A DNA stretch of 64,000 nt from positions 1 to 64,000 of the forward strand of contig JAHEKJ010000006.1 in the NCBI GenBank assembly GCA_024638385.1, read 5' to 3'. Under the pieces are notes generated by a model. That model saw nothing but the letters and a program-made list of their open reading frames with translations, made no database searches and had not been told where the DNA came from. Positions 1 to 64,000 of this stretch are shown one piece after another. The first letter of the stretch is position 1, and every line of letters begins with the position of its first letter. The position numbers were made by a program, and so were the translations under genes. The stretch is from Gammaproteobacteria bacterium (GTDB lineage Bacteria; Pseudomonadota; Gammaproteobacteria; GCA-001735895).

Positions 1-133
1 TGATGACCGCGGCGAAATCGTAGATGTCCGAGTCCGGATCGTCCATCAGCTTGCGCACCTTGAGGTAGACCTCGGGCAGCGAGGTCAGGTCGGTGATTTC
101 CTTGAGGCGTTGCTCGATTTCGGCGTCGGGCAT
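1..133 (-). CDS. HDOD domain protein, N-terminal fragment (runs off left edge)
   Basis: Reverse strand from ATG at 133: MPDAEIEQRLKEITDLTSLPEVYLKVRKLMDDPDSDIYDFAAVI, typical HDOD N-terminus (LPEVYLKVRxLxDDPDS). Confidence 0.7.
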   Translation of the reverse strand, partial: MPDAEIEQRLKEITDLTSLPEVYLKVRKLMDDPDSDIYDFAAVI

Positions 134-159
134 TGCGCGGGCTTCCGTTCGGCGGACAG

Positions 160-201
160 TTCCCGGGTTATCGGCCGCAAACGCGCAAAGTTGAGCCGCG
201 G
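160..201 (-). promoter_or_regulatory. Candidate sigma28 (FliA) promoter upstream of HDOD gene
   Basis: Reverse strand CCGCGGCTCAACTTT-N11-GCCGATAA; -10 is identical to the FliA consensus; about 35 nt upstream of the ATG at 133. Confidence 0.6.
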
Positions 202-385
202 ACACGGTCGATCGTCACGCTCGACCAGGAGCCCGGGGCATAAAAAAGATGCGCCGAAACGCGCCGATGCCGGGTCCGCTCCCCGGTCGAAGTCGACTGG
301 CGCCCGCCTGTCGATTGGAGAGCGAGGAGTGGGGTATCCGGGTGGTGCAGGTCGAGCTAGCCACCCGGGTATCGTAAAACCTGCG

Positions 386-420
386 AACCGGCCGCGCTTC
401 AAGCAGCGCGGCCGGTTTTT
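386..420. terminator. Intrinsic terminator-like hairpin
   Basis: 12-bp perfect stem AACCGGCCGCGC/GCGCGGCCGGTT, 8-nt loop, then TTT on + strand; downstream of the minus-strand fadL-like stop. Confidence 0.6.
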
Positions 421-435
421 CGGCTCAAGCGGCGC

Positions 436-1842
436 CTAGTCGATATTCCAGGTCAGCTGGGCGCTGAGAATGACCACGTCGGCTTCGTACTCGCCGGTCA
501 GCGTGTGATTGATAGTCGACACCGACGATTCGAACTCGTTGTCGATGTCGGCATCCTTGATGTCGATGTAAGTCAGGCCCGCGTCGATCGAAAACGTGTT
601 GTCGACCGTGTAGCCGAGTCCGACCGAATACCAGGTGCGGTCGCTGCCCGGCAGCCGCGGCGTGCGCCGCTCCTCGTTCGGCACCGGCGATTCGTCGAGC
701 GCGATGCCGGCGCGCAGGATCATCTTGTCCGAATACTGGTAGTCGAAACCCAACGAATAGCGCACGCTGTCATTCCAGTCCTCGGTCGTGACCGAGTCCG
801 GTTGCGACGGGTTGTCGTACTCGATGCGCAACTCGTCGAAAGACTCCCAGCCGGTCCAGGTGACGTCGGCGAGCCACGTGAACTTGTCGACCTCGTGCGC
901 GACGCTGACCGAGAAACTGGCCGGCAGCGTGACCTCTGCCTCTATATCGGTATCTTCGAACAGCATGGCCCCCGGAAGAAATAAATCGAGGGCGGCGTTA
1001 CTGGGAACCGTGAAATCCGCTTCGCCCTCGACTTCGATGTCGATCTCCGACCGGTAGGCGACACCGATCCGCGTCTGGTCGCTGACCTCGAACATCAGGC
1101 CGAAGTTGAATCCGAGACCCACGTCGTCGAAATTGTCGCCGTCGAGTTCGGCGGCGCCGTCGACGGCCTGTGGATCGGCGCCGGCGCCGACACACTGTGC
1201 GATACCTCCGTTAAACTCGAAATTCAGCGCATAACACAGCGAGCCGAAATCCACCGCGCTGGTCAGGTCGACCTTGGCCAGCATGACGTTCAATCCGCCG
1301 CCGATCGAAACCTTGTCGTTGACCCGATAACCCAGGCTCGGATTGAAATTGACGGTTTTCAGATCGGACAGGATCGCGTGATAGCGACCGACCCACTCGT
1401 CGTCGTACTCGATCGCGAGCCCGAACGGCGAATTGACGCCGACGCCGAAGGTCGTCCTGTCGTCGAGCGGCCTGGCCCAGTAAAAATTCGGCACGAACGC
1501 GCTCTGCCCGCCGTCGTCGTCGTCGCCGTTCAACGGGCCGGCGGCACCGAAACTTCCCAGACTCGCGGCCAGCGCCGAACCGTCGTTGTCGAAATCGGAA
1601 CTCGGGTCGATGTAATGCGCGGCGAAGACCAGCTGCTCGCCGTCGAGTTGCGTCAATCCGGCCGGGTTGAAGAAGATCGTCGATGCGTTCTCGGTATGCG
1701 CGGCGGCACCGGCATAGGCGTTGCCCTGGCCGGTCGCGTTGACCTCGATCAGCGCGAAACCCGCGCCGAAAGCCGAGCCCGAGGAGCCGAGAAAGAGTAA
1801 TGACGCACCGAGCAAGCGGCGCGCCGAGGTTTGTGAGATCAT
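436..1842 (-). CDS. OMPP1/FadL/TodX family outer membrane transporter
   Basis: 468 aa, signal peptide, SAFGAGFALIEVNATGQGNAYAGAAAHTENASTIFFNPAGLTQL typical of FadL/TodX N-terminus. Confidence 0.9.
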   Translation of the reverse strand: MISQTSARRLLGASLLFLGSSGSAFGAGFALIEVNATGQGNAYAGAAAHTENASTIFFNPAGLTQLDGEQLVFAAHYIDPSSDFDNDGSALAASLGSFGAAGPLNGDDDDGGQSAFVPNFYWARPLDDRTTFGVGVNSPFGLAIEYDDEWVGRYHAILSDLKTVNFNPSLGYRVNDKVSIGGGLNVMLAKVDLTSAVDFGSLCYALNFEFNGGIAQCVGAGADPQAVDGAAELDGDNFDDVGLGFNFGLMFEVSDQTRIGVAYRSEIDIEVEGEADFTVPSNAALDLFLPGAMLFEDTDIEAEVTLPASFSVSVAHEVDKFTWLADVTWTGWESFDELRIEYDNPSQPDSVTTEDWNDSVRYSLGFDYQYSDKMILRAGIALDESPVPNEERRTPRLPGSDRTWYSVGLGYTVDNTFSIDAGLTYIDIKDADIDNEFESSVSTINHTLTGEYEADVVILSAQLTWNID

Positions 1843-1915
1843 CTTTTGAAGCCCCCCGTTATTATGATAAGTTGCAAAATAATACTCTTAGGTCCGGCAA
1901 AATCAAACTGTAAAT

Positions 1916-2218
1916 ATGCGTTCACCAACCTACATCGACGACAGCCCGATCCACGGCCAGGGTCTGTTCGCCGCGGAACCGATCGCAAGCGGCTCGGTCA
2001 TCGGCTTCCTCGAGGGCAGGCCCAGTAGCGAGGACGGTCACTACGTGCTGTGGATCGGCCCGGCCGAGGGGATCGAGGTCCTGTGCGATCTGCGCTTCAT
2101 CAATCATTCCGACGACCCCAACGCGTGCTACTACGACGACCTCAGCGTGGTCGCGCTGCGCGACATCGCCGCCGGCGAGGAAATCACGCACGATTACGGT
2201 TGCGCCGACTGGTGCTGA
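1916..2218 (+). CDS. Minimal SET domain protein
   Basis: 100 aa with SET motifs RFINHSDDPNACY and GEEITHDYG. Confidence 0.8.
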   Translation: MRSPTYIDDSPIHGQGLFAAEPIASGSVIGFLEGRPSSEDGHYVLWIGPAEGIEVLCDLRFINHSDDPNACYYDDLSVVALRDIAAGEEITHDYGCADWC

Positions 2219-2272
2219 GCGAATCAACTCGCCTATAATGCCGCGCACGAACAACCACCGGGCCGGCCGCCG

Positions 2273-2899
2273 ATGAATTCCGCCGAAGTCGCCAAGAGCA
2301 ACATGATCCTGCAGCAGATTCGCCCGTGGGAAGTGCTCGACGGCCGCGTGCTCGAGACCCTCGCCGCGCTCGACCGCGTCGATTTCGTCGCCGATGCCTA
2401 CAAGGGCCTGGCCTACGCGGACTGCCAGATCCCGGTCGCCGGCGGCGCGCGCATGCTGCCGCCGACGATCGAGGGCCGCATGCTGCAGGCGCTCGCGCTC
2501 GAAGCCGACGACGAGGTGCTCGAGGTCGGCTGCGCCGGCGGTTACCTGAGCGCCTGCCTCGCCCGGCTCGCGGGCCGGGTCACGGTCATCGATTGCAGCG
2601 CCGAACGGCTCGATTTCGCGCGCCGGAACCTGGCCGCCGCCGGCATCGACGCCGTCGAACTCCGTGAGCTCGCGCCGGCTGCGATCGACGCAAACGCCAC
2701 CTACGACGCGATTGCGGTAACCGGTTCGTGCGCCACGGTGCCGGACAATTTCCGCCGCGCGCTCAAACCCGGCGGCCGCCTGTTCGTCGTGGCCGGCCAG
2801 TCGCCGGTCATGGAAGCCTTGCTGATCACCCGCATCGGCGACGACGCCTGGAGCACGCAGTCGTTGTTCGAAACCGACCTGCCGCGACTCGCGGGTTGA
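2273..2899 (+). CDS. Protein-L-isoaspartate O-methyltransferase family protein
   Basis: 208 aa; VLEVGCAGGYLSACLARLAGRV SAM motif, PCMT-like N-terminus (NMILQQIRPWEVLD). Confidence 0.85.
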   Translation: MNSAEVAKSNMILQQIRPWEVLDGRVLETLAALDRVDFVADAYKGLAYADCQIPVAGGARMLPPTIEGRMLQALALEADDEVLEVGCAGGYLSACLARLAGRVTVIDCSAERLDFARRNLAAAGIDAVELRELAPAAIDANATYDAIAVTGSCATVPDNFRRALKPGGRLFVVAGQSPVMEALLITRIGDDAWSTQSLFETDLPRLAG

Positions 2900-2911
2900 G
2901 CCGCGCGACAG

Positions 2912-3226
2912 ATGCGACGCATCAGCGCGCGTGAGCTTGCGACCCTGCTCGAGGATGCCGCGCCGCGCCTGATCGACGTGCGCGAACCCTGGGAGTTCGA
3001 AGTCTGCCACATTCCCGGCAGCGTCAATGTCCCGATGGGGGAAGTGCCCGGCGAGCTCGCGCAGTTCGAGCACGAGGGCGATACCGTCGTCATCTGTCAT
3101 CACGGCATTCGCAGCGCCAACGTCATTCGCTTTCTCGAGCAGCAGGGCGTCGACTCGCTGCTCAATCTCGACGGCGGCGTCGACGCCTGGGCGCGCGACG
3201 TCGACCCGGCGATGCCCGTGTATTAA
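2912..3226 (+). CDS. Rhodanese-like domain protein
   Basis: 104 aa; LIDVREPWEFEVCHIPGSVNVPMGE...VVICHHGIRSANV. Confidence 0.85.
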   Translation: MRRISARELATLLEDAAPRLIDVREPWEFEVCHIPGSVNVPMGEVPGELAQFEHEGDTVVICHHGIRSANVIRFLEQQGVDSLLNLDGGVDAWARDVDPAMPVY

Positions 3227-3276
3227 TCGAATTTCACTTTCTTTATAATCCGCGCAACATCTAGAAGGAACCAGCG

Positions 3277-4590
3277 ATGCGACATTTTCTGACCCGAGCC
3301 GTGCCCGCGTTCTTCCTGCTGTTGTGCTCGCCGGCGCCGGCCGAGGACCTGGTCACGATTTACCGTCTCGCGCTCGAGCAGGATGCCGAGCTCATGATCG
3401 CCGAGGCCGATTACCGCTCCGCCCTCGCCGCCCTGCCGATCGTCAAATCGGGACGCCTGCCGCAAATCTCGCTGAGTGCCGACACCAGCCGCCGCGAGTC
3501 CGACAATTCCGAGACCGGCGACGATACTTTCGACTCGACCAGCTACACCCTGAGCCTGACGCAGGCGCTCTACGATACCGATCTCAGCGCCGACATCGAC
3601 GCCGCCGAGGCTTCTACCGAGGCCGAACGCGCGCGCTTCGAAGCCGCGCGGCAAAACCTCGCGCTGCGCGTGGCCGAAACCTACTTCGACATCCTCGCCG
3701 CGCAGGACAACGTCGACTTCGCCTACGCCGAGCGCACCGCGATCGCGCGCCAGCTCGAACAGGCGCAAAAACGTTTCGAGGTCGGCCTGATCGCGATCAC
3801 CGACGTGCACGAGGCGCAGGCGCGCTTCGACAGCGCCGAGGCGCAGGCGATCCTCGCCGAGAACCTGCTGGAGAACGCTTTCCAGGCGCTCGCCGTGATC
3901 ACCGGCGATGCCGGCATCCGCGAGCTGGCCAAGCTCGGCGAGAATCTACTCCTGGTCGTGCCCGATCCGGCCGATGCCGGCGCCTGGGTCGAGTTCGCGC
4001 TCGACAATAACCGCGAACTCGCCGCCGCGCGCGAGAATCTGAACGCCGCCCGTTTCGCCCGGCGCAAGGCCGATCGCGGCCGCTACCCGACGGTCGACCT
4101 GGTCGCGAGCTATTCCGACCAGGACACCGAAAACAACTTCCAGGGCGAATTCCAGCAGGAAGATCTCAGCGTCGGCATCGAGTTGCAGATTCCGCTCTAC
4201 ACCGGCGGCCGCATCGGCTCCGAGCAGGCGCAGGCCGAGGCCGAGCTGCAATCGGCGCGTAACGCGACGCTGCTGCAGACGCGGCTCGCGTCGCAACAGG
4301 CGCGCATTTCCTACCTCGACGTCGTTTCCGGAATCAGCCAGGTCAAGGCGCTCAAGCAGGCGCTGGAATCGAGCAACATCGCGCTCGAGGCGACGCAGGC
4401 GGGCTTCGAGGTCGGCACGCGCACCTCGGTCGACGTGCTCGTTTCGCTGCGCGAAACCTACCTCGCGCAGCGCGACTACGCCAGCGCGCGTTACGATTAC
4501 CTGGTCAACACGCTGCGCCTGAAACAGGCCGCGGGCCTGCTCGAAGCCGGCGACCTCGCGCAGATCAATCGCTTCCTGGTCGCGCAATAA
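3277..4590 (+). CDS. tolC: TolC family outer membrane efflux protein
   Basis: 437 aa; signal peptide, two OEP repeats, IPLYTGGRIGSEQAQAEAEL. Confidence 0.9.
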   Translation: MRHFLTRAVPAFFLLLCSPAPAEDLVTIYRLALEQDAELMIAEADYRSALAALPIVKSGRLPQISLSADTSRRESDNSETGDDTFDSTSYTLSLTQALYDTDLSADIDAAEASTEAERARFEAARQNLALRVAETYFDILAAQDNVDFAYAERTAIARQLEQAQKRFEVGLIAITDVHEAQARFDSAEAQAILAENLLENAFQALAVITGDAGIRELAKLGENLLLVVPDPADAGAWVEFALDNNRELAAARENLNAARFARRKADRGRYPTVDLVASYSDQDTENNFQGEFQQEDLSVGIELQIPLYTGGRIGSEQAQAEAELQSARNATLLQTRLASQQARISYLDVVSGISQVKALKQALESSNIALEATQAGFEVGTRTSVDVLVSLRETYLAQRDYASARYDYLVNTLRLKQAAGLLEAGDLAQINRFLVAQ

Positions 4591-4593
4591 TCG

Positions 4594-5523
4594 ATGGGCA
4601 AGCACAGGTCGGTCGAGTTCCGGGCCGGCGACTACCTGTCTCCACGCTACTGGCCGATGTGGTGTATTCTCGCCGTGCTGCGGCTGGTCGCGCTGCTGCC
4701 GTTTCGCGCGGCGTTGGCGGTCGGCGGCGGCATCGGCCGAATCCTTTTCCGGCTTAGCGGTCGACGCCAGCGCATCATCGACCTCAACCTCGCGCGCTGT
4801 TTTCCGGAAAAATCCGATGTCGAGCGCGAGCGCATCAAGCGCGCCTGCTACCGCAACATCGGCATCTCGTTGATCGAGATGGCGATTTGCTGGTGGTGGC
4901 CGGCCGAGCGCCTGCGCGCGCTGGTCGAGGTGCGCGGCCGGGAGCACGTCGACACGTTGCGCGCCGAGGGTCGCGGCGTGATCCTGCTGACCGGGCACTT
5001 CACCAGCCTCGAAATCGGCGGCCGCCTGCTGGCGCTGTTCATGCCGCTGCAGGTCATGTACCGGACCCAGCGCAACGAGCTGTTCGACAGCTTTCTTTAC
5101 ACGCGCCGCAGTTCCTACTTCGTCAACACCGTTTCGCGCAAGAACACGCGGCAACTGATCAAGGGCATCCGCGACGGCGTGCCGACCTGGTATGCGCCGG
5201 ACCAGGATTTCGCGCGCGAGCGCAACGTGTTCGCGCCGTTCATGGGCATCGCGACGGCGACGATTACCGCGTGCTCACGCCTGGCGCAGTCGTCGGGCGC
5301 GGCGATGCTGCCTTTCTACCCGGAACGCAAGGCCGACGGCAGCGGTTACATCCTGCACATCGAGCCGCCGCTGGCCGATTTTCCGAGCGGCGACGACCTC
5401 GCCGACGCCACCGCGATCAACCGGTCGATCGAGAAGTTTGCGCGCCAGCAGCCGGAAAACTACATGTGGATACACCAGCGCTTCAAGACCCGCCCTCCCG
5501 GGGAACCGCCGTTCTATGCCTGA
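4594..5523 (+). CDS. Lipid A biosynthesis acyltransferase (LpxL/HtrB family)
   Basis: 309 aa; ILLTGHFTSLEIGGRLL, WYAPDQDF and QPENYMWIHQRFKTRPPGE motifs. Confidence 0.9.
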   Translation: MGKHRSVEFRAGDYLSPRYWPMWCILAVLRLVALLPFRAALAVGGGIGRILFRLSGRRQRIIDLNLARCFPEKSDVERERIKRACYRNIGISLIEMAICWWWPAERLRALVEVRGREHVDTLRAEGRGVILLTGHFTSLEIGGRLLALFMPLQVMYRTQRNELFDSFLYTRRSSYFVNTVSRKNTRQLIKGIRDGVPTWYAPDQDFARERNVFAPFMGIATATITACSRLAQSSGAAMLPFYPERKADGSGYILHIEPPLADFPSGDDLADATAINRSIEKFARQQPENYMWIHQRFKTRPPGEPPFYA

Positions 5524-6778
5524 CCCCGGCGAGCCAGCGCCGCGTCCGCCGCCGCCGGCCTATCGCCTGCTGAGCCTGCCGCTGGCGCTGTTCTGGATCG
5601 CGCATGCGTTGCGTCACGGACGGCGCCATCGCCTGCCCGAATACCTGCGCCTGCGGCTGGCCGCGCCGGGCCCGGTTTCGCACGACGCGCCCGTGTGGAT
5701 TCATGCCGCGTCGGTCGGCGAGGTCAACGCCGTCGCACCGCTGGTGCGCGCGCTCGACGCGCGCGGCGAGCCACTGCTGGTGACCAGTTTCACCGCGACC
5801 GGCTACCGCGCGATCGAGCGGCAATTCGGCGATACGGTCGCGCGCGGCGTCATCCCACTCGACTTCGCGCCGTTCGCGCGCCGCTTCGTCGCGCGCCGCA
5901 AACCGCGCCTCGGCCTGATCATGGAAACCGAACTCTGGCCGGAACTGCTGTACGCCGCGGCCCGGGCTCGGGTGCCGCTGCTGATGGTCAACGCGCGGCT
6001 CTCGCCCCGCTCGACGACACGCGGCCGGCGCGTGCGCGCGTGGCTTAAGGCGACGCTCGGCTATTTCACGCGCATTCTGGCGCGCGGCGAGCGCGATCGC
6101 GACGCGCTGATCCGGCTCGGCGCGCGCGCCGAGGATGTCGTCGTAGCCGGCAACCTGAAGACCCTGCCGGATCCCGCGAGCCGCCCCCGGCGCCTCGTCG
6201 AGCGGGATTACCTGTTGTTCGCGTCGAGCCACGAAAGCGAGGAATCCCGCTGGCTGAAGATCCGCCCGCCGGCGCTCGCCGGCCAACTCGTGGTGATCGC
6301 GCCGCGGCATCCCGAGCGCGGCGCGGTGATCGAGCGCGAACTCGCCGCGCTCGGCCTGCGCATCGCGTTGCGCAGCCGCGGCGACCCGCTGGAGGCCGAC
6401 ACCGACGTCTACGTCGCCGATACGCTCGGCGAACTCGAATCGTTGATGGCTTTTGCCCGCGTCGTCGTCATGGGCGGCTCATTCGACCAGACCGGGGGAC
6501 ACAACCTGATCGAGCCGGCGCGGCTGGGCTGCGCGACGATTACCGGCCCGTCGGACGCCAACATTCGTGACGATATTCGCCTGCTCGGCGACGGCGTGAT
6601 CCAGGTCGGCGATCTCGCCCAATGCTGGCGCGTCGTCGGTGAACTGCTGGCCGATCCCGAGCATGCCGCCGCGCTCGGTAGCATCGCTCAAACGCGTCTC
6701 GCGGCGCAGCCGGACGTCCTCGCGCGCTACCTCGAACTGATCGAGCCGTGGCTCGCGCGCGGCGCTCAGGATTCGTAA
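5516..6778 (+). CDS. waaA: 3-deoxy-D-manno-octulosonic acid transferase
   Basis: ATG at 5516 overlapping the acyltransferase stop; VWIHAASVGEVNAVAPLV, METELWPELL, VVMGGSFDQTGGHNLIEPA. Confidence 0.92.
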   Translation: MPDPGEPAPRPPPPAYRLLSLPLALFWIAHALRHGRRHRLPEYLRLRLAAPGPVSHDAPVWIHAASVGEVNAVAPLVRALDARGEPLLVTSFTATGYRAIERQFGDTVARGVIPLDFAPFARRFVARRKPRLGLIMETELWPELLYAAARARVPLLMVNARLSPRSTTRGRRVRAWLKATLGYFTRILARGERDRDALIRLGARAEDVVVAGNLKTLPDPASRPRRLVERDYLLFASSHESEESRWLKIRPPALAGQLVVIAPRHPERGAVIERELAALGLRIALRSRGDPLEADTDVYVADTLGELESLMAFARVVVMGGSFDQTGGHNLIEPARLGCATITGPSDANIRDDIRLLGDGVIQVGDLAQCWRVVGELLADPEHAAALGSIAQTRLAAQPDVLARYLELIEPWLARGAQDS

Positions 6779-7464
6779 CCGTCCATCAGGGCTTGCCAGT
6801 CGTCGTCGCTGTATTTGAGATTGCGCGTCTGCCCGCGCTTCTGCAGCGAGCGCTGGAATCGATACAACGGCCTCCATTGCCAGTCGTCCAGTCGCGGCAT
6901 CACGCGCGCCTTGTCGAAATCGATCAGGTGAAACCGCTGGCGCGAATCGATCAGCACGTTGTCGGAATTCAGGTCGGAATGGCGGATGCCGACGGCCTGC
7001 ATTTGCCGGAACAGCGCGCCGAGCCGGCGCCAGTCCCTCGGCGACAGCTTTTCCCGCTCGAGCCGTTGCGTCAGGGTTTCGGTGTCGGCGAGGTAGGCCG
7101 TCATCAACGCCGCGCGGTACCACGGGCCGTCGCGGCAAACGCAGGCGCCGAGTGGGCGCGGCACCGGCAACCCGCTGGCGAGGGCGCGTTCGAGCACGTC
7201 CCATTCGCGCCACGGACGGGTCCGCTGCTTGCCGAGCCAGAGGTAGCGGTCATCGAGTAAACGACTCGCCCAGCCGCCGCGGTAGTAACGCCGCAGCACG
7301 GCGTCGCCGTCGGCAAGCGCGATGCGCACGCTGCCCCCGCGGCCGCCGGCAATCGCGACAAAGCCGGGCCGGTCGCGCCAGTAATCGATGTCGAAATGCT
7401 CGGCGCGCAGCGCCTCCGCGGCATCCGGCCGCTGCCGGACGTGGCAGCGCGAGGATTCAGCCAC
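6766..7464 (-). CDS. kdkA: 3-deoxy-D-manno-octulosonic acid kinase
   Basis: GTG start 7464 overlaps mtaB stop; DAVLRRYYRGGWASRLLDDRYLWLG...GIRHSDLNSDNVLID...LIDFDKARV kinase core. Confidence 0.88.
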   Translation of the reverse strand: MAESSRCHVRQRPDAAEALRAEHFDIDYWRDRPGFVAIAGGRGGSVRIALADGDAVLRRYYRGGWASRLLDDRYLWLGKQRTRPWREWDVLERALASGLPVPRPLGACVCRDGPWYRAALMTAYLADTETLTQRLEREKLSPRDWRRLGALFRQMQAVGIRHSDLNSDNVLIDSRQRFHLIDFDKARVMPRLDDWQWRPLYRFQRSLQKRGQTRNLKYSDDDWQALMDGYES

Positions 7465-8797
7465 GCGCCGGCAGCGCAGCGGCGTCGAACTCGACCAGCC
7501 GCGCCGGGCGGTCGGCGCGGCCGAGCAGCGCGCCGCCGTCGGGCGACACGGCGGCGACGGCGACCGTCGTGATTCGCGCCGCGGCGAGCGACGGATCGAC
7601 CACGCGGATCCGGTGGTAGTGCGGGGTATACCCGACCCAGGTGGATTGCTCGCCGTCGACCGGCTGTTCCCAGAGTACCTCGACGCGGCGGCCGACGTGG
7701 CGCTCGAGTTCGCGCTGCCTGAGGTCGCGCGCGAGCGCGTGCATCTCGCGGCAGCGGGCCTTGCGGGTAGCGCCGTCGACCGGGTCGGGCAGCCGCGCGG
7801 CCCTGGTGCCGGCGCGCGCCGAAAACGGGAACACGTGCATGTCGCCGAAACCGATACGCTCGACAAAAGCCAGCGTCGCCTGCCACTCCGCGTCGGTCTC
7901 GCCGGGAAAGCCGACGATCAGGTCGGTGGTGACGTTGAAACCGTCGACCGCGCCGCGCAGGCGCTCGACCAGGCGTTCGTAATCGGCGGTCTTGCAGCGC
8001 CGGGCCATGCGCCGCAGCACCGAGTCGCAACCGCTTTGCAGCGGCAGGTGCATGTGCGGCATCAGGCGTCGGTCGCTGAACAGGTCGATGAACCCGTCCG
8101 GAATGTCCCACGGCTCGACCGACGCGAGACGAATGCGCGGAATCGTCGTGCGCGCGAGAATTTCGCCGAGCAGCGCAGACAGGCTCGAACCCGTGTCGCT
8201 GCCGTAGCCGCCGACGTGAACCCCGGTCAGCGCGACCTCGTCGACGCCACCCGCGTGCAGCCGGTTGATCTCGTCGACGATCTCGGCTTCGCCGCGGCTG
8301 CGTTCGTCGCCGCGCGCCAGCGTCACGATGCAATAGGTGCAACGGTAGCGGCAACCGTCCTGGATCTTGACGAAGCCGCGATGGCGGCCGCGCAGCAGCA
8401 ACGCGTTCGGGTCGTCGAGGGCCGCTTGCCGCGGTGTCGCCGCGGCGCGCCGCGCCAGCGCCGGAAGTTCGAGCGTTTGCGCGACCAGGCCGTCCTTGTC
8501 GCGATTGTCGACCACCAGATCGACGCCGAGGCCATCGCGCACGGTGTCCGGGTCGAGGCTCGCGTGGCAACCCGTGACCACGAGGCTGGCCCGCGGGTTC
8601 GCCCGCCTGAGTCGCCGGATCTGGCGACGCGACTTGCGTTCGGCCGCGCCGGTGACGGCGCAGGAGTTGAAAACGACGACGTCGGCCTCGTCGGCATCGG
8701 TCGTGAGCCGATGCCCGCGCTCGACGAAATCGTTGGCCCAGGATTCGAGCTCGGCTTCGTTGAGCCGGCATCCCAGGGCCTGGAAATGAACTAGCAC
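7457..8797 (-). CDS. mtaB: tRNA ms2t6A37 methylthiotransferase MtaB-like (radical SAM)
   Basis: 446 aa; LGCRLNEAE, VFNSCAVTGAAERKSRRQIR, KIQDGCRYRCTYCIV radical SAM CxxxCxxC. Confidence 0.88.
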   Translation of the reverse strand: MLVHFQALGCRLNEAELESWANDFVERGHRLTTDADEADVVVFNSCAVTGAAERKSRRQIRRLRRANPRASLVVTGCHASLDPDTVRDGLGVDLVVDNRDKDGLVAQTLELPALARRAAATPRQAALDDPNALLLRGRHRGFVKIQDGCRYRCTYCIVTLARGDERSRGEAEIVDEINRLHAGGVDEVALTGVHVGGYGSDTGSSLSALLGEILARTTIPRIRLASVEPWDIPDGFIDLFSDRRLMPHMHLPLQSGCDSVLRRMARRCKTADYERLVERLRGAVDGFNVTTDLIVGFPGETDAEWQATLAFVERIGFGDMHVFPFSARAGTRAARLPDPVDGATRKARCREMHALARDLRQRELERHVGRRVEVLWEQPVDGEQSTWVGYTPHYHRIRVVDPSLAAARITTVAVAAVSPDGGALLGRADRPARLVEFDAAALPARG

Positions 8798-8848
8798 TCT
8801 GCCTACCCGCGAAATGCAAAGTCCCGAATTCTAGCAAGAAACGCGGTC

Positions 8849-9013
8849 GCGCATGCACTTTCCCGTACCGGTAACCGGCGGCCGTACCGCATCTCCCGAA
8901 AGAACCCTCGCTCGTGCAAACCCCGCTCGAAGTGAGGGGGGTTTGCACGAACCGGGTTTCGAGCATGAGATGAGGTCTTGCCGCCGGTAACCGGTACGGG
9001 AGGATGCAAGCGC
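8849..9013. repeat. Long imperfect palindrome (~165 nt) in soxZ/mtaB intergenic region
   Basis: Arms share CCCGTACCGGTAACCGGCGGC / CCCGTACCGGTTACCGGCGGC, CATCTC and TCGTGCAAACCCC in order, converging on an inner loop near 8925-8936. Confidence 0.8.
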
Positions 9014-9052
9014 GGAAATGCGGCGCCAGAGTTCGCAAATGGTCCGGAATAA

Positions 9053-9364
9053 TCAGCGGACGCGCGCGTTGGCCTTGTCGGTGTAACCGCGGTTGTCGAG
9101 CCAGGTAATCGTGATCAGGTCGCCCCTGCGGCCCGGGATTTCGAGCGCGAGGTAGGGATTGCGCGAGACCGACCTGCCCCAGTAGGCCTGCATGACGGTC
9201 CGGCCGTTGTGGCTGACGACGAGCTCGCGAATATAGTGCGGCGGAATCTTCCTGCCGGTCTTCTTGATCTTGCGCTGTCCGGTCTCCATCGGATGCATGA
9301 CGACGCTCCTGATCCTGACCTGACCGTCGACCTCGTGCGCGCGAATCTTGATCGAGTCGGCCAC
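9053..9364 (-). CDS. soxZ: Thiosulfate oxidation carrier complex protein SoxZ
   Basis: 103 aa; IKIRAHEVDGQVRIRSVVMHPMETGQRK...IPPHYIRELVV...PYLALEIPGRRGDLITITWLDNRG. Confidence 0.88.
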   Translation of the reverse strand: MADSIKIRAHEVDGQVRIRSVVMHPMETGQRKIKKTGRKIPPHYIRELVVSHNGRTVMQAYWGRSVSRNPYLALEIPGRRGDLITITWLDNRGYTDKANARVR

Positions 9365-9367
9365 GGG

Positions 9368-9814
9368 TCAGGTCTCGCAGCCCTTGCCGCCGACGCTGAC
9401 CGCCTGCCGCCGGCTGTAGAGCTTGCCGTCGGCCTTGACCACGACCAGCACGTCGCCGCTGCCCGCCATGCGCACGCGCGTCGTGACGTAGGCCTGCGGC
9501 GTGTGCAATCGATAATGCGCCGCCAGTGGCGACGGGTTGGCGGCGACGACGATCGATATGGATTCGGTGTTGGCGAATCCGGAGCGGATGCGCACCGGCA
9601 CGAGATCCGGATGACTGGCGATCGACGGCATTTCGATGACGATCTCGTCGCTCTCGGCGATATCGGCCGTGCCGACGGTCTCGCGCAGCGCGTCGGCGAT
9701 CTTCTTCGCCTTGAAGGCTTTCTTCGGGTAGGCCGCCAGCACGCGACCCGGGATGACGCCGGCGGCCGCCGCGAGCGGTAACAAACTGGCTTGTAACAGA
9801 GTCCTGCGTTGCAT
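9368..9814 (-). CDS. soxY: Thiosulfate oxidation carrier protein SoxY-like, non-GGCGG C-terminus
   Basis: ATG at 9814; 148 aa, Tat-like MQRRTLLQ signal, SoxY fold region, immediately upstream of soxZ; ends VSVGGKGCET. Confidence 0.8.
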   Translation of the reverse strand: MQRRTLLQASLLPLAAAAGVIPGRVLAAYPKKAFKAKKIADALRETVGTADIAESDEIVIEMPSIASHPDLVPVRIRSGFANTESISIVVAANPSPLAAHYRLHTPQAYVTTRVRMAGSGDVLVVVKADGKLYSRRQAVSVGGKGCET

Positions 9815-9849
9815 ACCGTTTGCCCGCCGCGCGGGCTCGTGATTTCGAT

Positions 9850-9891
9850 CGACCGGGTTATCGGCGCGCCGCGGCAAAGCTTGAGCCGCGG
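9850..9891 (-). promoter_or_regulatory. Candidate sigma28 (FliA) promoter upstream of soxYZ
   Basis: Reverse strand CCGCGGCTCAAGCTTT-N10-GCCGATAACCCGG; -10 identical to FliA consensus; CTCAA-to-GCCGATAA spacing of 15 nt is identical to the site at 160-201. Confidence 0.6.
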
Positions 9892-9902
9892 CCGCCGCCG
9901 GC

Positions 9903-11288
9903 TCACTCGGCGAGCAGTAGCAGGCGTTTTTCCCGCGCTTTCGATTCGGTCGCGAGATCGGCCTTGCCCGAGGCGAGAATCTGGTCGTAGAGTTTGACCG
10001 CCTGTTTCCGGTTGCCCGCAAGCCGGTGAAACTCGGCCTCGGCCATCAGGCGCAGCGCCGGGCGCCCGAGCGCGGCGTAGATTTCGGCGAGTTCGAAGTA
10101 GACTTCCCGGGTCTCGGGATGCTCGTTTTCGAGTCGGCGTGCGAGTAGCAACGCCGAGCGGTTGCGGCCCTCGAGTTTCAGCAATCGCAGCAGCCGCATC
10201 GACAGCACGTAGTCGCCGGGAAAGATATCGAGCAGGCGCCGGTAGATGAGCTCGGCCTCGGCCTCGCGCTTTAGCAGCTCGAGATTTTCGGCGTAAGCGA
10301 TGCTGTACCAGATATTCTCGCTGTCGCGTTCGTACAGCGCCGCGAGCAGGCCGTCGGCGCGCTCGTGTTCGCCCGCCTTGATCGACGCCAGCGCGCGCAG
10401 GTACTCGCTGCCCTGGGTCGGCAGATGATCGCTCGACACATATTCGAGAAAGTCCCGGAACAGCGGATAGTGATCCACCTGGTCGACCCGCGTCTTTACC
10501 GGACCGACCCGGGCGCTGGCTTCGGCAATCCGGTTGGTGTTGATCGGGTGGGTTCGCAAATACTCGATGTTGCCGATCCCGGAGCTGCCGGTCAGTCCCG
10601 CCATGATGCCGAAAAACTCGACCATGCCGTTGGCGTCGAAGCGCGCGGCGTGCATCAGTTCGACGCCGAGCCGGTCGGCTTCGTATTCGTTTTCGCGGGT
10701 GTAGTTGACCATCGCCTGCTGGCCGCCCGCGGCGCTGCCGTAGAGCACCGCCGCGCCGACCTGCGAATCGACGCCGCCGAGCAGCAGTCCGGCGATCATG
10801 CCGACGATCGCCGCGTTGCTGACCGATTGTCCCTTGCGCATCAGATCGAGCCCGTGACGCATGCGCACGTGGGCGATTTCGTGCGCCAGGACCGACGCCA
10901 GCTGATGCTGCGTCTGAGCGGCTCGAATGAGCCCGCGATTGATGCCGATATACCCGCCGGGCAGCGCAAACGCGTTGATCGAGTCGTCGCGCACGATGAA
11001 GAAGCGGTACTCGCGCACCGGGTTATCGAGCCCCGCGACCAGGCGAATGCCGAGATCGTTGAGGTAGCGGTCGAGCAGCGGATGGGTCTCGACGAGGCCG
11101 CGTTCGAGCAGGCGCTCGTAGACCGACCGGCCGAGCTTGCGCTCTTCCCCGATGTTCAGCAGCGAGTGTTCGCCGAGCTCGGGCAGCGCCGAGTTGGCGC
11201 CGCTGCCGGCGGCCGCCCCGAGCAGCAACAAGCCCGCGCCGAGCAGGACTGCCGGCCGGAGCGCTCGCAATCGGTGGATTCGCAACAT
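9903..11288 (-). CDS. bepA: M48 family beta-barrel assembly-enhancing protease (BepA/YfgC-like)
   Basis: 461 aa; signal peptide, VLAHEIAHVRMRHG zinc protease motif, C-terminal TPR-like region. Confidence 0.87.
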   Translation of the reverse strand: MLRIHRLRALRPAVLLGAGLLLLGAAAGSGANSALPELGEHSLLNIGEERKLGRSVYERLLERGLVETHPLLDRYLNDLGIRLVAGLDNPVREYRFFIVRDDSINAFALPGGYIGINRGLIRAAQTQHQLASVLAHEIAHVRMRHGLDLMRKGQSVSNAAIVGMIAGLLLGGVDSQVGAAVLYGSAAGGQQAMVNYTRENEYEADRLGVELMHAARFDANGMVEFFGIMAGLTGSSGIGNIEYLRTHPINTNRIAEASARVGPVKTRVDQVDHYPLFRDFLEYVSSDHLPTQGSEYLRALASIKAGEHERADGLLAALYERDSENIWYSIAYAENLELLKREAEAELIYRRLLDIFPGDYVLSMRLLRLLKLEGRNRSALLLARRLENEHPETREVYFELAEIYAALGRPALRLMAEAEFHRLAGNRKQAVKLYDQILASGKADLATESKAREKRLLLLAE

Positions 11289-11371
11289 GTGACCTGGTTC
11301 GATTGGATTCGGGGCTATACTAGAATACTATCGACCCGGGCGTACAGTAATCGTTCCGCAAGCCTAAAAAG

Positions 11372-11716
11372 ATGCCGCGAATCAAAGAAATCAGCGTCTC
11401 CGACCTGCGCCGGATGCTGCGCGACGAAAATCAGTTCGATCTCGTCGATATCCGCACGCCGGCGGAAATCGAGCGCGGCGTGTTGCCCAACGCCAAAACC
11501 CTGGCCATGCACCTGGTACCGCTGAATCTGAAATACTTTTCCGAATCGCCACGGCAAATCGTGATTTACTGCCGCACCGGCAGCCGCTCGGCGCAGGTTT
11601 GTCGCTTCCTCAACCAGCAGGGCATCAACAACGTCATCAGCCTGCGCGGCGGTATCGTCAAATGGGCCTCGGGGGGCCACCCGCTACAGCCCCGGGCCGC
11701 CGCCAGGATCGGCTGA
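11372..11716 (+). CDS. Rhodanese-like domain protein
   Basis: 114 aa; LVDIRTPAEIERGVLPNAK, VIYCRTGSRSAQVC active-site loop. Confidence 0.88.
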   Translation: MPRIKEISVSDLRRMLRDENQFDLVDIRTPAEIERGVLPNAKTLAMHLVPLNLKYFSESPRQIVIYCRTGSRSAQVCRFLNQQGINNVISLRGGIVKWASGGHPLQPRAAARIG

Positions 11717-11798
11717 CGACGGGCTTGCGTTTTGCCAGGCCGTGACATATAAAGGCGACCTCTGGCGCGATCCGCATGCTGACATCAGGGGACTGGCG

Positions 11799-12029
11799 AT
11801 GGCCGAATTCGACCGTGAACTGGACGCCTCCGGGCTGAACTGCCCGCTACCGATTCTGCGTGCCAAGAAAGCCCTCGGCGACATGGAGGGCGGGCAGACG
11901 CTCAAGGTGATTTCGACCGATCCCGGGTCGGTCAAGGACTTCGAGGCTTTCTGCAAGCAGACCAACAATCCGCTGCTGTCATCCGGCGAAGAGGGTGGCA
12001 AGTTCGTCTTCCTGCTCCGAAAGTCTTAA
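11799..12029 (+). CDS. tusA: TusA-family sulfurtransferase
   Basis: 76 aa; LDASGLNCPLPILRAKKAL CPxP motif; internal ATG of longer ORF. Confidence 0.88.
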   Translation: MAEFDRELDASGLNCPLPILRAKKALGDMEGGQTLKVISTDPGSVKDFEAFCKQTNNPLLSSGEEGGKFVFLLRKS

Positions 12030-12099
12030 AGCGCGGTCGCGCGGCGTCGCCGATACGCGCGCCGGACGGTCCGCCCGTCGCGGCCGTTCGGCGTCAATG

Positions 12100-12130
12100 C
12101 CCGCAATTCGCGGGGATTTTTTCGATTTTA
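12100..12130 (+). terminator. Intrinsic terminator between tusA and ilvB
   Basis: CCCGC-AATTC-GCGGG stem followed by GATTTTTTCGATTTT. Confidence 0.55.
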
Positions 12131-12236
12131 CCGAGATAATCACGACTTTTAGTGGTGCATTTGGCATATATCCATAATAGAATTTTGGGTTTGGCGTCGG
12201 TAATCGAAAGAACTTTTCGTGAAATAGAGGTTTAGC

Positions 12237-15540
<3,304 letters not shown>

Positions 15541-15574
15541 GCTGATCGCAGAGGCTTCGGCCCGGACCCCGACG

Positions 15575-16375
15575 ATGGACGACGCCAACCCGAAAGAAGC
15601 TCGCAAGCACATGGGTAAGGGGATTTACCTCTTGCCCAACCTGTTCACGACCGGCGCGCTGTTCGCCGGCTTTTACGCGATCATCGCGGCGATGGCCGGC
15701 CGTTTCGAAATCGCCGCAATCGCGATCTTCCTCGCCGGACTGCTCGACGGCCTGGACGGTCGCGTCGCGCGCCTGACCAATACGCAGTCGGCCTTCGGCG
15801 CCGAGTACGACAGCCTCTCGGACATGGTTTCGTTCGGCGTCGCGCCGGCGCTGGTGGTCTACCTCTGGTCACTGGTGCATCTGCGCGAGGTGTCGGTGCT
15901 GCTCGGCAAGCTCGGCTGGCTGGCGGCATTCATCTACGCGACCGCCACCGCGCTGCGCCTGGCGCGCTTCAACACCCAGATCGGGGTCGCCGACAAACGC
16001 TATTTCCAGGGGCTCGCGAGCCCCGCGGCGGCGGCCGTGGTCATGGGCGCGGTGTGGGTCTGCGAGAGCTACGATATCGCCGGCAGCGACGTCACCTACG
16101 CGGCTTTCGTGCTCACGATCGCCGCCGGCGCGCTGATGGTGTCGCGTTTTTCCTATTACAGTTTCAAAGATTTCGACATGCGCGAGCGCGTGCCCTTCGT
16201 GGCCCTGATCGCGGTCGTTTTGATCTTCGTGTTCCTGTCGATCGAGACCGCGACCGTGCTGTTCTCGTGCTTTTTCCTCTACATGCTGTCGGGCCCGCTG
16301 ATCTCGCTGTTTCGCTGGAATCGCAAGCGCACGCGCCTCGCCGAGACCGGCGACGACGCCCCGCCCGAGGCTTGA
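15575..16375 (+). CDS. pssA: CDP-diacylglycerol-serine O-phosphatidyltransferase
   Basis: 266 aa; LLDGLDGRVARLTNTQSAFGAEYDSLSDMVSFGVAPAL CDP-alcohol PT signature. Confidence 0.92.
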   Translation: MDDANPKEARKHMGKGIYLLPNLFTTGALFAGFYAIIAAMAGRFEIAAIAIFLAGLLDGLDGRVARLTNTQSAFGAEYDSLSDMVSFGVAPALVVYLWSLVHLREVSVLLGKLGWLAAFIYATATALRLARFNTQIGVADKRYFQGLASPAAAAVVMGAVWVCESYDIAGSDVTYAAFVLTIAAGALMVSRFSYYSFKDFDMRERVPFVALIAVVLIFVFLSIETATVLFSCFFLYMLSGPLISLFRWNRKRTRLAETGDDAPPEA

Positions 16376-16389
16376 ACCGGATTTTTCGC

Positions 16390-16418
16390 TTGGCAAGCCC
16401 GCCGGAGTTGGCTATATT
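16390..16418 (+). promoter_or_regulatory. Sigma70-type promoter for leuA leader
   Basis: TTGGCA-17 nt-TATATT; predicted TSS falls at or next to the ATG at 16426. Confidence 0.6.
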
Positions 16419-16425
16419 TCGGCTC

Positions 16426-16530
16426 ATGCAAACCGAGTACGCCAACGCTTCCTTCAAGCTGCCCGCCAGCCCGGCGTACCTGCCCACGTACCTGCTGCTG
16501 TCTCTGCTGCTCGTCCTCCTGCTGCCGTAA
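16426..16530 (+). CDS. Leucine-rich leader peptide upstream of leuA
   Basis: MQTEYANASFKLPASPAYLPTYLLLSLLLVLLLP* (11 Leu in 34 aa, terminal LLLSLLLVLLLP), followed at once by hairpin 16516-16543 and leuA. Confidence 0.7.
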   Translation: MQTEYANASFKLPASPAYLPTYLLLSLLLVLLLP

Positions 16531-16543
16531 GGCAGACCAGGAG
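16516..16543 (+). promoter_or_regulatory. Leader hairpin with GUAA tetraloop at end of leucine leader ORF
   Basis: CTCCTGCTGCC-GTAA-GGCAGACCAGGAG (11 bp with 2-nt bulge); alternative CAGGA-GAA-TCCTG at 16538-16550. Confidence 0.6.
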
Positions 16544-16610
16544 AATCCTGACGAGGGTAAACGTAAGCTACAAACCATTGATTGAATTCGTTTAGACAGA
16601 CGAGATAGCC

Positions 16611-18158
16611 ATGAGCAAAGACAAATTAATTATTTTCGATACGACCTTGCGCGACGGCGAGCAAAGCCCCGGCGCATCGATGACGCGCGACGAGAAAATT
16701 CGTATTGCCCGCGCGCTCGAATTGATGCGGGTCGACATCATCGAGGCCGGATTCCCGATCGCCAGCGAGGGCGACTTCGAATCGGTCAGGGCGGTCGCCG
16801 AGATCGTCAAGGACAGCACCGTGTGCGGGCTGGCCCGCGCCAAGCGGATCGATATCGAGCGCGCCGGCGAAGCGATCAAGCCGGCCAACTCGGGGCGCAT
16901 CCACACCTTTCTCGCGACCTCGCCGATCCACATGGAGCACAAGCTGCGAATGAGCCCCGACGAGGTCGTCGAGGCCGCTCTCGAGGCCGTGCGCCTGGCG
17001 CGGCAGTATACCGACGACGTCGAATTTTCGCCCGAGGACGCGGGCCGCTCGGAACCGGATTTCCTGTGCCGCATCCTCGAGGCCGTGATCGACGCCGGCG
17101 CGACCACGATCAATATTCCCGACACGGTCGGCTACAACGTGCCGCACCAGTTCGGCGAGTTGATTCGCGAGCTGATCGAGCGCATCCCCAATTCGGACCA
17201 GGCAGTCTTCTCGGTTCACTGCCACAACGATCTCGGCCTCGCGGTCGGTAATTCGCTGGCGGCGGTTTTGAACGGCGCCCGCCAGGTCGAGTGCACCATC
17301 AACGGCCTCGGCGAACGCGCCGGTAACGCGTCGCTCGAGGAGATCGTCATGGCGGTGCGCACCCGCCAGGACATCTTCCCCTGCGACACGACGCTCGACA
17401 CGACGCAAATCATGAACTGCTCGAAACTCGTGTCGAGCATCACCGGCTTCACCGTCCAGCCGAACAAGGCAATCGTCGGCGCCAACGCCTTCGCCCACGA
17501 GTCCGGCATCCACCAGGACGGCGTGCTCAAGTCGCGCGAGACTTACGAGATCATGCGCGCCCAGGACGTCGGCTGGAGCACCAACAAGCTCGTGCTCGGC
17601 AAGCACTCGGGGCGCAACGCGTTCAAGACCCGCATGTCGGAGCTCAATATCCAGTTCGATTCCGAGGAAGACCTCAACGAAGTGTTCGCCGCGTTCAAGG
17701 CGCTGGCCGACAAGAAGCACGACATCTACGACGAGGACCTGCTCGCGCTGGTCAACGAGGCGACCTTCGAGGACGAGAACGAATCGATCAAGCTCGTCAG
17801 CATGCGCGTCTGCTGCGAAACCGGCGAAATCCCGGTGGCCAACGTGACGCTGAACATCGACGGTGCCGAGCATCACGCCGAAGCCAGCGGCGACGGCCCG
17901 GTCGACGCGTGCTTCAAGGCGATCGAGAAGCTGACCGGGATCGGCGCCAGCTTGCAGCTTTACTCGGTCAACGCGATCACCGGCGGTACCGATTCGCAGG
18001 GCGAGGTCACGGTGCGGGTCGAGAAGGACGGCAAGGTCATCAACGGCCAGGGCGCCGATACCGATATCGTCATCGCATCGGCCAAGTCCTACGTCAACGC
18101 GCTGAACAAGGTTCTGCATGACGGTGGCCGCACCCACCCGCAACTGGGGGATGTCTGA
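16611..18158 (+). CDS. leuA: 2-isopropylmalate synthase
   Basis: 515 aa; [35 protein letters not shown]-terminal LeuA dimer domain. Confidence 0.96.
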
Positions 18159-18164
18159 CAGGCG

Positions 18165-19358
18165 ATGCTGACGCCGCGTCAACAGTATTGCCTCGAAGGC
18201 ATGGGAATCTGCGCCTGGCGCGAGCGCGGGGCGTCGAGCGCGGATGCCGCAACCGGGTTGGCGCTCGATCCTGACGGCGGCCGGGCGCGCCATGATTCCG
18301 AACCTGGCGGCGAAGCCCTCGCCGATCCTGGCGCGCACGGAGATTCGCAGGCGCGGTCTGTACCCGATGGTGGGGTCCGCGCGAGTGCAGGCGAGAAGAT
18401 GGTGCTCGATCAGGATGGGGACCGGGCGCATTCGCGCCCGGTTTCCGATGGCGCGATCCGCGCGACTGCGGGCGAGGGGGACAGAGCGCGCCGTGATTCC
18501 GACCCTGGCGCCGAAGCTTCCCCCGATCATCACTCGGACGGGGATATGCAGGCGCGGTCTGTCCTCGATGGTGGGGTCCGCACGAGTGCAGGCGAGAAGA
18601 TGGTGCTCGATCAGGATGGGGACCGGGCGCATTCGCGCCCGGTTTCCGATGGCGCGATCCGCGCGACTGCCGGCGAGGGGGACAGAGCGCGCCGTGATTC
18701 CGACCCTGGCGCCGAAGCCCTCGCCGATCCTGGCGCGCACGGAGATTCGCAGGCGCGGTCTGTCCCCGATGGTGGGGTCCGCGCGAGTGCTGAGCCAGCG
18801 TTGGATTTCGAAAACTGGGATGGGCTGATCGAGGCGATACACGCGTGCGAGGCTTGCGAGCTGGCAAAGAACTGTACGCAGAAGGTACCGGGTGTCGGCA
18901 GCCGCGAAGCCGACCTGATGATCATCGGCGAGGGTCCGGGCCACGACGAGGACATTCGCGGCGAACCTTTCGTCGGACGCTCCGGGCAATTGCTCGACCG
19001 CATGCTCGCCGCGATCGGCATTGCGCGCGAACAGGTCTACATTACCAATATCGTCAAGTGCCGCCCGCCGAACAATCGCGATCCCAAACCCGAGGAGGCG
19101 CTCATGTGCCGCGGCTTCCTCGAGGCCCAGATCCGCGCCATCGAACCGCGCGTGATCCTGTCGGTCGGCCGCGTGTCGGCGCACAACCTGCTCGACACCA
19201 GCCAGCCAGTCGGCAAACTGATCCGCCAGATGCATACGCTGCCGGGCACCGATATACCGGTCAAGGTGACCTATCACCCGGCCTACCTGTTGCGCACGCC
19301 GTCGGCCAAGGCCACCGCCTGGCAGGACTTGAAACAGCTTCACCGGCTGCTCAAATGA
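18165..19358 (+). CDS. Family 4-type uracil-DNA glycosylase with repetitive N-terminal insert
   Basis: C-terminal ~180 aa: CEACELAKNCTQKVPGVG, IIGEGPGHDEDIRGEPFVGRSGQLLD, ITNIVKCRPPNNRDPKPEE, YHPAYLLR; residues ~40-210 are tandem repeats. Confidence 0.88.
   Translation: MLTPRQQYCLEGMGICAWRERGASSADAATGLALDPDGGRARHDSEPGGEALADPGAHGDSQARSVPDGGVRASAGEKMVLDQDGDRAHSRPVSDGAIRATAGEGDRARRDSDPGAEASPDHHSDGDMQARSVLDGGVRTSAGEKMVLDQDGDRAHSRPVSDGAIRATAGEGDRARRDSDPGAEALADPGAHGDSQARSVPDGGVRASAEPALDFENWDGLIEAIHACEACELAKNCTQKVPGVGSREADLMIIGEGPGHDEDIRGEPFVGRSGQLLDRMLAAIGIAREQVYITNIVKCRPPNNRDPKPEEALMCRGFLEAQIRAIEPRVILSVGRVSAHNLLDTSQPVGKLIRQMHTLPGTDIPVKVTYHPAYLLRTPSAKATAWQDLKQLHRLLK
18275..18793 (+). repeat. In-frame tandem repeat, period 201 bp (67 aa), about 2.5 copies
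   Basis: GATGGTGGGGTCCG at about 18366, 18567 and 18768; GGTGCTCGATCAGGATGGGG at 18401 and 18602. Confidence 0.92.
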
Positions 19359-19840
19359 CGCACCCGGTGCTCAGGTTTCGCCGTATGACGCCGGCCGATC
19401 TCGAACAGGTAATCCGGGTCGAGCGCGAGGTCTACGAGTTTCCGTGGAGCGAGCGCATATTCAACGACTGTATCCGGGTCGGCTACCATTGCTGGCTGGC
19501 GCTGGCCAACGACGTCGTCGTCGGTCACGCGGTGATCAGCGTGACCGCCGGTGAAAGCCACATGCTCAACCTGTCGATCGCGCGCAGGCAGCAGCGCAAT
19601 GGCTACGGCCGCCAGTTCATCGAGTTTTTGATCGAGGATGCGCGCGCCCATGCCGCCGAGACCATGCTGCTCGAGGTGCGGCCGAGCAATACCGCCGCGA
19701 TCCGCTGCTACCACGCCGCCGGCTTCAGCGAGATCGGCAGCCGCAAGGATTACTATCCCGCCGCCGACGGGCGCGAGGACGCGCTGCTGTTCGCGCGCCA
19801 TATCCCGTCGCAGCCCGACGCGCTGAGTTCGCGGGCCTGA
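19355..19840 (+). CDS. rimI: Ribosomal protein S18-alanine N-acetyltransferase
   Basis: 161 aa GNAT, ATG overlaps UDG stop; [39 protein letters not shown]. Confidence 0.88.
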
Positions 19841-19863
19841 GCCCTTCCCTGCAGACCCGACCG

Positions 19864-21459
19864 ATGTCCGATCTTGACGAAATGCGTCGCCGGCGCACCT
19901 TTGCGATCATCTCGCACCCCGATGCCGGCAAGACGACCGTCACCGAAAAATTGCTGCTCTACGGCAAGGCGATCCAGATGGCTGGCACCGTCAAGAGCCG
20001 CAAGGCCAGCCGCCACGCGACCTCCGACTGGATGGAGCTCGAAAAACAGCGCGGCATCTCGGTGACCTCGTCGGTCATGCAGTTTCCCTACCGCGACTGC
20101 ATCATCAACCTGCTCGACACCCCCGGGCACGAGGACTTCTCCGAGGATACCTACCGCACGCTGACCGCGGTCGATTCCGCGCTGATGGTGATCGACTGCG
20201 CCAAGGGCGTCGAGGAGCGCACTATCAAGTTGATGGACGTCTGCCGCCTGCGCGATACGCCGATCATCACCTTCATCAACAAGCTCGACCGGGAAGGCCG
20301 CGACCCGATCGAACTGATGGACGAGGTCGAGGCGGTGCTCGGCATTCGCTGCGCGCCGATCACCTGGCCGATCGGCATGGGCAAGCGGCTCAAGGGCGTG
20401 TTTCACCTCGGCCGCGATTCGGTGCACCTGTTTTCCGCCAGCCACGCCGACAAGGTCACGGCCGGCGAGGTCATCGAGGGGCTCGACAATCCCGAACTCG
20501 ATCGCGTGCTGGGATCGATGGCAGCCGAGTTGCGCGACGAGATCGAGCTCGTGCGCGGCGCCTCGCACGAGTTCGATCTCGAAGCCTTCCGCGGCGGCGA
20601 GCTGACGCCGGTGTTCTTCGGTTCGGCGATCAACAATTTCGGCATGGCCGAGTTGCTCGACGCGTTCAGTGATTTCGCGCCGGCGCCGTTGCCGCGGCCG
20701 ACGCGCTCGCGCGTCGTCGCGCCCGACGAGGACAAGCTGACCGGTTTCGTCTTCAAGATCCAGGCCAACATGGACAGGCAGCACCGCGACCGCATCGCCT
20801 TCATGCGGATTTGCTCGGGCAAGTACAGCCGCGGCATGAAGGTGCGCCACGTGCGCATCGGCAAGGACGTGAAGATACCCGACGCGCTGACTTTCTTTGC
20901 CGCCGATCGCGGTCATGTCGACGAAGCCTATGCCGGCGACATCATCGGCATCCACAACCACGGCACGATCCGCATCGGCGACAGCTTCAGCCAGGGAGAG
21001 GCGCTGGCGTTCACCGGCATTCCGAATTTCGCGCCGGAACTGTTTCGCCGCGCGCAGCTCAAGGACCCGCTGAAGATGAAGGCCTTGCAGAAAGGTTTGC
21101 TGCAGTTATGCGAGGAAGGCGCGACCCAGTTGTTCCGCCCGCTGGCCAGCAACGACCTGATACTCGGCGCGGTCGGCGTGCTGCAATTCGACGTCGTCGC
21201 GCACCGTCTCAAGGACGAGTACGGCGTCGAATGCCAGTTCGAGGCGGTCAACGTCAGCACCGCCCGCTGGGTCGAATGCGACGATCCGACAAAGCTCGAC
21301 GAGTTCAGGCAGAAACTGCGCGCCAACCTGGCGCTCGATCACGCCGGAGACCTCGCCTATATCGCGCCGTCGCGCGTCAACCTGACGATGACCGAGGAAC
21401 GCTGGCCCGAGGTCCGTTTCCTGGCGACCCGCGAACACGGCGACTATGAGACGGGCTGA
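19864..21459 (+). CDS. prfC: Peptide chain release factor 3
   Basis: 531 aa; [41 protein letters not shown]. Confidence 0.95.
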
Positions 21460-22411
21460 GCCGCGCGGCCTGCTCGCCGGCCTCGTCGCGCTCGCGCTAT
21501 CCGCGCCGGTTGCCGGCGCCGGGCCGGGCCTCGCGACGCGCGATTTGAATCCGATCCTGCAGCCGGTCTACCTGCCGCGCTACGCCGCGCCGCCGGCCGC
21601 CGACGGCTGGCGCGTCGCGCACGATCTGCAAATCACCAATACCTACCAGGAACAGGAGCGCGACGGCGAGAGCCTCGTCATCGACGTCGAGAACTATCGC
21701 TATACCTTCGATCTCGGCTACCGTCGCGGCGCCTGGAGTTTCGCCGCCAGCGTGCCCTTCGTCGCCAGCCGCGGCGGCGAGCTCGATCAGCTGATCGAGG
21801 AGTGGCACGACCTGTTCGACCTGCCGCAGGGCGGCCGCACGCGCGCGCCGCGCGACCGGGTCGAAATCCGCTATCGGCGCGACGGCATCACCGAGTTCAG
21901 CCAGACCGAATCGAGCAGCGGGCTCGCCGACCTGGCGCTTTCGCTCGCCTACCATGCCCCCGGCGGTTTCGGCTACCACGTCGCGATCGAGTTGCCGAGC
22001 GGCAGCGAGTCCGATTACAGCGGCAACGAGTCGGTCGACTGGGCGCTGTGGCTCACGCGCACGCGGGACGTCGACGAGACGCTGACCGTCTATGGACTGT
22101 TGGGCCTGAGTTTTCCGGGCGACGACGGCGCGCTCGCCGAACGCGTCGCGGCGCGCATCTGGGTCGCGCAGCTGGGACTGGACTACCGCGTCGGCGCGAC
22201 GCTGTCGGTGATGGCCCAGCTCGACCTGCACTCACGCTGGCTCGACCGCAGCAGCCTGAAGGCGTTCGGCAATTCGGCGCAGCTGCAGCTCGGGCTGGGT
22301 TTCGACGGGCTGCTCGACGATCACCGCCTCGACCTCTATTTCTCCGAGGATATCCTCGTCGGGTCAGCCCCCGACATCACCTTCGGCGCCCGCCTCACCC
22401 GCAACTTCTAG
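21446..22411 (+). CDS. DUF3187-like predicted outer membrane protein
   Basis: 321 aa, signal peptide, [14 protein letters not shown]...[20 protein letters not shown]-terminal F. Confidence 0.7.
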
Positions 22412-22423
22412 CCCGACAACAAT

Positions 22424-22504
22424 TAGGGGGACAGCATACCTAATTACCCTAATTTAGTTTCGATCTGCAATTGAATTAAGGTAGTTAGGTATACTGTCCC
22501 CCTA
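22424..22504. mobile_element. MITE/REP-like palindromic element
   Basis: Terminal inverted repeats TAGGGGGACAGCATACCTAATTACCCTAATTTA / TAGGGGGACAGTATACCTAACTACCTTAATTCA, 81 bp. Confidence 0.7.
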
Positions 22505-23734
22505 TCTCATTCCGGTTTGGTCGGTGAGTTCGGTTTCGATGCGCAGGTCGCTTTCGAGGGTGCGGTGCACCGGGCACCGGTCGGCGATTTCGAGCAGCCG
22601 CGCGCGCTGTTCGGCATCGAGATCGCCGGCCAGCGCGATCTGCCGCGTGATGCGTTCGATCCCGTCTTCGCAGTCGACGCAATCCTCGGCGTGCGCGCGA
22701 TCGTGCAGCAAGCGCACGCTGACGTCGTCGAGCGGCAGCTTTTTCCGGTTGGCGTACATGCGCAGCGTCATCGACGTGCACGCGCCGAGCGCCATCAGCA
22801 ACAGGTCGTATGGTGTCGGGCCCTGCTCCGAGCCGCCGTATTTTTTCGGCTCGTCGGCCTTGAGAAAATGGCCGCTGCCGTGCAGCCCGCGCAGGAACCG
22901 GTGATTCAGCTCGGTAATCAGCACTTCGCCTTCGGCCAGCCCGGGCGCCGCCGGTTCCGCCGTCGCCTCGAGCGCGACATAGCGGCTGGCCCAGGCGGCG
23001 AGCGTGCGCGCGACGTACTGCGAATCGGCCGCGTTGCTCAGCAAATGGTCGGCCCGGTCCAGCGAAATGAAACTCTTCGGGTGACGCGCGGCCTGGTAGA
23101 TGCGCGCGGCCTCGTCGATCGACACGATCTCGTCACGCGGCGAGTGGAAAATCAGCAGCGCGGCGTCGAGGTCGCGCAGCCGTTCGGTCGACGCATGGCG
23201 GTCGAGATCGTCGAGAAACTGGCGCTGGATCCTGAACTCGCGCCCGCCGAGCGAAACGACGGCTTCGCCGGCAGCCTCGATTCGCTCACGGTCGTCGCGA
23301 AACAAGTGCTCGACGTGCTGCGCCGTGGCCGGCGCGCCGATCGTGACCACGGCCTCGACCGATTCGATACGCGCCGCGGCGGCCAGCACCGCGGCGCCAC
23401 CGAGGCTGTGCCCGATCAGGATCTGCGGTGGTTTGCCGGCCGTGGCGAGCGCCTCGGCGGCGCGGATCAGATCGTCGACATTCGAGGAAAAATTGGTGTT
23501 GGCGAAATCGCCGTCGCTGTTGCCGAGACCGGTAAAATCGAAGCGCAGCACGGCGATCCCCTCGGCCGCGAGCGCGCGGCTGATGCGGGAGGCCGCGGCG
23601 ATATCCTTGCCGCAGGTGAAGCAATGCGCGAATAGCGCGTGGGCGCACACCGACGATTCGTCATCGGGAGTTTCGAGCAGGCCGGCGAGCTTGTGACCCG
23701 CGACATTGGCGAATTCGAACTTGATTTTTTGCAT
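22502..23734 (-). CDS. Bifunctional alpha/beta hydrolase / OsmC family protein
   Basis: 410 aa; LIGHSLGGAAVL hydrolase nucleophile elbow plus C-terminal OsmC (GPTPYDLLLMALGACTSMTLRMYANRKKLPL). Confidence 0.9.
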   Translation of the reverse strand: MQKIKFEFANVAGHKLAGLLETPDDESSVCAHALFAHCFTCGKDIAAASRISRALAAEGIAVLRFDFTGLGNSDGDFANTNFSSNVDDLIRAAEALATAGKPPQILIGHSLGGAAVLAAAARIESVEAVVTIGAPATAQHVEHLFRDDRERIEAAGEAVVSLGGREFRIQRQFLDDLDRHASTERLRDLDAALLIFHSPRDEIVSIDEAARIYQAARHPKSFISLDRADHLLSNAADSQYVARTLAAWASRYVALEATAEPAAPGLAEGEVLITELNHRFLRGLHGSGHFLKADEPKKYGGSEQGPTPYDLLLMALGACTSMTLRMYANRKKLPLDDVSVRLLHDRAHAEDCVDCEDGIERITRQIALAGDLDAEQRARLLEIADRCPVHRTLESDLRIETELTDQTGMR

Positions 23735-23792
23735 GATGCGGCGCTCCGACGGGTTATCATGCTGTGACCCGGGGTGAGATCACAGGTTCCAT

Positions 23793-26243
23793 TTGCGCAA
23801 ACAGTTTACCCGATTCCTCCGCTGGCTTTTGTTTCGCTGGGTCCGCGTCGAAGTCTTCCCGGACGGGGACCCGGCCACGACGATAGATCCGACGCGGCCG
23901 ACGCTCTACGTGCTCGAACACCGCGGGCTCAGCGAACTACTCGTCCTCTCCGAGATCACGCGGCGCCACCGGCTGCCGGACCCGCTCGCGCCGTTCCCGA
24001 TCGATCGGCTCGCACGGCATCACTCGGTCTACAGCGTCGCCTCGCGCAGCCCGTTCACCGACTGGCTCAGGCGCCGGCGAAAACGCTCGTCGATGCTGGC
24101 CGATTTCGTTGCTGCCGGCACCGCCGATCCTGACATCGATTTGCAGATCGTACCGGTCTCGGTCTTCTGGGGGCGACCGCTGGCACGGCAACGACACTGG
24201 CTGCAGGTGCTGTTCGCCGACACCTGGTCTCTGGCCGGGCGCACGCGCAAGTTTTTCACGCTGCTGATCCACGGCCGCAACGCGCGCCTGATCTTCTCGC
24301 AACCGCTGGATTTTCAGGCAATCCTCACCGAGGTCCACGGCGACGAGGCCGGCCTGCAGGAGTATCTCGTGAATACGCTGGCGGCCCAGCGCGAGGCAAC
24401 TTTCGGGCCGCAGGTCGCAACCTTCGCCAAGCTCTCGACGCGGGTCATCGAGGACGCCGAGGTGCAGACCCTGATCCAGGCGCGCGAGGACGATCGCATC
24501 AATCGTTATCTTCGCGCGCGGGCCTACTGCCGCGAGATCTTCGCCGACTGTACCCAGGTCACGATCGAGCTGATGCTGCGGCTATTGCGCACTTTCTGGA
24601 ATCGCTACTACGCCGGTATTTCGGTCTACAGCGTCGAACGCGTGCGCGAGATCGCGTTGACGCACCAGCTGGTCTACGTGCCCTGTCACCGCAGCCATGT
24701 CGACTACCTGCTGCTGTCCTACGTGATCTACAACGAAATTCTCGCGATACCCTACATCGCCGCCGGCAACAATCTGAACGTTCCGTTCATCGGCCGTATC
24801 CTGCGCGGCGGCGGCGCCTTCTTCATCCGCCGCAGCTTCAAGGACAACCTGCTCTACAGCGCGGTCATGCGCGCCTACCTGCGCGAGCTGGTCGCGATGG
24901 GCGTGCCGCTCGAGTATTTCGTCGAGGGCGGTCGCAGCCGCACCGGGCGCATGCTCAAACCGAAGTACGGCATGCTCGGCATGACCGTCCAGGGCTACGT
25001 CACAACCCGCGCCAGGCCGATGGCATTCGTACCGGTTTACATCGGCTACGAAAAGCTGATCGAGGGTCGCGCCTATCTCGGCGAACTCTACGGCGGCAAA
25101 AAACGACGCGAATCCACACTCGGTGCACTAACGGCTATATTCCGACTGAAAGGTCATTTCGGCCAGGTCACCGCGAGTTTCGGCGAGCCGATCGAACTCG
25201 ACCCGCTGCTGTCGCGTTATTGCCCCGACTGGGAAAAACGCGCGGACGAAATCGATCGGCGCCCCGACTGGTACCGCAAGAGCCTCGCGCGTCTCGGGCG
25301 CGAAATCATGCACGGCATCAATCGCGCCTGCGTCATCAATCCGGTCAACGCGGTTGCGACGATCCTGCTCGCGACGCCACGGCAAAGCATCGAGATCGAG
25401 GAACTGATCGCGCAGGCCGAATTGCACCGGCGCCTGATCGAGGGCGTGCCGAGCCTCGCGTCGATCCGCGTCGAGGGCGAGGTCGGGCGCAGGCAGATCG
25501 AGCGCATGGCCCGGCACAAACTGCTGCACGTTCGCCAACACGAGCTCGGCGACATCGTCTATCTCGAGCCCCGGGACGCGGTCAAGATCGGTTACTATCG
25601 CAACAACAGCCTGCACGCGCTGATCATCCCGGCCCTGATCGCCTGCTGTTTCACCAACCTGCGCCGGACCTCGCGAACTTCTATTCTGCGCAGAGTTCGT
25701 CTGCTCTATCCGTTCCTCAAGTCGGAGCTGCAGCTCGAATGGCGCGACGGATCGCTGACGGCGCTGATCGACGAATGCCTCGCCTGCCTGGTCGCGCAGG
25801 ACCTGCTCGAGCGCCACGACGACGATTTCCGGCGGCCGTCGCGCAGCGACCGCGCCTTCGTCCGCCTGACCCGCCTCGGCCAGATCATCCAGCCGATTCT
25901 CGAGCGCTACTACATGACCTTCATCGTGTTGTGGCAAACTTCGGGATCGCCGCTCGGGGAGGCCGAGATCGAGCGCCGTTGCCACCTGCTGGCGCAACGC
26001 GTTTCGATGATTTACGGCATCAATTCGCCCGATTTCTTCGATCGCCCGTTGTTTCGCGATTTCATCCAGACGATGCTCGAACGCGGTTACCTCCTGCGCA
26101 ACGACGACAAGCAGCTCGAGTTCTCCGAGGGTTTCGACTACGTCAGCCTCGATCTGCGGAACCTGCTCAGCACCGAAGTGCGCGGCAGCATTCTCGCGCT
26201 GATCAACACCTCCCCCCACGAACCCGCGGAAAAATCGCACTGA
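23793..26243 (+). CDS. plsB: Glycerol-3-phosphate 1-O-acyltransferase
   Basis: 816 aa, TTG start; VPCHRSHVDYLLLSY (HxxxxD), FFIRRSF, YFVEGGRSRTGRMLKPKYGML. Confidence 0.93.
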   Translation: MRKQFTRFLRWLLFRWVRVEVFPDGDPATTIDPTRPTLYVLEHRGLSELLVLSEITRRHRLPDPLAPFPIDRLARHHSVYSVASRSPFTDWLRRRRKRSSMLADFVAAGTADPDIDLQIVPVSVFWGRPLARQRHWLQVLFADTWSLAGRTRKFFTLLIHGRNARLIFSQPLDFQAILTEVHGDEAGLQEYLVNTLAAQREATFGPQVATFAKLSTRVIEDAEVQTLIQAREDDRINRYLRARAYCREIFADCTQVTIELMLRLLRTFWNRYYAGISVYSVERVREIALTHQLVYVPCHRSHVDYLLLSYVIYNEILAIPYIAAGNNLNVPFIGRILRGGGAFFIRRSFKDNLLYSAVMRAYLRELVAMGVPLEYFVEGGRSRTGRMLKPKYGMLGMTVQGYVTTRARPMAFVPVYIGYEKLIEGRAYLGELYGGKKRRESTLGALTAIFRLKGHFGQVTASFGEPIELDPLLSRYCPDWEKRADEIDRRPDWYRKSLARLGREIMHGINRACVINPVNAVATILLATPRQSIEIEELIAQAELHRRLIEGVPSLASIRVEGEVGRRQIERMARHKLLHVRQHELGDIVYLEPRDAVKIGYYRNNSLHALIIPALIACCFTNLRRTSRTSILRRVRLLYPFLKSELQLEWRDGSLTALIDECLACLVAQDLLERHDDDFRRPSRSDRAFVRLTRLGQIIQPILERYYMTFIVLWQTSGSPLGEAEIERRCHLLAQRVSMIYGINSPDFFDRPLFRDFIQTMLERGYLLRNDDKQLEFSEGFDYVSLDLRNLLSTEVRGSILALINTSPHEPAEKSH

Positions 26244-26499
26244 TCCCGGACCGGCGCCTGAGGCGCCGAACCCGACCGGGAATAGCTGTCCTGCCCCAAA
26301 CGGATGCATTGTTGCGCGCACGAGCGAAACCGTCTCGCGCGCCACCGGCTCGGGTTCGCCCGGGGGTTTCGATTGCGTCGGTCCGGACCTGCGAATCGTT
26401 CCCGGCGGCGGGATTCGCGGCGGCATCCTCGCGTTGATCGATGTAGCCGCGGCTGCGATTCGAACGCCGGGTCGACTGGCGAAGCTTTCGCGCGGCGGG

Positions 26500-27369
26500 C
26501 TACTCGATATAGTATGCCTGGCCCGACTGTTTGGCGCGGTACATGTTCCGGTCCGCGAGCCTGAGTAACTCGTCCTCGCTGTTACCGTCGCGAGGAAACA
26601 AGGCCGCGCCGATGTTTACGCCGATCGACCCGGTCAGGTCGCCGATATGAAAATTCCGGGCCACGCTCTCGGCCACGGCGGCGGCGCGCTGCTCGAGGAC
26701 GGCTTTATCCTGCAGCTCGTCGAAGACGAGCACGAATTCATCGCCGCCCAGACGCACGGCGAGATCCTGGGTCCGTACCATGGCCTGCAGCCGGCCGGCG
26801 ACGATTTGCAGGACCCGGTCACCGACGTCGTGCCCGTAGCGGTCGTTGAAGGGTTTGAACTTCTCAAGGTCGAGAAACAGCAAGCCGAACGGTCGAGACG
26901 CGGCGATTGTCTCCGCCACTTTCTGCGAGAATCGCAGGCGGTTTGCGATCCCGGTCAACGCATCGGTCTCGGCCTGCTGCGTTACCTGGGTGATCTCACT
27001 CTGGACGTCGCCGCCATCGCGAATCACCGCAATCGAGTAGCGCTCGCCGGCGATATCGAAGTTGGCGATCGATATCGAAACCGGAATTTCCTCGCCGGCC
27101 CGGTTGAGCCCGAAAACCACCGGCCGATGAGTCATGATCATCGGTTTTCCATGCTCGCGAAAAGCCATCACATCGGACCGATGCTGCGCTCGATACGACT
27201 GCGGGATCAGGCAATCCAGCGATTGCCACTGCAATTCCTCCGGTCGGTAGCCGAGCTGGTCCCCTACCGCGGTGTTGGCGAATGCGATCCGACCCTTGCC
27301 GTCGACGACGATAATCGCATCGGGCATCATGTCGAGTATGCCGGTCAGGGTATCGAGGGAATCCAGCAT
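26500..27369 (-). CDS. PAS-GGDEF diguanylate cyclase
   Basis: 289 aa; PAS domain, ALTGIANRLRF, LGGDEFVLVF with RTQD I-site 5 residues upstream. Confidence 0.92.
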   Translation of the reverse strand: MLDSLDTLTGILDMMPDAIIVVDGKGRIAFANTAVGDQLGYRPEELQWQSLDCLIPQSYRAQHRSDVMAFREHGKPMIMTHRPVVFGLNRAGEEIPVSISIANFDIAGERYSIAVIRDGGDVQSEITQVTQQAETDALTGIANRLRFSQKVAETIAASRPFGLLFLDLEKFKPFNDRYGHDVGDRVLQIVAGRLQAMVRTQDLAVRLGGDEFVLVFDELQDKAVLEQRAAAVAESVARNFHIGDLTGSIGVNIGAALFPRDGNSEDELLRLADRNMYRAKQSGQAYYIE

Positions 27370-27548
27370 TACCTTGTTCCAGTCCAGTGGTCGTGGTCGG
27401 GCGATCCGGGATACCGCGACCTGATCATCTTTCGCCGGCGCGGCCTGAACCCGGTTTGCGCGCCGGCTGGCAGCAACCAGCCCGACCCGGCACCGGTCCG
27501 AGCCGCGCCATGGCTTTCGCCCCGGCCGTTATCCGGACTATAGGCAAC

Positions 27549-27893
27549 TCAGCGCCAGTTGCCGGAAATTTTCCGCTTGCCGCGGCAGAGCTCGGCGCGG
27601 ACGACGTACATCCAGGCTTCGCCGTGGGCGGTCGCAATCTCGATGCGCTGGTAAAAATGCGGGTACCACTCGAGATCGTCGAGCACTTGCATCTGCTCGT
27701 CGCTGACCCGATACACCTCGCCGTGGATCGCGTGGCGACCGTTCTCGCAAACCGCCGGAAAGTCCTCGAAGTGATACATCCAGTATCGCGGCTCGGTCTT
27801 GTGGCGACCCAGATATTCCGCCGGGCGCAGAAAACGGGCATTGCGCTGGCCGCGCTTGAGCGTGCCGTAGACGAAAACCAGGTGCCGGCTCAC
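27549..27893 (-). CDS. Gamma-glutamylcyclotransferase (AIG2-like) family protein
   Basis: GTG start 27893 overlapping hslR stop; VFVYGTLKRGQRN...IHGEVYRVSDEQMQVLDDLE. Confidence 0.85.
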   Translation of the reverse strand: MSRHLVFVYGTLKRGQRNARFLRPAEYLGRHKTEPRYWMYHFEDFPAVCENGRHAIHGEVYRVSDEQMQVLDDLEWYPHFYQRIEIATAHGEAWMYVVRAELCRGKRKISGNWR

Positions 27894-28276
27894 TCGATGG
27901 AGTCGTTGAAACGCCGGATCTGGCGACGCTGTTTCTTGTCGGGACGATTCGCTGTGCGCGGACGCGACAGCGCCGCGAGCCGGCGCTGCTCGGTTTCGCG
28001 CTCTCGGCGCAGGACACTGTCGTCGGTCTCGGCGTAGAGCGTCGCAGCCTCGTCGGCCGAACCGCGGCGCCGACTGAGTCCGGTGACGACGATTTCGAGC
28101 CGGTCGTAACCGTGCAGCAGTTCGTAACACTCGCCGACGGCGACCCGATGCGACGGCTTGACGCGCCGACCCTGCAAATGCACCTTGCCGCCGCCGACCG
28201 CGGCGCCGGCCAGCGCCCGCGTCTTGTATAAGCGAGCGGCCCACAGCCATTTGTCGAGTCGAACCGCGTCAACCAT
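27890..28276 (-). CDS. hslR: Ribosome-associated heat shock protein Hsp15 (S4 domain)
   Basis: 128 aa; VRLDKWLWAARLYKTRALAGAAVGGGKVHLQGRRVKPS. Confidence 0.9.
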   Translation of the reverse strand: MVDAVRLDKWLWAARLYKTRALAGAAVGGGKVHLQGRRVKPSHRVAVGECYELLHGYDRLEIVVTGLSRRRGSADEAATLYAETDDSVLRRERETEQRRLAALSRPRTANRPDKKQRRQIRRFNDSIE

Positions 28277-28286
28277 GTGGTCAATG

Positions 28287-29309
28287 CTACCGAACGGACG
28301 TCGCCTGTCCAGTCGTCTTGCCGACGTGTTTCATCACGCGGTCGGCCATCGAAAAGCCGCTCAGCACCGCGCCCTCGACGCGCGGCGCGGTACACCAGTC
28401 GCCGCAGGCGCCGAGCGCGGCGCCCTCGTCGAACAGGCAATCCTGGCTGATCGGGTTGATCGGCGCGGCATGTTTCCAGCAGTGCACCGCCGACGCGGCC
28501 GGCTTGCTCGGCGCCAGGTCGGTGGCTTCCCAGAAGGCATCGAGCAGCGCGTGCATGACCCGGCCACGGAAGCTCGCGGCATACTGTTGCGACCATTCGG
28601 GTGACGCATGCAGGACCCAGCAGTCGGCATCGCCCTGCGCCTCGCTCGTCTGGTAGCGCGAAATCCACGACAGCGGCGATTCGAGCACGTGCGCGGCGTC
28701 ATAGGGAATACCCAGCGGCCGCTCGAAGGCGAACATCGCGCTCCAGCAAACCGTCATGTCGACGCCGTCAGCCGCCTTGCCGATGGCCGGCACCGGTCGA
28801 CACAGGGCCGCCACCTGGTGCGCGGCGGTGGCGATGACGACGATGTCATAGGCGCCGACATAGTCGCCGCGCTCGTTGAACAGGCGCCAGCCGCCGTGCA
28901 CCTGCTGCTCGAGTTCGGCAATGTTGGTCGAAGTCTGCAGATCGCAAAGCCGCGACAGGTTGTCGGCCACGGTCTGCATGCGTGGCACGCCGACGAATCG
29001 TTGCGAAGCCTGGTCGCTGCTGGTGACCTGACCGCGTTCGAGTTCGACGATCCAGCCATCCCAGGGACGCACGATGCCATCGGTTTGCCAGGCCGAAACG
29101 ATGTTCCAGAACAGCGGGTTGCCGACGGTGAAGTATTGCGCGCCGTGATTGAATTCGTAGTCGCCGGCGCGGAGGTGGGAGACGCGACCGCCGGGAAACA
29201 CGCTTTTCTCGAACACCCTGACCCGTTCGACGAGTCCGCGCAACGCGGCGCCGCAGGTCAAACCCGCGAGACCCGCGCCAATGATGGCGACTGACGGCTG
29301 ACTGGCCAT
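28287..29309 (-). CDS. NAD(P)/FAD-dependent oxidoreductase (renalase-like amine oxidase family)
   Basis: 340 aa; VAIIGAGLAGLTCGAAL, FEKSVFPGGRVSHLRAGDYEFNHGAQYFTV. Confidence 0.87.
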   Translation of the reverse strand: MASQPSVAIIGAGLAGLTCGAALRGLVERVRVFEKSVFPGGRVSHLRAGDYEFNHGAQYFTVGNPLFWNIVSAWQTDGIVRPWDGWIVELERGQVTSSDQASQRFVGVPRMQTVADNLSRLCDLQTSTNIAELEQQVHGGWRLFNERGDYVGAYDIVVIATAAHQVAALCRPVPAIGKAADGVDMTVCWSAMFAFERPLGIPYDAAHVLESPLSWISRYQTSEAQGDADCWVLHASPEWSQQYAASFRGRVMHALLDAFWEATDLAPSKPAASAVHCWKHAAPINPISQDCLFDEGAALGACGDWCTAPRVEGAVLSGFSMADRVMKHVGKTTGQATSVR

Positions 29310-29317
29310 GCCGGGAT

Positions 29318-29758
29318 TTAGAGCGCCGGGAAATCGCCGGCGTACTTCGAGATCCACTCCCGGGCCGCTTCCTGGGCGCTCAGCTCGCGCCCCTCGGCCC
29401 TGGCGATTTCCTTGCGGTAATGCTCGATGTGGCAGATTTGTTCGATCATGCGCAGGCGATAAACATCGCGGGAGCGCTCGAACTCGATGCCGATCTCGTA
29501 GCCCGAAGCCGACTTTTCGCACCACACGACATTGCCGACGAGCACGGTTTCCTGGTCCAGAATCGGGATCGAGATTCGCACCCGGGAGAGAATGTCGAGC
29601 GGCCTCGGCGAGACGAAGGCGAGGCCGCCGAGGCTGACGTTGGTAATCGTCTGGTCGACGGTCTCGTCGTCTTCGTCGTCGGCCCAGTCGAGCGCGACCT
29701 CAATGGGCACGTCGACCGGGTGACGGATGAACTTGCGGATCGTGTCTTTACTTGGCAA
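29318..29758 (-). CDS. PilZ domain protein
   Basis: 146 aa; [14 protein letters not shown]...[15 protein letters not shown]. Confidence 0.85.
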
Positions 29759-31646
29759 TGGTCACGAGCATATCGTTGAGCTTGGCGACGAAGCCGGCCG
29801 GGTCTTCGAGTTGCCCCCCCTCGGCCAGCAGCGCCTGGTCAAACAATATACTAGACCAGTCGGCGAACTTCTTCTTGGATTTCTCCTTGTCGAGCTTTTT
29901 GACGATCGGATGATCCGGGTTGATTTCGAGTACCGGTTTCGAACTCGGTAGATCGTGGCCGGCCTCTTTCAGTATCCGCTGCATGTGCATCGCCATGTCG
30001 TGTTCGCTGAGCACGATGCAGGCCGGGGAATCGGTCAAACGGTTGCTGACGCGAACGTCCTCGACGCGATCGGCGAGCGCATCCTTCATGCGCTTGATCA
30101 GCTTTTCCGAGGCTTTCGCTTTCTCTTCGAGCGCCTTCTCCGCGGCCTCGTCCTTGTCGAAGTCGAGCTCGCCCTTGGCGACCGATTGCAGTTTCTTGCC
30201 CTCGTATTCCATCAGGTGCGCGGTCAGCCATTCGTCGACGCGGTCGGACAGCAGCAGCACCTCGATGCCCTTCTTGCGGAAAATCTCGAGATGGGGACTG
30301 TTCTTCGCCGCGTTATGGGAATCTGCGGCGATGTAGTAGATCTTGTCCTGGCCGTCGACCATGCGACCGACGTATTCGTCGAGCGAAACGTTTTGCGTCG
30401 CATCCTTGTTGTGGGTACTGGCGAAGCGCAGCAGCGCGGCGATCTTTTCGCGGTTGGCGAAATCTTCCGCCGGACCTTCCTTGAGCACCTTGCCGAATTC
30501 GTCCCAGAATTTCTGATACTTGTCCGGATCGTTCTTGACCAGTTTCTCGAGCATGCCCAGCACCTTCTTGACCGAGCCCGAGCGAATGCTGTCGATGACC
30601 TTGCTGCCCTGGAGCATTTCGCGCGAGATGTTGAGCGGCAGGCTGTTCGAATCGATGATCCCGCGGACGAAGCGCAGGTAACGCGGCATCAGTTTTTCGG
30701 CATCTTCCATGATGAAGACGCGCTGCACGTAAAGCTTGATGCCGTGACGCGACTCGCGATCGTAGAGATCGAACGGCGCGCGCGCCGGGATGTACAACAG
30801 CGACGTATACTCGTTGGTGCCCTCGACGTGGTTATGGCTCCAGTCGAGCGGGTCTTCGAAATCGTGCGCGACGTGCTTGTAGAATTCACGATACTCGTCG
30901 TCCTTTATTTCATGGCGCGGCCGCGCCCACAGCGCCGAGGCCTGGTTGACGGTTTCCTCTTCGATCTTCGCCTCGCCGCCCTCCTCGTCCGGCTCGACCG
31001 TCTTGTCCATGACGACCGGAAAATCGATGTGATCCGAGTAGGACGTGATGATCGAACGCAGCTTCCAGTCGTTGAGAAACTCGTCTTCGCCGTCGCGCAG
31101 CCTGAGCGTGATCTCGGTGCCGCGCTCGGCTTTTTCGGTCGACGCGATGCGGTAATCGCCCTTGCCCTGCGAGACCCACTCGACGCCGGCGTCCGCCGGC
31201 TCGCCGGCCTTGCGCGTGCGCAGCGTGACTTCGTCGGCGACGATGAACGACGAGTAGAAGCCGACGCCGAACTGACCGATGAGCTTGGCGTCTTTGCGGG
31301 CGTCGCCGGTGATCGAGTCGAGGAACGCGCGCGTGCCCGACTTGGCGATCGTGCCGATATTGTCGATGACCTCGTCGCGGGTCATGCCGATACCGTTGTC
31401 GGTGACGGTAATCGTGCGCGCGTCCTTGTCGTAACTGACGCGAATCCTGAGCTCGATGTCTTCCTCGTAGAGGCTGGCGTCGGACAGCGCCAGAAAACGC
31501 AGCCGGTCGCAGGCGTCGGAGGCGTTGGATATCAGCTCGCGCAGGAAAATGTCCTTGTTCGAGTACAGCGAATGGATCATCAGATCCAGCAGCTGGTTGA
31601 CTTCGGTCTCGAAACCCCGGGTCTCGAATTTCTGGGCTGCAGTCAT
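29748..31646 (-). CDS. htpG: Molecular chaperone HtpG (Hsp90)
   Basis: 632 aa; [43 protein letters not shown]. Confidence 0.96.
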
Positions 31647-31727
31647 ATCGAATCTTCTCCGCTCGGTTTGATGCTCAGGGCAAGATGTGGTTGGCGCCCG
31701 GTGGTTTCAAGTCGCGCCGGCGGCGGC

Positions 31728-33476
31728 TCAGCGCGCTCCCTGATTGAGCCAGAGTTGCTGGATCCGGTGGTTGAGCACCGCGCGCCGCGCGGGGTCGTCG
31801 GTGACCCGCAACAGGCCGACAAAGATCCGCCGCGCATCGTCGATCAGGCCGGCGGCCTGCAGGCTCTCGGCCGCGTTGTAGCGTGCCGTCTGACCCCAGG
31901 GATCCATCGTATCCGGACCCGGCAGCATCGCCGACTGCAGGTAGAGCAGCGCCGCGTGGTCGTAGCGCTCGAGACCGCGATACGAATCGCCGATCCAGAA
32001 CAGGATCTCGCGGCGTTGCCTGGCTTCGACCTCGAGGCGCAGCAACGCGTTGAAATGCGCGATCGCCTCGTCGTGCAGGCCGACCGTTTGCAGATCGAAC
32101 AGGACTTGCAGCAGGCGGTCGGTCGCCTCCACCTGCGGTTCGCGGTACTCGCTGATCAGGTTTCGCAACACCGCGTCGCCTTCGCGATAGCGCCCGCCGA
32201 GAATCAGCACGCGCGACTGACGCAACTGCCAGTCGAAGCGGCTGGCGCCGTCCGGTATCGTTTCCAGGCCGGACATCAGGCGCGTGGCCTCGTCGATGTC
32301 GGCCGATTGCAGCGCGAGGTCGACGAGCTGGTAACGAATGCTCGGCGGAATCTTGCGCGCGCTCGAGAAAGCCCGGCTGCGATTGAACAGGCTGTCGAGC
32401 AGGTTGCGCTCGCCGGCGTCGATCTCGCCGTGCGTCTGCATGTATCCGGCGGCCGCGCGGTCGGCGGTTTCGCCGTCGGCGGCGCGCAGCAGCAACAATG
32501 CGTAAAGCGAACGCGCCTTGACCGGGGTCGGCTTGCTCGAGCGCGCCGCGAGATCGAGCCAGGCCGCATCGTCGCCGAGCAGCAACTCCGCGCGATTGCC
32601 GACCAGCTCGGCATACTCGGTATAGGCTTGCCAGAGGCGATCGACGGGAATCCGAAACAGCTCGAGCGGCGATTCGGCACCGGTTCGGAACAGGGCTTCG
32701 AGCGCGACCACGCGATCGACCGGCGACATGCGGGCGGCCACGTGGTAGCCCAGCCCCCAGAGCGACGCGCGCTGCTCCGGGTCCAGCTCGTCGGCCGCGC
32801 TACGCGTCTTGACCAGGCGCCAGACCTCGGCGCGGTCGACGTCACCGGCGCGTAGCCGCGCCAGCAGCCGGGTCAGATCCGCCTGCCAGGACTCGTCGCC
32901 GGCGAGCAAGGCGAGCGCCTCGTCATCGCGCCCGGTTTCGATCAGCACGCGGGCGCGCAAAAGTTGCCATTCGGGATCGCGATTGTCGAAGTCCTGGTCG
33001 AAACGCAGCATCGCGACGCGCGCATCCTCGTGGCGGCCGTCCCGCAGATAGGATTCGATGACGAGCTGGCGCCAGCTTTCGTACTCCGCCGATTCGCCGG
33101 CGTCGACCCGCCATAGCCGGGTGCGCAGGACTTCGCGCGCGGCCGTGGCCTGGTCGAGATTGAGGTAGGCGCTGGCCTTGTAGGTTACGGCCTGCTGGAG
33201 AAACTGCTCGGGCACGTCGGCCGGCAAGCCCTCGACCCGGATCAGCAAGTCGTTCCACTGGCGCCACTGCGCCAGGATCGCGAGCCGCTCCTGTTCCCAG
33301 GCGATCCACGCGTAGAGATCCTGGTCGATCGTCGGCTGCGCCTGGTCGAGCATCTTCAGCGTCAGCGCCGGCGCGCCGGCGGCGGAGATGTGCTTGAGCA
33401 GTTCGAGACGCTGATCGGCCTGCGCCGGCACGGCGACGAGCGCGAGCAGCAGCCACAGGCGGAAACCGCGAATCAT
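31728..33476 (-). CDS. TPR-like periplasmic hypothetical protein
   Basis: 582 aa, signal peptide MIRGFRLWLLLALVAVPAQA, helical repeat-rich (REILFWIGDSYRGLERYDHAALLYLQSA). Confidence 0.7.
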   Translation of the reverse strand: MIRGFRLWLLLALVAVPAQADQRLELLKHISAAGAPALTLKMLDQAQPTIDQDLYAWIAWEQERLAILAQWRQWNDLLIRVEGLPADVPEQFLQQAVTYKASAYLNLDQATAAREVLRTRLWRVDAGESAEYESWRQLVIESYLRDGRHEDARVAMLRFDQDFDNRDPEWQLLRARVLIETGRDDEALALLAGDESWQADLTRLLARLRAGDVDRAEVWRLVKTRSAADELDPEQRASLWGLGYHVAARMSPVDRVVALEALFRTGAESPLELFRIPVDRLWQAYTEYAELVGNRAELLLGDDAAWLDLAARSSKPTPVKARSLYALLLLRAADGETADRAAAGYMQTHGEIDAGERNLLDSLFNRSRAFSSARKIPPSIRYQLVDLALQSADIDEATRLMSGLETIPDGASRFDWQLRQSRVLILGGRYREGDAVLRNLISEYREPQVEATDRLLQVLFDLQTVGLHDEAIAHFNALLRLEVEARQRREILFWIGDSYRGLERYDHAALLYLQSAMLPGPDTMDPWGQTARYNAAESLQAAGLIDDARRIFVGLLRVTDDPARRAVLNHRIQQLWLNQGAR

Positions 33477-33488
33477 GCCGTGCGCCTC

Positions 33489-33526
33489 AAAAAAAAAAGC
33501 GCGCCGCCGAAGTCGACACGCTTTTT
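33489..33526 (-). terminator. Intrinsic terminator downstream of rplS
   Basis: Reverse strand AAAAAGCGTGTCG-ACTTCGG-CGGCGCGCTTTTTTTTTT. Confidence 0.75.
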
Positions 33527-33551
33527 CCACCGGGCCATCGGGCACCCGTTG

Positions 33552-33896
33552 TCAGAGCTTCTCGCGGATCCGCGCTGCCTTGCCGGTACGTCCGCGCAGA
33601 TAATAGAGCTTGGCCCGGCGCACCTTGCCGCGGCGCTTGACATTGATTTCGGCGATCAGCGGGCTATGCGTCTGAAACACGCGCTCGACGCCCTCGCCGT
33701 GGGAAATCTTGCGCACCGTGAATGCCGAATTGATGCCGCGATTACGCTTGGCGATGACCACGCCCTCGTAGGCCTGCAAGCGCTCGCGGGAACCTTCCTT
33801 CACGCGCACCTGCACGACGACGGTATCGCCCGGCGAAAACGCGGGCACGTCGGTTTTCATCTGCTCGGCTTCGAGTTGTTTGATGATCTCGCTCAT
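33552..33896 (-). CDS. rplS: 50S ribosomal protein L19
   Basis: 114 aa; [46 protein letters not shown]. Confidence 0.97.
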
Positions 33897-33934
33897 GTCT
33901 CTACCTCAGTTCCTGTCTTGATGGCCGCGGCCCG

Positions 33935-34675
33935 TCAGCGTTTTCGGGTCGCGGCGATAAATTCGTCCAGCAGCGCCTGCTGCCGCGCGTCGAGTTCACG
34001 CTGCTCGAGCAGGTCCGGGCGTCGCAGCCAGGTCCGTCCGAGCGCCTGCTGCTCGCGCCAGACCTCGATCTGCCGGTGGTTGCCGTTCAACAGCACCCGG
34101 GGCACCGGCCGGCCCGCGTATTCCTCGGGTCGCGTGTAGTGCGGACAATCGAGCAGGCCGTCGCTGAACGAATCCCGCGCCGCCGACTCGCCGTGGCCGA
34201 GCGCGCCCGGGAGGAGCCGCGTCATCGCATCGATGCAGACCATCGCCGCGAGTTCGCCGCCGCTGATGACGTAATCGCCCAGCGACCACTCGTCATCGAC
34301 CTCGGCCTCGATCAGGCGCTCGTCGATACCCTCGTAACGCCCGCACAGAAAAATAGCCGCGCCCTGCTGCGCCCGGTCTGCCAGCATTTGCTGCGTCAAC
34401 CGCCGCCCCTGCGGGCTCAGGTAAATCACCGGCGCGCCCGGATTCGCCGCGCGCGCCGCGCCGATCGCCGCCTCGAGCGGCTCGATCAGCATGATCATGC
34501 CCGGGCCGCCGCCGTAGGGCCGGTCGTCGACGCTACGGTGCCGGTCGCGGGTATAGTCGCGCGGGTTCCAGCAATGCAGCTCGACGAGCCCCTGTTCGGC
34601 CGCCCGCCCGACCACGCCGTGTTCGATCACCGGCTCGACCAGCCCCGGGAACAGCGTGACGACGTCGAAACGCAC
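33935..34675 (-). CDS. trmD: tRNA (guanine-N1)-methyltransferase
   Basis: 246 aa from GTG at 34675; [40 protein letters not shown]. Confidence 0.95.
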
Positions 34676-34676
34676 G

Positions 34677-35186
34677 TCAGAACTCGGGCGACCAGTCGAC
34701 CACCATGCGCCGCGCCTCGAGATCGATTTCACGCACGATCTCGTCGATCACGAACGGAATCAGTCGCTCGCGATCGCCGCCGAGCACCATCACGTCGTCG
34801 GCGCCGGTCTCCAGCATCGACTCGATGACGCCGAGCGGTTCGGCGTGCAGGGTCTGCACCTCGAGCCCGATCAGGTCCGACCAGTAGTAATCACCGGCCG
34901 GCAACCGCGGCAATTGCCGCGCGCTGATGAAGAGCTCGCAGCCGCTGAGCGCTTCCGCCTGGTTGCGATCGTCGATTCCGTCGAGCTTGGCGACGACGTG
35001 CTTGCCCTGCTGGCGGCCGCTGACGTCGACCCATTCCCGTCGCCCGTCGCACTCGAGCAGCCACGGGCCGTAGTTCACGATGTTTGCGCGCGGGCTGGTG
35101 TGCGAAAAGACCCGCACCCAGCCCCTGATACCTTGCGCGCCCAGGATGTGCCCGACACAGATCAACTCGTCGTCAGGTTGTTCCAT
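34677..35186 (-). CDS. rimM: Ribosome maturation factor RimM
   Basis: 169 aa; [18 protein letters not shown]...[11 protein letters not shown], between trmD and rpsP. Confidence 0.93.
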
Positions 35187-35191
35187 GGGCC

Positions 35192-35443
35192 TCAGGCCGC
35201 GGTTTTGCGCGCCCCCTTGATCAGGCTCGCGACGCGTTCGCTCGGCTTCGCGCCCTGGCCGATCCAGTAGTCGATACGCGCGTCGTCGAGGCGCAAGCTT
35301 TCTTCCTGGCCGCGGGCTCGCGGATTGTAGAAACCGACGCGCTCGATGTAGCGCCCGTCGCGCGGACGGCGGCTATCGCTGACCACGACGTGGTAGAACG
35401 GGCGTTTCTTCGAACCACCGCGCGACAATCGAATTGAAACCAT
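35192..35443 (-). CDS. rpsP: 30S ribosomal protein S16
   Basis: 83 aa; [41 protein letters not shown]. Confidence 0.97.
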
Positions 35444-35654
35444 AAAAACCCCTGAGCTGTCGTCTTCCGGGCATCCCCGGCGGCCCCGCGGCCGAAAGAC
35501 CGCGTATTGTACCTAAATAAAGCCGGCTGTGAAGTCCGAAAACCCGATTTTCTCCCGGTTTTTCAAACGCTTCTACCGAGGCGCCCGATGGCAGGTCGAG
35601 GATGTCGGAACCTGAAACGCGAATCTCCGATACCTCGCTTCACACCTGTAATAG

Positions 35655-35780
35655 CGGGAAATTCCCGACACCCACCGCGTCGTTTCCGCGAAAGCGGGAT
35701 TCTCTGGATATGAAGCGTTTTACGAGATCCCCGCTTGCGCGGGGATGACCCTGCAGGCGCCTGTGGCGCCTGCAGGGTCA
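35655..35780. repeat. REP-like palindrome cluster between rpsP and ffh
   Basis: CGGGAAATTCCCG (35655-35667); TTCCGC-gaaa-GCGGGA (35684-35699); ATCCCCGC-ttgc-GCGGGGAT (35727-35746); 16-bp perfect TGACCCTGCAGGCGCC-TGT-GGCGCCTGCAGGGTCA (35746-35780). Confidence 0.8.
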
Positions 35781-37142
35781 CATCGGAAATCCAGGAGGCA
35801 TGCGTCCCTTCATGCCGCGCATCATGTTGGCCATGCCGCCCTTGCTGCCCATTTTTTTCATCATGCGCTGCATCTGCTTGTGCTGCTTGAGCAGGCGGTT
35901 GACGTCCTGGATCTGCGTGCCGGAACCCTGCGCGACGCGGCGCTTGCGCGAGCCGTTGATGATCTCGGGCTTGCGCCGCTCGATCGGCGTCATCGAATCG
36001 ATGATCGCGACCATGCGCTTCATCTGTTTTTGTTGCGCCGGGTTTTGCAACGCCTGCGCCGCACCGGCGCCCATTCCGGGCAGCTTGTCGACGAGACTGC
36101 CGAGGCCCCCCATCTTCTCCATCTGCATGAACTGGTCGCGCAGATCCTCGAGGTCGAAGCCCTTGCCTTTCTTGACCTTGCGGGCAAGTTTTTCGGCCTT
36201 CTCGACGTCGACTTTTTCCTGCGCCTGCTCGACCAGCGACAGGATATCGCCCATGCCGAGGATGCGTGACGCGATACGCTCCGGGTGAAAAGCCTCGAGC
36301 GCATCGGTTTTTTCCCCCGAGCCGATGAACTTGATCGGTTTGCCGGTGATCTGGCGCACCGACAGCGCGGCACCGCCGCGCGCGTCGCCGTCGGCCTTGG
36401 TCAGCACGACGCCGGTCAGCGGCAGCGCCTCGTCGAAAGCCTTGGCCGTATTCGCCGCGTCCTGGCCGGTCATGCTGTCGACGACGAACAGGGTCTCGGC
36501 CGGCTCGACGGCATCGTGCAAGGCGCGGATCTCGTCCATCATTTGCCGGTCGATCGCGAGCCGGCCGGCGGTATCGAGAATCAGCACCTCGGCGCCCGAC
36601 TTGCGCGCCGCGTCGACCGCGTTGCGCGCGATCGCGACCGGTTGCTGTTGCCCGCTGCTCGGGAAGAATTCGGCGCCGACTTCGCGCGCGAGCGTCTCGA
36701 GCTGCTCGATCGCGGCCGGTCGGTAGACGTCGGCGCTCGCGACCAGCACCGACTTGCGCTCGCGTTCGATCAGGCGCCGCGCCAGCTTGGCCACGGTGGT
36801 GGTCTTGCCCGCGCCCTGCAGGCCGGCCATCAGCACGACGATCGGCGGCTTGCGGTCGAGATCGATGCCGTCGTGCCGTTCGCCCATGATTGCGACCAGC
36901 TCGTCGTTGACGACCTTGACCAGCGCCTGACCCGGCGACAGGCTGCCCAGGACCTCCTGGCCGAGCGCCTGGTTGCGCACGCGCTCGATAAAATCCTTGA
37001 CCACGGGCAGCGCGACGTCGGCCTCGAGCAGCGCCATGCGCACCTCGCGCAGGCTGTCGCGAATATTGTCTTCGGTCAGGCGACCCTGCCCGCGCAGCTG
37101 CTTGAGCGTGCGCGACAGGCGGTCGGTCAGGGTTTCGAACAT
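35778..37142 (-). CDS. ffh: Signal recognition particle protein Ffh
   Basis: 454 aa; GLQGAGKTTTVAKLARRL, DTAGRLAIDRQMMDEI, Met-rich M domain. Confidence 0.96.
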   Translation of the reverse strand: MFETLTDRLSRTLKQLRGQGRLTEDNIRDSLREVRMALLEADVALPVVKDFIERVRNQALGQEVLGSLSPGQALVKVVNDELVAIMGERHDGIDLDRKPPIVVLMAGLQGAGKTTTVAKLARRLIERERKSVLVASADVYRPAAIEQLETLAREVGAEFFPSSGQQQPVAIARNAVDAARKSGAEVLILDTAGRLAIDRQMMDEIRALHDAVEPAETLFVVDSMTGQDAANTAKAFDEALPLTGVVLTKADGDARGGAALSVRQITGKPIKFIGSGEKTDALEAFHPERIASRILGMGDILSLVEQAQEKVDVEKAEKLARKVKKGKGFDLEDLRDQFMQMEKMGGLGSLVDKLPGMGAGAAQALQNPAQQKQMKRMVAIIDSMTPIERRKPEIINGSRKRRVAQGSGTQIQDVNRLLKQHKQMQRMMKKMGSKGGMANMMRGMKGRMPPGFPM

Positions 37143-37204
37143 ACTCGGGTCCGGTTGCCACGAAAGGCGGCATTATATCAGCGGGAGGTTCGCGGGCCAG
37201 CCCT

Positions 37205-37969
37205 CTAGAACCTGAAGACCTCGCCGCCTTTCAGGTGGTGGACGTTGAAATCGGGCATCGCCTGGACGCATTCCTGGTATATCAGCTCTTCCTCGCCGGG
37301 CTTGAAATGGGTCAGCCAGACGTCGGGGCGGTGTTTCATCTTGAGGATATCCTCGCCGAGCAGCCGCGGACAGTAGTGCTTCGAAACCTTGCTGATTTCG
37401 ATGTCGTTGTTGCAAAAAGCCGTCTCGACGAACAGCAGGTCGACGTTGGCGTAGGTGTCGAGGACTTCCCACAGGCTGTCGTTGGTTGTCGTATCGCCAC
37501 TGAAGGCGACGCTGGCCCGACGCGACGAAACGCAATAGCCGACGCCCGGCACGGTGTGGTTGACCGGAATCATTTCGATTTCGCGCGAACGAATGCTGAC
37601 CTTGTCGCCCGGCTTCATGATCTCGAACTGGATCGACGGCTTGTCGCGCGACGGCAACTCGGTGAAATCCGGCCAGATGACCCAGTTGAAGACATGCGCC
37701 TTGAGCGCCTTGATCGTTTTCTCCAGGGCGTGGACGACGACGGGCTCGTCGTGAACCCCGAACATGCTGTCGGCCAGCAACGGCAAACCGACGACGTGAT
37801 CCATGTGCGAATGGGTCAGGAAAATGTGGCGGATGCCGGTCATCTGGTTGAGCGGCATATCGCCGAGCCCGGTGCCCGCATCGATCAGCAGATCGTCGTC
37901 GATCAGGAACGAGGTCGTGCGCAGGTTTGCGCCGATGCCGCCTGACCATCCCAGTACTTTTATTTGCAT
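37205..37969 (-). CDS. MBL fold metallohydrolase (class II phosphodiesterase/RNase Z-like)
   Basis: 254 aa; HIFLTHSHMDHVVGLPLL, VAFSGDTTTND. Confidence 0.85.
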   Translation of the reverse strand: MQIKVLGWSGGIGANLRTTSFLIDDDLLIDAGTGLGDMPLNQMTGIRHIFLTHSHMDHVVGLPLLADSMFGVHDEPVVVHALEKTIKALKAHVFNWVIWPDFTELPSRDKPSIQFEIMKPGDKVSIRSREIEMIPVNHTVPGVGYCVSSRRASVAFSGDTTTNDSLWEVLDTYANVDLLFVETAFCNNDIEISKVSKHYCPRLLGEDILKMKHRPDVWLTHFKPGEEELIYQECVQAMPDFNVHHLKGGEVFRF

Positions 37970-38240
37970 AGAATCAAGTCGCTAAGGTCTGAACTTGTCC
38001 AGATGCCCGGATTCCGCGCACGGCCATCGCGACCGCTGCGGAATCGCCGCCCGGCGGCGGCGTTCTCCCCGTATGCAATATCCGCGCGATTCGCGCCGGA
38101 TTACCTATAGTATAGTCAAGGATATCGAAACCGGGCCGATTCGCCGCGCCGCCCGATTCACCGCTCCCGAAGCGCCCTGGCGGTAGTGCGACGGCCCCTG
38201 AATTCAGTTACACTGGATGCCCGGTCACCGCTGAAACAAC

Positions 38241-39032
38241 ATGTTCTCCACGATCGCCAGTACGCTAGCGACTCTGCTCTACTGCCTGTCGGCATATCTG
38301 ATATTCAAGCAGCTCGGTAAGACCGGAAACCGACGCTGGCTTGCACTCGCGCCGGCAATCGCCGCGGTCCTGCTGCAGGCCGCCTCGCTCAATCGCCTGA
38401 TCATTCAGCCCCAGAGCCTGAACCTCGGATTCTTCGCGGCGTTGGCGCTGATCACCTGGCTGATCTCGATCCAGATTCTGCTGTCGAGCGTGTACCGGCG
38501 GATCGAGAGCCTCGGTATTTTCGTCTTCCCGCTGTCGGGCCTGGCCAACGTCGTCGCCAGTCTGCACCTGTCCGACCACCTGATCGCGACCGGCGACAGC
38601 GCGATCAAGGGCCATATCATGATCTCGGTGATCGCCTACAGCCTGATCACGCTCGGCGCCTTCCAGGCCGGCTTGCTGGCCTACCAGGACCATTCGATTC
38701 GCCAGCACCAGCCGGGCGGCTTCATCCGTTTCCTGCCGCCGCTGCACGACATGGAAAACCTGTTGTTCCAGTTTCTCGGCTTTGGTTTCGTCTGCCTGAG
38801 CGCTTCCCTGCTGAGCGGATTCATCTACCTCGAGAATATCTTCGCGCAACAACTGGTACACAAGACCGTGCTGTCGATCGTTGCCTGGGTGATCCTCGGC
38901 ATTCTGCTGTTCGGCCGGCTCCGTTTCGGCTGGCGCGGCAAGAAGGCCATTCGCTGGACCCTGTCCGCCTTCGCCTTCCTGATGCTGGCCTTCTTCGGCA
39001 GCAAGCTGGTGCTCGAATTCATCCTGGCCTGA
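38241..39032 (+). CDS. Cytochrome c assembly (CcsA-like) inner membrane protein, YpjD family
   Basis: 263 aa, 8 hydrophobic segments; RFLPPLHDMENLLFQFLGFGFVCLSASLLSGFIY. Confidence 0.85.
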   Translation: MFSTIASTLATLLYCLSAYLIFKQLGKTGNRRWLALAPAIAAVLLQAASLNRLIIQPQSLNLGFFAALALITWLISIQILLSSVYRRIESLGIFVFPLSGLANVVASLHLSDHLIATGDSAIKGHIMISVIAYSLITLGAFQAGLLAYQDHSIRQHQPGGFIRFLPPLHDMENLLFQFLGFGFVCLSASLLSGFIYLENIFAQQLVHKTVLSIVAWVILGILLFGRLRFGWRGKKAIRWTLSAFAFLMLAFFGSKLVLEFILA

Positions 39033-39045
39033 CGCGCGACAATCG

Positions 39046-40347
39046 GTGAGCGAGCTACCTCTCTACTGGTTTTTCATTGCCCTGGTCGGCCTGATCTTGA
39101 TGTCGGCCTTCTTCTCCAGTTCGGAGACCGGGTTGATGAGCCTGAACCGCTATCGGCTCAAGCACCTGGCCGACAAGAATCACGGCGGCGCGGTGCGCGC
39201 GGTCGACCTGCTTAAACGTCCGGATCGACTGATAACGCTGATCCTGCTCGGCAACAACTTCGTCAACATCCTGATCACCCAGCTCGCGACCTACGTCGGT
39301 TTCCGACTCTACGGCGAGGCCGGCGTCGCGCTCGCGGCCGGGGTGCTGACGCTGGTGTTGTTGCTGTTCGCCGAGGTGACGCCGAAGACGCTGGCCGCGA
39401 CCTACCCGGAGCGCATCGCGCTGCCGGCGGCCTACGTCTACAAGCCGCTGTCGAAACTGATGCTGCCGCTGGTCATCGCGATCGACTGGATGGCGAAGGC
39501 CGTATTGCGGCTGTTCATGATCTCCGCTCGCGGCGGCGCCGGCGACGCGCTGTCGCCCGAGGAGCTCAGGGTCGCGGTCAACGAAACCAGCGGCCTGATC
39601 CCCGATCCGCACCGCGACATGCTGCTGTCGATTCTCGATCTCGAGAAGGTCACGGTCGATGACATCATGGTGCCGCGCAACGATATCATCGGCATCGACC
39701 TCGAGGACGACTGGCACGAAACGCTGAACCTGATTACCAACCTGTCGTACACCCGCATCCCGATCTGGTCGGGCAATATCGACAACCTCATCGGCATCGC
39801 GCAGTTGCGCAAGGTCCTGCCGTTGATCCTGAAGGACGAGTTCACGCCCGAGGGCCTCGTCGCGCTGGTGCGCGAAGGCTATTTCATTCCCGAGGGCACT
39901 CCGCTGACCACGCAGTTGCTCAATTTCCGCAAGAACCGGCGACGCATCGGCTTCGTCGTCGACGAGTACGGCGACATCCAGGGCCTGGTGACGATCGAGG
40001 ACATCCTCGAAGAAATCGTCGGCGAATTCACGACCGACCCGAGCGCGCTGCACCGACCCTTCTTCCAGGACGCCGACGGCAGTTTCCTGATCGACGGCTC
40101 GACGCATATCCGCGACATCAATCGCAACCTCGACGTGCACCTGCCGACCAAGGGACCGCGCACGCTCAACGGCCTGATTCTCGAACACATGGAATTCATC
40201 CCCGAGTCCGGCACCAGCCTCAAGATCAACGGCTACCCGATCGAGATCATGCAGGTCAAGAACAACATGGTCAAAACCGCGCGCATTTCGTTGCCCGAGG
40301 CGCCCGACGTGACCGAGCCCGACAGCGAAGTCCCGCTGGATGGCTAG
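39046..40347 (+). CDS. CNNM/CorC (HlyC) family membrane protein with CBS domains (YfjD-like)
   Basis: 433 aa, GTG start; SAFFSSSETGLMSLNRYRLKHLA, FVVDEYGDIQGLVTIEDILEEIVGEF. Confidence 0.92.
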   Translation: MSELPLYWFFIALVGLILMSAFFSSSETGLMSLNRYRLKHLADKNHGGAVRAVDLLKRPDRLITLILLGNNFVNILITQLATYVGFRLYGEAGVALAAGVLTLVLLLFAEVTPKTLAATYPERIALPAAYVYKPLSKLMLPLVIAIDWMAKAVLRLFMISARGGAGDALSPEELRVAVNETSGLIPDPHRDMLLSILDLEKVTVDDIMVPRNDIIGIDLEDDWHETLNLITNLSYTRIPIWSGNIDNLIGIAQLRKVLPLILKDEFTPEGLVALVREGYFIPEGTPLTTQLLNFRKNRRRIGFVVDEYGDIQGLVTIEDILEEIVGEFTTDPSALHRPFFQDADGSFLIDGSTHIRDINRNLDVHLPTKGPRTLNGLILEHMEFIPESGTSLKINGYPIEIMQVKNNMVKTARISLPEAPDVTEPDSEVPLDG

Positions 40348-41695
40348 GGCCACGGCACAGTTCCAGTGCCGCGAATGCGCGACGCTGCTGCCAAAGTGGG
40401 CCGGCCAGTGTCCCGATTGCAAGAGCTGGAACAGCATCGAGGAAATACCCGTGCGCGCGCCGGCGACCGGCACCCCTTCTCCCGGGTCCGCCAGCGCCGG
40501 CGCCGTGTTGACGCTGGACCAGATCCCGGCCAGCGAATCGCCGCGCTTTTCGAGCCATATCGACGAGCTCGACCGGGTACTCGGCGGCGGCCTGGTCGCA
40601 GGCTCGGTCGTGCTGCTCGGCGGCGATCCCGGTATCGGCAAGTCGACGATCCTGCTGCAATGCCTGGCGCAGATCGGCGGCGAGCATCCGGCGCTGTATG
40701 TCAGCGGCGAGGAATCGCTCGAACAGGTCGGCCTGCGCGCGCAGCGGCTCGGGCTCGCCGACTCGCGCCTGCAATTGCTCAGCGCAACCTGCGTCGAGGA
40801 CATCCTCGCCCAGGCCGCCGCGTGCAAGCCGGCGGTGATGGTCGTCGACTCGATCCAGACCGTCTTCAGCGCGAGCCTGCAGTCGGCGCCCGGCTCGGTC
40901 AGCCAGGTGCGCGAATGCGCGGCGCTGCTGACCCGCTTCGCCAAGCAGGCGCGCTGCGCGATCTTTCTCGTCGGCCACGTGACCAAGGAAGGCCAGCTCG
41001 CCGGGCCGCGCGTACTCGAGCACATGGTCGACACCGTGCTCTACTTCGAGGGCGACCTGTCGACCCGGTTTCGCCTGATTCGCGCGGTCAAGAACCGCTT
41101 CGGCGCGGCCAACGAACTCGGTATCTTCGCGATGACCGACCAGGGACTGAAGCCGGTCGGCAACCCGTCGGCCATCTTTCTCGCGCAGCACGACCAGCCC
41201 GTCGCCGGCAGCGTGGTCATGGTCTCGCGCGAGGGCACGCGCCCCTTGCTGGTCGAAATCCAGGCGCTGGTCAGCGAATCGCACGGTGGTCACCCGCGGC
41301 GGCTGAGCGTCGGTCTCGAGTCGAACCGGCTGGCGATGCTGATCGCGATACTCCAGCGCCATGCCGGGATCCCGCTGCACGACCAGGACGTCTTCGTCAA
41401 CGCGGTCGGCGGCGTGCGCATCGCCGAGACCGGCGCCGATCTCGCGATTCTGCTCGCGATCCTGTCGAGCTATCGCGACCGGCCGCTGCACCCGCGCATG
41501 CTGGTCTTCGGCGAGGTCGGCCTGTCGGGCGAAGTCCGCCCGGTCGCCAACGGCGAGGAGCGGCTGCGCGAGGCCGCCAAGCACGGCTTCGAGCGTGCCG
41601 TCATACCGCGCGCCAACCGGCCGCGGAGCAAGAGTTTCGGCGCCCTCGAGCTGATTCCGGTGGCTCATTTGGCGGATGCGCTGGATGCCTTATAA
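40340..41695 (+). CDS. radA: DNA repair protein RadA
   Basis: 451 aa; CRECATLLPKWAGQCPDCKSWN zinc finger, GGDPGIGKSTILLQ, Lon-like C-terminus. Confidence 0.95.
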   Translation: MARATAQFQCRECATLLPKWAGQCPDCKSWNSIEEIPVRAPATGTPSPGSASAGAVLTLDQIPASESPRFSSHIDELDRVLGGGLVAGSVVLLGGDPGIGKSTILLQCLAQIGGEHPALYVSGEESLEQVGLRAQRLGLADSRLQLLSATCVEDILAQAAACKPAVMVVDSIQTVFSASLQSAPGSVSQVRECAALLTRFAKQARCAIFLVGHVTKEGQLAGPRVLEHMVDTVLYFEGDLSTRFRLIRAVKNRFGAANELGIFAMTDQGLKPVGNPSAIFLAQHDQPVAGSVVMVSREGTRPLLVEIQALVSESHGGHPRRLSVGLESNRLAMLIAILQRHAGIPLHDQDVFVNAVGGVRIAETGADLAILLAILSSYRDRPLHPRMLVFGEVGLSGEVRPVANGEERLREAAKHGFERAVIPRANRPRSKSFGALELIPVAHLADALDAL

Positions 41696-41696
41696 T
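41669..41696 (+). promoter_or_regulatory. Sigma70-type promoter for xseB-ispA-dxs
   Basis: TTGGCG-16 nt-TATAAT at the 3' end of radA, 33 nt upstream of xseB ATG. Confidence 0.55.
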
Positions 41697-41728
41697 GCCC
41701 TCCGACCCGCAGGATTGAGACCGCGCCC

Positions 41729-41977
41729 ATGGCCGAAAAAGAAACCGACAAGCTGAAGGAATTCGAAAAATCGTTGCAACAACTCGAGAGAATCGTCGGC
41801 CGCATGGAATCCGGCGAGCTCGGGCTCGAGGAGTCGCTGACGCAGTTCGAACAGGGCATCAAGCTGGCGAAAGCCTGCCAGGACACGCTGGCGAACGCCG
41901 AACTGAAGGTCGAGCAGCTGATCGAACAGAACGGCCTGCAGCAAACCGTGCCGCTCGAAGACCTTGATGAAGATTGA
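41729..41977 (+). CDS. xseB: Exodeoxyribonuclease VII small subunit
   Basis: 82 aa; EFEKSLQQLERIVGRMESGELGLEESLTQFEQGIKL. Confidence 0.94.
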   Translation: MAEKETDKLKEFEKSLQQLERIVGRMESGELGLEESLTQFEQGIKLAKACQDTLANAELKVEQLIEQNGLQQTVPLEDLDED

Positions 41978-42872
41978 TGCCGCGGATTTCGCATCCCGGA
42001 TCGAAACCTACCAGCAACGCGTAGACGCCAGCCTCGAGCGCTGGCTGCCCGGGGCCGAGGTTCACCCGCAACGCCTGCACCGCGCAATGCGCTACGCCGT
42101 GCTCGCACCCGGCAAACGCGTGCGCCCGATCCTGGTTTACGCCACCGCGGCGACGCTCGACGTCGATCTCGCCCGGGTCGACGGCGCGGCCGCCGCCGCC
42201 GAAATCATCCACGCCTACTCGTTGATCCACGACGACCTGCCGGCGATGGACGACGACGACCTGCGCCGCGGCCGGCCGACCTGCCACCGTGAGTTCGACG
42301 AGGCCACGGCAATCCTCGCCGGCGATGCGCTGCAGGCGCTCGCGTTTTATATCCTGAGCCACGATCCCGCGATGACCGGCAGCGCGCGCGCGCGGCTGCA
42401 GATGATCGAGAAACTCGCGTTGTTTTCGGGCTCGCGCGGCATGGCCGGCGGTCAGGCCATCGATCTCGCCGCAGTCGGCAGGACCCTGAACGTGGCCGAG
42501 CTCGAGACCATGCACATCCACAAGACCGGCGCCCTGATACGAACCTGCGTGCAACTGGCCGCGCTGTCCGCTCCGCGCCTTGGCAAGAAGCGGTTTCGCG
42601 CGCTCGATTCCTACGCCAAGTGCATCGGCCTGTCTTTCCAGGTCATGGACGATATTCTCGACGTGGTGGGCAATACCGCGACGCTGGGCAAGACGCAAGG
42701 CGCGGACAGCGCCCGCGACAAGCCGACCTACCCGTCGATCATCGGCCTCGATGCGTCCTGGGAGAAAGCGCGCGAGCTGCACAATGGCGCGTTGCAGGCA
42801 CTTTCGATATTTGGTGAGGAAGCCGACGTTTTACGGTATATTTCGGCATGGTTCGTCGAGCGAAAGTCCTGA
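41967..42872 (+). CDS. ispA: Farnesyl diphosphate synthase (polyprenyl synthetase)
   Basis: 301 aa; LIHDDLPAMDDDDLRRGRPTCH (FARM), FQVMDDILDVVG. Confidence 0.94.
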   Translation: MKIDAADFASRIETYQQRVDASLERWLPGAEVHPQRLHRAMRYAVLAPGKRVRPILVYATAATLDVDLARVDGAAAAAEIIHAYSLIHDDLPAMDDDDLRRGRPTCHREFDEATAILAGDALQALAFYILSHDPAMTGSARARLQMIEKLALFSGSRGMAGGQAIDLAAVGRTLNVAELETMHIHKTGALIRTCVQLAALSAPRLGKKRFRALDSYAKCIGLSFQVMDDILDVVGNTATLGKTQGADSARDKPTYPSIIGLDASWEKARELHNGALQALSIFGEEADVLRYISAWFVERKS

Positions 42873-42900
42873 GCTGGGCGCCAAGCCCGACAGGTGTGCT

Positions 42901-44790
42901 TTGAAAAGTATCAGCGAGACATATCCGCTCCTGGCGGAGATCGACAGCCCCGCCGATTTGCGCGCGCTCGATGCCAAGCAATTGCCCGTGCTGGCCGACG
43001 AGATTCGCGCTTTTCTGCTCGAAACCCTTGCGCATACCGGCGGGCATCTCGCGTCGGGCCTCGGCGCGGTCGAAATCACGATCGCGCTGCACTATCTGTT
43101 CGATACGCCGCACGACCGGGTTATCTGGGACGTCGGCCACCAGTGTTACCCGCACAAGATTCTGACCGGCCGCCGCGAGCGCATGTCGCAGTTGCGGCAA
43201 AAGGGCGGGCTGTCGGGTTTCATCAAGATTTCCGAATCGGAATACGATCACTTCGGCGCCGGTCACTCGAGCACGTCGATCAGCGCCGCGCTCGGCATGG
43301 CGATCGCGGCCGAAGCGCAGGGCATAGACCGCAAGACCATCGCGGTCATCGGCGACGGCGGCATGACCGCGGGCATGGCCTACGAGGCGCTCAACCACGC
43401 CGGCGCGATCGACAAGGATCTACTCGTCATCCTCAACGACAACGAGATGTCGATCTCGCCCAATGTCGGCGCGATGTCCAAATACCTGTCGAGTATCTGG
43501 TCGGGCAAGATCTACTCGAGCCTGCGCTCGGGCAGCAAGAAGGTGCTCAAGCACGTACCGACCGCCTGGGAGCTCGCGCGCCGCGCCGAGGAGCACGTCA
43601 AGGGCATGGTCACGCCGGGCACGCTGTTCGAGGAACTCGGGTTTTCCTATTACGGTCCGATCGACGGGCATAATCTCAACGACTTGCTGTCATTGATTCG
43701 GAACCTGCAACAGTTGTCGGGGCCGCGCATGCTGCACATCGTTACGCGCAAGGGCAAGGGCTACCCGCCGGCCGAGGAAGACGCGATCAAGTATCACGGC
43801 GTCGGCCCCTTCGATCCGGGCTCCGGCAAAAGCAAGGCTTCCGGCAAGCCCGGCATGCAGGCCTATACGGGAATCTTTTCCGACTGGCTGGTCGCCAAGG
43901 GCGAACAGGAGCCCCTGCTGCACGCGATCACGCCGGCGATGCGCGAGGGGTCCGGGCTGGTTCGCTTCTCCGAGGAAATGCCCGAGCGCTATCACGACGT
44001 CGGCATCGCCGAGCAGCATGCCGTCACGCTGGCGGCGGGCATGGCGCGTGACGGGCTCAAGCCGGTGGTCGCGATCTACTCGACCTTCCTGCAGCGCGCC
44101 TACGACCAGTTCATCCACGACGTCGCGGTGCAAAACCTCGACGTGACTTTCGCGGTCGATCGCGCCGGTATCGTCGGCGCCGACGGCGCAACCCACACCG
44201 GCAGCTTCGACCCCGCCTATGCCCGCTGCATTCCGGGGGTCGTCATCATGGCACCGGCCCATGGCAACGACATGTTCGAGCTGCTCAACACGGCCTATCA
44301 TTACCCCGGCCCGGCGATCGTGCGCTACCCGCGTGACAGCGTCGCCAAGCCAGCGGCAATCGATGTCGACAGCCGGGTCGAGATCGGCAAGGCGCTCAAG
44401 GTCCGCGACGGCGGCACGACCGCGGTACTCGTCTTCGGCAGCCTCTACGCGGTGGCCTTGCCGATCGCCGAGGAGCTCGACCTGACGCTCGTCAACATGC
44501 GCTTCATCAAGCCGCTCGACGAGGCGATGATTCGCGAGGTCGCGCGCGCGCACGATTTTCTGGTCACCCTCGAAGACAGCAGCATTGCCGGCGGCGCGGG
44601 CTCGGCGATACTCGAGTTCATGAACCGGGTCGGCCTCGATACGCCGCTGCTGCAACTCGGCCTCGACGACGAATTTCCGGGACAGGGCAGCCGCGAGGAA
44701 GTGCTCGCAGACTACGGGCTCGATCCGGAAAACCTGCGCCGGGCGATCGTCGAGTTCACCCGCCTGCCGGCGCGCGCGCAAAAAACCTAG
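42901..44790 (+). CDS. dxs: 1-deoxy-D-xylulose-5-phosphate synthase
   Basis: TTG start at 42901; GDGGMTAGMAYEALNHAG, RYHDVGIAEQHAVTLAAGMA. Confidence 0.95.
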   Translation: MKSISETYPLLAEIDSPADLRALDAKQLPVLADEIRAFLLETLAHTGGHLASGLGAVEITIALHYLFDTPHDRVIWDVGHQCYPHKILTGRRERMSQLRQKGGLSGFIKISESEYDHFGAGHSSTSISAALGMAIAAEAQGIDRKTIAVIGDGGMTAGMAYEALNHAGAIDKDLLVILNDNEMSISPNVGAMSKYLSSIWSGKIYSSLRSGSKKVLKHVPTAWELARRAEEHVKGMVTPGTLFEELGFSYYGPIDGHNLNDLLSLIRNLQQLSGPRMLHIVTRKGKGYPPAEEDAIKYHGVGPFDPGSGKSKASGKPGMQAYTGIFSDWLVAKGEQEPLLHAITPAMREGSGLVRFSEEMPERYHDVGIAEQHAVTLAAGMARDGLKPVVAIYSTFLQRAYDQFIHDVAVQNLDVTFAVDRAGIVGADGATHTGSFDPAYARCIPGVVIMAPAHGNDMFELLNTAYHYPGPAIVRYPRDSVAKPAAIDVDSRVEIGKALKVRDGGTTAVLVFGSLYAVALPIAEELDLTLVNMRFIKPLDEAMIREVARAHDFLVTLEDSSIAGGAGSAILEFMNRVGLDTPLLQLGLDDEFPGQGSREEVLADYGLDPENLRRAIVEFTRLPARAQKT

Positions 44791-44833
44791 CCTGATCGTT
44801 GCATCGGTCGTAGCGCCGACGGCGCCGAAAACG

Positions 44834-44856
44834 CGCCGCTGCGGTGGTTTTTTTTC
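44834..44856 (+). terminator. Candidate intrinsic terminator after dxs
   Basis: Short GC stem CGCCG-CTG-CGGTG followed by a run of eight T. Confidence 0.45.
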
Positions 44857-44962
44857 TTGTCGCGGGCGCGCCGAAATTATGGCTTACCGCAATCGATTCC
44901 CCTACAATGCCAATTGCACGGCCGTAAAACCGGGCAATTATTATCAGCAAACGGGTTAGATC

Positions 44963-45172
44963 ATGTCCGAGACAGTAACCGGCACCGTTAAATGGTTTAA
45001 CGACGCCAAAGGCTATGGATTCATTTCGCAGGAGGACGGAAAGGACGTATTCGTACACTACAGCGCCATCCAGGCCGAAGGCCACAAGACGCTGCAGCAG
45101 GGCCAGACGGTCACGATGAAGGTGACCGAAGGCGCCAAGGGCCCGCAGGCCGAAGACGTCACTCCCGCGTAA
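44963..45172 (+). CDS. Cold-shock protein (CspA family)
   Basis: 69 aa; [30 protein letters not shown]. Confidence 0.96.
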
Positions 45173-45326
45173 GACGATAACCATAACAAACCAGTCGCCG
45201 CGACCGGTCGTCCTGGCAGACTGGAGGAATCGACGAAATCCGAGATTTCGCTCGTTGCCGATTTGCCCTGCAGGATCGGCGTGACCCTCCGCACTTGAGG
45301 CGGCGGGAAATATGCCCATGTAATAT

Positions 45327-45354
45327 TTGCCTCGTTCTCGTCACGCAGTATAAT
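45327..45354 (+). promoter_or_regulatory. Sigma70-type promoter for folE2
   Basis: TTGCCT-16 nt-TATAAT; 10-bp inverted repeat TAATAACTGA/TCGGTTATTA (45351-45379) overlaps the -10. Confidence 0.6.
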
Positions 45355-45461
45355 AACTGACCAATTTACTCGGTTATTAGCAGGCCAGTCCGAGCGGACC
45401 GCGACGATCACGGGCACGGCGTCAGCCATCCCGCCGACGACGAAACTGCACAGGAAATCAA

Positions 45462-46280
45462 ATGAACGGTGAAGCAGCAACCAGGGTAGCCTCGATTCCC
45501 GACGTCCAGGGCACCGCCGATACGCGCAAGCTCGCGATCAAAAAGGTCGGCATCAAGGACATCCGACACCCCGTGGTCGTCAAGGACCGCTCCGAGGGTC
45601 TGCAGCATACGATCGCGACTTTCAACATGTTCGTGTTCCTGCCGCACCAGTTCAAGGGCACCCACATGTCGCGCTTCGTGCAGATTCTCAACCACCACGA
45701 GCGCGAAATCACCTACGCCTCGTTCAACGAGATGTTGCGGGAAATGGCCGAACTGCTCGAGGCCGAGTCCGGCTACATCGAGATGCACTTCCCGTATTTC
45801 GTCAACAAGAAAGCGCCCGTTTCCGGGGTCGAGTCGCTGCTCGACTACGAGGTGTCGTTAATCGGCGAGATCAACGCCGGCGTGACCAGCACCCGGATCA
45901 AGGTCCAGGTGCCGGTGACCAGCCTGTGTCCGTGCTCGAAATCGATTTCCGACTACGGCGCGCACAACCAGCGCTCGCACGTGACGCTGGATGCGCGGAC
46001 CAACGGCTTCATCTGGATCGAAGAGTTGATCGAGATCATCGAGAAACAGGCTTCCTGCGAACTCTACGGCTTGCTCAAGCGTCCCGACGAAAAATTCGTC
46101 ACCGAGCGCGCCTATGACAATCCGAAGTTCGTCGAGGACATGGTGCGCGACATCGCCGGCGAGCTGAACCGGGACGACCGTGTTCGTCAGTACGTGCTCG
46201 AGTCTGAAAATTTCGAATCGATCCACAATCACTCGGCCTACGCGCTGATCGAGCACGACAAGGACGCCGCGCAAGAATAG
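45462..46280 (+). CDS. folE2: GTP cyclohydrolase I type IB, FolE2
   Basis: 272 aa; [43 protein letters not shown]. Confidence 0.94.
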
Positions 46281-46293
46281 ACGGCCTCCCCGG

Positions 46294-47049
46294 TCAGATC
46301 GTAATCCAGTCGAAACCCGCGTTCTGGCTCGCCAGGACCGGCGCCGGCAAGTCTTCGAGTTGCGCCAGCAGCGCGGCGACGATAGCCGGCGTGTTGTTCT
46401 TTTCCGAAATGTGCGCCGCGATCAGGCAAGCGAGCCCGCGAGTGTCGATCTGGCGCAACAGCGCGATCGATTGTTCGTTCGACAGGTGGCCGTGGTTGCC
46501 GCCGACGCGCTGTTTGAGCATTTCCGGGTAGGGTCCGCTGGCCAGCATTTCCGGATCGTAATTGAATTCCAGCAGCAGGCCGTCGAGACCGTCGAAGGCC
46601 TCGATCATGTGAGTCGTAACGTGCCCGGCATCGGTCAGAATGCCGAGCCGCTTGTCGCCGTCGTTCTGGCGGAATATGAACTGCAGGGGTTCGCTCGCAT
46701 CGTGTGGCACCGTCACCGGCATTACCTCGAGATCGCCGATCTCCACCGGTCGGCCGGCGACCAGCGGTCGATAATCGAAATCCGGCGAAAACAATACGCG
46801 CGCGGTGCCGACCGCGGTCCACAGCGGGATTTCGAAGGCGCGACACAGCCGTTCGACGCCGCCGCTGTGGTCGCTGTGCTCGTGCGTCAACAACACGGCA
46901 TCGATTGCCTCCGGCACCAGCCCGAGGCGCGACAGGCGCTGGCCGAACTGGCGCAGCGAAAATCCATTGTCGACGAGCAGCGTCGTCTCGCCGTGTTGTA
47001 GCAGGGTTGCGTTACCGCGGCTGCCGCTGCCCAGAGACGCGATCCGCAC
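46294..47049 (-). CDS. MBL fold metallohydrolase (YycJ-like)
   Basis: 251 aa; SLGSGSRGNATLL, VLLTHEHSDHSGGV, GHLSNEQSIALL. Confidence 0.88.
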   Translation of the reverse strand: MRIASLGSGSRGNATLLQHGETTLLVDNGFSLRQFGQRLSRLGLVPEAIDAVLLTHEHSDHSGGVERLCRAFEIPLWTAVGTARVLFSPDFDYRPLVAGRPVEIGDLEVMPVTVPHDASEPLQFIFRQNDGDKRLGILTDAGHVTTHMIEAFDGLDGLLLEFNYDPEMLASGPYPEMLKQRVGGNHGHLSNEQSIALLRQIDTRGLACLIAAHISEKNNTPAIVAALLAQLEDLPAPVLASQNAGFDWITI

Positions 47050-47054
47050 CGGGC

Positions 47055-48152
47055 CTACCTGAGTTGCTGGTGGAGCAGCGTGAGCAGCTCGGCACCCTCG
47101 GGAGTGGTGTCGATTTCACCCGCTTCGTTCTCGATCTCGACCCGGGTCAATTCGTGGGTTTCCTCGGACAATACCAGCGTGAATTTTTTCGCCACCTCTT
47201 CCGACGTCGAGCCTAACCCGAGGAAACCGTCCCGCTTTTTCACTTCCACGACCCGGGATTCGATCGTGATGAAACCCTCCTGCAACAGGCCGCTCTTGAA
47301 CTCGGCTTTGACGATCGGGAAATTGAGTCGCTCGAGTTCATGATATACCCGGTTCCAGCCGATCTGGTACGGATCCCGCAACAGCAGAAACGGCGAGTTT
47401 TCGTCGTTGTCGAACCGAATCGTCGAGCGCGGCGAGAACAGCCGGGCGCGCGCGACCCGCCGCTCCGCCTCGGTTTGCTCGAGTCCGAGGTGAATCATCA
47501 GCCGCGACAACATTTCGATCTCGAGCTGGGGCTCGGGTTGACGAAACCGCCAGATGTTGCCTTCGACGTCACCCGGAGAGTAACGATCGCCGACAGCCAG
47601 CGTGTGTACGTACTCGGTGCCGCGATGGGCGATATAGACGCGGCTGCCGCCCGTCGTAGGATTGCGCTCGACGCGGATTTTGAACTGGTCCTGGGTGGCG
47701 GACAGATCGTCGCCGGAAAACAGGCGTCCGAACCACGATCCTCCCTCCTTGTTCGCGCCCTCTTCTCTGAGCACCCACTCGGTTTGCATGATGCCGATGA
47801 CCGGTTCGTCGACGATCAGGCGAAAGCCCTCCTCGAACCAGAAGCTTCTGACCCGCTGGTAAACCTCGGTCACGGGTGCATCGACCTCGAGCCAGTAAAG
47901 GTCGCCGCTTCCCTCGAGACGCACGTCCTCGACTTTCGCCAGCACCGGCACCTTGTTGCGTTCGTTCGGGTCATCGCCGCTGAATGCCGGCGGAAGCTCG
48001 AAAGCCGATTCGACCTCGAAGCGCGCGAGGTCCGGCGGCAACTCGAGATATTCGCCGGTCGCCGCATCGAGATAGCGACGATCGAGGTCGGTCTGGCAAG
48101 CCGCCAGCGTAACGGCCAGAATCGCGACGGCCGCCCCTGTTCGGGTTTTCAT
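47055..48152 (-). CDS. bamC: Outer membrane assembly lipoprotein BamC
   Basis: 365 aa; lipobox LAAC, ATGEYLELPPDL, adjacent to dapA as in other gammaproteobacteria. Confidence 0.9.
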   Translation of the reverse strand: MKTRTGAAVAILAVTLAACQTDLDRRYLDAATGEYLELPPDLARFEVESAFELPPAFSGDDPNERNKVPVLAKVEDVRLEGSGDLYWLEVDAPVTEVYQRVRSFWFEEGFRLIVDEPVIGIMQTEWVLREEGANKEGGSWFGRLFSGDDLSATQDQFKIRVERNPTTGGSRVYIAHRGTEYVHTLAVGDRYSPGDVEGNIWRFRQPEPQLEIEMLSRLMIHLGLEQTEAERRVARARLFSPRSTIRFDNDENSPFLLLRDPYQIGWNRVYHELERLNFPIVKAEFKSGLLQEGFITIESRVVEVKKRDGFLGLGSTSEEVAKKFTLVLSEETHELTRVEIENEAGEIDTTPEGAELLTLLHQQLR

Positions 48153-49024
48153 AAGGCGCCGCAGGCGATCAGGGCTTGACGCAAGGGTTCGTGGTGTTCT
48201 GGGGACAATTCCGTCATCGGCAAGCGCAGGTTAAGCTCGCCGAATCCCATTTGCGCGACCGCCCACTTCGCCGGAATCGGGTTGGACTCGATAAACAGCA
48301 GGCGGTGCAACTCGGCGATCTCGGCATCGGCGGCGCGCGCCTCCTCGGCCTTGCCGTCGAGCGCTAGCCGGATCATGTTCGCCATTTTTGCCGGGACCAC
48401 GTTGGCGGTGACCGAGATCGCGCCATGGCCACCGTTGAGCACGAATTCGCAGGTGGTCGAATCGTCGCCGGTCAGCAGCGCAAAGTCGTCGCTTACCTGG
48501 CGCTTGATGTCGGCCAGTCGCTGCATGCTGCCGGTGGCTTCCTTGATGCCGACGATATTGCCGACCCGGGCCAGCTCGGCGACGGTATCGGCCTGCATGT
48601 CGCAGGCGGTCCGCCCGGGCACGTTGTAGAGAATTTGCGGAATGTCGACGGCCTCGGCGATGGCCCGGTGGTGCAAAACCAGACCGCGCTGCGTCGGCTT
48701 GTTGTAATAAGGCGTAACCAGCAGGCAGGCCTCGGCGCCAACCTTGTGCGCGCAACGTGTCAGCTCGATCGCCTCGGCGGTCGAGTTGGCGCCGGTGCCG
48801 GCAATCATCGGCACTCGCCGATCGATGATCTCGTAGCTGCGTTCCAGCAGCTCGCAGTGTTCGGCCGGGCTCAGGGTCGCCGATTCTCCGGTCGTGCCCG
48901 CAATGACCAGTCCGCTGGTGCCCTCGCGAACGTGAAAATCGATCAGCGCTTCGAGCGTTTCGTAATCGACGTCGCCATTGCCGAGCATTGGCGTCACCAA
49001 CGCGACGATACTACCTTTGAACAT
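48149..49024 (-). CDS. dapA: 4-hydroxy-tetrahydrodipicolinate synthase
   Basis: 291 aa; MFKGSIVALVTPM, GTTGESATLSPAEH, YNVPGRT. Confidence 0.96.
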   Translation of the reverse strand: MFKGSIVALVTPMLGNGDVDYETLEALIDFHVREGTSGLVIAGTTGESATLSPAEHCELLERSYEIIDRRVPMIAGTGANSTAEAIELTRCAHKVGAEACLLVTPYYNKPTQRGLVLHHRAIAEAVDIPQILYNVPGRTACDMQADTVAELARVGNIVGIKEATGSMQRLADIKRQVSDDFALLTGDDSTTCEFVLNGGHGAISVTANVVPAKMANMIRLALDGKAEEARAADAEIAELHRLLFIESNPIPAKWAVAQMGFGELNLRLPMTELSPEHHEPLRQALIACGAL

Positions 49025-49091
49025 GAATTACCTCGCTGCCCCGCGGGCGCTCAAGGGGCGTATGTTATATAGAAAAGCGGGCGTTTTGAAG

Positions 49092-50153
49092 TCATTCGGC
49101 GACCATGTCGGCGGTCGGCCAGGCCTTGATGATAGCCTGGATCAGCGTCGCCAGCGGAATCGCGAAGAAAACCCCCCAGACGCCCCACAGGCTGCCGAAA
49201 AAGACCACCGCGACAATGATCGCGACCGGGTGCAGGTTGACGACCTCGGAGAACAGTAACGGCACGAGCAGATTGCCGTCGAGAAACTGGATGAAGGCGT
49301 AAATCGCCATCAGCCAGCCGAACTGAGACGTGAAGCCCCATTGAAAAAAGGCAATCAGTGCCACCGGGATCGTGACCACGGTCGCGCCGACGTAGGGGAT
49401 GATGACCGAAAGCCCCACCGCGAGGCTCAACAGGATCGCGAAATCGAGTCCCATCAGCGCGAACGCGACATAACTCGAGGCCCAGATGATCAACACCTCG
49501 ATCACCTTGCCGCGAACGTAGCTGGCGATCTTGACGTCGAGTTCGGCCCAGACCGTGCGCAGCAGGCGTCGCTCTTGGGGCAGGAAATCTGCGAGCCAGC
49601 GCAGAATCAGGTCCTTGTCCTTGAGAAAGAAGAAAACCATCAGCGGCAGCAGAATCATGTAGACGAAAAACGTGATGACACCGACCACCGAAGCCAGCGA
49701 CAGGCTGACGACGCGCTGCCCCATTTGCGTCAGCTCGGTGCGCGCGAGCGTCAGCACTTCCTCGATCTGCCTCGCCGAGACGTAGTCCGGGTATTGCTCG
49801 GGTAACTGCAACAGTAGCTGTTGTCCCCGGCCCAGCATCGACGGCAGCGCGCGGATCAGATCGGTGACCTGCTTCGACAACAGCGGCAGCAGCACGAAAA
49901 TTACGAACAGGATCGCCGCAACCATCAGCGCGGTGACGACGCTCGCCGCGACCGTGCGACCGAGGTTGATTCGCGCCATCCACGCGACCATGCCCTCGGC
50001 GAGGTAGGCGATGACGATCGCGACCAGGATCGGCAGCAAGTGGTCGCTCAGCAGCAACACGGTCGAGACGCCGACGATCAGGATGAAAGCGAAGATTACC
50101 GTCTGCGGATCGGTGAAGTGGCGGCGGTACCAATCCTGGATGATTTCAAACAT
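49092..50153 (-). CDS. AI-2E family transporter (PerM-like)
   Basis: 353 aa polytopic; GLSVIIPYVGATVVTIPVALIAFFQWG, DGNLLVPLLFSEVVNLHPVAIIVAV. Confidence 0.9.
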   Translation of the reverse strand: MFEIIQDWYRRHFTDPQTVIFAFILIVGVSTVLLLSDHLLPILVAIVIAYLAEGMVAWMARINLGRTVAASVVTALMVAAILFVIFVLLPLLSKQVTDLIRALPSMLGRGQQLLLQLPEQYPDYVSARQIEEVLTLARTELTQMGQRVVSLSLASVVGVITFFVYMILLPLMVFFFLKDKDLILRWLADFLPQERRLLRTVWAELDVKIASYVRGKVIEVLIIWASSYVAFALMGLDFAILLSLAVGLSVIIPYVGATVVTIPVALIAFFQWGFTSQFGWLMAIYAFIQFLDGNLLVPLLFSEVVNLHPVAIIVAVVFFGSLWGVWGVFFAIPLATLIQAIIKAWPTADMVAE

Positions 50154-50188
50154 GGTCGGTCGACAAAATGACTGCTAACAAATGCGGC

Positions 50189-51091
50189 TCAGGCGTGATT
50201 CTTGAAGTAAGCCCGGGCGAACTCGAGTAATTCCTCCATGATCGTGACCCGGAATTTCTGTCGCTGACGGACGAACGAGAAGGGTCGCGAGAGCGGCGGG
50301 TCGAGCTGTATCTCGCACAGCCGGTCGAGCTTGAGTTCCTTGTCGATGATCGATCGCGAGATGATCGTAATTCCCATTCCGGCCTCGACCGCGCCCTTGA
50401 TCGCTTCGGGACTGCCGAGCTCGAGCGAAAAATTCATGTCGGATGGATTGATCTTCTGTTCGATCAGGTACTGCATGATGACGTCGCGCGTGCCTGACCC
50501 TTCCTCGCGGCTGACGAACGGATACTTGACGATGTCCGCCGCCTTGACCCGTTCGCCGCGCCGGCACAGCTCGTGGTTGGGCTCGGCAACGACGACCAGT
50601 TGATCGTCGTGACAGACTTCGACGATCAGATTCTTGTTACTGACCGGCGACTCGACCACGCCGAGGTCGATGACGTTGTGTTCGACCATCGACACGATAC
50701 CCTCGGAATTCGATACCTTGAGGCGCAGATTGATGTCGGGGTACTTGTTCTTGAACTCGCCCAGCAGCGCCGGCAGCATGTATTCGGCGATCGTCGTGCT
50801 CGCGCCGATGGTCAGTGCGCCGCTGATTTCGCCGGTCAGGTCGCGTACGCCGTTCTCCATTTCCGCGTAAAGGTCGAAGATCCGTTCGGCAAACTCCGCG
50901 ACGCGTTCGCCGGCCGGCGTCAGGCTGACCTTGTTATGGGTGCGATCGAATAGCCGGGTATTGAAATATTCCTCCAGTTGACGAACCTGGAAGGTCACCG
51001 CCGGTTGCGTCATGTGCAGCGCCTCGGCCGCCTTGGTGAAGCTCAGCAGCTTGGCCACGGTGTGAAAAACCTTCAGTCGGCGGTCGCTCAT
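50189..51091 (-). CDS. LysR family transcriptional regulator
   Basis: 300 aa; LKVFHTVAKLLSFTKAAEALHMTQPAVTFQVRQLEEYFNTRLFDR HTH. Confidence 0.92.
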   Translation of the reverse strand: MSDRRLKVFHTVAKLLSFTKAAEALHMTQPAVTFQVRQLEEYFNTRLFDRTHNKVSLTPAGERVAEFAERIFDLYAEMENGVRDLTGEISGALTIGASTTIAEYMLPALLGEFKNKYPDINLRLKVSNSEGIVSMVEHNVIDLGVVESPVSNKNLIVEVCHDDQLVVVAEPNHELCRRGERVKAADIVKYPFVSREEGSGTRDVIMQYLIEQKINPSDMNFSLELGSPEAIKGAVEAGMGITIISRSIIDKELKLDRLCEIQLDPPLSRPFSFVRQRQKFRVTIMEELLEFARAYFKNHA

Positions 51092-51293
51092 CGCAGGCTT
51101 GAGCCCGGTGAATCGGGTCGAACATTATATATTGTTTTTATACTAGCCGACAGAAGATATAAATTTGATTGATGATCAACCGGTTCCGGCGCGCTTTCCG
51201 TTTCACGTAGTACATTAAATAAAGATGGTAAATATTTGGATGACAGCTATTCTTGTCACTCGTAGACTAGCGAAAATTCCGACGGAACTCGAA

Positions 51294-51728
51294 ATGCTTA
51301 TGCGCTACCTGATTTGCCTGATTCCGGTGCTTCTGTCGGCGTCGGCGATGGCGGGTTCGATTCACAAATGGGTCGACGAGGACGGCAACGTGCACTACGG
51401 CGACGCGCCCCCGGTCTCGGCCCAGACCGAATCGGTTCGCGTGCAATCGGCGCCGACGAATCCGGGCCGATCGCTGCCACGCCTGTCGTCGCCCGGCGAT
51501 ACCGGCGAAAACGATGCCGCCACCGCGGCCGCCGACGATGCCGGCGGCGTGCCGAAAGATCAGGCCCAGATCGCGTGCGAACAGGCACGCCAGGATCTCA
51601 AGGTAATCAAAACCAGCAGTCGGATCAAACTGCGCTCGGCCGACGGTTCGACGCGCTACATGACCAGCGAAGAAATCGACCAGCGCAGGCAACAGGCCGA
51701 GGCCGACGTCCAGCAGTTCTGCAACTAG
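51294..51728 (+). CDS. DUF4124 domain protein
   Basis: Signal peptide then [19 protein letters not shown]. Confidence 0.85.
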
Positions 51729-51811
51729 TCGGCGGGCGGTTACATCCCCCGCCGAAGCTCTATAATACGCGGATTCAGATTGCCGCGGGCCGGTCCCGCA
51801 ATCGAGCCGAC

Positions 51812-53521
51812 ATGCAAGCTTCCCGATTCCATTTCGCCACGCTGAAGGAGACTCCGGTCGACGCCGAGATCGTCAGCCATCAGCTGATGCTGCGCGCCGG
51901 CATGATCCGCCGTCACGCGGCCGGCATCTACAGCTGGCTGCCGCTCGGCTTGCGCGTGCTGCGCAAGGTCGAGCACATCATTCGCGAGGAAATGGACCGG
52001 GCCGGCGCGCTCGAATGCCTGATGCCGTCGTTTCAGCCGGCCGAGCTGTGGCAGGAATCCGGGCGCTGGGACCAGTTCGGGCCTGAATTGCTGCGCCTGC
52101 AAGACCGGCACGAACGCGACGCTTGCGTCGGCCCGACCCACGAGGAAATCATCACCGACATTTTCCGCCGCGAAGTCAGCAGTTATCGCCAGTTGCCGCT
52201 CAATTTCTACCAGATACAGACCAAGTTCCGCGACGAGATCCGGCCACGCTTCGGCGTCATGCGCGCGCGCGAATTCATCATGAAGGACGCCTACTCATTC
52301 GATCTCGATCCGGCCGGGATGCAGCGCGCCTACGAAATCATGGACGCAGCCTACGTCAGGATTTTCGATCGATTCGGACTCGATTATCGCGCGGTCGCCG
52401 CCGATTCCGGCGCGATCGGCGGCGCCAAATCACAGGAGTTCCACGTGCTCGCGGATTCGGGCGAAGATGCGATCGCATTCTCCGATTCGAGCGACTACGC
52501 GGCCAACGTCGAGCTCGCCGAAACCCTGCCGCCGACCGGCGAACGGCCGGCGCCGGGCGCGGCCATGGCGATCGTCGACACGCCGCGGATGCACACGATC
52601 GAGGACCTGGCGCGAGGTCTGCACGTCGACCCGAGTCGCTGCCTCAAGACCCTGATTGCCGAGGCCGAAGATGGCGGCCTGGTCGCGCTGATCCTGCGCG
52701 GCGACCACGAACTCAACGCCCTCAAGGCGGCCCGCCAACCCGGGGTAGCGAGCCCGCTGCGTCTGGCCGAACGCGACCGCATTCGTGAGCGGCTCGGCCA
52801 CGACATCGGCTCGATCGGGCCGATCGGTCTCGACATCCCGATTTTCGTCGATCATGCCGCGGCCGCGGTCGCCGACTTCGTTTGCGGTGCCAATCAGAAC
52901 GACAGACATTACGTCGACGCCAACTGGGGACGCGATTGCGACGAACCGGCGGCGGTGGACCTGCGCAACGTCGTCGACGGCGACCCGAGCCCCGACGGTA
53001 AGGGCCGGCTCAAGATCCTGCGCGGCATCGAGGTCGGGCACATCTTCCAGCTCGGGCAGAAGTACTCGCAGTCGATGCAGGCCAGCGTCCTCGACGAGCA
53101 GGGAAAATCGGCGACCCCCTACATGGGTTGCTACGGTATCGGCGTAACCCGCGTCGTCGCCGCGGCCATCGAGCAAAATCACGACGACCGGGGCATCATC
53201 TGGCCCGATTCGCTGGCCCCGTTCCAGCTCGCAATCTGTCCGATCAACTACCACAAGTCCGAGGCGGTCCGGGAAGCCGCCGACCGGCTTTACCGCGATT
53301 GCGTCGAACGCGGGCTCGAGGTCCTGCTCGACGACCGTGGCCTGCGTCCGGGCGTCATGTTCTCGGACATGGAATTGATCGGCGTGCCGCGGCGTATCGT
53401 ATTGAGCGAGCGCGGGCTCGCCGATCGGCAGTTCGAATACAAGGGTCGCAGCGACGACGAAGCGCAAAACCAGTCGCTCGACGCGCTCACCGATTTTCTC
53501 GACGAACTGTTCGGCAGATGA
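51812..53521 (+). CDS. proS: Prolyl-tRNA synthetase
   Basis: 569 aa; [54 protein letters not shown]. Confidence 0.96.
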
Positions 53522-54087
53522 TGACGCGCGCGCTGGTTACATTGATGCTGTGGCTCGCGCTCGGCGCGGTGTCGGCGAACTCGGCGCCGCCGCCCGACCC
53601 CGAACTGCGACGCCTGCTACAGGAGGCGATTGCCAGCGACAACGGCTTCGTCGACCGCTTCGACGCCCAGGTCTGGCTGCTCGACATGTCGCGCCGACTG
53701 GAGAAGTTCGTCGTCGATCCAGCCACCCGAATCGAAATTCTCAAGCAGGTGCATTACGAGTCCACCCGCGTCGGCCTCGAGCCGGAACTGGTGCTCGCCG
53801 TGATCGAGGTCGAAAGTCACTTCGACCGATTCGCCATCTCGGTGTCGGGAGCGCGCGGTCTGATGCAGGTCATGCCGTTCTGGCTCGACGAAATCGGCAT
53901 TTCCGATCGAAACCTGTTCAAGATCCGCACCAACCTGCGCATGGGTTGCACGATTCTGCGCTATTACGTCGACATGGAGCCCGACGATCTCGGCCGCGCG
54001 CTCGCGCGTTATAACGGCAGCCTCGGCAAGACCGTCTACCCGAACAAGGTCATCACGGCGCTGCGCCGCAACTGGTTCAAGCACTAG
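53518..54087 (+). CDS. Lytic transglycosylase (SLT domain)
   Basis: 189 aa; signal peptide, [42 protein letters not shown]. Confidence 0.9.
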
Positions 54088-54767
54088 GCGTCGGGCGTCG
54101 TGCGGCGCGCCTGCCATAGCACCAGGGCGAGGCTGCCGACCGACAACAGCAGCAGTGGGGCGATGACAGCGGGATCCAGCAGCACGTCGAAGGAAAGGCT
54201 GCGCGCGGCGTCGTCGATCACCCGCGCGTAGACGTACGACTTGATACCGATGCCGAGAATCGCGGCGGCGACGAAATCCGGTAATCGCGCCTTCAGCAAA
54301 CCGGCGCTGTAGTTGACCAGCGAATGCGGGAATCCCGGGAAAACGCGCAACGCGAACAGCGCGAAAAAATTATCGTGGCGTCGCAGCAGGCGGTAGGCGC
54401 GCGAGCGATGCAACCGCTCGAGCCAGTCCTGTGTCAGGTAACGCGAAAACAGGTAGGCGCCGATGCCGCCGAGGGTCCCGCCGGCGGTCAGGATCAGCGT
54501 CGCCAGAACCGGCGGGTAGAGCGGCGCCGCAACCCACAGGAACAGCGAACCGGCCAGCGCGAAGGTGAACAACACCGCCTGCGCCGCCACCAGAACCAGC
54601 GCGAGCCACCAGTACTGGGTGTAGCCGCGCGCGATTTCGAGCAGGGCCCTCGCGTCGAGCCAGCCCGCGATTTCGAGCAGGATTCCGAGCACGATCAACA
54701 GCGCGATCAGCACGAGCTTGCCGATCCGGCGGCGCCGCGACGAAATCACCCGATGGCCCTTGGTCAC
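54084..54767 (-). CDS. TVP38/TMEM64 (VTT/DedA-like) membrane protein
   Basis: GTG start 54767; AGGTLGGIGAYLFSRYLTQDWLERL...FFALFALRVFPGFPHSLVNYSAGLLKA. Confidence 0.87.
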   Translation of the reverse strand: MTKGHRVISSRRRRIGKLVLIALLIVLGILLEIAGWLDARALLEIARGYTQYWWLALVLVAAQAVLFTFALAGSLFLWVAAPLYPPVLATLILTAGGTLGGIGAYLFSRYLTQDWLERLHRSRAYRLLRRHDNFFALFALRVFPGFPHSLVNYSAGLLKARLPDFVAAAILGIGIKSYVYARVIDDAARSLSFDVLLDPAVIAPLLLLSVGSLALVLWQARRTTPDA

Positions 54768-54775
54768 GCCGGAAC

Positions 54776-55243
54776 CTATTGCAAATCGGCGAGACTCGCC
54801 GGTTCCCAGCGGGCGTGCTGCAGCCGCCATCGATCGTCGCGCACCAGCCGCAACTCGAATCGATACAGCCGCGCGCGCAGCGACGGCAGCGCGCTGATGT
54901 CCGAGATCACGCTGCCCGCCATCGCGACGAACAGCCGCACCTCTGCCTCGCCGCCGCCGAGCAATCGGACCTCGTCGACCCGGGTGAACAGGTGGATGTT
55001 CTTGTGGCGGAAAAAATAGGCCCGCAACAGTTTCAGCAATTGCTCGCGATTATAGCCCTTCTGGTCGAGGTAATCCGGGTGCAGCAGCGCCTCGACGGCG
55101 TCGACGCTGCGCGCCTCGCCGGCCTCGACGCCGTGCGCGACGAATTGCCGAACCTCGGCCTCGGGCGACAGGCGTTCGTCGCTACAGGCGCAAAGCGCCA
55201 GCAACGCCGACAGGCACAGTGCGCGCCACCGGCCGCGCGCCAT
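54776..55243 (-). CDS. Hypothetical lipoprotein (NTF2-like region possible)
   Basis: 155 aa; signal peptide with lipobox-like LCAC. Confidence 0.65.
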   Translation of the reverse strand: MARGRWRALCLSALLALCACSDERLSPEAEVRQFVAHGVEAGEARSVDAVEALLHPDYLDQKGYNREQLLKLLRAYFFRHKNIHLFTRVDEVRLLGGGEAEVRLFVAMAGSVISDISALPSLRARLYRFELRLVRDDRWRLQHARWEPASLADLQ

Positions 55244-57022
55244 TCAGCCCTCGATGCGCGGTGGCGCGACCTTGAGGACTTCCTCGATCGTCGTAATACC
55301 GCGTGCGACCTTTTGCGCGCCGGCGAGATTCAGCGGTTTCATACCGTGGCGAATCGCGGCCTTGCGAAACTTGACGAGGTCGAAATTGTCGTTGATCGCG
55401 CGTTTCAGGTCATCGCCGATCTGCAGCATCTCGTAAATGCCCACGCGGCCGATGAAACCGGTCTGGCGACATTCGAGGCAACCGTCGGCGGCGGAGATCT
55501 TGTCCGGCGGCGACGTCGTCCACGGCTTGATCAGGGCCTGCCAGTCGAGCAGGTTCAGAGCGACGTCTTGCTTGCAATGCGGGCACAGCGTGCGCACCAA
55601 CCGCTGCGCGACCACGCCGATCAGCGTCGCATTGATCAGGTACGACGGGACGCCGATCTCGTTGAGGCGCGCGATCGCCGACGGCGCGTCGTTGGTGTGC
55701 AGCGTCGACAGCACCAGGTGTCCGGTCAACGCGGCCTGGACGGCCATTTCGGCGGTTTCGCGGTCGCGTATCTCGCCGACCATGATGACGTCCGGGTCCT
55801 GGCGCAGCAGCGTCTTGACGCCGGAAGCGAAATCGAGGTCGATGTTGTGCTGCACCTGCATCTGGTTGAAGCTCGGCTCGACCAGTTCGATCGGGTCTTC
55901 GATCGTGCATACATTGACCTCGGGGGTGGCCAGCTGCTTGAGGCTGGTGTAAAGCGTCGTGGTCTTGCCCGAGCCGGTCGGACCGGTGACGAGGATGATG
56001 CCGTGCGGGCGCTGAATCATCGAATTCCAGAGATCCGACTCGGATTTCTCGAGTCCGAGCGCGGCGAAGTTCTTGACCAGCACCTCCGGGTCGAAAATCC
56101 TCAGCACGAGTTTCTCGCCGAAGGCGGTCGGCATGCTCGACAGGCGCAGCTCGATTTCGGCGCCGTCGGGCGATCGCGTCTTGATGCGGCCATCCTGCGG
56201 TTTGCGCTTTTCGGCGACGTCGAGCCGTCCCATGATCTTTATCCGGCTGACGACCGCGGCGGTGATATTGGCCGGTATTTCGTAAACCTGGTGCATGACG
56301 CCGTCGATACGAAAACGCACGTTGCCCTGTTCGCGCCGAGGCTCGATGTGAATGTCGCTGGCGCGCTGGTTGAACGCGTATTGCATCAACCAGTCGACGA
56401 TGCTGACGATATGCTGATCCTCGGCGTCGACCGCACCGGTCTTGCCGAGCTCGATGAGCTGTTCGAGATTCTGGATATTGCCCGGCATATCGCCGGAGCT
56501 TTTCAACCCGGCGCCGTCCATTGCCTTGCTGACGCTGTAGAACTCGACCAGGTAGTTTTTCAGCTCGCCGGGATTGGCGAGCACCGTCTTGATCGGCTTG
56601 TTGACGGTGCGTTCGAGTTCGTTCATCCATTCGAGGTCGAACGGGTCGGTGACCGCGATGACGACCTCGTCCGCGCCGACCTTGACGGCGAGTATCCGAA
56701 AGCGCGATGCGTAGGCGTAGGACATGATCGAGGTGCACGCGGCCACGTCCATCTTCAGGGGGTCGAAATGGTAGCGCGTCTGGCCGGATTGCGTGGCCAG
56801 CCAGTCGGTCAGCCGGTCCAGCGTCAATACCTCGTCGGGCCGCGACAGATTGCTCCACTGGCGGCCGGCGATGATCTCGATGGGGTGCAGGTTTCGTCGA
56901 TCCTGTTCGGAGACCAGCGAGGAGATCATGCTGGCCTTGTCCGGCTCGACCATCTCCTGCGCGACCAGCAGCTCGAGTATCCCCTCGAGGGTACAAACGG
57001 GTTTCGTCACGGTGAAATTCAT
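55244..57022 (-). CDS. GspE/PulE/PilB family secretion/pilus ATPase (orphan)
   Basis: 592 aa; GPTGSGKTTTLYTSL, EDPIELVEPSFNQMQVQ, GEIRDRETAEMAVQAALTGHLVLSTLHTND, CPHC/CLEC tetracysteine. Confidence 0.92.
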   Translation of the reverse strand: MNFTVTKPVCTLEGILELLVAQEMVEPDKASMISSLVSEQDRRNLHPIEIIAGRQWSNLSRPDEVLTLDRLTDWLATQSGQTRYHFDPLKMDVAACTSIMSYAYASRFRILAVKVGADEVVIAVTDPFDLEWMNELERTVNKPIKTVLANPGELKNYLVEFYSVSKAMDGAGLKSSGDMPGNIQNLEQLIELGKTGAVDAEDQHIVSIVDWLMQYAFNQRASDIHIEPRREQGNVRFRIDGVMHQVYEIPANITAAVVSRIKIMGRLDVAEKRKPQDGRIKTRSPDGAEIELRLSSMPTAFGEKLVLRIFDPEVLVKNFAALGLEKSESDLWNSMIQRPHGIILVTGPTGSGKTTTLYTSLKQLATPEVNVCTIEDPIELVEPSFNQMQVQHNIDLDFASGVKTLLRQDPDVIMVGEIRDRETAEMAVQAALTGHLVLSTLHTNDAPSAIARLNEIGVPSYLINATLIGVVAQRLVRTLCPHCKQDVALNLLDWQALIKPWTTSPPDKISAADGCLECRQTGFIGRVGIYEMLQIGDDLKRAINDNFDLVKFRKAAIRHGMKPLNLAGAQKVARGITTIEEVLKVAPPRIEG

Positions 57023-57082
57023 GGCGGATATCTAAAGCATATTAGCAGGAATTCGGCATCTTGCACTGCGCCGGACGGCGCC

Positions 57083-57550
57083 TCATTGCTGCCGTGCCGC
57101 CCACTTTTCGATGAATTGCTCGATCATGTCACCGGTGACCGGACCGACCTGCCGCGCGACGACCTCGCCCTTCGGCGTCACCAGGAAAGTCGTCGGTAAT
57201 CCCGGGATCAGCCCGAGCTCGGATTCCTGCGTCGGCCCGGAGGTGAAGATCGGGTAGGTGATGAAATAGTCTTCGAGAAACGCTTCGAGGCGCTGCCGGC
57301 CGATCAGTTCGGCATTGATGCCGATCACGACCGCGTCGTGTTCGGCATGGCGGTCGTGGAAATCCTGTAAATCCGGCATTTCGTAGAGACAGGGAGGGCA
57401 CCAGGTCGCCCAGTAGTTGACGACGACCCATTTACCGAGAAACGCCTCCAGGTTGGTCTTGCGACCGTCGACGCCGGTCAACGGCATGTCGAGTGCGGCG
57501 GCCCCGAGACTCGCCAACATCAAACCCACTAACAGTATCAATCTCGGCAT
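57083..57550 (-). CDS. TlpA-family thiol:disulfide oxidoreductase
   Basis: 155 aa; signal peptide, VVNYWATWCPPCLYEMPDLQ. Confidence 0.88.
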   Translation of the reverse strand: MPRLILLVGLMLASLGAAALDMPLTGVDGRKTNLEAFLGKWVVVNYWATWCPPCLYEMPDLQDFHDRHAEHDAVVIGINAELIGRQRLEAFLEDYFITYPIFTSGPTQESELGLIPGLPTTFLVTPKGEVVARQVGPVTGDMIEQFIEKWAARQQ

Positions 57551-57642
57551 CGGCCGGACCCCAGGCATACAGTTAACGCTTAGAAGGGATTCGCTACGCC
57601 CGAGTTCCGGGCGGATGAGGATTTTCGTCGTTTCAACCGGGC

Positions 57643-57672
57643 AAAAAAAAGCCCGCTCGAGGCGGGCTTTTT
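57643..57672 (-). terminator. Intrinsic terminator (possibly bidirectional) downstream of LysM lipoprotein
   Basis: AAAAAAAAGCCCGC-TCGAG-GCGGGCTTTTT. Confidence 0.85.
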
Positions 57673-57689
57673 CGTCACTGGTCAGGATT

Positions 57690-58334
57690 TCACTGCGCCA
57701 GGTATTCCAGGTCCGAGGCTTCGGTAACACCAATCGACCAGGCGCCACGCGTCTTCGCGTGGTTGATCGCGGCAGCACGCTCGGCGCCCTGGGCTTTCGG
57801 AATGTAGAAGTACTGGCCCGGGAAAATCAGGTCGGCATCCTTGATCTGGCCGGAATTGGCCTTGTAGATCAGCGGCCACATGAAGGGGTCGCCGTAGATG
57901 GTTTGCTGACCGGAGATGTTCCACAGGTTGTCGCCGGCGACCACGAGATAACCACCCAGGTACGGTGAGTCGTCTTCCGCTACCGTCATCGGCTCGTCAC
58001 CGGTATCGCCCAACGCGGCGATCGCGTCGGCGGCCATGTCCTCGGCCTTGTTGGCGAGAATCTTGGCACGCACGTGTTCGCAGTTCTCGGCTGCTGCCTC
58101 GGCTTCTTCAATTATCTTCGCCGCCTCTTCCCACTCGGCGCCAAGGTTTCTCGCACGGGCGTTCTTGAGCTTGGCCGCATAGATCGCGTTGCGAACCTCA
58201 GGCGTTGCACCCTCGCATTCATCTTCCATTGCGGTATCCATATCGTCCGTTGTGGACGTCTGTTGACAGCCGACGATGAGACCCGAAGTGAGCAGGGCAA
58301 TCGCCGCCACCTTGAGGAGTTCAGTTGGTTTCAT
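57690..58334 (-). CDS. LysM domain lipoprotein
   Basis: 214 aa; lipobox LIVGC, VVAGDNLWNISGQQTIYGDPFMWPLIYKANSGQIKDADLIFPGQ. Confidence 0.9.
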   Translation of the reverse strand: MKPTELLKVAAIALLTSGLIVGCQQTSTTDDMDTAMEDECEGATPEVRNAIYAAKLKNARARNLGAEWEEAAKIIEEAEAAAENCEHVRAKILANKAEDMAADAIAALGDTGDEPMTVAEDDSPYLGGYLVVAGDNLWNISGQQTIYGDPFMWPLIYKANSGQIKDADLIFPGQYFYIPKAQGAERAAAINHAKTRGAWSIGVTEASDLEYLAQ

Positions 58335-58607
58335 CTATTGTTTTCTCCAGAACTTTGTGGAAAGAGAGTATAGGTTATTTTTGAGAGCCCATTTTGCCCG
58401 GAAGACTACATCGATCAACCCGTTAGGGCAAGTTTTTAACGTAAATATTACTCATTTGGGGCTGATTGTAGTTTAGATCGGAAACATTTCCAGCAACGGG
58501 GGCGAAGACGACGCATTTCGGGCCCGGCGCCGCGCCGGCGATTAATATTGCCTAAGCCGGATCGATCAGGTAAAACATCGCCGAAACCGGTCGCCACGGA
58601 CCCTGCC

Positions 58608-58967
58608 ATGAGCCACGACAAGATCGTCATTTACCACAACCCGGCCTGTAGTAAATCGCGCGAGACCCTGCAGCTGCTCGAAGCGAATCAATGCGCGCCG
58701 GAAATAGTCGAATACCTCGAGGAACCCCCGACTCCGGTGGAGCTGAAACGGATCATCGGCCTGCTCGGCGTCTCGGCGCGCGACCTGCTGCGCACGACCG
58801 AAGCCGTTTATCGCGACGCCGAGCTCGACGACGATTCGCTCGGCGACGACGAAATCATCGAGGCGATCTGCGAGTATCCCGCGCTGTTACAGCGCCCCAT
58901 CGTCGTCTTCGGGAGCAAGGCCGTTATCGGCCGTCCGCCGACCAGGGTGCTAGAACTCATTGCCTGA
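58608..58967 (+). CDS. arsC: Arsenate reductase (glutaredoxin type, ArsC/Spx family)
   Basis: 119 aa; IVIYHNPACSKSRETLQLLEANQ, RPIVVFGSKAVIGRPPTRVLEL. Confidence 0.9.
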   Translation: MSHDKIVIYHNPACSKSRETLQLLEANQCAPEIVEYLEEPPTPVELKRIIGLLGVSARDLLRTTEAVYRDAELDDDSLGDDEIIEAICEYPALLQRPIVVFGSKAVIGRPPTRVLELIA

Positions 58968-59547
58968 AATCCTGATCGTTTTTTTCAGTCGTCACGGCAG
59001 CGTCGCGCGCATGGCCGAGCAGGTCAGCCTCGGCGTCGACGCCAATCCCGACTGTACGGCCGTCGTCCGCAGCCTGCCACCGGTTTCGGCCGAGACCGAG
59101 CAGGTCGCGCCGGCCGTGCCCGAGTCGGGGTTACCCTTCGCGCGCAGCGCCGACCTCGAAAACTGCGACGGGCTGATCCTCGGCAGCCCCGGCTACTTCG
59201 GCAACATGGCCGCGCCGCTGAAGTACTTTCTCGATCAAACCACGCCGCTGTGGCTGTCCGGCGCGATGATAGGCAAGCCGGCCGGCGTCTTCACCGCGAC
59301 GCAAAGCCAGCACGGCGGCCAGGAAACGGTGCTGACCAGCATGATGTTACCGTTGCTGCATCACGGCATGGTGATTTGCGGAATCCCCTACTCGGAGCCG
59401 GCGTTGAACCAGACTGCGACCGGCGGCACGCCCTACGGCGCGAGCCACGTCGCCGGCCAGCAGGGCCGCGAACTGAGCGAACACGAAATCTCGGCCTGCC
59501 GGGCGCTCGGTGCACGGGTCGCCGGGCTGGCCTGCCGGCTCGCCTGA
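58960..59547 (+). CDS. Flavodoxin-family NAD(P)H:quinone oxidoreductase (WrbA-like)
   Basis: 195 aa, TTG start; ILIVFFSRHGSVARMAEQV, GSPGYFGNMAAPLKYFLDQT. Confidence 0.85.
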   Translation: MPEILIVFFSRHGSVARMAEQVSLGVDANPDCTAVVRSLPPVSAETEQVAPAVPESGLPFARSADLENCDGLILGSPGYFGNMAAPLKYFLDQTTPLWLSGAMIGKPAGVFTATQSQHGGQETVLTSMMLPLLHHGMVICGIPYSEPALNQTATGGTPYGASHVAGQQGRELSEHEISACRALGARVAGLACRLA

Positions 59548-59562
59548 ACCCGGGCCGAGCGC

Positions 59563-59892
59563 GTGCATCCACTCAAGATCGTCAGCCTGCTGTCGTGGCT
59601 CACGCTGTTCGTGACGCAACTCGCCCTCGCCTGGCCCGGATTCGGCATCGCTCTCTATTGGCCGCTAGTCGCCGCCGCGCCGCTGCTGCTGCCGCTCGCC
59701 GGCCTCTGGCACGGTCGCCTTTACACCTACCGCTGGGTCGGCTTCGTCGCGTTGCTCTATTTCTGTCTCGGCGTCGCCGAACTCGTTGCCAGCCCGGGTT
59801 TGCGCGCGTATGCGTACGCGACCACGGTTGCCAGTATCGGCCTGTTTCTCGGCAGCATCTACTACGCCCGTTATCTCGGGGCGACCCGGTGA
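59563..59892 (+). CDS. DUF2069 inner membrane protein
   Basis: 109 aa, GTG start, four TM segments; LPLAGLWHGRLYTYRWVGFVALLYFCLGV; next to hda. Confidence 0.82.
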   Translation: MHPLKIVSLLSWLTLFVTQLALAWPGFGIALYWPLVAAAPLLLPLAGLWHGRLYTYRWVGFVALLYFCLGVAELVASPGLRAYAYATTVASIGLFLGSIYYARYLGATR

Positions 59893-60591
59893 TTATTCCG
59901 CGGTCTCGGCCAGGGTCTGCTTGATCAGCGGGATCGTCACTCGCCGCTGTCGCGACAGCGAGGCCCCGTCGAGCCGCTCGAGAATCGCCATCTGTGCGCG
60001 CAGGTCGCGCGCGTGGTGGGTCAGCAGATAGCCCAGCACCTCGTTCGAAAGCTCGAAGCCGAGCAGGCGCGCGCGCCGCGCGAGAATGCTGCGCAGGTCA
60101 TTTTCGTCGTGATCCGGCAACGGCAGCAACAGACCCCATTGCAGACGCGAACGCAAGTCCTCGAGTCGCAAGGGCAACACCGCCGGCCGCTGCGACAACG
60201 CGTATACGAGCCGGCATTCGCCGTCGCGGCAACGGTTGATGACACGATAACAACGGGCTTCCCACTCCGGCAGGCCGGCGATCGCGTCGAGATTGTCGAT
60301 CGCGATGAGGTCGCCCGAATCGAGACCGTCGAAACCGGCGGCATCGGCCTGCGCAAAATCGAACGCGTCGTAGAGCTGCAACTGCCGGCCCTGGCCGTGG
60401 GCGAAGCGCGCACAGGCATTGAGCAGATGCGTCTTGCCGCTCGCCGGTCCGCCGAGCAAACCGATCTGGGCCTCGCCGTGGCCGAGCACGAGAGCCTGCA
60501 GATTGTCGACGATCAGGCCGGCGTCGGCGGTAAAGAAATTATCGAAACTGAACTTGCGATCGAGCGCCAGCGGTAAGGCGATCTGTTTGAT
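59893..60591 (-). CDS. hda: DnaA regulatory inactivator Hda (non-canonical start)
   Basis: KQIALPLALDRKFSFDNFF...GGPASGKTHLLNACAR...IDNLDAIAG; clamp-binding QIALPL retained; no ATG/GTG/TTG in frame at the expected start. Confidence 0.85.
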   Translation of the reverse strand: MKQIALPLALDRKFSFDNFFTADAGLIVDNLQALVLGHGEAQIGLLGGPASGKTHLLNACARFAHGQGRQLQLYDAFDFAQADAAGFDGLDSGDLIAIDNLDAIAGLPEWEARCYRVINRCRDGECRLVYALSQRPAVLPLRLEDLRSRLQWGLLLPLPDHDENDLRSILARRARLLGFELSNEVLGYLLTHHARDLRAQMAILERLDGASLSRQRRVTIPLIKQTLAETAE

Positions 60592-61682
60592 TAGCCACCC
60601 CCGCGATCGATGTAGCTGTAATTCAGAATGACCTGGCTCTCGCCCTGGGTCGATACCTGCGGAAAATTTTCCTGCTCGAGGACCTCGCCGAATTCGATCA
60701 GCCGCTGCAAATCCTCGGGCGCGTTGCGCAGTTCGAGCCGATAGGTGACGACGCCGCGCCCGATCGTCGCGACGCGCGCGCTCTCGACGGCGGTGAGCTT
60801 GGCGAGATAGCGTTGCACCGCGACCAGGTCGGCAATACCGTCGAGGTTGGAGACGCTCAGCAGCAGCGACTGGTCGACGCGGCGATGATCCTCGAGCGCA
60901 TACTCGAGCGCCAGAATTCGCGCGAGGTGGCGGATGCCCTGATCGACCGCGTCTTTCTTCGATGACGCCTTGTGGGTCCACTTGAAAATCTGCTCGGCGA
61001 AGCGCACTTCCCAGTCGCCTCGCCAACCCTCGCCGCTGCGGCCGACGATCTGGCCGACGACCAGCGCATCGGGCGCGTAGCGCGCCGCCATCGTGTAAAT
61101 GTTGTCGTACTGGCGCGAGACGATATCGCCGATCCGGACCAGCGCGAGATCCTGCAAATCCATCAGCGGGAACAGCACCGGTACCGCGTGGCGCTCCGCC
61201 GCCTGGTCGAGCAGTTCGATCATGTCCGGCGTCGCGTCTTCCGACACCATCCGGATGCGTTCATTGACGTCGTAGGCAACCACCAGCAGGCTGCTCGGCC
61301 GTTCGCGACCCCAGACCGGGAAATTGTTATCGCGCAGCAGGCTTTCGATCAACTGCTGATCGAAATCGATGCGCAGGTAGAGGCGACCGCTGTCGAATTC
61401 GGCGTCGGGCAGCGTGCGGTTGACGTAGCGGAACTGCTTGACGTAACGCGCGGCGCCCTCGATCGGCCGTTCGAACGCCGGGCTACGCAGCGCATCGTCG
61501 GAGCCGCTGACCTTGACCACGACCTGCCGGAAGGCTTCGCGAAAAGCGTCGAGCCGCAGGCTCGTGGTCTGGTCCGCGATCGGCAGCTCGACGGTGTACA
61601 GGTCATCGACCGTCACCGCCGCGGCCGGTAACCCAAGGCACAGCAATATCAGCAGGACGCTGACTCTAATCGACTTCATCAC
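60591..61682 (-). CDS. DUF2066 domain protein
   Basis: 363 aa, signal peptide; VDDLYTVELPIADQTTSLRLDAFREAFRQVVVKVSGSDDAL; adjacent to hda. Confidence 0.87.
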   Translation of the reverse strand: MMKSIRVSVLLILLCLGLPAAAVTVDDLYTVELPIADQTTSLRLDAFREAFRQVVVKVSGSDDALRSPAFERPIEGAARYVKQFRYVNRTLPDAEFDSGRLYLRIDFDQQLIESLLRDNNFPVWGRERPSSLLVVAYDVNERIRMVSEDATPDMIELLDQAAERHAVPVLFPLMDLQDLALVRIGDIVSRQYDNIYTMAARYAPDALVVGQIVGRSGEGWRGDWEVRFAEQIFKWTHKASSKKDAVDQGIRHLARILALEYALEDHRRVDQSLLLSVSNLDGIADLVAVQRYLAKLTAVESARVATIGRGVVTYRLELRNAPEDLQRLIEFGEVLEQENFPQVSTQGESQVILNYSYIDRGGG

Positions 61683-61757
61683 TCTCGGGACGCTCGCGCA
61701 AGCATTTCTTCACAAGCCGTGTAAAATAACACACCCGATCTTTCCTGAACCAGCGAA

Positions 61758-62795
61758 ATGAGTCTCGATACTTCCCTGAGCTATCGCGAGGCGGGCGTCG
61801 ATATCGATGCCGGCAACGCGCTGGTCGAGCGCATCAAGCCGGCGATCAGGTCGACCGTGCGGCCCGGTTGCGTCGGCGGTATCGGCGGTTTTGGCGGCCT
61901 TTTCGAACTTCCGCTCGAGCGCTACCCGAAGCCGCTGCTCGTGTCCGGCGCCGACGGCGTCGGCACCAAGCTGAAGCTCGCGATCGATCTTGGAATCTAC
62001 GACAGCATCGGCATCGACCTGGTCGCGATGTGCGCCAACGACATTGCCGTGCTCGGCGCCGAGGCGTTGTTCTTCCTCGACTACTACGCCAGCGGCAAAC
62101 TCGACGTCGACCAGGCGCAGCTAGTGGTCGAGGGAATCGCCACGGGTTGCCGCGAAGCCGGCTGCGCGCTGATCGGCGGCGAAACCGCCGAGATGCCGGG
62201 CGTCTACGCCGACGGCGATTTCGATCTCGCCGGCTTTTGCGTCGGCATCGTCGACCGCGACCGGGTCATCGACGGCAGCCGCGTGGCCGTCGGCGATCAC
62301 CTGATTGCGCTGGCTTCGTCGGGCGTGCATTCGAACGGCTTTTCGCTGGTACGCAAGATCGTCGAACGAAGCCGCGCCGATCTGGCCGCCGATTGCGGCG
62401 GGCAGACGCTCGCCGAAGCGCTGCTGCGACCCACGCGGATCTACGTTCGCAATCTGCTCGCGCTCGCCGAGCGTCATCGGCCGCACGCGATCGCGCATAT
62501 CACGGGCGGGGGATTGACCGACAACCTGCCGCGCGTCCTGCCGCCGGCCACGGCGGCCCGCATCGACCTGTCGAGCTGGCAACCGCCGCCGGTCTTCGCC
62601 TGGCTCGAGCGCGAAGGCGGGATCGCGCAAAACGAGATGCTACGCACCTTCAACTGCGGTGTCGGCATGGTGCTCGCGGTGGCCGGCGACGAGGCCGAGG
62701 ACTGCCTCGGGCGCCTCGGGGAGCTCGGCGAAACCGCCTGGCCGATCGGCGAGGTCGTCGCCCGCGAAGACGGGCCGGCGGTCGTCTACGCATGA
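61758..62795 (+). CDS. purM: Phosphoribosylformylglycinamidine cyclo-ligase
   Basis: 345 aa; [47 protein letters not shown]. Confidence 0.97.
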
Positions 62796-63439
62796 GCTCG
62801 CCGCTGGCGCTCGCGGTGCTGATCTCGGGCAACGGCAGCAACCTGCAGGCCATCATCGACGCGATCGAGGCCGGCAGCCTGAACGCCGATATCCGCCTCG
62901 TGCTCGCCAACGAGGCGGACGCCTTCGGCCTGACGCGCGCGGCGCGCCACGGCATCGCGACTCGCGTGATCGACCACCGCAATTATCCCTCGCGCGAAGC
63001 CTTCGACGCCGCGCTGCTGGCGTGCCTGCAACCGCTCGAACCCGACTACATCGTGCTTGCCGGATTCATGCGAATACTGGGCGGCGATTTCGTCGGCGCG
63101 TTCGCCGGTCGGATCCTGAATATCCACCCGTCGCTGCTGCCCGCCTACAAGGGCCTCGATACCTACCGGCGGGCGCTGCAAGGAGGCGAATCGCACCACG
63201 GGGTCAGCATCCACCTGGTGACGGCGGAGCTCGACGACGGACCCGTGTTGCTGCAGGGCAGTTACCCGATCGAGCCGGGCGACGATGCCGACGACCTGCA
63301 ACGCAAGGGTCACCGGCTCGAGCACCGGATGTATCCGACCTTGTTGCAATGGCTCGGCGAGGGTCGCCTCAGCATCGACGCAAACCAGGTTTCTCATGAC
63401 GGCAAGCCGCTTACCGCTCCGCTTCGCCTCGACCCTTAG
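62792..63439 (+). CDS. purN: Phosphoribosylglycinamide formyltransferase
   Basis: 215 aa; [41 protein letters not shown]. Confidence 0.96.
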
Positions 63440-64000
63440 CCTGTTGTTCGCGCTGCTCGGCGGCAACTGGGCCCTCGCGGCCGACCTGCCGTTGCGCGCC
63501 TTCAGCGCGACCTACAAGCTTTATCATGGCAGCCGGCACGTCGCCAACACGGAGTTGCGCCTCGAGCCGGCCGGCGATGAATGGCGCTGGCGAATGACGA
63601 CGCAGGCGCGCGGTATCTACGCCCTGTTCGTCGACAGGCAACCCCGCGCCGAGACCCGCTTTGCGCTTGGCGCGGGCGGTTTTCGGTTGCAGGAAATACT
63701 CATCACCGACGAGAACCGGCCCAATCGCCAGGAATCGGCCCGCTTCGACTGGCAGCTCGGGCGCGTCAGCGTCCTGCGCCGCGGCAAGCAGCGCGAATTG
63801 ACGCTCGAACTCGACGTCTACGATTACCAGAGTATTCATTTGCTGGCAGCGTCGATGCCGGGGCGGCGGCAGACAGAGGCGACGATCGATTTCTATCATA
63901 AGGGCAAGCTCAGGCGCTCGAGCCTGGTTTACGACGGCGAGGATACGGTCGAAGTGTCCGGCGAGGCCCGCGCGGCACGGGTATTCGAACAAACCTCGCC
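63396..64000 (+). CDS. DUF3108 domain protein (truncated by window end)
   Basis: [58 protein letters not shown]..., no stop before 64000. Confidence 0.78.
   Translation, partial: MTASRLPLRFASTLSLLFALLGGNWALAADLPLRAFSATYKLYHGSRHVANTELRLEPAGDEWRWRMTTQARGIYALFVDRQPRAETRFALGAGGFRLQEILITDENRPNRQESARFDWQLGRVSVLRRGKQRELTLELDVYDYQSIHLLAASMPGRRQTEATIDFYHKGKLRRSSLVYDGEDTVEVSGEARAARVFEQTS

Follow-up and report, generated by a model that had tools for sequence, protein, structure and literature searches.

A FliA-type promoter motif in front of a divergent soxYZ pair in an uncultured gammaproteobacterial genus

Gene content of the soxYZ locus

The window, i.e. the whole 64,000-nucleotide stretch of gammaproteobacterial DNA analyzed here, carries on its minus strand a bepA-like peptidase gene followed by a pair of Sox-family genes, hereafter soxY* and soxZ*, with a putative FliA (sigma-28) promoter in the gap between the peptidase gene and the pair. 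The features of the locus, in the direction of transcription, are the following.

9903 to 11288, minus strand: bepA-like gene for an M48 peptidase with TPRs (Pfam Peptidase_M48), its 3′ end abutting the promoter; it adjoins soxY* in 16/16 loci
9877 to 9884, minus strand: putative -35 element, TCAAGCTT; a TMAAGCTT-like box is found in 16/16 clade loci (two degraded or displaced), with a mean pairwise identity of 0.87
9858 to 9865, minus strand: putative -10 element, GCCGATAA, separated from the -35 element by an 11-nt spacer; GCCGATA is identical in 18/18 aligned promoters
9815 to 9857, minus strand: stretch from the -10 element to the soxY start, 43 nt here, with a predicted transcription start at about 9851 (inferred)
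9368 to 9814, minus strand: soxY*, a SoxY-family gene (Pfam SoxY; below the TIGR04488 cut-off) whose product has an RR signal peptide and, by comparison of carrier arms, VGGKGCET instead of VTIGGCGG
9053 to 9364, minus strand: soxZ*, second gene of the pair (Pfam SoxZ, 99 bits; NCBIfam SoxZ_true)

Profile matches settle the fold of both products. The SoxY domain (Pfam PF13501) scores 85.3 bits against a gathering threshold of 28.4, and SoxZ* exceeds the SoxZ_true (TIGR04490) cut-off (110 versus 76 bits). The initial annotation had described the two as a thiosulfate-carrier pair; their identity as SoxY and SoxZ stands, while the label of canonical thiosulfate carrier is ruled out for SoxY*, which falls under the cut-off of SoxY_true_GGCGG (TIGR04488; 110.2 versus 125). 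A canonical paralogue that passes this cut-off (166.3) is encoded elsewhere in the genome, in a cytochrome c-soxY-soxZ-soxA cluster. The GGCGG carrier arm is lost from SoxY*, and its relatives have VGRNSCGA and similar arms, mostly RNxC-like. A single cysteine after residue 30, near the C terminus, is found in 16/16 SoxY* proteins of the clade.

A different arrangement, bepA-cytochrome c-soxY(GGCGG)-soxZ, is observed in four relatives (G024, G027, G012, G011) and in several other gammaproteobacteria, and we infer from its wider spread that it is the ancestral one. No FliA motif was detected in the cytochrome-bearing loci of these four relatives. In the FliA-linked lineage the cytochrome gene is absent, and the short gap left (91 and 96 nt at the two loci for which it was measured) contains the promoter. 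The BepA tree leaves unresolved whether the locus changed once or repeatedly. Downstream of soxZ, positions 8848-9014 of the window form a 167-nt inverted repeat with arms 77% complementary (-126.5 kcal/mol for a 213-nt stretch, z -10.4), which may be a terminator or else a small mobile element; none of the other loci compared has a copy.

The FliA-type motif and its counterparts across the genus

Between the 3′ end of the bepA-like gene and the soxY ATG at 9814, the minus strand reads TCAAGCTT TGCCGCGGCGC GCCGATAA from 9884 to 9858. The full sigma-28 -10 consensus claimed at this place by the initial annotation is indeed there, as a complete GCCGATAA. The -35 box agrees at 6 of 8 positions with TAAAGTTT, the E. 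coli-type FliA consensus. The spacer measures exactly 11 nt, a length shared with the fliC promoters of the genus. Transcription of soxY would be expected to begin around 9851, although this position is inferred without start-site data. A sigma-70 promoter for soxY was also considered and dropped, as none was found near the site. Position 6 of the -35 box (window 9879) is a C in 14/16 soxY* promoters, creating a palindromic AAGCTT, whereas T or A predominates there in the genus's other FliA sites; this preference is unexplained.

Conservation in close relatives, on which the initial annotation had made its inference depend, was found throughout: the motif precedes soxY* here and in the 15 closest orthologues of the genus (53-59% identical), i.e. 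in 16/16 loci. It lies 36-44 nt from the start codon in most orthologues and 30 and 64 nt in two; the sites of G021 and G025 are degraded or displaced. In an alignment of 18 promoters, comprising the 16 soxY* loci together with those of G017 and G019, identity is 0.87 for the -35 box and 1.00 for GCCGATA, and falls to 0.40 in the spacer and 0.32-0.34 in the flanks. Scored with a matrix built without sox sites, the 16 soxY* sites reach 17.4-24.1 bits, and the 14 scored upstream regions of canonical-type soxY genes (L057-L070) do not exceed 12.4 bits. Across loci L057-L150, strict sites occur only in L071-L073, which are the same promoters as those of G028, G015 and G001. A class-wide search of 369 genomes for the promoter pattern followed by an RR start returned nothing, but the pattern recovers just 3 of the 16 known cases, so that this negative result carries little weight as to how widely the promoter occurs outside the genus.

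The genome also encodes the cognate sigma factor, whose absence would have refuted the proposal: a profile search found one FliA over the curated cut-off (TIGR02479, 262.6 bits versus 189.6, contig C96), as well as two flagellin-family genes. The same motif and spacer, with 1-2 mismatches to the pattern, lie upstream of its fliC, fliS, flgM, motY and two chemoreceptor (MCP) genes. With a strict matrix built from flagellar and chemotaxis sites, sox sites excluded, fliC scores 25.8 bits, fliS 24.6, and motY and flgM 22.3. The sox site, at 21.8 bits, ranks within the range of 20.4-25.8 spanned by these four and the two MCP sites. Matrix ranking in the own genome was limited to about 182 kb, picked partly for holding FliA-like sites, and was complemented by genome-wide pattern searches.

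At the genus level, 19/19 flagellin upstream regions examined carry a site in which each box has 6 or more of the 8 consensus bases and the boxes are 11 nt apart. The strict pattern applied to 31 genomes of the genus gave 48 sites among the matches listed, against 3 for the reversed control. Many of the genes downstream of these sites serve motility, chemotaxis or signaling, among them genes for MotY, MCPs, STAS proteins, response regulator-GGDEF proteins and HDOD proteins; soxY is also found there, and some sites stand before unrelated genes or inside genes. These results define a set of FliA promoters for a gammaproteobacterial genus that is uncultured.

Further FliA-like sites were observed. 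One, TCAACTTT-N11-GCCGATAA on the minus strand of the window at 168-194, scores 23.0 bits and precedes an ORF truncated by the contig start; the first 44 residues of this ORF match HDOD weakly, below the cut-off. A FliA site is likewise present at an HDOD gene in a relative (L207; L208 has a near-identical gene). In four genomes (L180, L188, L190, L195), a FliA site lies 13-18 nt upstream of an ORF for a lipoprotein-like product of about 110 residues; the L190 product, the only one scanned, has no Pfam match.

Probable promoter activity and possible roles of the carrier

Judged from the DNA alone and in the absence of transcript data, it is highly probable that the site is a working FliA promoter that drives soxYZ as a late flagellar transcript. 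This confidence refers to the promoter and not to the role of the proteins, and the co-expression of soxYZ* with flagellar genes remains an inference, since neither start-site nor expression data are available. Our best reading is capture of a SoxYZ copy by the flagellar regulon, the substrate and partners of this copy being unknown.

The distribution of soxY* is linked to that of flagellar genes. Of the 23 genomes with any flagellar marker (FliA, FlhA or flagellin), 16 have soxY*, against 1 of the 8 that have none (Fisher p = 0.008, uncorrected for phylogeny); G019, for which only the promoter and the first codons are present at a contig end, is counted as a carrier. The genomes are draft assemblies, some of them incomplete, and absences are accordingly soft. 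In G017, where FliA, FlhA and flagellin were all looked for and none was found, bepA and the promoter are kept (L216, contig C90, about 1547-1780), and soxY is missing, as is the stretch of soxZ up to codon 38; by BepA sequence this genome groups with G028 and G015, both of which keep soxY*. The exception is G025 (87% complete), where soxY* is intact, the motif is weaker and more distant, and none of the three markers was found. G004 may have a divergent flagellar set: a single contig (C51) carries FlhA together with a FliA-like ORF that is broken up into two weak matches, and no flagellin was found.

If the promoter is real, SoxYZ* could still be an additional carrier for thiosulfate oxidation that works with SoxB and SoxXA and powers swimming, a reading compatible with capture by the flagellar regulon that we entertain only tentatively, at less than even credence. 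Among the 16 genomes in which soxY* has been sequenced, 13 have SoxB above its cut-off. In G001, G015 and G023, which are incomplete assemblies, soxY* is the only SoxY detected despite the presence of SoxB. The invariant carrier cysteine and the canonical cytochrome c-soxYZA cluster of the own genome also fit such a role. It is harder to reconcile with the disappearance of the cysteine-bearing GGCGG arm from the whole clade, and with the absence here of the cytochrome c gene that sits beside soxY in sister lineages.

In another reading, the pair has lost the arm that serves the Sox enzymes and its cytochrome partner, has left sulfur oxidation and now serves motility, for example as a periplasmic binder, sensor or carrier of sulfur compounds for chemotaxis, or as a partner of the motor or of a chemoreceptor. 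This too is compatible with capture by the flagellar regulon, and we consider it possible but doubtful. The coupling to FliA, the loss of the canonical arm, the association with flagellar genes and the decay of soxY in the relative without detected flagellar genes speak for it. On the other side, no chemoreceptor or motor gene is among the immediate neighbors examined, binding data do not exist, and five FliA-bearing relatives (G024, G027, G012, G011, G014) do without soxY*. Since several flagellated relatives lack it, soxY* is not needed for motility.

The promoter itself could be misassigned, the element being instead a site of another sigma factor or of a transcription factor that reads, e.g., the palindromic AAAGCTTT or the AAGCTT within the -35 box. 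The C at position 6 described above speaks for this idea, but we find it very unlikely, as both boxes and their spacing agree with the fliC, fliS and motY promoters and no sigma-70-like promoter was found nearby.

Taken alone, the sox motif is weak evidence and near chance level: TNAAG-N14-GCCGATAA has 3 matches in the 4.25-Mb genome versus 3 for the reversed-pattern control. In E. coli, moreover, a predicted FliA site is a poor guide to binding, and most intragenic FliA sites yield no detectable transcript (PMC4183435). A lone site is therefore insufficient. With the fuller pattern TNAAGNNT-N11-GCCGATAA, the sox site is the only zero-mismatch match genome-wide, and it is its position and conservation that place it beyond chance. 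An accidental or inert FliA-like sequence without regulatory role is hardly tenable, because both boxes, the spacer length and the approximate position are kept in 16/16 loci while identity between the boxes has fallen close to background.

For a FliA promoter in front of soxYZ*, a sequence of events can be proposed. Completion of the hook-basal body leads to release of FlgM, whereupon FliA RNA polymerase becomes active on late genes. By analogy with this known biology, from which the timing is inferred, FliA RNA polymerase would then transcribe the two-gene soxY-soxZ unit along with fliC, fliS, motY and the chemoreceptor genes, and cells probably make the SoxYZ* carrier only while building a flagellum. 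The RR signal of SoxY* suggests Tat export to the periplasm together with SoxZ*, where the cysteine on the remodeled arm would most likely load or relay a sulfur compound in swimming cells. As for the origin of the locus, the most likely path is from bepA-cytochrome c-soxYZ, with the cytochrome lost, the promoter gained and the carrier arm changed.

We favor the view that SoxYZ* carries sulfur in the periplasm and is adapted to motile cells, and do not decide between energy supply and sensing. An auxiliary sulfur carrier specialized for the motile phase is preferred, with low confidence, over a structural part of the flagellum, and its function has not been shown. The locus differs from that of sister lineages in promoter, neighbor and carrier arm, which makes the reuse of a SoxYZ-type carrier outside the Sox cycle testable.

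Relation to known systems

The sox site resembles the late promoters of FliA in its -35 TMAAG-N-TT, its 11-nt spacer, its GCCGATAA and its placement upstream of a gene start, in a genome that also holds fliA, flgM and fliC. It differs from them in driving a Sox carrier pair and in the C at position 6 of its -35 (TMAAGCTTT). Non-flagellar genes inside the FliA regulon have been described in E. coli, namely modA, ves, ynjH and flxA (PMC4183435); here, in contrast, the target is a periplasmic sulfur carrier and the hosts are uncultured gammaproteobacteria. A literature search, with incomplete coverage of journals, found no report of FliA-controlled soxYZ.

Among SoxY variants, soxY-S1b of Sedimenticola is similar in adjoining a bepA-type protease, and a chemoreceptor, and in being an extra copy alongside a canonical SoxY (PMC11237559). 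soxY-S1b is one residue off VTIGGC; soxY*, although bepA-linked, has lost the Gly-rich arm, differs at several positions and does not qualify as S1b. The FliA motif is absent from the two Sedimenticola loci examined, and the portion of that paper available contains no mention of a promoter analysis of soxY-S1b. SoxY-related carriers outside SoxY_true are also known as TIGR04487 (AACIE arm) and TIGR04557 (fused SoxYZ), but SoxY* lies far under both cut-offs, has an RNxC-like arm and is an unfused protein.

In Acidithiobacillus, co-occurrence has led to the proposal that flagella and Sox genes are linked, and deletion of the sigma factor gene rpoF in Acidithiobacillus caldus left almost all sulfur-oxidation genes unchanged (PMC6543871). 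The lineage described here shares this gene link, which in Acidithiobacillus rests on co-occurrence only. If the promoter reading is correct, soxYZ* would provide a direct regulatory tie between the building of the flagellum and the handling of reduced sulfur, elsewhere suggested by co-occurrence alone.
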